Assembly: GCA_036517255.1 (NCBI GenBank) | Contig: DATDXE010000004.1 | Location: 94,543-131,804 of the forward strand | DNA length: 37,262 nt | Reading direction: 5' to 3' | Origin: Candidatus Paceibacterota bacterium | GTDB lineage: Bacteria > Patescibacteriota > Minisyncoccia > Phycocordibacterales > WO2-35-19 | Shown: piece after piece, positions 1 through 37,262 of the stretch | Position numbering within the stretch: the stretch's first letter is position 1 | Layout: each line of letters begins with the position of its first letter | Notes under the pieces: model-generated | What the model saw: the letters and a program-made list of their open reading frames with translations, nothing else | Database searches by the model: none | Told to the model about the DNA's origin: nothing | Made by a program: the position numbers and the translations under genes

Positions 1-793
1 CTATCGCTAAAGAGTCCTTGACACTGTCGTAAGTAACCACTTGAGGCTTAAAACCGAGCTGTTTCGATTGGGTCATAAAGGTAACAGGATCAATCGTTAC
101 CATGTCGAGAAACACAATATCCACATTTGCCTGCTTCAATTTTAAGATGATGGTACGGAAATCATTGTTGCCTATTTGTTTGTAAGCTTCGTCCACCACT
201 TCGCCCTTACCTAATTTTTTGTTTATTTCAGAAAGATTTTTAACTATCTCCGCTCCGAACCCAGAATCAAAATGCACCACAGCAAGTTTTTTGTAATCGC
301 TCTTAGAAAGATACGATTCGAGAGAATAGATAATTTTAGAGAAGTCGCTCATCATTACAAAACTGTGGCTATTGGTATCGAACACTCCTGCTATGCGAGG
401 ATTTGAAGGAGAGATAACAACAGTGCCCGAATCTTTCGCTATCGCAAATATCGGTTGAGTAACAAAATCAAAGTTACTTCCTATAATAGCATCAACTTTA
501 TCAACACTTGTGAGTTTTTGGTATGAACCAACAGCCGCTTTCGGATCAGTCCTATCATCTTCGTAAATCACTTCCACCATCCTTCCATTCATACCTCCTT
601 TATCATTTATTTCTTTCATCGCCATTTCGATGCCATACCTCGACATTTCACCAAAAGCCGACGCAAAACCCGTCTCCGAAATAATAGCCCCTATTTTAAT
701 CGGCTCACCGGAAACAGGCTCTTTCTTTTTATTCATCCATACCAAACCCAGAATTATTACCACCACGACTACAATCCAAATTATTTTTTTCAT
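1..793 (-). CDS. ABC transporter substrate-binding protein, 3' end outside window
   Basis: Open reading frame read leftward from an ATG at 793 that runs off the window edge, so only about 264 N-terminal residues are seen. It starts with MKKIIW and a hydrophobic segment (about residues 4-19) with no lipobox cysteine, followed by GEPIKIG and the type I periplasmic-binding fold of the LivJ/leucine-binding family, including a mid-protein VVISPSNPR stretch where the family contacts ligand. It is the last visible of five tandem binding-protein genes and only 3 nt separate it from the previous stop. It would bind an amino acid or related ligand outside the membrane and pass it to LivHM; the ligand cannot be told from sequence. 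Confidence 0.9.
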   Translation of the reverse strand, partial: MKKIIWIVVVVVIILGLVWMNKKKEPVSGEPIKIGAIISETGFASAFGEMSRYGIEMAMKEINDKGGMNGRMVEVIYEDDRTDPKAAVGSYQKLTSVDKVDAIIGSNFDFVTQPIFAIAKDSGTVVISPSNPRIAGVFDTNSHSFVMMSDFSKIIYSLESYLSKSDYKKLAVVHFDSGFGAEIVKNLSEINKKLGKGEVVDEAYKQIGNNDFRTIILKLKQANVDIVFLDMVTIDPVTFMTQSKQLGFKPQVVTYDSVKDSLAI

Positions 794-796
794 ATT

Positions 797-1954
<1,158 letters not shown>

Positions 1955-1960
1955 TTAATA

Positions 1961-3088
1961 TTATTTTAGATCGACAAACTGACCGTCCTTGATTGTTTTT
2001 AGAGTGTAGCCTCCCCCAACAACTTGATGTTTATCATTGAATTTAACTTCCTTTACAGTAGTACCGGGCACAGAAACTTTAGTTATGTTTGTATTCAAGT
2101 CTGATACAGGACCTTTCTTTAATGCTTCAATCAATATATTAGCCGCATCGTATGCTTGCCCGGCCGCAGCACCCTGTGGTTCTGTACCAAATTTAGCTTT
2201 GTGTTTATTTACGAAATCAACAGTGTTGCCTGTTATTTTTGCTGATCCAAACACTACCCCTTCAAGCACCTTTGGAAAAGAATCAAGCAAAGCCTGGTTT
2301 TCAATATCAGCAGAGCTGAATACTGTATTTTTTAATCCAAGTTCTTTGAACTGTTTCAAAAACTTTGCCTTAATCTCCGGAGCAATGAAAGAAATAAATA
2401 CAGCTGCATTTGGGTAAGCCTTTACTTTAGCGATAACAGTTCTATAGTCATCAGCTCCAAGAGTCGTTTCCTCAGAATGACTTATTTTTATACCAACTTT
2501 AACTGCTTCGGACTCAAATAGTTTTGCCATCATTTCTGTAAAAGGGTCATTCTCATACAGAACGACAAATTCTTTTACACCTTTCCTCACAGCATATTTT
2601 TGTAGAAATTCTATCTCACTTCTTTGAGGGAACCAGGTGGAATATACCCGATCATTAGAAGCTCCCGTAAATTCTAAAGCCTCCATAGCGGCAGAAGGAG
2701 ATATAGAAACGATACCCGCTTTTTGAGCAATCGGGAAACCGGACTGGAAACTATCGCCCCATGTTGGCCCTAGAATTACTTCAACTTTGTTCACACTAAT
2801 AAGCTTCTGCACAGCACTCGCTGTACCTTTACCATCACAGAAAGTATCTTCCGTAATCAACTGTATTGTCTTTCCATTTACTCCTCCATTTTTATTAGCT
2901 TCATCGATTGCTAATTCGATTGCTTTCTTTTCTCCTTCACCGAAATCAGCACAAAATCCGCTTAAACCGAGCGCAGCTCCAATCCTAATTGTTCCTCCCT
3001 CTACAGCAGGAGCTTGTCTTTTACTAATCCCAAACCAGATTCCTATTGCCGCAACTACTACCACTAAAATCCAAATTATTTTTTTCAT
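1961..3088 (-). CDS. ABC transporter substrate-binding protein (LivJ-like)
   Basis: 375 residues, starting MKKIIWILVVVVAAIGIWFG (membrane anchor, no lipobox), then IRIGAALGLSGFCADFGEGEK, typical of the leucine/isoleucine/valine-binding family. SISPSAAME marks the ligand-binding hinge region. Its signal segment resembles that of the partial gene at 1-793 more than that of its direct neighbours, so the four downstream binding proteins look like two related pairs. Located 10 nt from each neighbour in the same operon. Role: extracellular capture of an amino-acid-like ligand for the LivHM permease; the ligand is not predictable. Confidence 0.9.
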   Translation of the reverse strand: MKKIIWILVVVVAAIGIWFGISKRQAPAVEGGTIRIGAALGLSGFCADFGEGEKKAIELAIDEANKNGGVNGKTIQLITEDTFCDGKGTASAVQKLISVNKVEVILGPTWGDSFQSGFPIAQKAGIVSISPSAAMEALEFTGASNDRVYSTWFPQRSEIEFLQKYAVRKGVKEFVVLYENDPFTEMMAKLFESEAVKVGIKISHSEETTLGADDYRTVIAKVKAYPNAAVFISFIAPEIKAKFLKQFKELGLKNTVFSSADIENQALLDSFPKVLEGVVFGSAKITGNTVDFVNKHKAKFGTEPQGAAAGQAYDAANILIEALKKGPVSDLNTNITKVSVPGTTVKEVKFNDKHQVVGGGYTLKTIKDGQFVDLK

Positions 3089-3098
3089 ATTTTATTAA

Positions 3099-4217
3099 TT
3101 ATTCTTTAATTGTTACCGGTAAACCATTCTGAACTTTTTTGATTAGGTAAGGTTTTGTAAAAGCACCTTCGCCGTCAGCGACAAGGCTACCTGAAGCACC
3201 CTCGTACTTTTCTATTTTATTTAAGTAAGCTTGAACATCACCAGGATCGACAGAACCAGTTTTCTTAAAGGCATCAGCAAGCAACATTACTGCATCATAA
3301 GCAGAATCGGCCCCTATTTCTACTTCACGATTATCGTAAGCTGCTTTATACTTTTTCTCAAAATCCGAAGTTGGAGTAAGGAAAGTTAAGAATGTCATTC
3401 CTTCGCAAGCGTTGCCACAGTTATTGATAACATGAAAACTAACGGTTAGAGAGTAAATTGGTAAAGAAACACCCAACTCTTTAAGACGATTTGGCACAAT
3501 AGAGGAAAGACCGTAATCAGCCACAGTTAATACGATAGCATCAATGCTTTTATCATTCTTTACTTTTGTGACTTCAGACATCACATCAGTTTCAGTAACC
3601 AATGGTTCATACAAAAAAGCAATCTTTCCTCCTAATTCTACAAACTTTTTAATAAAGGCTTGGTCTTGGGCTTTAACCCAAACATCATTTGCTCCAAACA
3701 CTGCTACATTCCTATACCCCTTATCATAGACATATTGGGCTAGATTTTCTGACAAAATCTCATCATGGGGCCAAGTGTTAAAGATATATTCACTCGATTC
3801 ATTATAAGCAGGCAAGCCCAAGGAAGGAGAGATCGCCACAACACCATGCTGTTTGATTAACTCAATGAGAGAAAGACCTGTGTTAGACCAATTTGGACCT
3901 ATAATAAATTTAACTCCGTCAGAATTAGTAAGTTTATTGAAAGCACTTATGGCTTTAGAAGGATCGCTTCCATCATCTTCATAAATTCCCTGCAGTGGCT
4001 TTCCCTCGATTCCACCCTCTGCATTTATTTCTTTGATGGCAAGCTCCATACCATTCTTCGCAGCCTCACCCCAGCTTGCTCCCTCACCACTCAATATGAA
4101 AATACCTCCAATCTTTATCGGTTCACCGGTAGCCGGAACAGCGCTATTCTTAGACTGATTCCACCACAATAGACCCAGGACTACGACGACTACAAACGAC
4201 AGGATTAGTTTTTTCAT
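3099..4217 (-). CDS. ABC transporter substrate-binding protein (LivJ-like)
   Basis: 372 residues with the same anchor design ([19 protein letters not shown]) and GEPIKIGGIF start of the binding fold; AISPSLGLP marks the ligand site. Two close cysteines (NNCGNACEG, about residues 268-276) could form a disulfide outside the cell. It is the first binding protein downstream of livM (15 nt gap). The N-terminal DNA is close to that of the gene at 797-1951, evidence for recent duplication followed by divergence of the binding lobes. Confidence 0.9.
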   Translation of the reverse strand: MKKLILSFVVVVVLGLLWWNQSKNSAVPATGEPIKIGGIFILSGEGASWGEAAKNGMELAIKEINAEGGIEGKPLQGIYEDDGSDPSKAISAFNKLTNSDGVKFIIGPNWSNTGLSLIELIKQHGVVAISPSLGLPAYNESSEYIFNTWPHDEILSENLAQYVYDKGYRNVAVFGANDVWVKAQDQAFIKKFVELGGKIAFLYEPLVTETDVMSEVTKVKNDKSIDAIVLTVADYGLSSIVPNRLKELGVSLPIYSLTVSFHVINNCGNACEGMTFLTFLTPTSDFEKKYKAAYDNREVEIGADSAYDAVMLLADAFKKTGSVDPGDVQAYLNKIEKYEGASGSLVADGEGAFTKPYLIKKVQNGLPVTIKE

Positions 4218-4232
4218 GTAATTTTGCGAAAT

Positions 4233-5099
4233 TTATAATTTATACTCCCCCACCAGTCCCTGCGGACGATATAACATGAGTATAACGAGTAATGCCCCAT
4301 AAACCAAGACCCGCATTTGGGCGGCAATATCGGAAGGAAAACCTACAAAGCGCAAGATTTCGGGCAGGAGGATAAGAAAAATAGCGCCAATGACAGAACC
4401 GCGCAAATTGGCCAGGCCACCCAAAATAATAATTGAAAGGATGAAGATGGATTCGAGGATCGTAAAGGTCGAAGGATCGATAAAAGTGATGTAGCTGGCA
4501 AAGAAAGAGCCAGCGATCGAAGCCATGACCGCCCCGATCACAAATATAGCCAATTTGAATTGATGAGTTTTATAACCAAAAATTTGGATGGCCACTTCGT
4601 CCTCCCGAATCGCTTTCAGCACTCGGCCGAAAGAAGAATCGACAATAAATTTTGAAATGTAAAATAATATTACAGCTGTGAGTGCGACAAGAATAAGAAA
4701 TGGGAGATTATCGGAAAATGATATTCCAAAAAGGCTGGGCCGATCGATACCTGGGATGCCAAGAGGACCTCTGGTCAAATCTTGATAATTGAGAAAAATG
4801 CTATAAACGATGGTGTTGAACCCGACTGACCCAAGGGCATAGAAATCGCCTTTGAAACGAGAGAGAACATAGCCGACAAGAAGCCCAGCTATTCCAGAAA
4901 TAATAATACCTAGGAGGAGAGCCAGAAAAAAGTTGGTATCGTAGCGAGTAATCATGATAGCTGTGGTATAAGCGCCAATGCCATAAAAAGCGGCTTGAGT
5001 GACAGATATTAGCCCGGTGTAACCGACGACCAGGTTGAGCGACATGCCGAGGATAGCGTAAATACCGGCGAGAATTGCTAAGTGTATTAAATATTCCAT
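4233..5099 (-). CDS. livM: branched-chain amino acid ABC transporter permease LivM-like
   Basis: 288 residues, almost entirely hydrophobic with about eight predicted membrane spans. The family pattern LNLVVGYTGLISVTQAAFYGIGAY near residue 22-45 and the cytoplasmic loop FGRVLKAIREDEVAIQIFG (EAA-like, ATPase contact) near residues 157-175 are typical of LivM. It forms the heterodimeric channel with LivH. Next to four binding-protein genes; separated from livH by an inserted four-helix-bundle gene. No LivG or LivF ATPase is visible in this window; they may lie beyond the left edge or elsewhere. Confidence 0.9.
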   Translation of the reverse strand: MEYLIHLAILAGIYAILGMSLNLVVGYTGLISVTQAAFYGIGAYTTAIMITRYDTNFFLALLLGIIISGIAGLLVGYVLSRFKGDFYALGSVGFNTIVYSIFLNYQDLTRGPLGIPGIDRPSLFGISFSDNLPFLILVALTAVILFYISKFIVDSSFGRVLKAIREDEVAIQIFGYKTHQFKLAIFVIGAVMASIAGSFFASYITFIDPSTFTILESIFILSIIILGGLANLRGSVIGAIFLILLPEILRFVGFPSDIAAQMRVLVYGALLVILMLYRPQGLVGEYKL

Positions 5100-5122
5100 A
5101 CGTGAGTTATAAAGTCGAAAGT

Positions 5123-5515
5123 GTAAAGTTATAAAGTTTTGATAAACCCCGAAAGTAATCTGGATATTTCGACTAATAAATTAATTAAAATATTAAATTC
5201 TTCCTTTGAAATATAGCTTAAATCTTTAGCAAGATAAAGCATAGATCTCGACTCTCCACATGAGCCTTTGGCTATGTATAGAAACTGCATTAATTCTTTA
5301 TTACTCTTTCTCTCAAACCCTTCGGCTATATTATTTGAAATACTAACTACTGCTCTTTGTAGCTGGTCCCTAAAACTAAAATCTTTGTTGGTTCTAAAGA
5401 TTTTATAGACTAGCAAAGAAACTTCTCGTGCTTTCTGCCAAGAAATCAGATCTTCAAATTTTTCTATTTTCATAATCTTTTTTCTATCTTTACCTTACAA
5501 ACTTTATAACTTTAC
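5123..5515. repeat. 17-bp inverted repeats bracketing the four-helix-bundle gene
   Basis: GTAAAGTTATAAAGTTT at 5123-5139 and its exact reverse complement at 5499-5515 enclose the gene at 5129-5473. In a livH-to-livM transcript the arms would pair and loop out the gene, as in rRNA intervening sequences that carry the same protein family. The left arm also has a partial direct copy at about 5105-5113. Sequence identity is seen directly; mobility is inferred. Confidence 0.7.
5129..5473 (-). CDS. four helix bundle protein (23S rRNA intervening-sequence family)
   Basis: 114 residues, predicted all-helical. The pattern FEDLISWQKAREVSLLVYK at the start and the central AVVSISNNIAEGFER, then LYIAKGSCGESRSML, are hallmarks of the four-helix-bundle family first found inside intervening sequences of 23S rRNA genes. 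The molecular function of this family is unknown. Here it lies between the two permease genes of an amino-acid ABC operon and is bracketed by a 17-bp inverted repeat whose left arm overlaps its stop codon, suggesting it arrived as a unit. Confidence 0.93.
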   Translation of the reverse strand: MKIEKFEDLISWQKAREVSLLVYKIFRTNKDFSFRDQLQRAVVSISNNIAEGFERKSNKELMQFLYIAKGSCGESRSMLYLAKDLSYISKEEFNILINLLVEISRLLSGFIKTL

Positions 5516-5522
5516 CAACTTT

Positions 5523-6389
5523 TTACTTCCTGAGAATCCCTTGCGGACGGAATAGTAAGAAAATTATTAAAAGTCCAAAAGCGATAGCGTCCTTCCACTC
5601 CCCCGAAATTTTCCAAATGCCAAAATTTTCGACGAAGCCCAAAAGAAAAGCTCCTAAAACCGCTCCATAAATATTTCCGATACCGCCGATGATGGAAGCG
5701 ATGATACCTTTCAGGAGGAGAGAGAGGCCCATAGTCGGCTCGACGCCAGTGTCGAAGCCAACAAGGATACCGGCAAGGCCGGCGATTGATGAGCCGATGA
5801 AGAAAACAGCGGCGATTATTTTATTGGTATTGATGCCGACTATTTTTGCCACTTCTTCATCATCAGCGACAGCGTTTACTGCTTTACCAAAAAGAGTTTT
5901 CTTCAAAATTACAGATAGGGTAACTGCGATCATAAGGCCACTTATGAGGATGACGGCTTGTACCTCTGTAATGATGGCGCCAAAGAGCTCAAATACACGA
6001 CTAGTACCACCTCCGATAGAGAGAGTTTGGAACTGGCTGGTAAAAATCATGGCCACAATAGCTTGAAGCACGGTGAGCATACCGAGAGAGGCCACGAGGA
6101 GGACCATGCTCGAAGCTTTGCGATCACGCAACTTTTTATAAACAAATTTATTTATCAAGTAGCCTACCGTACCAGTTATAAGTATGCCAAGGGAAACAGC
6201 AAGTGAGAGATCGAAACCGAGCTTTTTGTAAAAAAGAAAAACCATGTAGCCTCCGACGACAGTGAGCGCTCCATACCCGAGGTCAAAGAATTTTACTGTG
6301 CCGTAAATAAGATTGAACCCAAGCGCCACCATCATATATATGGCTCCAGCAATAATGCTATTGAATATGAGTTGCGGCAGAATATCCAT
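5523..6389 (-). CDS. livH: branched-chain amino acid ABC transporter permease LivH-like
   Basis: 288 residues, hydrophobic, about eight membrane spans. The start IFNSIIAGAIYMMVALGFNLIYGTVKFFDLGYGAL-type segment (residues 8-42) matches the LivH signature of a long first helix followed by a conserved NF-x-G motif. The loop LFGKAVNAVADDEEVAKIVGIN (about 166-187) is the ATPase-contact region. Partner of LivM. Follows a binding-protein gene (6468-7607) after a 78-nt gap that contains a hairpin able to lower readthrough. Confidence 0.9.
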   Translation of the reverse strand: MDILPQLIFNSIIAGAIYMMVALGFNLIYGTVKFFDLGYGALTVVGGYMVFLFYKKLGFDLSLAVSLGILITGTVGYLINKFVYKKLRDRKASSMVLLVASLGMLTVLQAIVAMIFTSQFQTLSIGGGTSRVFELFGAIITEVQAVILISGLMIAVTLSVILKKTLFGKAVNAVADDEEVAKIVGINTNKIIAAVFFIGSSIAGLAGILVGFDTGVEPTMGLSLLLKGIIASIIGGIGNIYGAVLGAFLLGFVENFGIWKISGEWKDAIAFGLLIIFLLFRPQGILRK

Positions 6390-6402
6390 TAGTCTGAATA
6401 TA

Positions 6403-6448
6403 ACAAAAACACCCGCCCTTCACAATTATTCAGGACAAGTGTTTTTGT
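6403..6448 (-). terminator. hairpin between first binding-protein gene and livH
   Basis: Perfect 10-bp inverted repeat ACAAAAACAC (6403-6412) / GTGTTTTTGT (6439-6448), 26-nt loop. Read on the minus strand the 3' arm is U-rich (GTGTTTTTGTTAT). It could act as a partial terminator or a 3' stabiliser, making the upstream binding-protein mRNA more abundant than the permease mRNA, as is common in binding-protein transport operons. The role is inferred. Confidence 0.55.
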
Positions 6449-6467
6449 AAATAACTCACTTTAAACT

Positions 6468-7607
6468 CTACTTCAATACTTCTGTCTTTCCATTCTTTAT
6501 AACTTCTGCTCTGTGACCTACGAGCGGATCACCATCAGATCCGATAGTTACCGAACCCGCAGCGCCTTGCCAATTCTTGACTTCACTATGAAGCCAATCC
6601 GCAATTTTTTCTCCATCATAACCGACTGCTTTTATAGCATCACGAATTATGAATGGCGCATCCCACTCCATCTGACCATAACTTTGGAAAGGCATATCTG
6701 TTCCATATGTAGATTTATAGAGATCAAGAGCATGTTTGAAGATCGGATTGTCCACATCAGTTCCAACTTCAGCCGTATAAGCTCCATCCAAAGTTGTTTT
6801 ATAAGTAGACATGGTAGCAGGATCTCCTGGGATTGCATCATTTACCAATAATTTCGGCTTCCATTGTAAATCTTGCATTGCTTTAAGAATCTTTTGACCC
6901 ATAGCAGGTGTTTGCACACTCATCATAAAGAAGTCAGCATTTGCAGCTTTGGCTTTAGTTACTAACTGTCTCATATCAGTAGCACTACTTGGAAATTCTT
7001 CTATTGTCACAGTACCACCAAGATCAGCAAAAGAAGTCTTCAAAGCATCTGCTATACCTTTAGCGTAATCAGTTTGTTCAGCTAGAACATACACAGTCTT
7101 AGCGCCTTGATCGTTAGCAATATTTGCTAGAACCTTACCTTGTGCTGAATCTCCAGGATAGTTTCGAGCGAAGTAGCGACTTTTTCCTGTAAGTCCTGGG
7201 TTGCTTGAGCCAGCTGAAAATAATGCCACCTTTGCAGTTTCGACTATTGGAATCGCAGCCAGTGATTCACCACTACAAAATCCACCAATAATCACTTGCA
7301 CTTTATCTACATTTACAAGTTTCTGTGCTGCGCTAGAAGCAGATGCACCAGTACACTTACCATCTTCGATTATAAGTTCAATCATGTTGCCGTCTATACC
7401 ACCAGCATCATTGATTTCTTTTACGGCCAGTTTATATACATTCACGCCTGGTTCACCATAGGCAGCGCCATCTCCAGTAAGAGGAGATATAACCCCAATC
7501 TTCACTGGACCGTCGAGGACGGCTTTTTGAGATTTATCACCAGTGAGGGCTGTGATGCCCCAAATAGCGAGGGCTAGGATTACTATCCAAATTATTGTCT
7601 TTTTCAT
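6468..7607 (-). CDS. ABC transporter substrate-binding protein (LivJ-like), operon leader gene
   Basis: 379 residues. N-terminal membrane segment MKKTIIWIVILALAIWGITAL without lipobox cysteine, then GPVKIGVISPLTGDGAAYGE, the classic start of the leucine/branched-chain amino-acid binding fold; ALFSAGSSNPGLT at about residues 135-147 is the amino-acid carboxylate/amine contact segment in this family. Of the five binding proteins it most resembles true LivJ. First gene of the operon, directly behind the promoter at 7681-7708. Confidence 0.92.
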   Translation of the reverse strand: MKKTIIWIVILALAIWGITALTGDKSQKAVLDGPVKIGVISPLTGDGAAYGEPGVNVYKLAVKEINDAGGIDGNMIELIIEDGKCTGASASSAAQKLVNVDKVQVIIGGFCSGESLAAIPIVETAKVALFSAGSSNPGLTGKSRYFARNYPGDSAQGKVLANIANDQGAKTVYVLAEQTDYAKGIADALKTSFADLGGTVTIEEFPSSATDMRQLVTKAKAANADFFMMSVQTPAMGQKILKAMQDLQWKPKLLVNDAIPGDPATMSTYKTTLDGAYTAEVGTDVDNPIFKHALDLYKSTYGTDMPFQSYGQMEWDAPFIIRDAIKAVGYDGEKIADWLHSEVKNWQGAAGSVTIGSDGDPLVGHRAEVIKNGKTEVLK

Positions 7608-7631
7608 TCGGTTAAAATTTTAATTTAATAA

Positions 7632-7670
7632 AAAGTTCTTTACTTAAGGAACTTTAAGCTGATTTAAGTA
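7632..7670 (-). promoter_or_regulatory. two overlapping leader hairpins upstream of the transporter operon
   Basis: In the leader RNA, AAAGTTC/GAACTTT (7649-7655 with 7632-7638 on the given strand) forms a hairpin followed by UUAUU. A second perfect 7-nt pair (7641-7647 with 7664-7670, TACTTAA/TTAAGTA) uses the loop of the first. The two cannot easily coexist, so this may be a weak attenuation switch. No known riboswitch is recognised. Confidence 0.35.
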
Positions 7671-7680
7671 CTTCTTTAAC

Positions 7681-7708
7681 AGTATAGGAATGCAGGTCAA
7701 TTTTGCAA
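7681..7708 (-). promoter_or_regulatory. sigma70-type promoter of the amino-acid transporter operon
   Basis: Minus strand TTGCAA (7703-7708), 16-nt spacer, TATACT (7681-7686); predicted start near 7674, about 67 nt before the ATG at 7607. No strong Shine-Dalgarno sequence precedes that ATG. Confidence 0.6.
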
Positions 7709-7747
7709 CACCAAAGGTGGATTATATGTGAAAGGACTTGTGCGGCC

Positions 7748-7776
7748 TTGACAGAATTTGGTGATGGGTATATAAT
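7748..7776 (+). promoter_or_regulatory. consensus sigma70 promoter of a non-coding RNA
   Basis: TTGACA (7748-7753), 17-nt spacer, TATAAT (7771-7776): both boxes match consensus. The bases before the -10 read ATGGGTA, a context shared with the promoters at 8573-8601 and 34864-34892. Confidence 0.85.
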
Positions 7777-7782
7777 GCCAGC

Positions 7783-7972
7783 AGTACAGCACTAATTGAT
7801 TTTTTACGAGATCGTTGTTGCCGGCCCCTCCGACCCGGTGGCGCGATGGGCGAAAGGCGCTCGAGATGTTTTTTAGCGAGGAGATCTGCACGCCTCGCTG
7901 TTTAGGCTCTCGAGCGCCTGGGACCCAACTTAAAATCGACCCGCACCTCATGAAGGTAGCGGGTTTCGTTTT
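7783..7972 (+). ncRNA. candidate structured non-coding RNA, about 190 nt, family unknown
   Basis: Starts behind a consensus promoter and ends at an intrinsic terminator; no convincing reading frame. It is much richer in GC than its flanks. Hairpins visible: ATCG/CGAT-based stem-loop over about 7812-7846; AGGCGCTCGAG (7855-7865) with CTCGAGCGCCT (7909-7919), enclosing AGCGAGG (7875-7881) / CCTCGCT (7893-7899); then the terminator. The signatures of SRP RNA, tmRNA and RNase P RNA that I know are absent. The rod-like stem recalls 6S RNA in size only. The opposite-strand frame of 84 codons has no family resemblance and is rejected. Confidence 0.6.
7939..7972 (+). terminator. intrinsic terminator of the candidate ncRNA
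   Basis: ACCCGC-ACCT (7939-7948) pairs with AGGT-A-GCGGGT (7954-7964), loop CATGA, followed by TTTCGTTTT. Confidence 0.8.
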
Positions 7973-8110
7973 ATAAAATATTTAGTCTAAAACTATTTGC
8001 CCCGCATATTACATTGCGGGACGCTTAATAAAATTGGCAGCCCAGTTGAGTACAATTGGACGCTCATTTTTTATAGTCACTCGCTTTGCTCGTTCGTTAA
8101 AAAATGGCGG

Positions 8111-8181
8111 CTGCTGGCCAGGGACTCGAACCCCAATACCATCCTCCAGAGGGATGTGTCCTACCGTTAGACGAGCCAGCA
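8111..8181 (-). tRNA. tRNA-Gln(CTG)
   Basis: Minus strand: acceptor TGCTGGC/GCCAGCA (7 bp), D arm with GTCT/GGAC, anticodon stem CATCC/GGATG with loop CTCTGGA giving anticodon CTG, T loop TTCGAGT. The starting U and the D-arm sequence fit bacterial Gln tRNAs. CCA is not encoded. Confidence 0.9.
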
Positions 8182-8182
8182 A

Positions 8183-8425
8183 TCAAAAAACTCTTTTCTT
8201 TAAATATAGTCTACCAAATCCTGTCTTGAGTTGCTTTTCTCGAGCTATAGCAGCTGATTCAGATAGACACCCTTCAAAATATACTAATTCTAGTGGCCGT
8301 CGATTTTTTGTAGATAAGACTTCGCCCTTAGAATGCATGGAAAAACGATTGGACAGATTTTTTGTCCAGCCGATATACAGATGGCCATCTTTATTGCTTC
8401 TCAAAACATATGTATAGAAGAACAT
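8183..8425 (-). CDS. GIY-YIG nuclease family protein, single domain
   Basis: 80 residues. TYVLRSNKDGHLYIGWTKNLSNRF has the two-strand GIY-YIG core (Y-V-L, then L-Y-I-G with the usual arginine at the start of the helix), and YFEGCLSESAAIAREKQLK has the downstream catalytic glutamate/EKQLK region of the UPF0213/YhbQ-like subfamily. Such stand-alone domains are common in this bacterial group; their substrate is not established. Its stop lies next to the 5' end of tRNA-Gln, and a 12-bp copy of that tRNA end lies on its other side (8492-8503). Confidence 0.9.
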   Translation of the reverse strand: MFFYTYVLRSNKDGHLYIGWTKNLSNRFSMHSKGEVLSTKNRRPLELVYFEGCLSESAAIAREKQLKTGFGRLYLKKRVF

Positions 8426-8448
8426 AGATTCAGATTACCATTAGACCT

Positions 8449-8503
8449 GCCCGCAATGCTACGCTTATGCTTGCATAGCGTTGCAGGCGGGCGAGCCAGC
8501 AAT
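8449..8503. repeat. long imperfect hairpin plus duplicated tRNA-Gln 5' end
   Basis: GCCCGC-AATGCTA (8449-8461) can pair with TAGCGTT (8476-8482) and GCGGGC (8487-8492). It is directly followed by CGAGCCAGCAAT (8492-8503), identical to 8172-8183, which covers the 5' end of tRNA-Gln. The GIY-YIG gene lies between the two copies. Confidence 0.55.
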
Positions 8504-8572
8504 ACAAGACAATCTATCAGATTTTGGGGTAATTTTCTACTCTTTTATTTGTAAATGGAATTATAAATGGGT

Positions 8573-8601
8573 TTGACAAATGTTTTATATGGGTTTATTA
8601 T
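8573..8601 (+). promoter_or_regulatory. strong sigma70-type promoter ahead of an attenuator-like RNA
   Basis: TTGACA (8573-8578), 17-nt spacer, TATTAT (8596-8601), with ATGGGTT before the -10 box as in two other promoters of this window. Confidence 0.8.
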
Positions 8602-8607
8602 AGAGGT

Positions 8608-8759
8608 GCAGTGGCCCTTGCACTGTGCCTCCTGTGTGTCCGGCCCGTAGCTGAACACACGCACCTCTAGAGGGTGCTTCAAAGTCAAACGCTCGTACAG
8701 AACCTCCCCGGTTGTACCGCCGTCCAGACTGCGAAGCACCCCAGGGGTGTTTCTTTTTT
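8608..8759 (+). ncRNA. structured leader RNA with mutually exclusive hairpins (attenuator or riboswitch candidate)
   Basis: About 150 nt from a strong promoter to a U6 tract. Small stems: CAGTG/CACTG (8609-8613/8621-8625) and GTGTGT/ACACAC (8634-8639/8655-8660). GGGTGCTTC (8672-8680) pairs perfectly with GAAGCACCC (8733-8741), but 8733-8740 can instead pair with GGTGTTTC (8746-8753) to give a terminator followed by TTTTTT. That is the layout of a transcription attenuator, and the next gene (8814-9224) starts 54 nt later. AGAGGTGC/GCACCTCT (8602-8609/8661-8668) also match, but the 5' arm lies at or before the predicted start. No known riboswitch class recognised. Confidence 0.6.
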
Positions 8760-8813
8760 GTAAAAAATGTGTATAATTCCGCCTTAGACCCTAGTCAGGA
8801 AGGAGAATACCCC

Positions 8814-9224
8814 ATGAGTAGTAGCACGCAATCCGTGCCGCTTGACCCAAGCATAAAAAGAACTGGCGCCACTTCTGAAGAAGTAGTGGCCCGTTTTCTC
8901 ACGGAACAAGGACGAGGCGGAGATGTTGTCCTCACCGCCTTCAACGCCATCGATCCACTGAAGTCGATGTTCTCTGCAGACACGTATGTCGCTTACGCGA
9001 GAAAGTTTTGTATCCTCGCAAAAGCGAACCGAGAAAGTTGGAGAGACACGAATCACAACGAACTGGCTGGAGTGCTCGTGAGCAGAACTTTCTCGCCGGA
9101 ACAACTCTGTCGAAGGTTTGGTGACGAAAACCCCAAAATACAGGAGCTCGACGTCGTGGCAATCGCCGGAGCAATCGTGTCGGGTGTCGAAACACTGAAG
9201 GAAGAGATCGAGCAACTCTTTTAA
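8814..9224 (+). CDS. hypothetical protein, 136 aa, strong RBS
   Basis: Start chosen at ATG 8814, 8 nt behind AGGAAGGAG (8797-8805); an upstream in-frame ATG at 8712 lies inside the attenuator RNA and is rejected. The protein begins MSSSTQSVPLDPSIKRTG and looks soluble and mostly helical, with RRFGDENPKIQELDVVAIAGA in the second half. I recognise no family. A possible -10 box TATAAT (8772-8777) would give its own start just after the terminator; otherwise expression depends on readthrough of the attenuator. Followed by a perfect 13-bp terminator. Confidence 0.75.
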   Translation: MSSSTQSVPLDPSIKRTGATSEEVVARFLTEQGRGGDVVLTAFNAIDPLKSMFSADTYVAYARKFCILAKANRESWRDTNHNELAGVLVSRTFSPEQLCRRFGDENPKIQELDVVAIAGAIVSGVETLKEEIEQLF

Positions 9225-9252
9225 TGCGTTTACCGCTTCGCCCCGCAAATTC

Positions 9253-9285
9253 TGGCCCCCCACCAACCTGGTGGGGGGCCATTTC
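9253..9285 (+). terminator. intrinsic terminator after the 8814-9224 gene
   Basis: Perfect 13-bp stem TGGCCCCCCACCA (9253-9265) / TGGTGGGGGGCCA (9269-9281), 3-nt loop, then TTTCATTTT. Confidence 0.85.
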
Positions 9286-9339
9286 ATTTTATTATTTTAG
9301 TATTGATTTTATATTTAAAATTAGTATTCTAGTTACAGA

Positions 9340-9370
9340 ATCGGAATCCTGACGGGTCCCGATAAGGAGG
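9340..9370 (+). promoter_or_regulatory. leader hairpin next to a strong Shine-Dalgarno sequence
   Basis: ATCGG-A-ATCC (9340-9349) pairs with GGGT-C-CCGAT (9354-9363), loop TGAC, and AAGGAGG follows at once (9364-9370). A promoter-like TTGATT/TATTCT pair lies at about 9303-9330. The hairpin does not cover the Shine-Dalgarno bases, so it may stabilise the 5' end rather than block translation. Confidence 0.5.
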
Positions 9371-9380
9371 CGGTACGAAA

Positions 9381-9854
9381 ATCAAAAGGAAAGGGATCCT
9401 GAAAAAGATTCCCGAAAAAAGACCAGCTAGAGCAAGGTTACCACGCCGCAAACCAAACCCTCTGGAGGAAACTCATCACCATAGGAAACCGAGAAGCCTG
9501 GGTGGAGAAAATTCAGACAGCAACATCTCCAAGGTAGCACGCTACAAGCACGAAGCGTGGCATCTGCTGTTCGACAACTTGCCGGTGCTGGGTATCCTCG
9601 ATCGATTCCAATACTTCTACGCTATCTTCGGGTCAGAGCATGTCAAGCCGATAATTCGGAAAAGGTATCTCAGAGGCTCGATCCGTGGAGGAAAAAGCCC
9701 CAAGAAACGGGCGGCCTGGAACGCACTCTTCGGAGAGTTCAGTTCAATCGCCGACATCCTGGATGAGATCAACCACGTGTGGCTCGACCCGGAATATCTT
9801 CTAGTGACGGGAACAGAGCGAGTCAAACACATTGCAGTAACGACTCGGAAGTAA
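9381..9854 (+). CDS. HNH-like small protein with a non-canonical start
   Basis: The frame is open from the stop at 9363-9365 to 9854. The only in-frame ATG (9579) would remove the conserved part, and no GTG or TTG occurs earlier. AAGGAGG at 9364-9370 points to ATC at 9381 (10 nt away) or ACG at 9375; CTG at 9399 is another option. From 9381 the product has 157 residues: a basic N-terminus, then THHHRKPRSLGG-ENSDSNISKV-RYKHEAWHLLF, an HNH-like histidine/glycine/asparagine/histidine pattern without zinc cysteines, seen in many small proteins of this group. Nuclease activity is not proven. Terminated by the hairpin at 9886-9914. Confidence 0.7.
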   Translation: MKRKGILKKIPEKRPARARLPRRKPNPLEETHHHRKPRSLGGENSDSNISKVARYKHEAWHLLFDNLPVLGILDRFQYFYAIFGSEHVKPIIRKRYLRGSIRGGKSPKKRAAWNALFGEFSSIADILDEINHVWLDPEYLLVTGTERVKHIAVTTRK

Positions 9855-9885
9855 ACCCTCTTCGCATTCACCCGACTCCATTCCA

Positions 9886-9914
9886 GAGAGGCGCTCCAGC
9901 GCCTCTCGCTTTTT
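9886..9914 (+). terminator. intrinsic terminator after HNH-like gene
   Basis: GAGAGGCGCT (9886-9895) / AGCGCCTCTC (9898-9907), then GCTTTTT. Confidence 0.85.
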
Positions 9915-9945
9915 ATATGTGTAGATGGTCATCTTCTACAGAACA

Positions 9946-9979
9946 AAATGTGCCCGTGAGGAACTCTCCCCACGGGCAC
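9946..9979 (-). terminator. intrinsic terminator of the converging gene at 10004-10381
   Basis: GTGCCCGTG (9950-9958) / CACGGGCAC (9971-9979), 12-nt loop; on the minus strand it is followed by ATTTTGTTCT. Confidence 0.65.
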
Positions 9980-10003
9980 AAAATCTGATGCGACGATATG
10001 CCT

Positions 10004-10381
10004 TCAGACTTCGACGAGGTTTTCGACATCTTGACGATCGAGCTCACTTGCCAGAAGAGTCTGTTGCTTCTTCAGTTTGAGACGATCGTCCCGCCCAGCT
10101 CGAAATTCGCTGGTAAGCACTGAGTACTCGGCGATGGCGGCCTGATCCCCTGGGCTTCCATAGACACAGAAGCCAAGATAAGCCGGGTTCGAAATGCCGA
10201 GGATTGTGATACCTTCGTTGTAGTGTTTGCCAGTCAGGTGGACCACGACACAGTGTTCACCTGAGCTAATGTCCACATCGGCCGGAATTCTGTTTTCCCA
10301 GCCAGGATGCTCACGATCGAGATATTGCAAGCCGCGACGGGAAGTTTTCTTAGCCCGAGCGGTTCTAAGTAACTGAAACAT
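10004..10381 (-). CDS. hypothetical protein, 125 aa, strong RBS
   Basis: ATG at 10381 preceded by GAGGAGG with ideal spacing. The sequence begins MFQLLRTARAKKTSRRGLQYL (basic helix) and contains a beta-rich centre (GEHCVVVHLTGKHYNEGITILG) and a basic helical C-terminal third (LKLKKQQTLLASELDRQDVENL). No family recognised. It belongs with the two preceding genes in style: isolated, own promoter, very strong Shine-Dalgarno, own terminator. That contrasts with the core genes of the window. Confidence 0.75.
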   Translation of the reverse strand: MFQLLRTARAKKTSRRGLQYLDREHPGWENRIPADVDISSGEHCVVVHLTGKHYNEGITILGISNPAYLGFCVYGSPGDQAAIAEYSVLTSEFRAGRDDRLKLKKQQTLLASELDRQDVENLVEV

Positions 10382-10410
10382 GGTGCCTCCTCAACACAGG
10401 ATAACTGCTT

Positions 10411-10446
10411 CTAGAACAATTCTAGCAATAAGTATTTTCTAGTCAA
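10411..10446 (-). promoter_or_regulatory. promoter with palindrome over the -10 box
   Basis: Minus strand TTGACT (10441-10446), 16-nt spacer, TAGAAT (10419-10424). The palindrome CTAGAA-CAA-TTCTAG (10411-10425) covers the -10 box and could be a repressor site. Confidence 0.55.
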
Positions 10447-10452
10447 ATCATA

Positions 10453-10471
10453 ACCAAGGGTCCCCCTTGGT
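10453..10471 (-). terminator. terminator-like hairpin at the end of the prfB-to-10480 operon
   Basis: ACCAAGGG (10453-10460) / CCCTTGGT (10464-10471), loop of 3 nt, followed on the minus strand by a weak U tract (TATGATTTG). It overlaps the upstream side of the next promoter. Confidence 0.55.
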
Positions 10472-10479
10472 GTTGGAAA

Positions 10480-10854
10480 TTATGTGGTGTAGTTTTTGAT
10501 GAAGAGTCGTTGAAGGAGTTTTCCGAGATAGAAAGCGATGAGGCCGAGGATAATAGGCAAATAGATGTGTTTGATATCGCCCGAACCGAAAAATAGAAGT
10601 GGCGGCACAAGGAGCCAACCGATCCACTTCTTTTTATTTCCCCATGCGAATAGTTTGAAAAGAAGTATGAGGAAAAATACATAAGCGAATGGAACACCGG
10701 TTATAGTAATCAGGCCTTCCTTAGGAATGGGGAAAAAAGAGCTGTCATAGAGTGGAGAAAAATAATCATACAATTTACCAAAATACTCTGAAGTAAAATA
10801 ACTTAAGACAAGAACCACAACTAATAAAATTATATTTTTAATGAAGTTTTTCAT
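10480..10854 (-). CDS. small membrane protein, unknown
   Basis: 124 residues with three or four hydrophobic segments: residues 5-20 (NIILLVVVLVLSYFTS), about 52-72 (ITGVPFAYVFFLILLFKLFAW), about 76-92 and about 95-112 (IYLPIILGLIAFYLGKLL). Its ATG is 1 nt after the stop of the lipase-like gene, so the two are translationally linked. No family recognised; possibly an accessory of the secreted hydrolase or an unrelated inner-membrane protein. Confidence 0.8.
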   Translation of the reverse strand: MKNFIKNIILLVVVLVLSYFTSEYFGKLYDYFSPLYDSSFFPIPKEGLITITGVPFAYVFFLILLFKLFAWGNKKKWIGWLLVPPLLFFGSGDIKHIYLPIILGLIAFYLGKLLQRLFIKNYTT

Positions 10855-10855
10855 G

Positions 10856-13123
10856 TTAATTATTTAATAACCATTCTAAATCCTCTTTGATAATATTATA
10901 CGCCTGTTCATTTATTTTACCCTTACGATATCCTTTCAGTTCAACCAGCAAGGCCAGAGCCGCTTTATTATCGACTCTTTGCTCCAGTCTCTCAATTCTT
11001 TTCTCCTTTCTCTGGCCATTTGGCAACTTTTCGATAACTTTTTCTATCCTTTTCTCCACTTTTATAATACCTTCGGCTTTCTTCAACAATTGATCCTTTA
11101 ATTTTTTATCAGTAATCCAACCCAAATCATAGGCCTTAATAATGTCGTTCTTCAAAACTTCTGAATTTATTATTTTTTGCGACTCTGTCTCTCCAATATC
11201 TTCATTATTCACTAGCACATTCAGGGTCGTAACCTGACTAGGTAGGGTAAGACCTGAAACCTCTTTGGTCGCCGAAACACTGCCAGAAACTAAACTAGTG
11301 AGCACTGCATACTCTCCTCCACTGCCTGTTCCCTTTACTTCCACTTTATACTGACCATCCATAGGGTTAAGGATAGTTATGTATTCATCATCAGTTTGGA
11401 ATCCAGAATAAAACGCACCTGATATTTCATTGTATTCTTGGCCACTGGAGAAGTTTTTGCCGATTTTTTTACCGTCAGGGGCAGTAACAACTACATCTAT
11501 CGGAGAGAGTAACTGGAGAATCAAAACTTTCGGATCAATATCGGAACCATTGTCTATATTTGTAACCGAATCATTACCAGTAAGTATTTTGAATACACTG
11601 TTTGCTGATTTTGTCGGAATCCTGTTATGTGAAGCTACTATTTCTTCACTGGTAAAACCTGTTAAAGCAGAGCTTGTCGGAGAAACTGTGTTGTCCCCCA
11701 CTCCTCTTTCTAAACCACTGTCACCTATCACGCCCCCAAATCCTTCCGGCTCTCCATGTTGCCAGAAAATGGCATGGTCGGTAGGGATAACTCGAATAGT
11801 ATTTATGGTTTTATTCTCACCCGAGTCGCCTACTATGTTTGTAACTTCAACTCCTGAATTTATAAGAGCTGAAATATTATTATTTAAACTTTCAAGAAAA
11901 ACATTTTGAGGATAATTGTTTGGATAAGCTCTCACAGTAGCAGTATTATCATCCTTCAAATAATCAAATATTGGCAAAAGCTCTTGAACAGAAAGTATCG
12001 GCCTGTTATGAATATAATCAAAAATTGTTGGGTACCCTTTTCTAAGAGCTTCCGCTTCGAAAAACAATTCTTTCATAATGTTGTTTACATCCGGTGGAAA
12101 TTTCCCCGCCTCCCATTGAAGATAATCAGTAGGTGAACCTTTGTGAGGAGTACCGAGGAAGATGAGCTGGTCGACGTCGGAGTCGTAGTCGAGAGATTGG
12201 ATATAAGCGCGAGCAACTAGGCCCCCCATGGAGTGAGCTACGATATCGACTTTGGAACAATCAATATTTTGGGGAGTTTGAGAGAGACAAGCATTTTTGA
12301 CCTCAGTTATTTTATCGTCCAGTAGATTTGCAGTCAGTAAATTTGAATCCCTCCATTCATATGGAAAAGTAAAAAGGTCGAGGCCTGGAGTATAACCATT
12401 TTGATCAAAGGTAGCCAGAAGGTCGTCATATGTATGAAGAATAGGGTCGATCACAAGCTCAGCATTTTTATAAGCTGAGCCCATGATACCGGGAATGACA
12501 ATAAGTGGATTTACAACTTTTTCTTCCGGCTCAACTGGCCCTTCTTTAATAGAAAAAGGAGCGAGAGAGAGCGCATACACACCGGTCGCTTCAGCATCCC
12601 TCGGATAGCGATTTGTAATAGCTACAAAGTCGGTATCGGTGAGGCCTGCTATATTTCTGTATTCATTGAATATTTCGTTACCTTCAGCCTGCTGTTTTAC
12701 TACGACCCTATAACCGAGTGCGTCAAATTGTATATCGTACGAATACCAATCGGTAGCAATATTATTGAATGAAGGAATATTGTAAGCGGCAAGGGAAGAC
12801 CTTTCTGTCGGAGTGGAAGTAGTTTGCGGATCGACATCGGTAATATAAACAAGCGGAGGGTAGCCGGCAAAACAACATTGGTGGTGAGTGTAGGTAAAAG
12901 TGATATGGGCATAGCCGCCTGAATAACCTGCGGTATAATTTTCCATCCCAAGGTAAGTACCTATCTGTGCGCTATCGCCAAAAAGAGTTTGGGGCTTTTC
13001 GTCCAAAGTATAGGGGTAGGTAATTTCCGCTCTGGCTTGCAGAGGTAAAAGTATAGGCAAAAGAAAGAGTAAAGCGAGAATGATAAAAAAATAATTTTGG
13101 AAATATTTTTTAGAATAGAACAT
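10856..13123 (-). CDS. secreted lipase/acyltransferase-like alpha/beta hydrolase
   Basis: 755 residues. N-terminal signal or anchor helix (FFIILALLFLLPILLPLQARA), then a region of unknown fold, then from about residue 205 NPLIVIPGIMGSAYKN, the oxyanion-side start of the LCAT/PGAP1-like lipase fold. VDIVAHSMGGLVARAYIQ (about 293-310) holds the nucleophile serine in A-H-S-M-G, and LIFLGTPHKGSPTDYL follows, all typical of LCAT-like lipases. A beta-rich region and a helical C-terminus (IEKVIEKLPNGQRKEKRIERL, coiled-coil-like) follow. Probably exported and acting on lipids or esters outside the cell; substrate unknown. Between ftsX (6-nt gap) and a small membrane gene. Confidence 0.85.
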   Translation of the reverse strand: MFYSKKYFQNYFFIILALLFLLPILLPLQARAEITYPYTLDEKPQTLFGDSAQIGTYLGMENYTAGYSGGYAHITFTYTHHQCCFAGYPPLVYITDVDPQTTSTPTERSSLAAYNIPSFNNIATDWYSYDIQFDALGYRVVVKQQAEGNEIFNEYRNIAGLTDTDFVAITNRYPRDAEATGVYALSLAPFSIKEGPVEPEEKVVNPLIVIPGIMGSAYKNAELVIDPILHTYDDLLATFDQNGYTPGLDLFTFPYEWRDSNLLTANLLDDKITEVKNACLSQTPQNIDCSKVDIVAHSMGGLVARAYIQSLDYDSDVDQLIFLGTPHKGSPTDYLQWEAGKFPPDVNNIMKELFFEAEALRKGYPTIFDYIHNRPILSVQELLPIFDYLKDDNTATVRAYPNNYPQNVFLESLNNNISALINSGVEVTNIVGDSGENKTINTIRVIPTDHAIFWQHGEPEGFGGVIGDSGLERGVGDNTVSPTSSALTGFTSEEIVASHNRIPTKSANSVFKILTGNDSVTNIDNGSDIDPKVLILQLLSPIDVVVTAPDGKKIGKNFSSGQEYNEISGAFYSGFQTDDEYITILNPMDGQYKVEVKGTGSGGEYAVLTSLVSGSVSATKEVSGLTLPSQVTTLNVLVNNEDIGETESQKIINSEVLKNDIIKAYDLGWITDKKLKDQLLKKAEGIIKVEKRIEKVIEKLPNGQRKEKRIERLEQRVDNKAALALLVELKGYRKGKINEQAYNIIKEDLEWLLNN

Positions 13124-13129
13124 AAAGAA

Positions 13130-14071
13130 TCACAATTTCAAATACCTGCGGACTGCAAGGAGGCTCGATGCCGCGCCAATCGCAATGCCAGAGAGGAGAA
13201 TGATGAAAGTAATTTGGAAAATATTACTTAAATAGTAGCTAAAAATATTGAGGCCGATGAAAAAATTTTCAGTAACTCCACCAAGCCAATAAGTAATCGG
13301 CAGGAACATAATAAGGGTAAGAATAGAAGCGACTAGTCCATACATGATACCAGTGATGACGAATGGGCCGCGGATATAATTTTTGGAAGCGCCGACAAGC
13401 TGCATCACCCCTATTTCTTCACGCGATACATAAATAGCGAGGCGAATGGTATTCAAAGTGATAACTATTGATATGACCACTAGAAGGAGCATCACGACTG
13501 AGCTCAAAGTTTTCGATGAATCGATGATTTTGGTCAAGCGATCAATAGCTGTTTTGTTTTGAAGATAATTTACTTTATCAATAATAGATTCGCCATCGCG
13601 AGAAAGGATATTGTCCTGACCTAAAAAGTCGGCGATACCTTGATACTGGGAAGGCTCTTTAGCCTTTATATTGAGAGCGGCCCCAAGGGGGTTGTCGCCT
13701 AGCTCCTCGAGAGCCTGCAGAGTAATCTGGTCGTTCTCGTGTCGAAGTTTGAAATTAGCCAAGGCTTGTTCACGAGAAATGTACTCAATATTCGCCACTT
13801 CAGGCAAAGATTCGAGCCTTTTTTGTAAATCAAGAATGTCCTGCTCACTGCTACTCGTCAGAAAATACACATTGACATCTACCTTATTGCGAAGCTCTTC
13901 TAGAGTGGTGTTGAATATAGCACCCATAAAGATAACTGAAGCGATGGTCGACAAAGTAATTATCATGACCAAAACTGAAGCCAAGGAAACATAGCCGCTT
14001 CGGAAAAAGTTTACAAACCCCGCCTTCATCACTCGCCTTAATTTTGTTTTAAATTCTGTTTTTGCTTCCAT
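13130..14071 (-). CDS. ftsX: cell division protein FtsX
   Basis: 313 residues: cytoplasmic N-terminus, one membrane helix (about 22-45), an extracellular domain (NVYFLTSSSEQDILDLQKRLESL and VANIEYISREQALANF are typical), then three membrane helices in the last 130 residues with YVSREEIGVMQLVGASKNYIRGPF, the FtsX family signature. Partner of FtsE; together they control cell-wall hydrolases at division. Stop/start overlap TAATG with ftsE at 14071 gives translational coupling. Confidence 0.95.
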   Translation of the reverse strand: MEAKTEFKTKLRRVMKAGFVNFFRSGYVSLASVLVMIITLSTIASVIFMGAIFNTTLEELRNKVDVNVYFLTSSSEQDILDLQKRLESLPEVANIEYISREQALANFKLRHENDQITLQALEELGDNPLGAALNIKAKEPSQYQGIADFLGQDNILSRDGESIIDKVNYLQNKTAIDRLTKIIDSSKTLSSVVMLLLVVISIVITLNTIRLAIYVSREEIGVMQLVGASKNYIRGPFVITGIMYGLVASILTLIMFLPITYWLGGVTENFFIGLNIFSYYLSNIFQITFIILLSGIAIGAASSLLAVRRYLKL

Positions 14072-14754
14072 TACAATATATATTTCCCGCTCGGATCATC
14101 GCGCACTACCCTTCCCTCCTGCATGGTAATAACACGCCTGCCGATCGAATCGATCACTCCTTTGTTGTGAGTCGTGAGGACTACCGTAGTACCTAAATCG
14201 TTAATCTTTTTCAAAATTTGGACGATATCGTAGGTATTCATCGGGTCCAAATTGCCTGTCGGCTCATCGGCAATAATTATATCAGGTTGATTGACGATAG
14301 CTCTAGCAATAGCCACTCGCTGTTTTTCCCCACCAGAAAGCTCATGCGGAAAATTCCAAGCCTTGTGAGGTAGGTCGACCAGCTCAAGCACATGAGGTAC
14401 ATCGGCTTCGATTTCACCTTCCTCTCGACCGGCAGCTTCCATAGCAAAAGCAATATTTTCGAAAACATTTTTATTCGGTAACAAACGGAAATCTTGAAAA
14501 ACGACGCCGATTTTGCGCCGAAGTTGATTCAAATCTTCCCCAGAAAGAGAATGGATATCAGAATCGCGCAGGTAAACCTTGCCGCTTGTCGGCTTTTCTT
14601 CCGCTAGAATAAGTTTGATGAGGGTAGTTTTACCTGAGCCAGAAGGACCGACGATAGACACAAACTCATTAGGGGAAACATCAAAACTAACGCCTTCCAA
14701 GGCTACCGAATTATCAGTGTATTTCTTAGATACATTATTGAAGGAAATCATCAC
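14071..14754 (-). CDS. ftsE: cell division ATP-binding protein FtsE
   Basis: 227 residues, single ABC ATPase domain: Walker A GPSGSGKTT (about 36-44), Q-loop VFQDFRLLP, signature LSGGEKQR, Walker B IIIADEPTGNLD, H-loop TTHN. The close match to FtsE and the adjacent ftsX make the assignment firm. Probably starts at ATG 14754 or the adjacent second ATG at 14751. Downstream of prfB in the same orientation. Confidence 0.96.
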   Translation of the reverse strand: MMISFNNVSKKYTDNSVALEGVSFDVSPNEFVSIVGPSGSGKTTLIKLILAEEKPTSGKVYLRDSDIHSLSGEDLNQLRRKIGVVFQDFRLLPNKNVFENIAFAMEAAGREEGEIEADVPHVLELVDLPHKAWNFPHELSGGEKQRVAIARAIVNQPDIIIADEPTGNLDPMNTYDIVQILKKINDLGTTVVLTTHNKGVIDSIGRRVITMQEGRVVRDDPSGKYIL

Positions 14755-14784
14755 TCATAAATTATACAGGAGTGGAGCTGAAAT

Positions 14785-15702
14785 TTACAATCCTTTCTCT
14801 GCCTCTATAAATTCATCTATTTCACCCTCCTCAAGCACCTTCTCTACATTACTGGTTTCGACTAGAGTACGATGATCCTTCACCATTTTATATGGATGCA
14901 GGACATAGGAACGTATTTGGTTGCCCCACTCTACTTTGGTTGTTTTAGAAATATACATCCCTTTTTCATTAGTAATACGCTTCTCCTCCAACATCTTGAA
15001 AATTTTTCCTTTTAAAATATTTATAGCTTGTTCTTTATTTTGCGCCTGACTACGCTCTGAATCGACGTGCACGGCGAGGCCTGTCGGCTCATGCACAACC
15101 CGTACTGCAGTTTCCCTTTTGTTTACATTCTGGCCTCCAGGGCCAGAGGAGCGTGATAATTCTACTTTCAAATCATCAGGAGAGAGCTCTATCTCGCTGG
15201 TTTTTTCGAATTTGGGAATAACTTCCACCATCGAGAAACTGGTATGCCTCTTGGCGTTAGCATTGAATGGAGAGATGCGCACGAGCCGATGTACTCCCGA
15301 TTCGTTTTTCAAGGTCCCGTAGGGACCGAAGCCCCGCGAAGCTCGACCGAAGGGAGATGCGGAGTGGGGAGCATTTATTTCCAAAGTAACATTCCTAAAC
15401 CCCCCATGATCATTATGATTTTGATGAACGATAGAAAAAACAAAACCTTTTCTTTCAAAGAATTTTAAATACATCTCAAGAAGTATGCGTGAAAAATCCT
15501 CCGCATCGTCTCCCCCAGCTCCAGAAAAAATAGTCATCACCGCATCGCCTTTATCATATTTACCGACCCCAGAGAGTTCATCTTTCAGTGCCTGCAATTC
15601 TTTTATTTTTCCCTGGGCCTTATCTTTATCAGCCCAAAAATCAGACGCTTGCATCTCAGCTTCCAATTGCTCTATCTTTTTTTGTATTTCTTCTTTTTCC
15701 AT
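14785..15702 (-). CDS. prfB: peptide chain release factor 2, short form with an in-frame insertion
   Basis: 305 residues against about 365 in Escherichia coli. The shortening is in domain 1: ELQALKDELSG runs almost directly into the conserved MTIFSGAGGDDAEDFSRILLEMY. RF2 features present: the SPF anticodon-like tripeptide (VRISPFNANAKRHTSF), the GGQ catalytic motif (SGPGGQNVNK) and WGNQIRSYVLHPYKMVKDHRT. It terminates at UGA and UAA. The usual N-terminal frameshift site is absent, because the gene begins beyond it. An extra ~15 residues (HSASPFGRASRGFG) interrupt the strand before PYGTLKNESGVHRL. The ATG lies 12 nt after tRNA-Thr with no Shine-Dalgarno. Confidence 0.95.
   Translation of the reverse strand: MEKEEIQKKIEQLEAEMQASDFWADKDKAQGKIKELQALKDELSGVGKYDKGDAVMTIFSGAGGDDAEDFSRILLEMYLKFFERKGFVFSIVHQNHNDHGGFRNVTLEINAPHSASPFGRASRGFGPYGTLKNESGVHRLVRISPFNANAKRHTSFSMVEVIPKFEKTSEIELSPDDLKVELSRSSGPGGQNVNKRETAVRVVHEPTGLAVHVDSERSQAQNKEQAINILKGKIFKMLEEKRITNEKGMYISKTTKVEWGNQIRSYVLHPYKMVKDHRTLVETSNVEKVLEEGEIDEFIEAEKGL
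15313..15366. repeat. palindromic in-frame insertion within prfB
   Basis: This GC-rich segment contains the palindrome GGTCCCGTAGGGACC (15313-15327) and further CCGAAG/CTTCGG-type repeats, and encodes about 15 residues absent from standard RF2. It resembles in kind the palindromic elements that sit in-frame in Rickettsia genes. No second copy is seen in this window. Confidence 0.55.
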
Positions 15703-15714
15703 TTTATTTTATAG

Positions 15715-15787
15715 AGCCACCTCGCAGAATCGAACTGCGGGCCCCGTCTTTACGAAAGACGTGCTCTACCAACTGAGCTAAGGTGGC
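15715..15787 (-). tRNA. tRNA-Thr(CGT)
   Basis: Acceptor GCCACCT/AGGTGGC, D arm TAGCTCAGTTGGTAGAGC, anticodon stem CGTCT/AGACG with loop TTCGTAA (anticodon CGT), T loop TTCGATT. CCA not encoded. 12 nt upstream of prfB on the same strand and 4 nt after the stop of the preceding gene. Confidence 0.96.
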
Positions 15788-15791
15788 GAAT

Positions 15792-16169
15792 TTATCGGGC
15801 CCCCTCTATCTTATCATTGGCTTCAGTGTTGAGATCATCTATTCCTAAACTTTCTGCTCTGTCCCAAGCTTGTTGCATCATATCATCTAGACCTTCACCT
15901 ACAATCACAAGATAGGCATCAACAAGAGCATCCTTGGCAAATTCCATATCCCCAGCAGCTAAAAATAGATCGACTCTTTCTAGATCGAAAACTGCTCGAG
16001 CATCGGGAGCAGATGTAGCCTGCACCTCGTTCTCTCTTCTATCTAGCCACTGATTGAGCAAGACTTGGGTTTCAGGACTATGTATACCCGTAGATTTCAG
16101 ACTCTCAAGAAGAGCAACTTTCATTTGTTCAGTATTTTCTAAAGGCTGTGGTGCATCATTCATTCCCAT
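15792..16169 (-). CDS. hypothetical acidic helical protein
   Basis: 125 residues, acidic and largely helical, with no membrane segment. Contains LNQWLDRRENEVQ and RVDLFLAAGDMEFAKDALVDAYLV, which reads like a tetratricopeptide-type helical pair. Family not recognised. Sandwiched between two tRNA-Thr genes in one transcription unit. An alternative start is the second methionine (MNDAPQ). Confidence 0.75.
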   Translation of the reverse strand: MGMNDAPQPLENTEQMKVALLESLKSTGIHSPETQVLLNQWLDRRENEVQATSAPDARAVFDLERVDLFLAAGDMEFAKDALVDAYLVIVGEGLDDMMQQAWDRAESLGIDDLNTEANDKIEGAR

Positions 16170-16190
16170 AATATTTCTAAATTAAACCGG

Positions 16191-16263
16191 AGCCGTTGAT
16201 CGGGATTGAACCGATGACCTCGTCATTACCAATGACGTGCTCTACCAACTGAGCTACAACGGC
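16191..16263 (-). tRNA. tRNA-Thr(GGT)
   Basis: Acceptor GCCGTTG/CAACGGC, D arm TAGCTCAGTTGGTAGAGC, anticodon stem CGTCA/TGACG with loop TTGGTAA (anticodon GGT), T loop TTCAATC. CCA not encoded. Confidence 0.96.
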
Positions 16264-16302
16264 TGTGGCGCCAAAAAGCAGTATAATATATAATTAGCAT
16301 CA

Positions 16303-16509
16303 ATGAAACTGTTTGGATATTTTGCTAAAAATTTGTCTTTAGTTATAGGCTTGGTACTTATTTGGCGCGGGATTTGGTATGTGCTCGACGCGGTAGATAT
16401 TTTATACCTTGGAGGCGACCACTTACTAAGTGGAGTGTTCGGAATAATAATCGGCTTGGCTATTCTCTATATTCCTGATCACGATCTAAAAGAAATACAA
16501 AAATTATAA
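16303..16509 (+). CDS. small two-span membrane protein
   Basis: 68 residues, two hydrophobic segments (LSLVIGLVLIWRGIWYVLD and LLSGVFGIIIGLAILYIP). A TATAAT box lies 20-30 nt ahead of the ATG and there is no Shine-Dalgarno. Its 3' end overlaps the converging metalloprotease gene by 6 nt. Function unknown. Confidence 0.75.
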   Translation: MKLFGYFAKNLSLVIGLVLIWRGIWYVLDAVDILYLGGDHLLSGVFGIIIGLAILYIPDHDLKEIQKL

Positions 16510-17400
16510 TCTACAAGCTTTTCTAAGCTCAGCCTTGTCTTCCTCCGTCAAAATAGGACTGGAAAAAGTGTTGTCGCTATCACGAAGGTAATACATGATG
16601 GATTCTGAATTCTCGACATGATCCATATCTAGTGCATGGCCAAACTCATGAGTCATAGCCATGATAAGCCCGACTGAACTATCAAATTGGTAAACATTTA
16701 TTTCTTTACCGGTGTATTCCGCCTGATTAAATTCGGCTCTATCGCCGTAAGCAGAATTGTAACTTTCAGCCGCTTTATTATAATTCTTGGCCGCAGTATT
16801 GCGCTCCTCGACAATAGTATTGAGTTGCTTAGCCATACTGTTTATAGAGCTAGCCTCGTTATTAATTTGAGAGACGGAAGTATTGATACTCTGCCTCATA
16901 GCCTCTAATTTTTCGTACTCCCCCTTCGGGGCGCCACCATGAGAGTTCCAATACTCTACTTGCTTTTCGTATTCATTAGACAGAGTATCCAAATTTTCTT
17001 TCATCACATCAAAAGCTTTCACTTGCCTATCGTACTCTGATTTAAATAAAGCTAAACGAGCATCGAGGGATTGCAAGGTCGTTTCAGCCGCATCGAGACC
17101 TGATTCTGTTCTTTGTTTCAGTATAGTTGCCTTTTGCCTTTCATCATAAATCAAATTGATTTTAAATTTGGCTTCGGGGTTGTATTTGAAAAGTTCTTTA
17201 CCTACTTCTTTTTCCCAAGCTAGTTCCGACTGTGCTACATAATTTTTAAACTGAATTTGACTGACACCAAAATTGGTATCGAACCTACCTATAGAATATT
17301 CGAGTACGGTATCGCAAGGTGTACGAGTATATTCATAGGCCGAATACCCCAGTACCACGAGCAAAATAATTGTTATTATAGAATTTATAATCTTGTTCAT
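16504..17400 (-). CDS. membrane-anchored matrixin-like zinc metalloprotease
   Basis: 298 residues. N-terminal membrane helix (IINSIITIILLVVLGYSAYEY), a long coiled-coil region (about 75-215), then MTHEFGHALDMDHVENSESIMYYL near residues 248-272: the HExxHxxxxxH zinc site and a SIMY Met-turn, as in M10A matrixins. The protease domain should lie outside the cell, where short peptide or protein targets are likely. It overlaps the next gene (17397) by 4 nt, consistent with coupling. Confidence 0.88.
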   Translation of the reverse strand: MNKIINSIITIILLVVLGYSAYEYTRTPCDTVLEYSIGRFDTNFGVSQIQFKNYVAQSELAWEKEVGKELFKYNPEAKFKINLIYDERQKATILKQRTESGLDAAETTLQSLDARLALFKSEYDRQVKAFDVMKENLDTLSNEYEKQVEYWNSHGGAPKGEYEKLEAMRQSINTSVSQINNEASSINSMAKQLNTIVEERNTAAKNYNKAAESYNSAYGDRAEFNQAEYTGKEINVYQFDSSVGLIMAMTHEFGHALDMDHVENSESIMYYLRDSDNTFSSPILTEEDKAELRKACRL

Positions 17401-18050
17401 AACCCCTCTATCTTCCTATAATCTTTGGCTAAAGTCCAAATACCAAGCGAAGCGAGGATTATTGCAAAAAGAGAAAGAAATATGGCATACCTCGTGGTAA
17501 ACACTGCGATAGTAGAACCTAAAAATACCAGTACAAAACCGCTTGGAATGTAAAGTGGAATTTGAAGTAACATAAATTTCCAGAAATTCATACGAGTAAG
17601 ACCGGCAGCATATGCCAAAAGTTCGGGAATAGTAAAGAAAGCCACTCGAGCTTTGATGAAAGACTTGGTATTGTGCAAAATGCTTAGCATTTTTTCTATT
17701 TTATTTATATTTGAATTGCCTGCAAAAAACTTCACTGCTCGCATACCCCATCTTTTACTAATGAAAAAGCATAGGGCCGAGCCGACGACATCGCCAGCAA
17801 AACAAATCAAGAACCCGTATAAGTTGCCGTATACTGCTCCAGAAACTACATAAAGCGGAGTGCCTCCAAGCGGAGCAAACACTAGAGTAGAAATTTTGAG
17901 GAGGAAGATGACAAGTGGTGCCCACAAGCCCATAGTGACTACTTTTTCACCCAGAGTGCCATCGCTCAAAAACTTTATTGAGGCAATAAAAATCAATATA
18001 GCTATTATCGCCCAAGTGTAATCAAGTATTTTATAGTATTTATTTCGCAT
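17397..18050 (-). CDS. TVP38/TMEM64 family (VTT/DedA-like) membrane protein
   Basis: 217 residues with about five to six membrane spans. APLGGTPLYVVSGAVYGNLYGFLICFAG has the conserved re-entrant segment with G-x-x-x-G turns of the VTT (SNARE-associated) domain, and ARVAFFTIPELLAYAAGLTRMNFWKF is the second hallmark segment. The family acts in lipid scrambling or transport across membranes. Overlaps both neighbours by a few bases in a compact operon. Confidence 0.85.
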   Translation of the reverse strand: MRNKYYKILDYTWAIIAILIFIASIKFLSDGTLGEKVVTMGLWAPLVIFLLKISTLVFAPLGGTPLYVVSGAVYGNLYGFLICFAGDVVGSALCFFISKRWGMRAVKFFAGNSNINKIEKMLSILHNTKSFIKARVAFFTIPELLAYAAGLTRMNFWKFMLLQIPLYIPSGFVLVFLGSTIAVFTTRYAIFLSLFAIILASLGIWTLAKDYRKIEGL

Positions 18051-18609
18051 TCGGATATAACATACCTTTCTGTATCTTATTGTTTAAATACTCTTTGATC
18101 GAAAGTACAGAAGGCCCTTTAAGAACAGTACTTTCTTTTATATCAAAAAGTTTTAGGAGTTTTTTGATACCTTCTGGTGTTTTGGACTTTACTTCCATCG
18201 AGAATTGGCCTGAATTATTTTCCAAATCAACTTGATCTTCTCCTAGATCATATTGAGAGCCTACACGATCAAATTCGAAATCAAATTCAAACCTATCTAG
18301 AAGATTTTCTTCAATATATTCCCTTGCCTCTTCTTCAGTATCAAACTCTTTTCGAAATGAAACAGTTGAATTTTTACCGACTTCTCTTTCTTCTGTGTTC
18401 TTTACCGAAACGATAAAGTCTTTTTCATTCCAAATATTTTTCTTTATTATCCTCAACCTCAAAAATTCATCTGTGAGACTTTTATTCGGATCTTTACTCC
18501 TAAAAATTATGTCTCTAATTTCATACTCACCTTTAAAAACTGCCCCTTCTTTTTCTAAAATTTTCTTCGGCTCTTCTAAATTATTTAAAACTACTCTAGC
18601 TTCGATCAT
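18040..18609 (-). CDS. CYTH domain protein (class IV adenylate cyclase/triphosphatase-like)
   Basis: 189 residues. Starts IEARVVL, a variant of the ExExK metal-binding strand; LRLRIIKKNIWNEKDFIVSVKN supplies the basic strand and RKEFDTEEEAREYIEEN the typical helix. FDRVGSQYDLGEDQVDLENN and SMEVKSKTPEGIKKLLKLF complete the tunnel fold. Members hydrolyse triphosphates or make cAMP; the substrate here is unknown. Confidence 0.8.
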   Translation of the reverse strand: MIEARVVLNNLEEPKKILEKEGAVFKGEYEIRDIIFRSKDPNKSLTDEFLRLRIIKKNIWNEKDFIVSVKNTEEREVGKNSTVSFRKEFDTEEEAREYIEENLLDRFEFDFEFDRVGSQYDLGEDQVDLENNSGQFSMEVKSKTPEGIKKLLKLFDIKESTVLKGPSVLSIKEYLNNKIQKGMLYPNAK

Positions 18610-18610
18610 A

Positions 18611-18952
18611 TTAATTTAGTTTAAAAGCGAAAATTCCAAATTTTTCTAATTTTAATTTGTATCCAGGATAAGAATACCATTTCTCTTTGGCTTCTTTTTT
18701 AGTTTTTACGACAGGCATTATTTTCTTCAGAGGAATATTTTTTAGCAGGAGATCAATGCTTTTAAAGTGATACTTCTTGATTATTTTCTTAGAAAACTTT
18801 TCCTTGCCACACACAAAAACTAAGGTATCTCCCTTTTCGATATTTTGATACTTTGGACTTGCAGCTCTAGTCTCCACAGATTTAATACCTTTCCTTAGTC
18901 TCTCAAAATTATCATAATTAACTTTGTTAAATTTTAGCGTCCACGTTTTCAT
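18611..18952 (-). CDS. ASCH domain protein
   Basis: ATG at 18952 chosen (MKTWTLKFNKVNYDNF), since this is where similarity to small ASCH proteins begins; an in-frame ATG at 19003 would add 17 unlikely residues. LRKGIKSVETRAASPKYQNIEKGDTLVFVCG is the ASCH pattern: beta-barrel fold of the PUA type, thought to bind RNA or modified nucleotides. 113 residues. Placed immediately upstream of the CYTH gene. Confidence 0.75.
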   Translation of the reverse strand: MKTWTLKFNKVNYDNFERLRKGIKSVETRAASPKYQNIEKGDTLVFVCGKEKFSKKIIKKYHFKSIDLLLKNIPLKKIMPVVKTKKEAKEKWYSYPGYKLKLEKFGIFAFKLN

Positions 18953-19046
18953 CAGTGACCAAAATGTAACATGGAAGATACCCTGAGTAAAACTATCCTC
19001 CATTCGCTACAATTAAAGAAAAGCTGATACAATTATTTTATAAAGT

Positions 19047-19577
19047 ATGGGCACAATATTAATTCCAGGGTGGCTGCAGAAAAAGGAGCTTTACGATGGA
19101 TTCGAGGTATATGATGTATGGAATAAAAACCTGTCACTCACCTATCCCGAACCACACAAATACGTGGTAGGACATAGTATCGGAGCAAATATTGCTCTTT
19201 ACAATTGGAGTAAAAATAAAAATCAGAGATTAATACTAATAAACCCTCTCCTTCCCAAAAGGAGCCTTCTCTCTTGGTTTTGGCGATGGCTCAACAACAT
19301 CACTCCGGAAGATGTGAGTAGAGCCCTTTCTCCAAATTCAACTGATATATCACATTTATTTGCAGCCCTTCGATTTGATCCATCCCCTATTTTAAAAGAA
19401 ATACCTAAAGAAAATATCGTGGTGATACGAGGCTCTTTAGATCATCATTTTTGCGACGAAAATGCAAAAAATTTTATCCGTTCCCTGGATATTAAAATCA
19501 TAGAAACGGAAACGAAACATAAGTGGTCAAAAGAATACAAAATGAAGATCGAGGAAATTATGAGGAATTGGAGCTAA
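19047..19577 (+). CDS. small alpha/beta hydrolase (RBBP9/YdeN-like)
   Basis: 176 residues. Starts GTILIPGWLQKK, then YVVGHSIGANIALYNW with the nucleophile elbow G-H-S-I-G, LILINPLLP after strand 6, VVIRGSLDHHFCDENA with the acid, and a late histidine in ETETKHKWS. Size and layout fit the YdeN/RBBP9 serine hydrolases. A TACAAT box with preceding TGA (19025-19033) gives a leader of only about 7 nt. Confidence 0.8.
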   Translation: MGTILIPGWLQKKELYDGFEVYDVWNKNLSLTYPEPHKYVVGHSIGANIALYNWSKNKNQRLILINPLLPKRSLLSWFWRWLNNITPEDVSRALSPNSTDISHLFAALRFDPSPILKEIPKENIVVIRGSLDHHFCDENAKNFIRSLDIKIIETETKHKWSKEYKMKIEEIMRNWS

Positions 19578-20119
19578 CCAATACTTTTAAGCAAACTCTC
19601 CACTTTTTGAAATAAGGCTTCTTTAGTGGAATCGTTTATTATTGTGTGATCGGCCATTTTGATGACACTATCGACTTCGTGAGCTCCAGAATTATTCGCC
19701 CTTTCCTTTTCCTCCTCTTCTTTAAAACGCTCAAATGAAATGTGATCACTAGCTCTACCTCGTAGTTTGGCCCATTCATATCTTGATTCGATAGGAGCTT
19801 CGACAGCGACAATAATAAAATCTTCACCAAACTTTTCTTTAAATAAATTGATCTCAGCGGTATTTCGCATACCAGCGATAACAGTATTTGTAGTAAGAGA
19901 ATCGGCAATTTTTCTGACCGGATATTCATTACCCTCCTCTTTCCTCTTTTGAGCGACAAAAGTGCTCATACTCGTCCGATCGAGAGGTAAACCGAGAGCT
20001 TTCATGTCCTCCCTTATATAGTCGCCACTCGATATATGCACAAAACCTTTACTCCCAATATATTCCGCCACCGTATCCTTGCCTCCCGAAGGCTGCCCCA
20101 CCACTCCGATTATTTTCAT
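19574..20119 (-). CDS. P-loop nucleotide kinase-like protein (dephospho-CoA/adenylate kinase type)
   Basis: 181 residues. Walker A GQPSGGKDTVAEYI at residues 8-21, SSGDYIREDMKALGLPLDR as the acceptor-binding region, VIAGMRNTAEINLFKEKFGEDFIIVAVEAP as the core strand, and a lid-like arginine region RYEWAKLRGRASD. The end IINDSTKEALFQKVESLL matches a bacterial kinase C-terminus. It resembles an archaeal-type predicted nucleotide kinase more than a canonical CoaE; substrate uncertain. Confidence 0.75.
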   Translation of the reverse strand: MKIIGVVGQPSGGKDTVAEYIGSKGFVHISSGDYIREDMKALGLPLDRTSMSTFVAQKRKEEGNEYPVRKIADSLTTNTVIAGMRNTAEINLFKEKFGEDFIIVAVEAPIESRYEWAKLRGRASDHISFERFKEEEEKERANNSGAHEVDSVIKMADHTIINDSTKEALFQKVESLLKSIG

Positions 20120-20137
20120 TTTGTATTAATTCAAAGA

Positions 20138-20566
20138 TTAAAATGATACCACTCGCGATTTAGAAGCGAGAAGAGCGAGGACAAATATGTAGATAATATG
20201 TTCATCTACAAATGGATTATTATCAGGCCAGAGAGCGGCAAGGTACATGAGGAGAATCATCACGATACCAGCGATACTGCCCCACTTTACATATTTATTG
20301 AGTAGTAAAGTGAGGCCGACAAATAATAAACCCGCCATAAAAAGCCAATCTACAACTTGAACTCCGGCCAATGATTGGAAAAATTCCGCAAAAGGACCCT
20401 TAGTCCCCATAGTGAGAAAACCGTATGTCGGCGAGCCACCATTCATCCAAGACTTCTCCGCCACGGTAGCAAAGCCTAGCCCAAATGTTTTATCCAAAAA
20501 TGCCCAAAGAAAAATGAACCCCATCCCCAATCTCAATCCCAACCAACCAATTTTTTGTATGTTCAT
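20138..20566 (-). CDS. DoxX-like membrane protein
   Basis: 142 residues, four membrane spans. LGLRLGMGFIFLWAFLDKTFGLGF at the start and the long amphipathic loop with FFQSLAGVQVVDWLFMAGLLFVGLTLLL match the DoxX/DoxD family. TATAAT at 20576-20581 would start the mRNA about 3 nt before the ATG. The role of bacterial DoxX proteins is not settled; some act with thiol oxidoreductases. Confidence 0.8.
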   Translation of the reverse strand: MNIQKIGWLGLRLGMGFIFLWAFLDKTFGLGFATVAEKSWMNGGSPTYGFLTMGTKGPFAEFFQSLAGVQVVDWLFMAGLLFVGLTLLLNKYVKWGSIAGIVMILLMYLAALWPDNNPFVDEHIIYIFVLALLASKSRVVSF

Positions 20567-20624
20567 AGTGGTTCAATTATAACAGATAAATTTATCACTA
20601 GATTTTAAAGTAGCATAGAACAAA

Positions 20625-21212
20625 TCAATATTCAGCACTCAAATCTCCGAAATAAATACAGTAAAATTTTAGTTTACCATCTTGATATATCGATTCTGAT
20701 TCGTGAGGAGGTAAATTTTCTAATTTATTCAAATCAAATTCTTTAGGCAATCTCAAACAGACATTCTTTGTCTTCTCAAATACTTTATCCAAAAGAAAAT
20801 CGGCTCGTGGCATCATTTGAGAAAGCTCTAAAACATGGTTTTCTTTCCCCTCTCCTACTTTAGCCCAATCTGGATCAAGAAATGCTGAATCAAATTCTCC
20901 GATTTTATCTATGACTTCAAGAACATCTCCTTCAAAAAACTCTACTTTATCTTCCACTGAAGCAGTCTTTGCATTTTGTTTTGCTTGGTCTAAATGTAGT
21001 GGGTCTATATCTACCCCAATGACCTTATCAACACATTTAGCGATAGCTATGGTCATAAATCCAGCACCTAAGCAAGTATCTAAGCAAAATTTATGGCTAG
21101 AGAATCTTTTAGCAATTTTATCTGCCAAAATATGATGGACACCCATTTTGTAAGTATCCTCATCGACAACATAATCCGCCCCAAACTTCTGTAAAATTGA
21201 GTCTTGATCCAT
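20625..21212 (-). CDS. class I SAM-dependent methyltransferase (TGS1-like)
   Basis: 195 residues. FCLDTCLGAGFMTIAIAK is motif I, VIGVDIDPLHLDQAKQNAKT motif II, and DSAFLDPDWAKVGEG the catalytic motif IV in the form used by trimethylguanosine-synthase-like and other RNA/DNA methyltransferases (DPxW). Likely a nucleic-acid N-methyltransferase; the target is unknown. Confidence 0.78.
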   Translation of the reverse strand: MDQDSILQKFGADYVVDEDTYKMGVHHILADKIAKRFSSHKFCLDTCLGAGFMTIAIAKCVDKVIGVDIDPLHLDQAKQNAKTASVEDKVEFFEGDVLEVIDKIGEFDSAFLDPDWAKVGEGKENHVLELSQMMPRADFLLDKVFEKTKNVCLRLPKEFDLNKLENLPPHESESIYQDGKLKFYCIYFGDLSAEY

Positions 21213-21256
21213 TGAAAAATATTAGCATACTATGTTTACTGGTATACTATTGTCGT

Positions 21257-21670
21257 ATGTCGGAAGGAGCACCGCAAGAAAATGAAAATTGGGCGAGTGA
21301 AAGATTGCAGGCTGATGAGCCTCTTGCTCCTGAGGAACAAGAGCGGCTTGTTATGATGATTTCCGATCCAGATTTAGCTTGTGAGGTTTTGACTCTTATA
21401 GAGGATACTGGTAAGAAGCTTACTCCCACTCAAGCAGAACATTTAATGCAAATAATAGAAGCGGCTGAAGAAACAGCTTTCATTTTTTATATGAATTTAG
21501 TGGAATCAGGCGTGGCAGAAGAGCCGAACGAATCAGAAGAGTGGTGGCTTCTGCGACTTGAAAAAGCTCTCCTACAAATAGAAGAGCCTTCTGTCGCAAC
21601 CTACCTCCTCGAGCACCTAAACTCAATCTCCGATGAAGATCGTGAGAGGCTTGAAAATGTTGGAAATTAA
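21257..21670 (+). CDS. hypothetical acidic protein
   Basis: Start set at ATG 21257 (MSEGAPQENENW) because TATACT (21243-21248) would start transcription at about 21255, leaving essentially no leader; an upstream in-frame ATG at 21197 would then be untranscribed. 137 residues, strongly acidic, helical, no membrane segment; LVMMISDPDLACEVLTLIEDTGKKLTPTQAEHLMQII suggests a helical repeat. No family recognised. Confidence 0.65.
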   Translation: MSEGAPQENENWASERLQADEPLAPEEQERLVMMISDPDLACEVLTLIEDTGKKLTPTQAEHLMQIIEAAEETAFIFYMNLVESGVAEEPNESEEWWLLRLEKALLQIEEPSVATYLLEHLNSISDEDRERLENVGN

Positions 21671-21680
21671 AATTATCTAA

Positions 21681-22103
21681 CTAATTTTTAATGCCTAGCC
21701 CTGGAGATTTGGCGGCAAGTTTAATGACAGTGGCTAAAGTTTTTAGATTAAGGTCATCAATTTTTTTGAAACGGACGCAGCTCCTACCGACGCTTACCTT
21801 ACCAAGATCCTTTTTGTATTTTTCAGCCAAATACTCCCCTCTCTCGACAGCACAAATATAAAGACTAATGTAATTTTTCTGGCTAGCTAAGGATACGACA
21901 GGCCAATCGATTATTTCTTTCTTATAGTTTTTATACTTGAAGCTGCCATAACCCAGCATATTATATGCAAATCTCGACTTCAGCTTCGGAGCAGTTTTTT
22001 GTATAAACTTATGTAGGAATTCTATCGAAGCCTTCCTATCCTCCGACAACATTCCCAAATACTCCCTGACCGTCTTTGCCTTCACTGGCTTAAACATATT
22101 CAT
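21681..22103 (-). CDS. DUF1801/YdhG-like domain protein
   Basis: 140 residues. VREYLGMLSEDRKASIEFLHKFIQKTAPKLKSRFAYNMLGYG and YISLYICAVERGEYLAEKYKKDLGKVSVGRSCVRFKKIDDLN follow the DUF1801 pattern (short helix pair, then a strand-rich core ending in a basic G-x-S-C/I-R-F motif). Function of the family unknown. The promoter region shares GAACTGTGGTATA with the genes at 26311 and 26878. Confidence 0.8.
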   Translation of the reverse strand: MNMFKPVKAKTVREYLGMLSEDRKASIEFLHKFIQKTAPKLKSRFAYNMLGYGSFKYKNYKKEIIDWPVVSLASQKNYISLYICAVERGEYLAEKYKKDLGKVSVGRSCVRFKKIDDLNLKTLATVIKLAAKSPGLGIKN

Positions 22104-22153
22104 ATTTCAAATATACCACAGTTCCCAGAGCCTCTTTCAGGGAGTATGTAACG

Positions 22154-22951
22154 TTAGAACTGTAATCCGTTTAAATTATTCCAATACTCAACTAAACGCT
22201 TCCTTTCTTCTGTAGTTAAAAACCCCTTTATAAAAGGTCTTACGATATTATTACTCCAGATGCCATAATTTCCATCAAAGACCTTTTTGATTAGGCTAGA
22301 GTAAGTATAAAATTTTTCTTGCACAGAGGAGGATTTGAGACAAAAAATATAAAGATTATAAAATTCAGTGTCTTTTTCTTTTAAATACTTGAGCATTTGT
22401 TTCTCTCCTGTCCACGGTATATTCCTGAACTCAAAATACCCCATAAAAATATTATACAAATCTTGAAGAAGTTTTATTTCCAAAATATCATGGTATTCGG
22501 AGTTATTAGACTCAAAATACCTTTTATTAGTTATGTAGGCAGAATTGATTAGCGAATCCCATCTACTTACTTCTGTTTCTGGAACCTGAAGTTTATTTTT
22601 CAAATCATTATATTTGTCTTTAAAAGAAGTAAGAGTGCCAGATTTATCAAATAACACATTCCCATTCTCCAACCAACTTATCAAAACTCCATCCATTGTA
22701 TTTGCAGGAATAATTTCATCATTAAGGAGTTTTTGAAGCTGAGTTACATCATAGAAAAATATATCAGCAGGTTTATTATCTATGAATTGGAAAAGTGAGA
22801 ATAGTTTTTCTTTATTTTCTTTAAAAATAACCGCCAAATCAATGTCGCTATATTCTTTTTCTTCCCCAGAGGCTTTCGACCCCACCAACAAAACAGCGTC
22901 TATTTCTCCTGAGTTTTTAAGATTTTGAATCAATTTTTCCAGAGTCAGCAT
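22154..22951 (-). CDS. nucleotidyltransferase domain protein, copy 1
   Basis: 265 residues. LLVGSKASGEEKEYSDIDLAVIF (about 20-42) is the G-S-x(n)-D-x-D motif of the polymerase-beta nucleotidyltransferase fold, followed by a helical C-terminal half with DILEIKLLQDLYNIFMGYFEFRNIPWTGEKQML. Resembles aminoglycoside/kanamycin nucleotidyltransferase-like proteins, but the substrate is unknown. A close paralogue is at 26878-27666. Confidence 0.85.
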   Translation of the reverse strand: MLTLEKLIQNLKNSGEIDAVLLVGSKASGEEKEYSDIDLAVIFKENKEKLFSLFQFIDNKPADIFFYDVTQLQKLLNDEIIPANTMDGVLISWLENGNVLFDKSGTLTSFKDKYNDLKNKLQVPETEVSRWDSLINSAYITNKRYFESNNSEYHDILEIKLLQDLYNIFMGYFEFRNIPWTGEKQMLKYLKEKDTEFYNLYIFCLKSSSVQEKFYTYSSLIKKVFDGNYGIWSNNIVRPFIKGFLTTEERKRLVEYWNNLNGLQF

Positions 22952-22972
22952 AAATTTAATACTAATTTCATA

Positions 22973-23638
22973 CTATTCGTTGAAAACTAGATATTCTCCT
23001 TCGCTTATAACTTCCTCTTTTCCATCAACCACTTTCACAGCAGAGTTATCATCCAAAATATAAACTTTCTGCTTTACATCCTTTAGCGCTTCTTTAATTT
23101 GCTCGTTATCTTTTCTAATTTTTGTGAAATAAGGAGAGTTGAGGTGAGGAGTAACATAGAAATCTACAAGACCAAGAGCCTTAATGTTCTCCACCTCATC
23201 CAAATCCTCGTCATAAACTATTTGAGAGGTTTTAAGTTGTAAGTCAGGGCAAGCGACCATACTACCTGCACTTACCCCTACATAAACTTTTGTTTTTAAT
23301 AATTCAGGAAGTATTTCTGTAAGCCCTGATTTATTTATTTCTCGCATTAAGTGATATGTATTGCCACCTTCAAAAAATAAGACGTCCGCTTCTTCAAATT
23401 TTGGAAGCCATACCTCTTTTGGGACAGCCGAGATATCAGCAATTTCTATCTGTTTGAAGTTCTGCTTCTGTAGGTTTTTAAGGTCATCAATAAGCCACCC
23501 CTTATCACCTTTTTCTACATTTGAGGCAGTAGGGATAAAAACCAAAGAAGTATCTTCTGGCTTTTTTCCAACCAAATCAAACAGAGCGTCAGATATGGAT
23601 TTATTGGTTATCCCTCCTGATGTAAGTAGCAATTTCAT
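22973..23638 (-). CDS. peptidase E (S51 family)
   Basis: 221 residues. VLFFEGGNTYHLMREI (ligand loop), KTKVYVGVSAGSMVACPD with the nucleophile serine in G-x-S-A-G-S, and LVDFYVTPHLNSPYF with the catalytic histidine: the S51 aspartyl dipeptidase fold. Would cleave short peptides or isopeptides in the cytosol. Possibly co-transcribed with the following nucleotidyltransferase gene (21-nt gap). Confidence 0.88.
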   Translation of the reverse strand: MKLLLTSGGITNKSISDALFDLVGKKPEDTSLVFIPTASNVEKGDKGWLIDDLKNLQKQNFKQIEIADISAVPKEVWLPKFEEADVLFFEGGNTYHLMREINKSGLTEILPELLKTKVYVGVSAGSMVACPDLQLKTSQIVYDEDLDEVENIKALGLVDFYVTPHLNSPYFTKIRKDNEQIKEALKDVKQKVYILDDNSAVKVVDGKEEVISEGEYLVFNE

Positions 23639-23731
23639 AGGACTAGTTTAATCAAAAAATGCCGAAAAAGAAAGAAGGTGCAACATAGCGGCCAATATGA
23701 GAACTACAATCATTAATAGCCCACTCGGTTT

Positions 23732-24847
23732 CTACCTCACTGATTCATACTGAGTTTTCTTTTCGATATGAGTAAAAACCATTTGCCAAAGTAGAGTTTT
23801 ACGGCCTCGAAAAGTTCCAGCACAAGATAAAATATAATATCGAAACATTCGATAAAATCGCTCTCCATACTTATCCTTAAACTTGGACCACGATGCATCA
23901 AAGTTTTTCCACCAAGCTAAAAGCGTCTTATCATAATACAAACCGAAGTTATGTAGATCTTCCATTACAAATAAGCCTTCACTTGCTTTAGCTATCTGCT
24001 GAGATGACGGAACCATCGAATTTGGGAAAATATATTTTTCTATCCATGCATCGAAACCGATGGACTTAGAATCATTGCGTCCAATAGTATGCAAAAGAAA
24101 TATTCCATCTGGCACCAGAACTTTTTTAATAATCTCCATTATCTTTCTGTAATTTTTATAACCGACATGTTCAATCATCCCGCAGATAAGCACTTTATCG
24201 TATTTTCCTTTTATTTCTCTGTAGTCTGCATTGATTATTTCTACAGACAAGCCTTTCGTAAATTCTTTTGCGTATGCTATTTGTTCATCAGAAATACTTA
24301 TCCCCGTGACATGGCAGCCAAAATGTTCTGCCGCATATTTAGCGAATCCTCCCCAGCCACAACCAATGTCTAGAACTTTATCTGTCGATTTTAATTTTAA
24401 CTTTCGACAAATTAGGTCGAGTTTTTGTTCTTGTGCAACGTCTAAATCTTCAGTGTCTTTAAAATAACCGCAAGTATATTGATTATAAGGATCAAGAAAA
24501 GCCATATACATATCATTACCCAAATCGTAGTGTTCTCTTGCAACTTTTTTGGATCCTGATTCAGTCTGAAGATTTATTAGTTTTGCTTTAATGACTCGCA
24601 GAGCATTAGAGAAGCTACGAGCAACAACTTTGTCTCCACCGACTCTTATCATTCTATTAACTAGTTCATCGATTTCTCCACAATCCCACCAACCATCCAT
24701 ATATGATTCACCTATTCCCAAAGTACCTTTCGCTAACACCCTATCATAAAGTTTTTCATTGTGGACTTGTATATCCCAAGGTCTATCACCATTGACTACA
24801 ATATCAGCTGGCTCCAAAATTTTTCCAACCAAATCTTTTGAATTCAT
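23732..24847 (-). CDS. cfa: cyclopropane-fatty-acyl-phospholipid synthase
   Basis: 371 residues. N-terminal lipid-binding part with GTLGIGESYMDGWWDCGEIDEL, then REHYDLGNDMYMAFLDPYNQYTCGYF, the SAM site VLDIGCGWGGFAKYAAEHFGCHVTGI and the end HNFGLYYDKTLLAWWKNFDASW, all diagnostic of Cfa. Uses SAM to methylenate unsaturated acyl chains in membrane phospholipids. The DNA between its start and the next minus-strand gene contains that gene's terminator. Confidence 0.95.
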   Translation of the reverse strand: MNSKDLVGKILEPADIVVNGDRPWDIQVHNEKLYDRVLAKGTLGIGESYMDGWWDCGEIDELVNRMIRVGGDKVVARSFSNALRVIKAKLINLQTESGSKKVAREHYDLGNDMYMAFLDPYNQYTCGYFKDTEDLDVAQEQKLDLICRKLKLKSTDKVLDIGCGWGGFAKYAAEHFGCHVTGISISDEQIAYAKEFTKGLSVEIINADYREIKGKYDKVLICGMIEHVGYKNYRKIMEIIKKVLVPDGIFLLHTIGRNDSKSIGFDAWIEKYIFPNSMVPSSQQIAKASEGLFVMEDLHNFGLYYDKTLLAWWKNFDASWSKFKDKYGERFYRMFRYYILSCAGTFRGRKTLLWQMVFTHIEKKTQYESVR

Positions 24848-24870
24848 AGTTAAGAACTATAATAACATTA

Positions 24871-24901
24871 AAAAGCGAAAGCCCGACAGGAGGTCGGGCT
24901 T
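24871..24901 (-). terminator. intrinsic terminator of the gene at 24927-25280
   Basis: AAGCCCGAC (24879-24887) / GTCGGGCTT (24893-24901), 5-nt loop; on the minus strand followed by TCGCTTTTT. Confidence 0.85.
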
Positions 24902-24926
24902 CGAGTCGGGGTTGATCCGGAGAGGA

Positions 24927-25280
24927 TTATCCGTCCACAAAATCCATTGTCTCAATTTGAAAATCAAGTTCATCGAGAATGAGCAGGATTTCCAAGTGAC
25001 GTTGAACGGATATCGGAATGTGATTGCTTGTAAGACCGATAAGCGTACTTTCATCCTTCATGATTTTCTTTGCACACAAGAACATCAGGAATCCGATGAT
25101 CTGCTTTTGGGTCTGTTCGAGACGTTGCCGTTCTGTTTTTTTACGCAGATCATAGGGACCGTTGTCGATAATAATACCCTCTTCTTTCCATTGAGGATTG
25201 CCCCACGAATCTTGAACGTAGAACGGCTTGAGTTTACTGAAAATTTCCAGAGCTTTCGGGCTGAGTGTCTCACTATCCAC
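24927..25280 (-). CDS. hypothetical protein, 117 aa, GTG start
   Basis: GTG at 25280 preceded by GCGAGGAAAACC. The product starts MDSETLSPKALEIFSKLKPFYVQDSWGNPQWKEEG, then RKKTERQRLEQTQKQIIGFLMFLCAKKIM and an acidic end. Soluble, mixed alpha/beta; no family recognised. Isolated gene with its own promoter (25305-25333) and terminator. Confidence 0.7.
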   Translation of the reverse strand: MDSETLSPKALEIFSKLKPFYVQDSWGNPQWKEEGIIIDNGPYDLRKKTERQRLEQTQKQIIGFLMFLCAKKIMKDESTLIGLTSNHIPISVQRHLEILLILDELDFQIETMDFVDG

Positions 25281-25304
25281 GGTTTTCCTCGCTTTCTAAA
25301 TACT

Positions 25305-25333
25305 TTTATAACATTCCTACAAAAAATAGTAAA
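25305..25333 (-). promoter_or_regulatory. promoter of the 24927-25280 gene
   Basis: Minus strand TTTACT (25328-25333), 17-nt spacer, TATAAA (25305-25310). Confidence 0.6.
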
Positions 25334-25405
25334 ACCTTAGGTTCAAACCAAAAACACCTTACTTAACAAGGGTGCATTTAGAAAAATAAAATATTGACAC
25401 AAAAA

Positions 25406-25579
25406 CTAATAGCTTGAAGAGTCGCCTTCAACTTTTATCTCGAGTGAAGCTCCATCGTCTTTCACTTCTGTTTTATTGTACTTGGTTGTAAAATACCAGA
25501 CCCCTACCCCTACAAGTATAAGTACTACTATTATAAGTAGAGTATTCGTCGTGCTATTGCCTCCGCTGTTGTTTTCCAT
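25406..25579 (-). CDS. small single-span membrane protein, 57 aa
   Basis: Complete frame from ATG 25579 to TAG 25406-25408. Polar N-terminus MENNSGGNSTT, one membrane helix (NTLLIIVVLILVGVGVWYF, about residues 12-30), then KYNKTEVKDDGASLEIKVEGDSSSY as a charged tail, probably outside. Such short anchored proteins are typical of this group. No family recognised; TATAAT lies about 40 nt upstream and there is no clear Shine-Dalgarno. Confidence 0.7.
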   Translation of the reverse strand: MENNSGGNSTTNTLLIIVVLILVGVGVWYFTTKYNKTEVKDDGASLEIKVEGDSSSY

Positions 25580-25675
25580 ATTTATCAGTGATTATAATTT
25601 TTATAATTAGCTAGGCATATTATAACATAGTTTTTGACTTGCGCGGGCTCGTGGACGGAGTGAGAACCAAATTTA

Positions 25676-26290
25676 TTACCGACTATACCAAGTTTTGTAC
25701 CATTCACGCATCTGGTTTATTTCCTTTGTCTGGGCAGAAATAATATCTTCTGCAAGCTTCTTCATTTCTGATCTATCGGTAGTTCGGAGAAGCATCTGTG
25801 CCATCATAACTGCCATCTGATGGTGAGGGATCATTTCTTCAATAAATGCTTTGTCGAACGGTTTCGCATTTTTAACTGCTTCTGTATCAGTCTCATTCCC
25901 CATCATACCCATACCCATCATATTATTTCCGCCGTGCATATCGTGCCCCATAGTCATCCCACTCACATCTGGCACATTTTTGCCAAACCAGTTCTTATAC
26001 CACTCCTTCATTTCGGCAATTTCAGCACTTTGTGAAGTAATGATATTTTGAGACAAAGTTTTGATTTCCTGATGCTCGGCCTTTGTTAAAGCAATATTTG
26101 CCATCACAATAGCATCATCATGATGTGGAATCATCTGTTCAATAAAATGCTGATCGATATTATTCCCAACACTAGTATTTTTACTCCCCATCATTCCTCC
26201 ATATCGAGAATTACCTAACACAACTGGAGAGATAGTGATCCCTAAAATTATCCCAATAACAACCCCTATTCCCAATGATTTTGTATCCAT
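25676..26290 (-). CDS. DUF305 protein, two repeats, membrane anchored
   Basis: 204 residues. An N-terminal helix (LGIGVVIGIILGITISPVVLG) anchors it, followed by two copies of the DUF305 four-helix unit: FIEQMIPHHDDAIVMANIAL and FIEEMIPHHQMAVMMAQMLL, each ending in MKEWYKNWF or MREWYKTWY. The repeats are joined by a methionine/histidine-rich linker (MTMGHDMHGGNNMMGMGMMG). His/Met-rich DUF305 proteins are linked to copper binding in other bacteria, so extracytoplasmic metal handling is likely. Confidence 0.88.
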   Translation of the reverse strand: MDTKSLGIGVVIGIILGITISPVVLGNSRYGGMMGSKNTSVGNNIDQHFIEQMIPHHDDAIVMANIALTKAEHQEIKTLSQNIITSQSAEIAEMKEWYKNWFGKNVPDVSGMTMGHDMHGGNNMMGMGMMGNETDTEAVKNAKPFDKAFIEEMIPHHQMAVMMAQMLLRTTDRSEMKKLAEDIISAQTKEINQMREWYKTWYSR

Positions 26291-26310
26291 ATTAATATAT
26301 TAACATGATT

Positions 26311-26493
26311 TTACCGAGGATGTCGTTCCAAAAAAACTTTGATCATATCTTCCTGCTTTTCAGAAAAATCAGGAAAATTTTGTTGTTCAATAAAACTACG
26401 TAAAAAGCCAACCTCTGCCCGAAGAGCCATAAGTATTCCCTTTTCTTCTCCAAAACGGTCAACCAATTCTTTTACAAATTCTTGATATGACAT
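26311..26493 (-). CDS. hypothetical 60-aa protein
   Basis: MSYQEFVKELVDRFGEEKGI start; soluble, helical, acidic, ending VFLERHPR. The promoter region contains GAACTGTGGTAAA, the same motif as ahead of 22103 and 27666. No family recognised. Confidence 0.6.
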   Translation of the reverse strand: MSYQEFVKELVDRFGEEKGILMALRAEVGFLRSFIEQQNFPDFSEKQEDMIKVFLERHPR

Positions 26494-26543
26494 TCAATTA
26501 ACTTTACCACAGTTCCAAAATCCCCCGCCAGAGGACGGATAGA

Positions 26544-26852
26544 CATCAGTATACAAAAATAGAGCCTTTGCTTTGGCTCTATTTTCCAATGCGCGAGCGA
26601 TGGGATTTGGTCAGGAATAAATTTTCTGCAAAAAATTTTTCACGACCTTAGCTCGCCCGTTTTTGTTGCTACAAAAACATGGCTCCGCCTTTCAAATCAA
26701 AAGTATTTTTCTGCTGAAAAATCTTTCGATCCTGCCTCGTGCCAGTCGCACTCCGGTCTTGCGCTTTTTCAAAGCTCACCCAACGAAACTGAAGTAGTTC
26801 AGTTTCTTCGCTCGCGCAAGCAAAAATCCCCTTCTGGGGATTTTCTTTGCGC
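26544..26852. repeat. string of six hairpins with a copy of the tRNA-Asp 3' end
   Basis: No gene between 26494 and 26877. In order: CATCAGTATAC (26544-26554); AAAATAGAGCC/GGCTCTATTTT (about 26556-26585); TGCGCGAGCGATGGGATTTG (26590-26609), identical to the tRNA-Asp 3' region 27909-27928; a long imperfect hairpin GGTC...GACC; TTTTTGT-TGCT-ACAAAAA; ATTTTTC-TGCT-GAAAAAT; GAAACTGAA/TTCAGTTTC (26785-26806); and GCGCAA...TTGCGC with inner ATCCCC/GGGGAT (26814-26852). The last could terminate the genes on either side. Confidence 0.7.
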
Positions 26853-26877
26853 GGCCTAGTGGACGAAGTGGGAACCG

Positions 26878-27666
26878 CTATCCAATCAAATTATTCCAAT
26901 ATTCAACCAAACGATTCCTTTCTTTGTCCTCCAAAGGTCCTTTTATAAAAGGTCTAACTGCATCTTTATTCCATATCCCGTAATCTCCATAAAAGACGTT
27001 TTTCACTAGTTCAGAATAAATATTAAATTTTTCTTCTAAATTAGGAGCTTCGATACAAGCTCTATAAGAATTGTAAAACTGCCCATCTTTCTCTTTTAAA
27101 TATCTAAGCATCTGCTTCTCTCCTTCCCAAGGAATATTTCTAAATTCAAAATATCCCATAAAGATATTATATAAATCCTGAAGAAGTTTAATTTCTAATA
27201 TTTGGTGATATTCTGGATTATTGGATTCAAAATATCTTTTATTGGTTATGTAAGCAGAATTGATTAATGAATCCCATCTATTTATTTCTGTCGGTGGAAC
27301 TTCTAGTTTCTCTCTTAACTCGTCATACTTTTCTTTAAACGAAGTTAACGTGTCCGATTTATCAAATTGAATCTTGCCTTTTGGAAGCCAGCTAACTAAA
27401 ACTCCATCCATAGTATTGGCAGGTATAACCTTGTCTGTAAATAATTTTTGAAGTAGAGGTATATCGTAGAAAAATATATCAGCAGGTCTATTATCTATAA
27501 ACTGAAAAAGTGAGAATAATTTTTCTTTATTTTCTTTAAAAATCACAGCCAAATCAATATCACTATATTCTTTTTCTTCCCCCGAAGCTTTTGACCCCAC
27601 CAATAAAACTGCGTCTATCTCTTCTTGGTTTTTAAGATTTTTAATTAGATTTTCTAGAGTCTGCAT
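26878..27666 (-). CDS. nucleotidyltransferase domain protein, copy 2
   Basis: 262 residues, closely similar over its full length to the protein at 22154-22951 (the first 40 residues differ at few positions) and with the same LVGSKASGEEKEYSDIDLAVIF active-site motif. The gene lies between two hairpin strings that each start with CATCAGTATAC and carry copies of the tRNA-Asp 3' end, so this copy looks like the inserted one. The promoter shares GAACTGTGATATA with the gene upstream of copy 1. Substrate unknown. Confidence 0.85.
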   Translation of the reverse strand: MQTLENLIKNLKNQEEIDAVLLVGSKASGEEKEYSDIDLAVIFKENKEKLFSLFQFIDNRPADIFFYDIPLLQKLFTDKVIPANTMDGVLVSWLPKGKIQFDKSDTLTSFKEKYDELREKLEVPPTEINRWDSLINSAYITNKRYFESNNPEYHQILEIKLLQDLYNIFMGYFEFRNIPWEGEKQMLRYLKEKDGQFYNSYRACIEAPNLEEKFNIYSELVKNVFYGDYGIWNKDAVRPFIKGPLEDKERNRLVEYWNNLIG

Positions 27667-27694
27667 TTTTTAAATATATCACAGTTCTCTGTCC

Positions 27695-27908
27695 CATCAG
27701 TATACGAAAATAGAGCCATATTATTAGCTCTATTTTTCCTCTGCGCGAGCGATGGGAATTTTGATCCTTACAGGATCTGTACACCTTTTGGCTAAAATTT
27801 TCACAAGCTCAATTTTAGGCTCAAAAGGTCTTCAAATCCCACCGAAATGTCTCCCAGACATTTCTTCGCCGCGCAAATAAAAAAGACCCCTTTCAGGGCT
27901 TTTTTATT
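27695..27908. repeat. second hairpin string with a copy of the tRNA-Asp 3' end
   Basis: CATCAGTATAC (27695-27705), AAAATAGAGC/GCTCTATTTT stem (about 27707-27736), TGCGCGAGCGATGGGA (27742-27757, identical to 27909-27924), GATCC-TTACA-GGATC, a long ACCTTTTG.../...CAAAAGGT stem, AAATGTCT-CCC-AGACATTT, then the tRNA terminator. Same order of parts as 26544-26852 but different stem sequences in the middle. Confidence 0.65.
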
Positions 27909-27913
27909 TGCGC
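27871..27913 (-). terminator. terminator of the tRNA-Met/tRNA-Asp unit
   Basis: Perfect 15-bp stem GCGCAAATAAAAAAG (27871-27885) with its complement at 27899-27913, inner CCC/GGG. It overlaps the last bases of tRNA-Asp, so tRNA 3' processing and termination share sequence. Confidence 0.75.
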
Positions 27914-27984
27914 GAGCGATGGGATTTGAACCCACGACCTCTCCCGTGACAGGGGAGCGCTCTAACCAGCTGAGCTACGCCCGC
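27911..27984 (-). tRNA. tRNA-Asp(GTC)
   Basis: Acceptor GCGGGCG/CGCTCGC (one G-U), D arm TAGCTCAGCTGGTTAGAGC, anticodon stem CTCCC/GGGAG with loop CTGTCAC (anticodon GTC), T loop TTCAAAT, discriminator G. CCA not encoded. Two partial copies of its 3' end lie downstream (27742-27757 and 26590-26609). Confidence 0.96.
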
Positions 27985-28039
27985 AATAAGTAGAAATTTA
28001 ACAGATTTTTGGGAACTTTTCCAGTTCCCTATTTAAGTG

Positions 28040-28113
28040 TGTCGGCGACAGGAGTTGCACCTGTGACCTGCACTTTATGAGTGTGCTGCTCTAACTACCT
28101 GAGCTACGCCGAC
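28040..28113 (-). tRNA. tRNA-Met(CAT), elongator-like
   Basis: Acceptor GTCGGCG/CGCCGAC, D arm TAGCTCAGGTAGTTAGAGC, anticodon loop CTCATAA (anticodon CAT), T loop TGCAACT, discriminator A. D arm and loop resemble elongator Met tRNA; an Ile2 (lysidine) identity is not excluded. Confidence 0.92.
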
Positions 28114-28796
28114 AAGATATTAACTTTAAGTGCTTTTATAAGTGCGAGCATCTTGTATTTTAAGAATTTACTTTTTTTTACAATAAGTCTACAAACACCT
28201 TGATAATTATCGTGGTTTTCGTAGACTTTTTGCACTTTTGTCTTAACAAAGTAAGGCTTTTTGATCTGCCCGCTGTCTAACTTTAGCAAGTTTTTCCAAA
28301 AAATCAAGACTTTCTTAACTCTATTTTTATGCACTATATTTATTTGTATCCTGCAAACAATGTCTTCCGGTTTTACTCTTAAAGCAGAAGTTAAAAACTC
28401 CTTCACTACTAAAATCATTTCAGGATCAGAATTAACGAAAACAAAGCTACTGGTGCTTTCAGTCTTAGAACCTTCACACCAATATAAAGCCGTAGAAATC
28501 AAAATTAATTCTCGTTTTGATATATTTTTAACAATTTTAACCCCCCAATCATTTGCCATCTCTATTGCCTTAATTTTTTTATTTTTATTTACTTGAGCTC
28601 CCAATCTCTGACCACTAGAGAAAGATATTCCTTGGTTTTTTCTTAATCTTTCAATTTGCCTATCTGTCAAAACAATATCGTTACACCAATCACTGACAGA
28701 ACTTTTTGATACTCGAAGATTCCTCGCAATCACAATTATCGATATCCCTTTTCTTCTCATCAGACGAGCTTTTAATCTTTCTCGAAACTTTGCCAT
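28104..28796 (-). CDS. HTH protein with LAGLIDADG-like C-terminal region
   Basis: 230 residues. RRKGISIIVIARNLRVSKSSVSDWCNDI (about 13-40) is a helix-turn-helix. The rest, with LISTALYWCEGSKTESTSSFVFVNSDPEMILVVKEFLTSAL, has the L-Y-W-x-E-G and N-S-D-P pattern of a LAGLIDADG-homing-endonuclease-like domain seen in actinobacterial and CPR proteins. Its stop codon lies inside the 5' end of tRNA-Met (10-bp overlap). TATAAT at 28806-28811 makes the mRNA nearly leaderless, and a palindrome covers the -35 zone, so it may repress itself. Confidence 0.75.
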   Translation of the reverse strand: MAKFRERLKARLMRRKGISIIVIARNLRVSKSSVSDWCNDIVLTDRQIERLRKNQGISFSSGQRLGAQVNKNKKIKAIEMANDWGVKIVKNISKRELILISTALYWCEGSKTESTSSFVFVNSDPEMILVVKEFLTSALRVKPEDIVCRIQINIVHKNRVKKVLIFWKNLLKLDSGQIKKPYFVKTKVQKVYENHDNYQGVCRLIVKKSKFLKYKMLALIKALKVNILSA

Positions 28797-28805
28797 AGTA
28801 CATAT

Positions 28806-28838
28806 ATTATACTACGTTACAGGTACAGACGTACGTCT
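28806..28838 (-). promoter_or_regulatory. promoter with palindromic operator of the HTH gene
   Basis: Minus strand TATAAT (28806-28811) and the perfect 12-bp palindrome AGACGTACGTCT (28827-28838) at the -35 position. Confidence 0.5.
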
Positions 28839-28911
28839 CGTTGTGGATAAATTTAAATCACCTTGTTAGCAATTTTGTTATTTTGTGCTATTATTTCACC
28901 TGCGCTCTATT

Positions 28912-30486
28912 TTAAAAAGCGTTATATTGCGGGGTAGAGTAAAGTAATTCACTTGGCTCATAACCAAGAGATCCCGGTGCGAGTCCAGGCCCCGCAACAC
29001 GAATGTGACTTGTTTGAAAAGGTGAGAAATTTTGGAGCGCGGCGCGAAGCGCCGCGTATGGAAGAGAAGGGTTTTCTCGGACTTTTTTGTCGTGCAGAAT
29101 TAGGTTCGATCCGAAGATTTTCTGGAGAGATGATTTTTTGGAGGGGAGGTCGTTCCTTTCCGCGATTTTTCCTAGTGATGAGGCCGTATTTACCCACTCT
29201 TGCATTGGTGCGAGCCAATGGGTCGCATCTCTTTCTAACTTCTCAATTTTCTCCTCAAAATTTTTCTTGTCAGAGAAAAGTTTTGAGCGTTCTCGCAAAT
29301 AAGTTTCTCGATCAATATCTTGAGCGAGATAAACATCGAGCAGTCTCTGAATTTTTTCGGAAAGGTCATAAACCCTGTTTTGCACATCGGCAACGATTTT
29401 TGATGACTCAAAACTTCCTTTCCTTTTGTCTTCTTCCATCAATAAACCAAATTCGTTTGCCCACGGCGAAAGCATGGAGTAGTTAGAAAGAATTTCAGAG
29501 AATTGCTGATCTAAAACTTCTTGCCTGACCGCAATTTCTGAACATTTCATTACCTTAGATTTTTTAGTGCAACGATAATAAGTGTAGTGATGGATACTGT
29601 CCTTACATACTTTCGTTTTGTTTTCTGCCGTCACCATCATTCCACAAGTGCCGCAACGCAAAAGTCCGCAAAATACTTTTGGCTCACTTCTGGGCTTCAT
29701 CGGATTACCTCTCTCTATCATAACTTTTTGCACTTTATCAAAAAGTTGCTTTTCAATAATCGGTTTGTGCCGACCTTCGTGTATTTCCCCGCCATAACGA
29801 AAGTGACCATAATAAAATGGGTTGGAAAGAATTCTCTTTGCGCTATCCTTATGCAAAATATTTCCATAATAACTTTTGACTCCATTTTCAAAAAGAAAAT
29901 TTGAAATATCCTCAAGTCGTAAATTTCCTTTGGCATAAAGTTCAAAAGCAGAAAGAATTACTTTTGATTTCTCCTTATCAACCACAATTCTTTTTGTTCG
30001 CACATCATTTTGATATCCAGTCGGCGCGACACTTGGAAATTCTCCCCTTTTAACTTTTGCTCTTAATCCTCGTTTTACATTTGAACTCAAATCTCGAATA
30101 AATTGATTAGCCATTCCAAATTCTACTGACATCATCAAAACATTATCGCCAGAATAGTAATGGCTATTGTGAGCGCGAATATGCTGAATTATATTTTGTT
30201 GGAGCATCCAACTAATTTGTCCGCCATCCACCGGATTACGAGCCAAACGATCCAATTTCCAACAAATAATTCCTTGAGCTTCACCTTTCTGAATTCTTTT
30301 TATCATTTCATTAAACACCGGACGACCGGGCATTTTTGCCGTTCGCTTTTCTACAAATTCATTAGCAATTTCTAATCCTTCACTTTTAGCAAGCGTGCGA
30401 AGCTCAGCAAGTTGAGCTTCAATACTCAAAACTTGCTTGTCCTCAACATCTGTACTTTTACGCGCATATAAAAAATATTTATTCAT
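28912..30486 (-). CDS. large serine recombinase (site-specific integrase)
   Basis: 525 residues from ATG 30486 (MNKYFLYARKSTDVEDKQVLS); the upstream in-frame ATG at 30522 adds 12 residues encoded by a regulatory repeat and is rejected. The resolvase domain has the nucleophile serine in Y-A-R-K-S and WKLDRLARNPVDGG; then the recombinase domain (SVAPTGYQND, DSAKRILSNPFYYGHFRYGGE), a zinc ribbon (CGLLRCGTCGMMV...YYRCTKKS..KCSE) and a coiled coil. The C-terminal GLAPGSLGYEPSELLYSTPQ is the antisense translation of the tRNA at 28928-28997, so the gene runs through the tRNA-side boundary of the element. The 3' part is duplicated in inverted form at 31215-31318. Confidence 0.93.
   Translation of the reverse strand: MNKYFLYARKSTDVEDKQVLSIEAQLAELRTLAKSEGLEIANEFVEKRTAKMPGRPVFNEMIKRIQKGEAQGIICWKLDRLARNPVDGGQISWMLQQNIIQHIRAHNSHYYSGDNVLMMSVEFGMANQFIRDLSSNVKRGLRAKVKRGEFPSVAPTGYQNDVRTKRIVVDKEKSKVILSAFELYAKGNLRLEDISNFLFENGVKSYYGNILHKDSAKRILSNPFYYGHFRYGGEIHEGRHKPIIEKQLFDKVQKVMIERGNPMKPRSEPKVFCGLLRCGTCGMMVTAENKTKVCKDSIHHYTYYRCTKKSKVMKCSEIAVRQEVLDQQFSEILSNYSMLSPWANEFGLLMEEDKRKGSFESSKIVADVQNRVYDLSEKIQRLLDVYLAQDIDRETYLRERSKLFSDKKNFEEKIEKLERDATHWLAPMQEWVNTASSLGKIAERNDLPSKKSSLQKIFGSNLILHDKKVRENPSLPYAALRAALQNFSPFQTSHIRVAGPGLAPGSLGYEPSELLYSTPQYNAF
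28928..28997 (+). tRNA. divergent tRNA-Met-like gene (CAT) used as recombinase-side boundary
   Basis: Acceptor TGCGGGG/CCCCGCA, anticodon stem CTTGG/CCAAG with loop CTCATAA (anticodon CAT), T loop TGCGAGT. The D loop lacks the usual GG, the T stem has one mismatch, and T-loop position 55 is G, so it is divergent. The A11-T24 pair is initiator-like, but C1-A72 mismatch and the three G-C pairs are not met. It lies on the opposite strand within the 3' end of the recombinase gene. Confidence 0.65.
28996..29099 (+). repeat. inverted repeat copy A (recombinase 3' end)
   Basis: 104 nt starting exactly at the last bases of the tRNA (28996) and identical, apart from one base, to the reverse complement of 31215-31318. 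Similarity continues weakly to about 29160, matching 31150-31214 in reverse. Contains the palindrome GCGCGGCGCGAAGCGCCGCG. Confidence 0.9.
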
Positions 30487-30494
30487 ATAACTCA

Positions 30495-30580
30495 AATGAC
30501 CATCCCGGTGCACACAATCCAAGCCGCCCTGAACTGTTCCGAGATGGTCATTAGAAAAGACGACCTATTGATTGTGTGCA
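30495..30580. promoter_or_regulatory. two interleaved inverted repeats at the recombinase 5' end
   Basis: AATGACCATC (30495-30504) pairs with GATGGTCATT (30543-30552); TGCACACAATC (30509-30519) pairs with GATTGTGTGCA (30570-30580). The arms alternate, so as RNA they would form a pseudoknot and as DNA two overlapping dyads. They lie between the divergent starts of the recombinase and the gene at 30596: operators or recombinase/accessory binding sites. Confidence 0.65.
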
Positions 30581-30595
30581 CAGTTATTATATCAT

Positions 30596-30883
30596 ATGGG
30601 TATGTTTGGCGAAAATGAATCACAAAAAGAATTGAGGGAAAACTGGCCTAATATGGATAAAGATAAAAAGTGGGATACTTTTCTTTGGAAAATGTCTTGG
30701 TGGCACAGTCATATACATGTGCCCGGTTCACCAAGTAAACCAATATGGGATTTAACCGAAGAACTAAAAAAAGCTTCTCGGTCATCGGAGAATCTTACAA
30801 AATCAATTCGCAACGCAACTTGGGTCGCAGCCATTGTGGGAGGACTTGGAGTTATTGTGGCTGTTGTTAATTTATTTAAGTAA
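30596..30883 (+). CDS. hypothetical tail-anchored membrane protein
   Basis: 95 residues from ATG 30596 (MGMFGENESQKELRENW); the next ATG (30602) is also possible. TATTAT just upstream implies a very short leader, so the upstream start at 30572 is unlikely. Tryptophan-rich soluble part (WDTFLWKMSWWHSHIHVPGSPSKPIWDL), then one C-terminal helix (TWVAAIVGGLGVIVAVVNLF). No family recognised. Divergent from the recombinase and probably part of the same element. Confidence 0.65.
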   Translation: MGMFGENESQKELRENWPNMDKDKKWDTFLWKMSWWHSHIHVPGSPSKPIWDLTEELKKASRSSENLTKSIRNATWVAAIVGGLGVIVAVVNLFK

Positions 30884-30899
30884 AAATATTTATTAAAAA

Positions 30900-31085
30900 A
30901 TGAGTAACGAAAAAATAAGCTCGATAATAAGTTTGGTGGTAGCAGTAATTATATTGTTTGCATCTTATTTCAAATGGTACGAAATTCTTTATGATGGGTA
31001 CAGATCAAAATTTTGGGTAAATCCTCTTTTATCAATTTGCATATTGGCCTTACTTATTTCTCTATATTTTTTAATTAAAAAATAA
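30900..31085 (+). CDS. small two-span membrane protein
   Basis: 61 residues: helices at about 7-23 (SSIISLVVAVIILFASYF) and 42-58 (LLSICILALLISLYFLI). Starts 17 nt after the previous gene, in a probable two-gene operon; no Shine-Dalgarno. No family recognised. Confidence 0.6.
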   Translation: MSNEKISSIISLVVAVIILFASYFKWYEILYDGYRSKFWVNPLLSICILALLISLYFLIKK

Positions 31086-31108
31086 TTAAAAAATAGGGAG
31101 CTGTTTGG

Positions 31109-31141
31109 GTGCGCGCGAATGGGTGGGTGGGTCAAGCGCAC
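31109..31141 (+). other. stem-loop with G-rich loop, copy 1
   Basis: Stem GTGCGC (31109-31114) / GCGCAC (31136-31141); 21-nt loop with GGGTGGGTGGGTCAA. The loop is nearly the same as that of 36561-36596, while the stem bases differ but still pair. The loop could form a G-quadruplex or bind a protein. Confidence 0.65.
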
Positions 31142-31150
31142 ATAAATTCG

Positions 31151-31319
31151 GACGACCTCCCCGACAAAAAATTGTCTTTCCAAAAAATCTTTGGATTTGT
31201 TTTTCCTTGAACCTTTCTGCACGACAAAAAAGTCCGAGAAAACCCTTCTTTTCCATACGCGGCGCTTCGCGCCGCGCTCCAAAATTTCTCACCTTTTCAA
31301 ACAAGTCACATTCGTGTTA
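31151..31319 (+). pseudogene. inverted fragment of the serine recombinase 3' end
   Basis: Translated on the plus strand, DLPDKKLSFQKIFG parallels DLPSKKSSLQKIFG of the recombinase, followed by a stop and a shift, then LHDKKVRENPSFPYAALRAAL and QNFSPFQTSHIRV, matching the recombinase C-terminal region. Similarity ends where the intact gene meets the tRNA. It is a non-coding remnant, probably the end of a second, related element in the opposite orientation. Confidence 0.75.
31215..31318 (-). repeat. inverted repeat copy B (recombinase 3' end)
   Basis: Reverse complement of 28996-29099 with one mismatch; see copy A. The outer boundary is at AACACG in both copies, which is next to the tRNA in copy A and next to unrelated sequence (CCTCTACGACC) here. 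Confidence 0.9.
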
Positions 31320-31405
31320 CCCTCTACGACCAAATCCGCACCTTTTTTCAAAACCAATAGCGCACGCTCCGCGCGCGTGGTGGCTTGGTATGTTCTCTTA
31401 CGCTC

Positions 31406-31541
31406 GGATCGCCACTTAACTCTAAAATGAATTCCGCTTGCCTCGCTTCTCTCGGCTCTGCCCCTCGCCCTCACCCGCAAATGCAATCATTCTTCTTTTT
31501 TGGCGGGGGGTGTTTTTAGAAATGGTATGAAGCGGGTGGGG
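31406..31541 (+). repeat. left copy of ~140-bp inverted repeat
   Basis: 31406-31437 (32 nt) and 31457-31541 (85 nt) are exact reverse complements of 37231-37262 and 37122-37206. The spacer between the blocks differs (19 nt here, 24 nt in the right copy) yet keeps a small hairpin in each. CACCCGC/GCGGGTG arms enclose most of the 85-nt block. No gene occurs between 31085 and 31586; the stretch holds the G-rich stem-loop, the recombinase remnant and this repeat. Confidence 0.92.
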
Positions 31542-31585
31542 CGAGGGAACCTTAACTTTTATAAATTTTATGATAATATTTCAGC

Positions 31586-32716
31586 ATGAAAAATTTCAAT
31601 CCCACAGCAGCTTTTAAACCAGAAAAAAGGGTTGATTTAGGTAATAACCCAGAAAGCGAAGCTTTCGATTTTGAACAATATCGCCACGAACTTGCGCAAA
31701 CTCTTCGATCTATTCGCAATGGCGATCCAGAAAAAGGCATTACTCCTGATCCTATAGGAGCCGAACAATATTTGAAACAAGAAAGGATAAAATCTCGTTA
31801 CAACGCAGCTCTTGAATTACACCGCAGAAAAGAGAACGAATTACGTGGAAAGGATTATGAACATCGGGTAGATACCCTAATAGAAGAATACGAGGAATAC
31901 GTTGCTGGAAACGAACATGGAATTATTGGTAAGGAAAAATTTGAAGACCCAGAACAGATCGAGAGACCAAATTACGATGTTATCGATGAATCACCAATTT
32001 ATCCGTATGAAGATGACCTCAAACTTTCTGCCGAACAGAAAAAGAAGATGATGAAAATGGTTGTAGAATATCTCCGCACGCATAATATATTCGTACAATT
32101 TTCTAAAACAATTAACGATGTATCAGCTGACGATACAAAGGCTGGATATATAAAATTAAACGAGGACGGAAGCAGAGATCTTCCTATCGGTGAATTGATG
32201 GGCAATAAAATTATTCTCAATCCTTGGAATGTAGATTTTATGTCCACATTTTTAACTATTGGACATCTATATGGACACATGGTGCAGGAAATGAATTTGA
32301 AAGAATATGCAGGTATCCGTAAGTTTCTGACCTACCCAAAACCACTCGATATGGAAGTTGTCCAAAGAGAATACGCAGAAATGTATGGTGGTAGAGACTA
32401 TCGAGCGGATTTTAAAATTTTTGAAGAGGAGGCCTTTGCATATGCAAAATATACTTTTCAGCAAGCAGGGGTAGAATGGACTCCAGAATTGGAACACGCT
32501 ATGAGAACTTATATCGATACTGATTTTGATGAACTCTGGGAATGGTCAACACAAAACCCAGAAAAGAGTGCTCAAGATTTTATGACAAGATTTGAAGAAT
32601 ATTACAACGACGAAGATCGAAAGAAAGCGGAAACTCTAAAAGCAAAGGAAGTTGGCATCGTGGTTGTACCGAGTGGTGAAGGAGAAATAAGAGTAGTTCG
32701 AGAAGGTCAATTATAA
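31586..32716 (+). CDS. ImmA/IrrE-like protein with altered zinc site
   Basis: 376 residues. A helical, charged first half, then MVVEYLRTHNIFVQF, and FLTIGHLYGHMVQEMNLKEY (about 225-244), the position of HExxH in ImmA/IrrE metallopeptidases, followed by FEEEAFAYAKYTFQQAGVEW with the third-ligand E-x-E-A pattern. Here the catalytic glutamate is replaced (H-L-Y-G-H), so cleavage is doubtful. C-terminal acidic/basic helix and a short beta end. TATGAT lies just ahead of the ATG; no Shine-Dalgarno. Family members release repressors or sense DNA damage on mobile elements. Confidence 0.6.
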   Translation: MKNFNPTAAFKPEKRVDLGNNPESEAFDFEQYRHELAQTLRSIRNGDPEKGITPDPIGAEQYLKQERIKSRYNAALELHRRKENELRGKDYEHRVDTLIEEYEEYVAGNEHGIIGKEKFEDPEQIERPNYDVIDESPIYPYEDDLKLSAEQKKKMMKMVVEYLRTHNIFVQFSKTINDVSADDTKAGYIKLNEDGSRDLPIGELMGNKIILNPWNVDFMSTFLTIGHLYGHMVQEMNLKEYAGIRKFLTYPKPLDMEVVQREYAEMYGGRDYRADFKIFEEEAFAYAKYTFQQAGVEWTPELEHAMRTYIDTDFDELWEWSTQNPEKSAQDFMTRFEEYYNDEDRKKAETLKAKEVGIVVVPSGEGEIRVVREGQL

Positions 32717-32748
32717 AAAACCCGCCAGAGGTCTTTCGACATGGCGGG
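32715..32748 (-). terminator. intrinsic terminator of the four-gene operon
   Basis: CCCGCCA (32721-32727) / TGGCGGG (32742-32748) with an inner GTC-GAAA-GAC hairpin; on the minus strand followed by TTTTTT (32715-32720). Touches the stop of the converging gene. Confidence 0.85.
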
Positions 32749-32771
32749 CATTGGTGTTGCTTGGAATGAGC

Positions 32772-33182
32772 TTAGACCGGTGAGGCGAAGCGGTTCACTG
32801 GAAGAACCCAGTACCACGTGTTCGCTGTCTCCCTCTTGGCTCTTTCCTCAGCATTTTCGCGTTTAGCATAAGCTTCGGTAGCAAACCAGGAGGTCGGAGC
32901 GAACTGTCCATCGTAGGTCTGAGACGCTTGCACCAGAACGAAAATCTGTTCTGGTAGAGTTTCCTCTTTGCGAGTATCCCACACACTACATTCTTCGCTC
33001 CAGATGTGCGCCGGTCGAGGACTGTCATTGAAGCCTTGCGGGGCTTTCTCTTTTCTTTCTCCCTCTGCCCAGAACCGTGCACTCATCTTGGGATACTCCG
33101 GCTTACGCATGCATTTATAGTCAGAATCCAAACGAACACTGACCAAAATCTGCTTTTGCTCTCCGTATGTAACGTTGCTCAT
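32772..33182 (-). CDS. hypothetical protein, last gene of the hairpin-leader operon
   Basis: ATG 33182 (MSNVTYGEQKQILVSVRLDSD) has AAGGAG six bases upstream. A longer frame starting at 33260 with MGAIPMFFEF is only the translation of the conserved intergenic hairpin and is rejected. 136 residues, tryptophan-rich, soluble, mixed alpha/beta: FWAEGERKEKAPQGF, IFVLVQASQTYDGQFAPTSWFATEAYAKREN, then ANTWYWVLPV. No family recognised. Confidence 0.75.
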   Translation of the reverse strand: MSNVTYGEQKQILVSVRLDSDYKCMRKPEYPKMSARFWAEGERKEKAPQGFNDSPRPAHIWSEECSVWDTRKEETLPEQIFVLVQASQTYDGQFAPTSWFATEAYAKRENAEERAKRETANTWYWVLPVNRFASPV

Positions 33183-33202
33183 TGTCATCTCCTTATTCCA
33201 TG

Positions 33203-33258
33203 TCTGCCAATACTGGTCAGAGCTTACAGGAAATTCAAAGAACATCGGGATTGCTCCC
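33203..33258 (-). promoter_or_regulatory. intergenic RNA module 1
   Basis: Hairpin TCTGACCAGTATTGGCAGA (33203-33221, read on the minus strand) just before the Shine-Dalgarno. Upstream of it are GTTCTTTG and GGGA-GCAA-TCCC (33247-33258), a GNRA-capped hairpin, which can instead pair as part of GCTCCCACTAAAA/TTTTAGTGGGAGC. The outer pair is U-A where other copies have C-G. Confidence 0.7.
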
Positions 33259-33331
33259 ACTAAAACATTCTTAATAAAAATATTTTAGTGGGAGCCCGAT
33301 CCGAAGATCGGGCGCCTGCACAAGCAGGACT

Positions 33332-33556
33332 TTAAACTCTCGGCTTACCAACAACCGCGTAGTGATTGGTTCTCTCGCGGTTAATGCCAAAATCGAAGGC
33401 GGTGTGGGTAATCATGGTTATGAGTTCCCATCCATCCGCCAGATAGCGATTGAGTTCCGCTTCTGCCGGTTTTCGATCTTTCTCGTCAGCGCGTCGAGCA
33501 CTGTTATCAATTGGAAAATCCAATGTCTTAACTTCCGAATACTTTCCGTTCGTCAT
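33332..33556 (-). CDS. DUF4177/DUF1737-like small protein
   Basis: ATG 33556 (MTNGKYSEVKTLDFPID) lies six bases after AAGGAG. 74 residues: a strand, a charged helix ending in LNRYLADGWELITMI, and a last strand with NHYAVVGKP. Strand-helix-(L/A)-x-x-GWEL-strand is the pattern of DUF4177/DUF1737 small proteins. Their function is unknown. Third gene of the operon. Confidence 0.72.
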   Translation of the reverse strand: MTNGKYSEVKTLDFPIDNSARRADEKDRKPAEAELNRYLADGWELITMITHTAFDFGINRERTNHYAVVGKPRV

Positions 33557-33575
33557 TGCTATCTCCTTATCCCTA

Positions 33576-33631
33576 CCTGCCAATACTGGTCAGGGTTTAT
33601 GGGATTTCAAAGAACTTCTGGGATTGCTCCC
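33576..33631 (-). promoter_or_regulatory. intergenic RNA module 2
   Basis: Hairpin CCTGACCAGTATTGGCAGG (33576-33594, minus strand), GTTCTTTG upstream and GGGA-GCAA-TCCC (33620-33631). Same spacing as module 1. Farther upstream toward the previous stop, GCCGAACA/TGTTCGGC and an A/T-rich CAGAGAAAA.../TTTTCTG stem occupy about 33640-33700. Confidence 0.7.
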
Positions 33632-33765
33632 ACCGCAGAAAACTTTTTCAAATTTTCTCTGGTAGAAGCCGAACATTTGTTCGGCACCTACGTGGCAGGA
33701 TTTAGAATCTTTTCGTGTCACATTTTTGGAGACATCAGGGGTTCCAACCCTTACTTTGCTTTCCT

Positions 33766-34050
33766 CTACTTCATGAGTTTGTAGCACACCGCAAAGAAGT
33801 CTCGGTGGTACACGTAGCAACTTTTGCTTCCCGGTATCTTCCACCCTTCGGCGAATGCGAAATTGTCCGTTATGGTCAGCATTTCTGCTTCCACATCCTT
33901 CGGATCAATCCCATATCCTTTCAGGATTTCGGCAACCTTGTCGACAACTTCTTGTGTGCCATTTCCGCACACCATGCAGCCGTTTCCGGCTACGAGATCG
34001 TTGACTTGGTCTTGCAACTCGTGAAAGCTATTACCTTTTTGTGTGAACAT
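33766..34050 (-). CDS. hypothetical protein, second gene of the hairpin-leader operon
   Basis: ATG 34050 (MFTQKGNSFHELQDQ) chosen because AAAAGGAG lies just ahead; longer in-frame starts run through the Shine-Dalgarno and the hairpin. 94 residues: helix, then VAGNGCMVCGNGTQEVVDKVAEILKGYG, with a CxxC pair that might bind metal, then AEGWKIPGSKSCYVYHRDFFAVCY. Four cysteines in all. No family recognised. Confidence 0.7.
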   Translation of the reverse strand: MFTQKGNSFHELQDQVNDLVAGNGCMVCGNGTQEVVDKVAEILKGYGIDPKDVEAEMLTITDNFAFAEGWKIPGSKSCYVYHRDFFAVCYKLMK

Positions 34051-34069
34051 TTCAAACTCCTTTTCCATA

Positions 34070-34135
34070 CCTCCCAATACTGGTGAGGGTTTAGAGGAAA
34101 GTGGTTTTCTTACAAAGAACTTTGGGATTGCTCCC
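34070..34135 (-). promoter_or_regulatory. intergenic RNA module 3
   Basis: Hairpin CCTCACCAGTATTGGGAGG (34070-34088, minus strand): the fourth pair is C-G where other copies have G-C, a compensatory change. Upstream TTCTTTG and GGGA-GCAA-TCCC (34124-34135). Then an A/T-rich CACTCAAGTTTT/AAAACTTAAGTG stem, GGGAGAG/CTCTCCC and CCTGT/ACAGG hairpins toward the previous stop (to about 34205). Confidence 0.72.
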
Positions 34136-34220
34136 ACTTAAGTTTTCAAAATTTAAAAACTTGAGTGGAAGCGGGAGAGCAGACTCTCCCGACCTGTTCG
34201 TCACAGGATTTGTGTCGGAC

Positions 34221-34805
34221 TTAAAACTTCAAGTCCTTGAACTTCATTGATGTTGCGCCACGGCGACCCTCAAACCATACTTGGATAATGTCAGTTGATC
34301 CTCGGGTGAACGGCTCATAGATGTCAACCACGAGACCTCTTGTTCCCTCAGGGATACTGAATCGTCCGTTTGAGGCAACCATGTCGCCGACCCTAACTTT
34401 GTCACCCACACCAGAATTGTTTTCGGCGGCCACGATTGATCCCCACTCCTTGTGAATGATTATGCCGTGGCAATCGATCAATTCTTTCTCTGGTGGGTTA
34501 CCGTCGCCGAGAAGTTCGAGTTTGCCCTTGCGAGCTTTGGTGTCGTAACACCCTTTCACTCGATGCTTCAGAACTTCATCGGGACCGTCAACCACAGTGC
34601 CTTCGAATTTCCAGGCTTCGCACGATCCTTGTTCCTGTTTGATCGATGGAATGATGACATGCACGTTCACCGTGCGATTCTCACCAGTCCAGTCTTCAAT
34701 CAGAAGCATGACTTCGCGTCCGGGTTCATGATCGCGATCAAAGACCGCTAACATCAGATCCCACTTGGAAGGTCCACCTACGATATTCAATGATTTAGTT
34801 GCCAT
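34221..34805 (-). CDS. hypothetical protein, first gene of the hairpin-leader operon
   Basis: 194 residues from ATG 34805 with AAAGGAG seven bases upstream. Mostly beta: MLAVFDRDHEPGREVMLLIEDW, VNVHVIIPSIKQEQ, VEGTVVDGP-like strands, and a C-terminal barrel-like part VGDMVASNGRFSIPEGTRGLVVDIYEPFTRGSTDIIQVWFEG that reads like an SH3/KOW-type barrel. No membrane segment. No family recognised. Behind the strongest promoter of the window. Confidence 0.75.
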   Translation of the reverse strand: MATKSLNIVGGPSKWDLMLAVFDRDHEPGREVMLLIEDWTGENRTVNVHVIIPSIKQEQGSCEAWKFEGTVVDGPDEVLKHRVKGCYDTKARKGKLELLGDGNPPEKELIDCHGIIIHKEWGSIVAAENNSGVGDKVRVGDMVASNGRFSIPEGTRGLVVDIYEPFTRGSTDIIQVWFEGRRGATSMKFKDLKF

Positions 34806-34829
34806 TCGACAACTCCTTTTTTCAATGTG

Positions 34830-34848
34830 CCTGCCAATACTGGTCAGG
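34830..34848 (-). promoter_or_regulatory. 5'-UTR hairpin of the four-gene operon
   Basis: CCTGACCAGTATTGGCAGG on the minus strand: CCUG/CAGG and CCA/UGG pairs, one bulged A, loop GUAU. Lies between the promoter start point (about 34857) and the Shine-Dalgarno. Confidence 0.75.
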
Positions 34849-34863
34849 ACTTATCTACCCTCT

Positions 34864-34892
34864 ATTATACACCCATTTGGACTTCCTGTCAA
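34864..34892 (-). promoter_or_regulatory. consensus promoter of the four-gene operon
   Basis: Minus strand TTGACA (34887-34892), 17-nt spacer, TATAAT (34864-34869); ATGGGTG before the -10 box. Confidence 0.9.
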
Positions 34893-34905
34893 GCACAAAA
34901 CGAGC

Positions 34906-34930
34906 AAGGTTTTAAGCCGTTAAAACCCTT
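34906..34930. promoter_or_regulatory. palindrome between divergent promoters
   Basis: AAGGTTTTAA-GCCG-TTAAAACC (34906-34927), extended by CTT, lies between the -35 boxes of the minus-strand operon and the plus-strand DUF2806 gene, the expected place for a shared operator. Confidence 0.55.
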
Positions 34931-34957
34931 TGAAAATAGGGGTAAAAGTGGTATGAT
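34930..34957 (+). promoter_or_regulatory. promoter of the DUF2806/wHTH gene pair
   Basis: TTGAAA (34930-34935), 16-nt spacer, TATGAT (34952-34957); the start at about 34964 gives a leader of about 9 nt. Confidence 0.6.
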
Positions 34958-34972
34958 TTGAGTATTAAATTT

Positions 34973-35851
34973 ATGGGCATCAAAGATATAACAGGACTAG
35001 AAAAACCACTTCAAAAACTTATTGAAGTTTTTGCGGAAGGACTTGGCGAAACAGCTAATGCAGTTTTAAAACTTGATGCAAAGAAAATTAAAAGAATCGG
35101 AGAAGCCGAAGCAGAAGTTGAGAAAACAAAAATAATAAAAAAGGCGGAAGCAAATGTGGAAGTCTTTGAAATTTTTAAGCGTGCTGAAAAACGATTTGCA
35201 CTTGAACAATATAATAAACAAATAAACCTGGAGAATGTTTTTGTCGGGGCAAAAGAAAATTTGGAAGGAAAAGAAGTCTCTGATCAACCCGTAGACAAGG
35301 ATTGGGCTTTCCGATTTATGAATATTGCTCAAGATATTAGCCGTGAGGATATGCAAAAAATACTTTCAAAGATTTTAGCGGAGGAAATAAAAAAACCAAA
35401 CACATTTTCTTTGCGCACTTTAGATTTTATAAAAAACTTAAGTAAACCAGACTTATTTTTGTTTAAAAAAATTGCGTTAATTACTAGTCATGACTTTATA
35501 GTGCACCTTACTAAGGGTAACGCAAACGAAGGTTTCTTTAATATTTCTTATAGTGAAATTATGCAAATGATTGAAATTGGTTTTGTGCAATCAAGCCTCT
35601 CTACTATTTTAAAATTAAATGATGTTCCTGTTGATAGAATATATCCACTAGTTCTAAAAAATGGTAACTATACTTTTAAATTTACAGAAGAACAGAAAGG
35701 GGTGACATTACCAGTTTTACAACTAACCCTAATTGGTAAAGAGATATCTTCTCTAATAGAAATTGAAGATGGCGACGATAAAATTATTACGAAGTATCTT
35801 CAAGAAATAGAAGAATTTTGGAAAACTAAAAAACTTGAATTAATAAATTAA
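34973..35851 (+). CDS. DUF2806 domain protein
   Basis: 292 residues from ATG 34973; a TTG at 34958 overlaps the -10 zone and is rejected. N-terminal amphipathic helix, a long charged helical segment rich in A/E/K, then DKDWAFRFMNIAQDISREDMQKILSKILAEEIKKPNTFSLRTLDFIKNLSKPDLFLFKKIA, the diagnostic DUF2806 motif (ISxEDMQxxxxxILAxExxxPxxFSxRTL), and a C-terminal part ending LPVLQLTLIGKEISSL. DUF2806 proteins occur on prophages and islands; function unknown. No transmembrane segment. The next gene begins 1 nt after its stop. Confidence 0.85.
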   Translation: MGIKDITGLEKPLQKLIEVFAEGLGETANAVLKLDAKKIKRIGEAEAEVEKTKIIKKAEANVEVFEIFKRAEKRFALEQYNKQINLENVFVGAKENLEGKEVSDQPVDKDWAFRFMNIAQDISREDMQKILSKILAEEIKKPNTFSLRTLDFIKNLSKPDLFLFKKIALITSHDFIVHLTKGNANEGFFNISYSEIMQMIEIGFVQSSLSTILKLNDVPVDRIYPLVLKNGNYTFKFTEEQKGVTLPVLQLTLIGKEISSLIEIEDGDDKIITKYLQEIEEFWKTKKLELIN

Positions 35852-35852
35852 T

Positions 35853-36539
35853 ATGTCAGACGAAGAAACCACACAACCATCACCTGAACCAACAACTTCA
35901 CCGGAAAACCCAATTTCTGAACCTAACCCTGTACCTGTAAGCCCCCAAGAGCTTACGGTAGAAGCACCTATCCAGCCGACAGAATCTACTTCTGTCGAAG
36001 TATTACCTGTGGCCCCAGAAACTCCTGCAAACCCCGAAAGTGCCGTTCCGGTCACTAATGATATTCCTGCAAATGAGCCGTTAGGACCAGCTCCTGTAGC
36101 TGAAATCCCAAATGAGCCTTTAAACCATACACCAGAGCCAGAAATAACAGCTAACCCAATCAACCCGAATATCACAATCGAAAAGCACGGAAATGACGTA
36201 ACAATTACTGAAGTCATGCAACCAACGGCTCACTCCGAACCCGCAACGGCTCAAATGGCAGGAAATGAGCCGTTAGATCTCGTAGAAGAAGAAAAGGCAA
36301 AAAAGAGAGAAGAAAACCTAAAACTAGCTAACCAAAATAGACAAGACAAAAAGAGAAAGAAAATTGATGCAATTTTAGATTTGTTTGCGAAGCAAACAAA
36401 TCTCACAAACGATGAAGTGGAAAAACTTTTGCATGTCTCCGATGCAACAGCAACAAGATATTTAGAAACTCTGGAAAAAGAAGGAAAAATAAAACAAGTT
36501 GGAAAAACTGGAAAGGGGGTAATGTACGAAAAAATCTGA
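35853..36539 (+). CDS. proline-rich protein with C-terminal winged helix
   Basis: 228 residues. Residues 1-130 are disordered and rich in P, E and T with degenerate repeats containing NEPL (three times). A charged helix (VEEEKAKKREENLKLAN) leads to a winged-HTH of the DeoR/MarR type at about 170-228 (KKIDAILDLFAKQTNLTNDEVEKLLHVSDATATRYLETLEKEGKIKQVGKTGKGVMY). A DNA-binding regulator with a long flexible arm; it may act on the palindrome at 34906. A 31-nt palindromic repeat lies inside the coding sequence. Confidence 0.78.
   Translation: MSDEETTQPSPEPTTSPENPISEPNPVPVSPQELTVEAPIQPTESTSVEVLPVAPETPANPESAVPVTNDIPANEPLGPAPVAEIPNEPLNHTPEPEITANPINPNITIEKHGNDVTITEVMQPTAHSEPATAQMAGNEPLDLVEEEKAKKREENLKLANQNRQDKKRKKIDAILDLFAKQTNLTNDEVEKLLHVSDATATRYLETLEKEGKIKQVGKTGKGVMYEKI
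36245..36275 (+). repeat. 31-nt palindromic element inside the wHTH gene
   Basis: Arms AACGGCTCA (36245-36253) / TGAGCCGTT (36266-36274). The whole 31 nt is the reverse complement of 37033-37063. It encodes TAQMAGNEPL-type sequence. Confidence 0.8.
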
Positions 36540-36560
36540 TTTTGTTTTTGGGAGAGTCCT

Positions 36561-36596
36561 TGTACACGCGGATGGGAAGGGTGGGTCAAGTGTACA
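36561..36596 (+). other. stem-loop with G-rich loop, copy 2
   Basis: Stem TGTACAC (36561-36567) / GTGTACA (36590-36596); 22-nt loop with GATGGGAAGGGTGGGTCAA. Different stem bases from copy 1 (31109-31141) with the same pairing, and near-identical loop. Directly abuts the large structured element. Confidence 0.65.
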
Positions 36597-36992
36597 CTGA
36601 ATGAGCCCTCGGGCATTTCCGCTATGGCATGGCTGAATATGAGCACCGTCGTTAGTCGAAGTCTCTAAACTCCAAAGCGGAAGCGACACACCAAACTCAA
36701 GGATGAAAATGTGGATGGGGGTTATGCGAGGGCGGACTCCGAAGGTCGGAAAAACGAAGGCAATAAATACAAACTATCACTAAACAAAATAAAGAACTAC
36801 AAACTCAGAATACCACTACGAGGAGGAGCCCGAAGCTGGGGGAAGGATCCTTCCTTCCCCCAAAAGGAGTCGGTGCCCGAGCACCCGCTAGCAAGCGGGA
36901 AGTGCGAGGAAAAGCACCGCACTAAGTAATCTAGGTGCGAGTAGCCATAGCGGAAATGCCCGAGGCGAATGCCGAGGGTTTATCTCATTCAG
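36597..36992 (+). ncRNA. large structured element, about 396 nt, candidate ornate ncRNA
   Basis: Closed by CTGAATGAG (36597-36605) / CTCATTCAG (36984-36992), then a perfect 22-bp helix (36607-36628 with 36944-36965). Inside: GGGGGAAGGA/TCCTTCCCCC with loop TCCT (36838-36861), GGTGC-CCGA-GCACC (36872-36885), CCGCT-AGCA-AGCGG, GTGCG/CGCAC (36902-36922). An 18-nt bulge (36966-36983) carries a second partial complement to the 5' strand (GAATGCCGAGGG). No protein-like frame. Alternatives: a small transposable element with long terminal repeats, or a catalytic intron; no group I or II core was recognised. Confidence 0.6.
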
Positions 36993-37032
36993 ACAGGCCG
37001 ATACAAGAGAAATGACAGAGGCACCTTTTCCT

Positions 37033-37063
37033 TAACGGCTCATTTCCTGCCATTTGAGCCGTT
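37033..37063 (-). repeat. second copy of the 31-nt palindromic element
   Basis: Reverse complement of 36245-36275. Followed by a perfect ACTTCTTC-CTTA-GAAGAAGT hairpin at about 37091-37110. No gene is seen between 36540 and the window end. Confidence 0.8.
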
Positions 37064-37121
37064 AGGCTTCTTGGTTTTTGAATTCCGCTTACTTCTTCCT
37101 TAGAAGAAGTCTGACCCGAGC

Positions 37122-37262
37122 CCCCACCCGCTTCATACCATTTCTAAAAACACCCCCCGCCAAAAAAGAAGAATGATTGCATTTGCGGGTGAGGGCGAGG
37201 GGCAGAACGGCGAGGCTCTGCGAGCCGTGAGCGGAATTCATTTTAGAGTTAAGTGGCGATCC
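37122..37262 (-). repeat. right copy of ~140-bp inverted repeat, cut by window end
   Basis: Reverse complement of 31406-31541 in two exact blocks of 85 and 32 nt. It reaches the last base of the window, so the full length is unknown. Confidence 0.92.

Follow-up and report, generated by a model that had tools for sequence, protein, structure and literature searches.

The analysed stretch of DNA, hereafter called the window, comprises 37,262 nucleotides of a Candidatus Paceibacterota genome and carries on its minus strand an operon of four small genes, otherwise unrelated to one another (Table 1). None of the four proteins belongs to a Pfam family above cut-off. The promoter upstream of gene 1 is a perfect TTGACA-17-TATAAT, matching the consensus at 12 of 12 positions as the preliminary description had said, and each of the four reading frames has an AAGGAG-type Shine-Dalgarno sequence (SD). 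The same description had placed a hairpin at 33203, 33576, 34070 and 34830, each before a strong SD, and all four were recovered there on the minus strand. With up to 3 mismatches allowed, dinucleotide shuffles expect 0.01 such copies, and the search of the whole genome (696 kb) returned just these four. The two base pairs reported as changed on both sides were likewise seen, in copies 1 and 3. The limits of the unit had to be corrected, from 33203-34848 to a real span of about 32772-34892.

Table 1. Features of the four-gene operon in the direction of transcription, and large serine recombinase genes located near the motif in three genomes.
Feature	Position	Strand	Remarks
Promoter	34864..34892	-	TTGACA 34892-34887, 17-nt spacer, TATAAT 34869-34864
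Motif copy 4, leader of gene 1	34817..34856	-	Hairpin 34830-34848; E 4e-7
SD AAAGGAG, gene 1	34813..34819	-	From sequence
Gene 1, 194 aa	34221..34805	-	Without Pfam family
Spacer hairpin C (CUUCCACU...AGUGGGAG)	34129..34172	-	Alternative pairing GGGA-GCAA-UCCC
GUUCUUUG (boxA-like)	34113..34120	-	
Motif copy 3	34057..34100	-	Hairpin 34070-34088; G-C swapped to C-G; E 1e-8
Gene 2, 94 aa	33766..34050	-	No family above cut-off
Spacer hairpin C, second copy	33625..33669 (limits approximate)	-	
GUUCUUUG (boxA-like)	33608..33615	-	
Motif copy 2	33563..33606	-	Hairpin 33576-33594; outer stem AUCCC/GGGAU; E 7.5e-10
Gene 3, 74 aa	33332..33556	-	DUF4177 similarity weak, below cut-off
Spacer hairpin C, first copy	33253..33295	-	21-bp arms
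GUUCUUUG (boxA-like)	33236..33243	-	
Motif copy 1	33190..33233	-	Hairpin 33203-33221; C-G swapped to U-A; E 1.3e-8
Gene 4, 136 aa	32772..33182	-	No family
Intrinsic terminator CCCGCC...GGCGGG-UUUUUU	32710..32748	-	Operon end; from sequence
Serine recombinase, window	28912-30522		
Serine recombinase, L067	9245-10399		
Serine recombinase, L107	6736-7374		

Some features of the surroundings were recorded as well. Distant relatives of gene 1 occur in other Patescibacteria without the motif and with another leader hairpin, which in most of them (L055-L063) has the conserved form CCUGAUC-GGAU/GUAU-GGUCAGG and lies close after the promoter. In three genomes a large serine recombinase is encoded no more than a few kb from the motif. 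The 3' end of the one in the window overlaps a tRNA-Met gene (28928-28998) on the opposite strand, and a stretch 65% identical to its C-terminal region appears again at 31106-31321. A proline-rich winged-helix gene adjoins the operon both here (G000, window 35853-36539) and in G052 (L066 2581-3075). Its product was considered as a trans-regulator and rejected, the family being present also in genomes with no motif detected.

An exact-sequence search of 98 relatives gave counts near background, thus the sequence itself is not conserved. Searching Patescibacteria with covariance models, the check which the preliminary description had proposed, gave another picture. Model R1, built from the four window copies, matched clustered copies within the same order (three in G052, two in G170) and one strong copy in G296; in these matches the apical stem carries compensated changes, and an additional outer stem flanks the hairpin. 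The second and third models, R2 and R3, matched three copies in G616, five in G194 and three in G170, together with mostly single copies in some 20 further genomes from the order, the class and the phylum. In total, the fold was found in about 25 other Patescibacteria genomes. At E<=0.02 it was detected in 17 of 368 genomes of the class and 7 of 380 of the phylum, figures which are lower bounds because the filters were strict. The distribution is patchy, and the genome's own family is mostly without the motif, with one weak match in G003. One match (L114) may be false, and two matches in L102 precede ORFs of only about 20 aa (MAMYDEVRCRGQP... and MTMYNQVRCRGQP..., near the start of that operon).

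The fold was described from 44 aligned copies. The 19-nt hairpin noticed at the beginning is present, but the RNA is larger and includes an outer stem and a further base pair. The outer stem consists of 4-5 hypervariable pairs, such as UUCC/GGAA, UUCCA/UGGAA or GCUCA/UGAGC, and ends a few nucleotides before the SD. RUAA comes next, with U in 44/44 copies and each A in 43/44. It is followed by a G-C or A-U pair and, in 41/44 copies, by a bulged pyrimidine. In the core, CCU(S) pairs with (S)AGG, where CCU/AGG is invariant, and an A is bulged in 43/44 copies; above it there are usually two to three pairs and then a free loop. The bulged A and the tetraloop had both been described as fixed, which holds for the bulged A; the loop is fixed in its own genome only and varies between genomes (GNRA, GUAU, longer, and UUCG in viral copies). 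The conserved portion is accordingly the lower stem with its two bulges. In motif copy 4 the outer stem is weak or absent.

Among the 44 copies, 12 of 13 pairs show changes of both partners, a result which none of 500 shuffles matched and which collapses in slid controls; an earlier set of nine sequences had given 9 of 12 pairs, likewise with 0/500 shuffles. The further pair, UAA-[G|A]...[C|U], was left unpaired in every search model. It is kept in 40/44 rows as 21 G-C and 19 A-U (Fisher about 1e-9; 2e-6 with each locus and type counted once), and it differs even among the four window copies, with copy 4 having the G-C form. Its covariation is the cleanest independent evidence for a selected RNA structure. 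Neither of the outcomes which the preliminary description had set against its own claim, exact repeats only or hairpins unrelated to gene starts, was found.

In most model matches an ORF begins shortly downstream, its start codon lying 3-13 nt beyond the motif end that bears the SD. The downstream proteins are unrelated, all-against-all BLAST giving a single significant, though weak, pair, and they include a histidine phosphatase-like protein, a TauD-like dioxygenase, many unknowns and, as read from sequence, receiver-like, SPFH-like and membrane proteins. The SD adjacency in the Patescibacteria set was partly selected for, since all covariance models contain the SD. The viral set is free of this bias: here the search pattern was the conserved core, without SD, start codon or outer stem. 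It found 21 IMG/VR contigs, in which 20 of 22 sites lie before an SD, a start codon and an ORF of at least 50 codons, as compared with 4.6% of random positions on the same contigs (P about 4e-25). The remaining two lie at a contig end and before a 15-aa ORF. Covariation of the outer stem is seen in the viral set too (5/5 pairs). One viral downstream gene codes for a RecE-like exonuclease, and in another viral contig (L131, 76-173) two tandem motif copies precede a single start codon. The hosts of these viruses are probably not only Patescibacteria, because the nearest relatives of the L161 endolysin include those of Alicyclobacillus and Paenibacillus phages (29-36% identity). Short-query BLAST, an insensitive method, gave no motif copy in the isolate phages searched, and its matches in phiKZ and Psa21 were terminator-like hairpins. 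Several other viral pattern matches were discarded: among the first ones, L064 as a chance match inside a phage coding sequence and L065 as chance with a partial weak model match only, and later L127, L129, L130, L132 and L133 as chance coding matches.

The folded RNA probably acts as a portable signal in protein synthesis, serving either control or recruitment. In a more definite form, to which we assign a probability of roughly 0.6 on sequence grounds, the motif would be a structured 5'-UTR element, portable between unrelated genes, which controls or promotes translation initiation. RUAA, the bulged pyrimidine and the bulged A on the invariant CCU/AGG stem would be read next to the SD by one conserved trans-acting partner, which may be an RNA-binding protein or the 30S ribosome, and this partner would set the translation of every motif-bearing gene, upward or downward. 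We favour translational control through a partner that many hosts share because the unpaired bases are conserved, the distance to the SD is fixed and the identity of the gene is irrelevant. The free variation of the apical loop limits any model in which the loop is read. Selection on an RNA-protein contact or on shared translational control had been proposed from the four hairpins; selection on an RNA structure at translation starts is strongly supported, whereas the RNA-protein contact is plausible in view of the conservation of unpaired bases (UAA in 43-44/44 copies, bulged A in 43/44). Such bases, in a compact fold placed in a 5'-UTR, could also belong to a riboswitch for a widespread small ligand, in which an alternative fold could bring UCCU into pairing with the SD. 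This we consider very unlikely, as the downstream genes have no evident pathway in common, an expression platform is not conserved, and no family of the Rfam 15 covariance models matches the motif. Opening of the SD by the fold was not supported by partition-function folding (accessibility 0.53 with the motif and 0.49 in shuffled leaders, p=0.21).

In multi-gene operons, where every gene would have its own copy of the motif, the spacers carry upstream of it either a hammerhead ribozyme or a triple hairpin, mostly followed by GUUCUUU. Triple hairpins were found in the window, G052, G170 and G616; in the window, hairpins A and B lie between the gene 3 stop codon and the first copy of hairpin C. 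The 3' arm of the third hairpin can pair, as seen by eye, with the next bases (GGGA-GCAA-UCCC, GGAA-GUAA-UUCC, GGGU-GAAUA-ACCC), which would make the two folds mutually exclusive. Four hammerheads were identified in G194 (L093/L102; E 7e-8 to 6.5e-5), where some 17-28 nt separate them from the motif downstream, and one in G052 (L026; E 1.2e-5), with GUUCUUUG and a hairpin of another kind following it. Their scores of 38-48 bits do not exceed the curated cut-off (48.5); the spacers of both genomes contain the CUGAUGA...GAAA core and three stems, and for L026 and the best copies in L093 the core was judged intact. In L102 (G194:C37:18000-32000; 6180-8420, minus strand) hammerheads stand before four consecutive units of one operon, each arranged as hammerhead, GUUCUUU-like element, motif and SD. 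A hairpin with AAAUCCUG...CAGGU occurs 3' of genes almost only in multi-gene operons, and the idea that the motif is part of such a 3' signal was rejected. The second gene of the G052 operon (L066 3628-4479) encodes a C-terminal RNA polymerase alpha C-terminal domain (Pfam E 3.5e-13), which the third gene of the G170 operon resembles by eye.

The order hammerhead, hairpin and RBS in G194 resembles the layout of RiboJ. The motif could be a passive insulator which, like a natural RiboJ, keeps the SD unpaired, the least probable of the explanations weighed here; the predicted SD accessibility does not rise over shuffled leaders, and the conserved unpaired bases are left unexplained. Another possibility is that the fold serves mRNA stability and processing, guarding the 5' end from decay while the ribozymes or hairpins of the spacers divide the operon transcript into mRNAs of one gene each. 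The G194 hammerheads, which occupy several spacers in a row, and the one in G052 agree with this, as do two ribozymes located between genes in viral contigs with the motif, a twister-P5 above cut-off (L126 6167-6222) and a type II hammerhead (L125 1013-1066; E 0.019, below cut-off, its core looking intact by eye), and the start of the gene 1 fold close to the predicted transcription start. Clustered prophage hammerheads were proposed by Perreault et al. (PMC3088659) to cut transcripts into operon- or gene-length mRNAs. The intergenic ribozymes found here would similarly yield gene-length mRNAs, and by analogy G194 fits that proposal, differing in the second RNA motif that stands ahead of every SD; the window differs in being without a hammerhead. 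Still, we regard stability or processing as an unlikely function of the fold itself: protection alone needs neither conserved bulges nor a fixed SD distance, many copies are far from any promoter, and no hammerhead matched at gathering score in the window or at E<=5 in L025. The favoured translational reading itself includes processing: the upstream element, a hammerhead in two other genomes and a triple hairpin here, would cut the transcript into single-gene units, so that with the spacer elements and GUUCUUUG upstream every gene may end up on an mRNA of its own. The boldest version of the translational reading, in which the motif is a phage-borne, gene-independent initiation module, usable before any gene, whose fold the ribosome or some universal factor recognises, and which acts with self-cleaving ribozymes in Patescibacteria operons to give separately translated single-gene mRNAs, is tentative, and we lean against it.

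A boxA-like element is enriched upstream of the motif (20/43 copies); when the discovery genomes are set aside, 11 of 33 motifs have GUUCUUU in the 60 nt before them, where 0.3 were expected. Together with UUUCUUUGAG in the genome's own 16S leader, this recalls antitermination, with GUUCUUUG as boxA and the motif as a boxB-like hairpin bound by an antiterminator. As in the lambda nut site (boxA + boxB), a boxA-like element precedes a hairpin in these copies. This explanation is nevertheless improbable: roughly every second copy overall, and two thirds of those that are independent, have no GUUCUUU, of the 16S leaders read the genome's own is alone in having a similar element, and a boxB need not adjoin an SD, while the motif does.

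Patescibacteria are mostly uncultured, and few regulatory RNAs are known there. The motif adds a conserved RNA fold common to Patescibacteria and viral contigs and tied to the translation starts of unrelated genes. It would mark accessory genes that are handled together and offers a handle for finding the trans-acting partner, and the hammerheads before consecutive genes, together with the motif, suggest operons built from single-gene mRNA units.

In the open-access literature no earlier description of the motif was found. The likeness to phage coat-protein operators, suggested for the layout only, holds at that level: those of MS2/R17 and PP7 also have a stem, a bulged A, a short upper stem and a small loop. 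In the MS2 operator two pairs separate the bulged A from the loop, as in the G170 copies. The motif differs in its non-conserved loop, unrelated genes, extra bulged pyrimidine and outer stem. An MS2-type operator proper was rejected on the ANYA loop with a bulged A two pairs below, given the loops of the motif, and on the start codon inside the hairpin, since SD and start codon of the motif lie 3' of the fold. An integron attC site (GTTRRRY core sites) was also rejected, the repeated element of the window being GTTCTTT. The GUCCY-hairpin of 2010, reported from Bacteroidetes and Proteobacteria and without an Rfam entry (PMC2864571), has, as far as its name tells, a similar pentamer in a hairpin, yet that of the motif is mostly GYCCU or AYCCU with an invariant last U. 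As a test for the start-associated sequences (SAS) and extended SAS of Cluster K mycobacteriophages, phage TM4 was searched with the covariance model, which found no motif in its right half (26-52.8 kb). The start-associated sequences of Cluster K mycobacteriophages, which are repeated at the translation starts of many unrelated genes and in about half of the cases extended by an inverted repeat just upstream (PMC3203893), differ from the motif in sequence but, being a repeated element at unrelated gene starts, are the nearest to it in concept.
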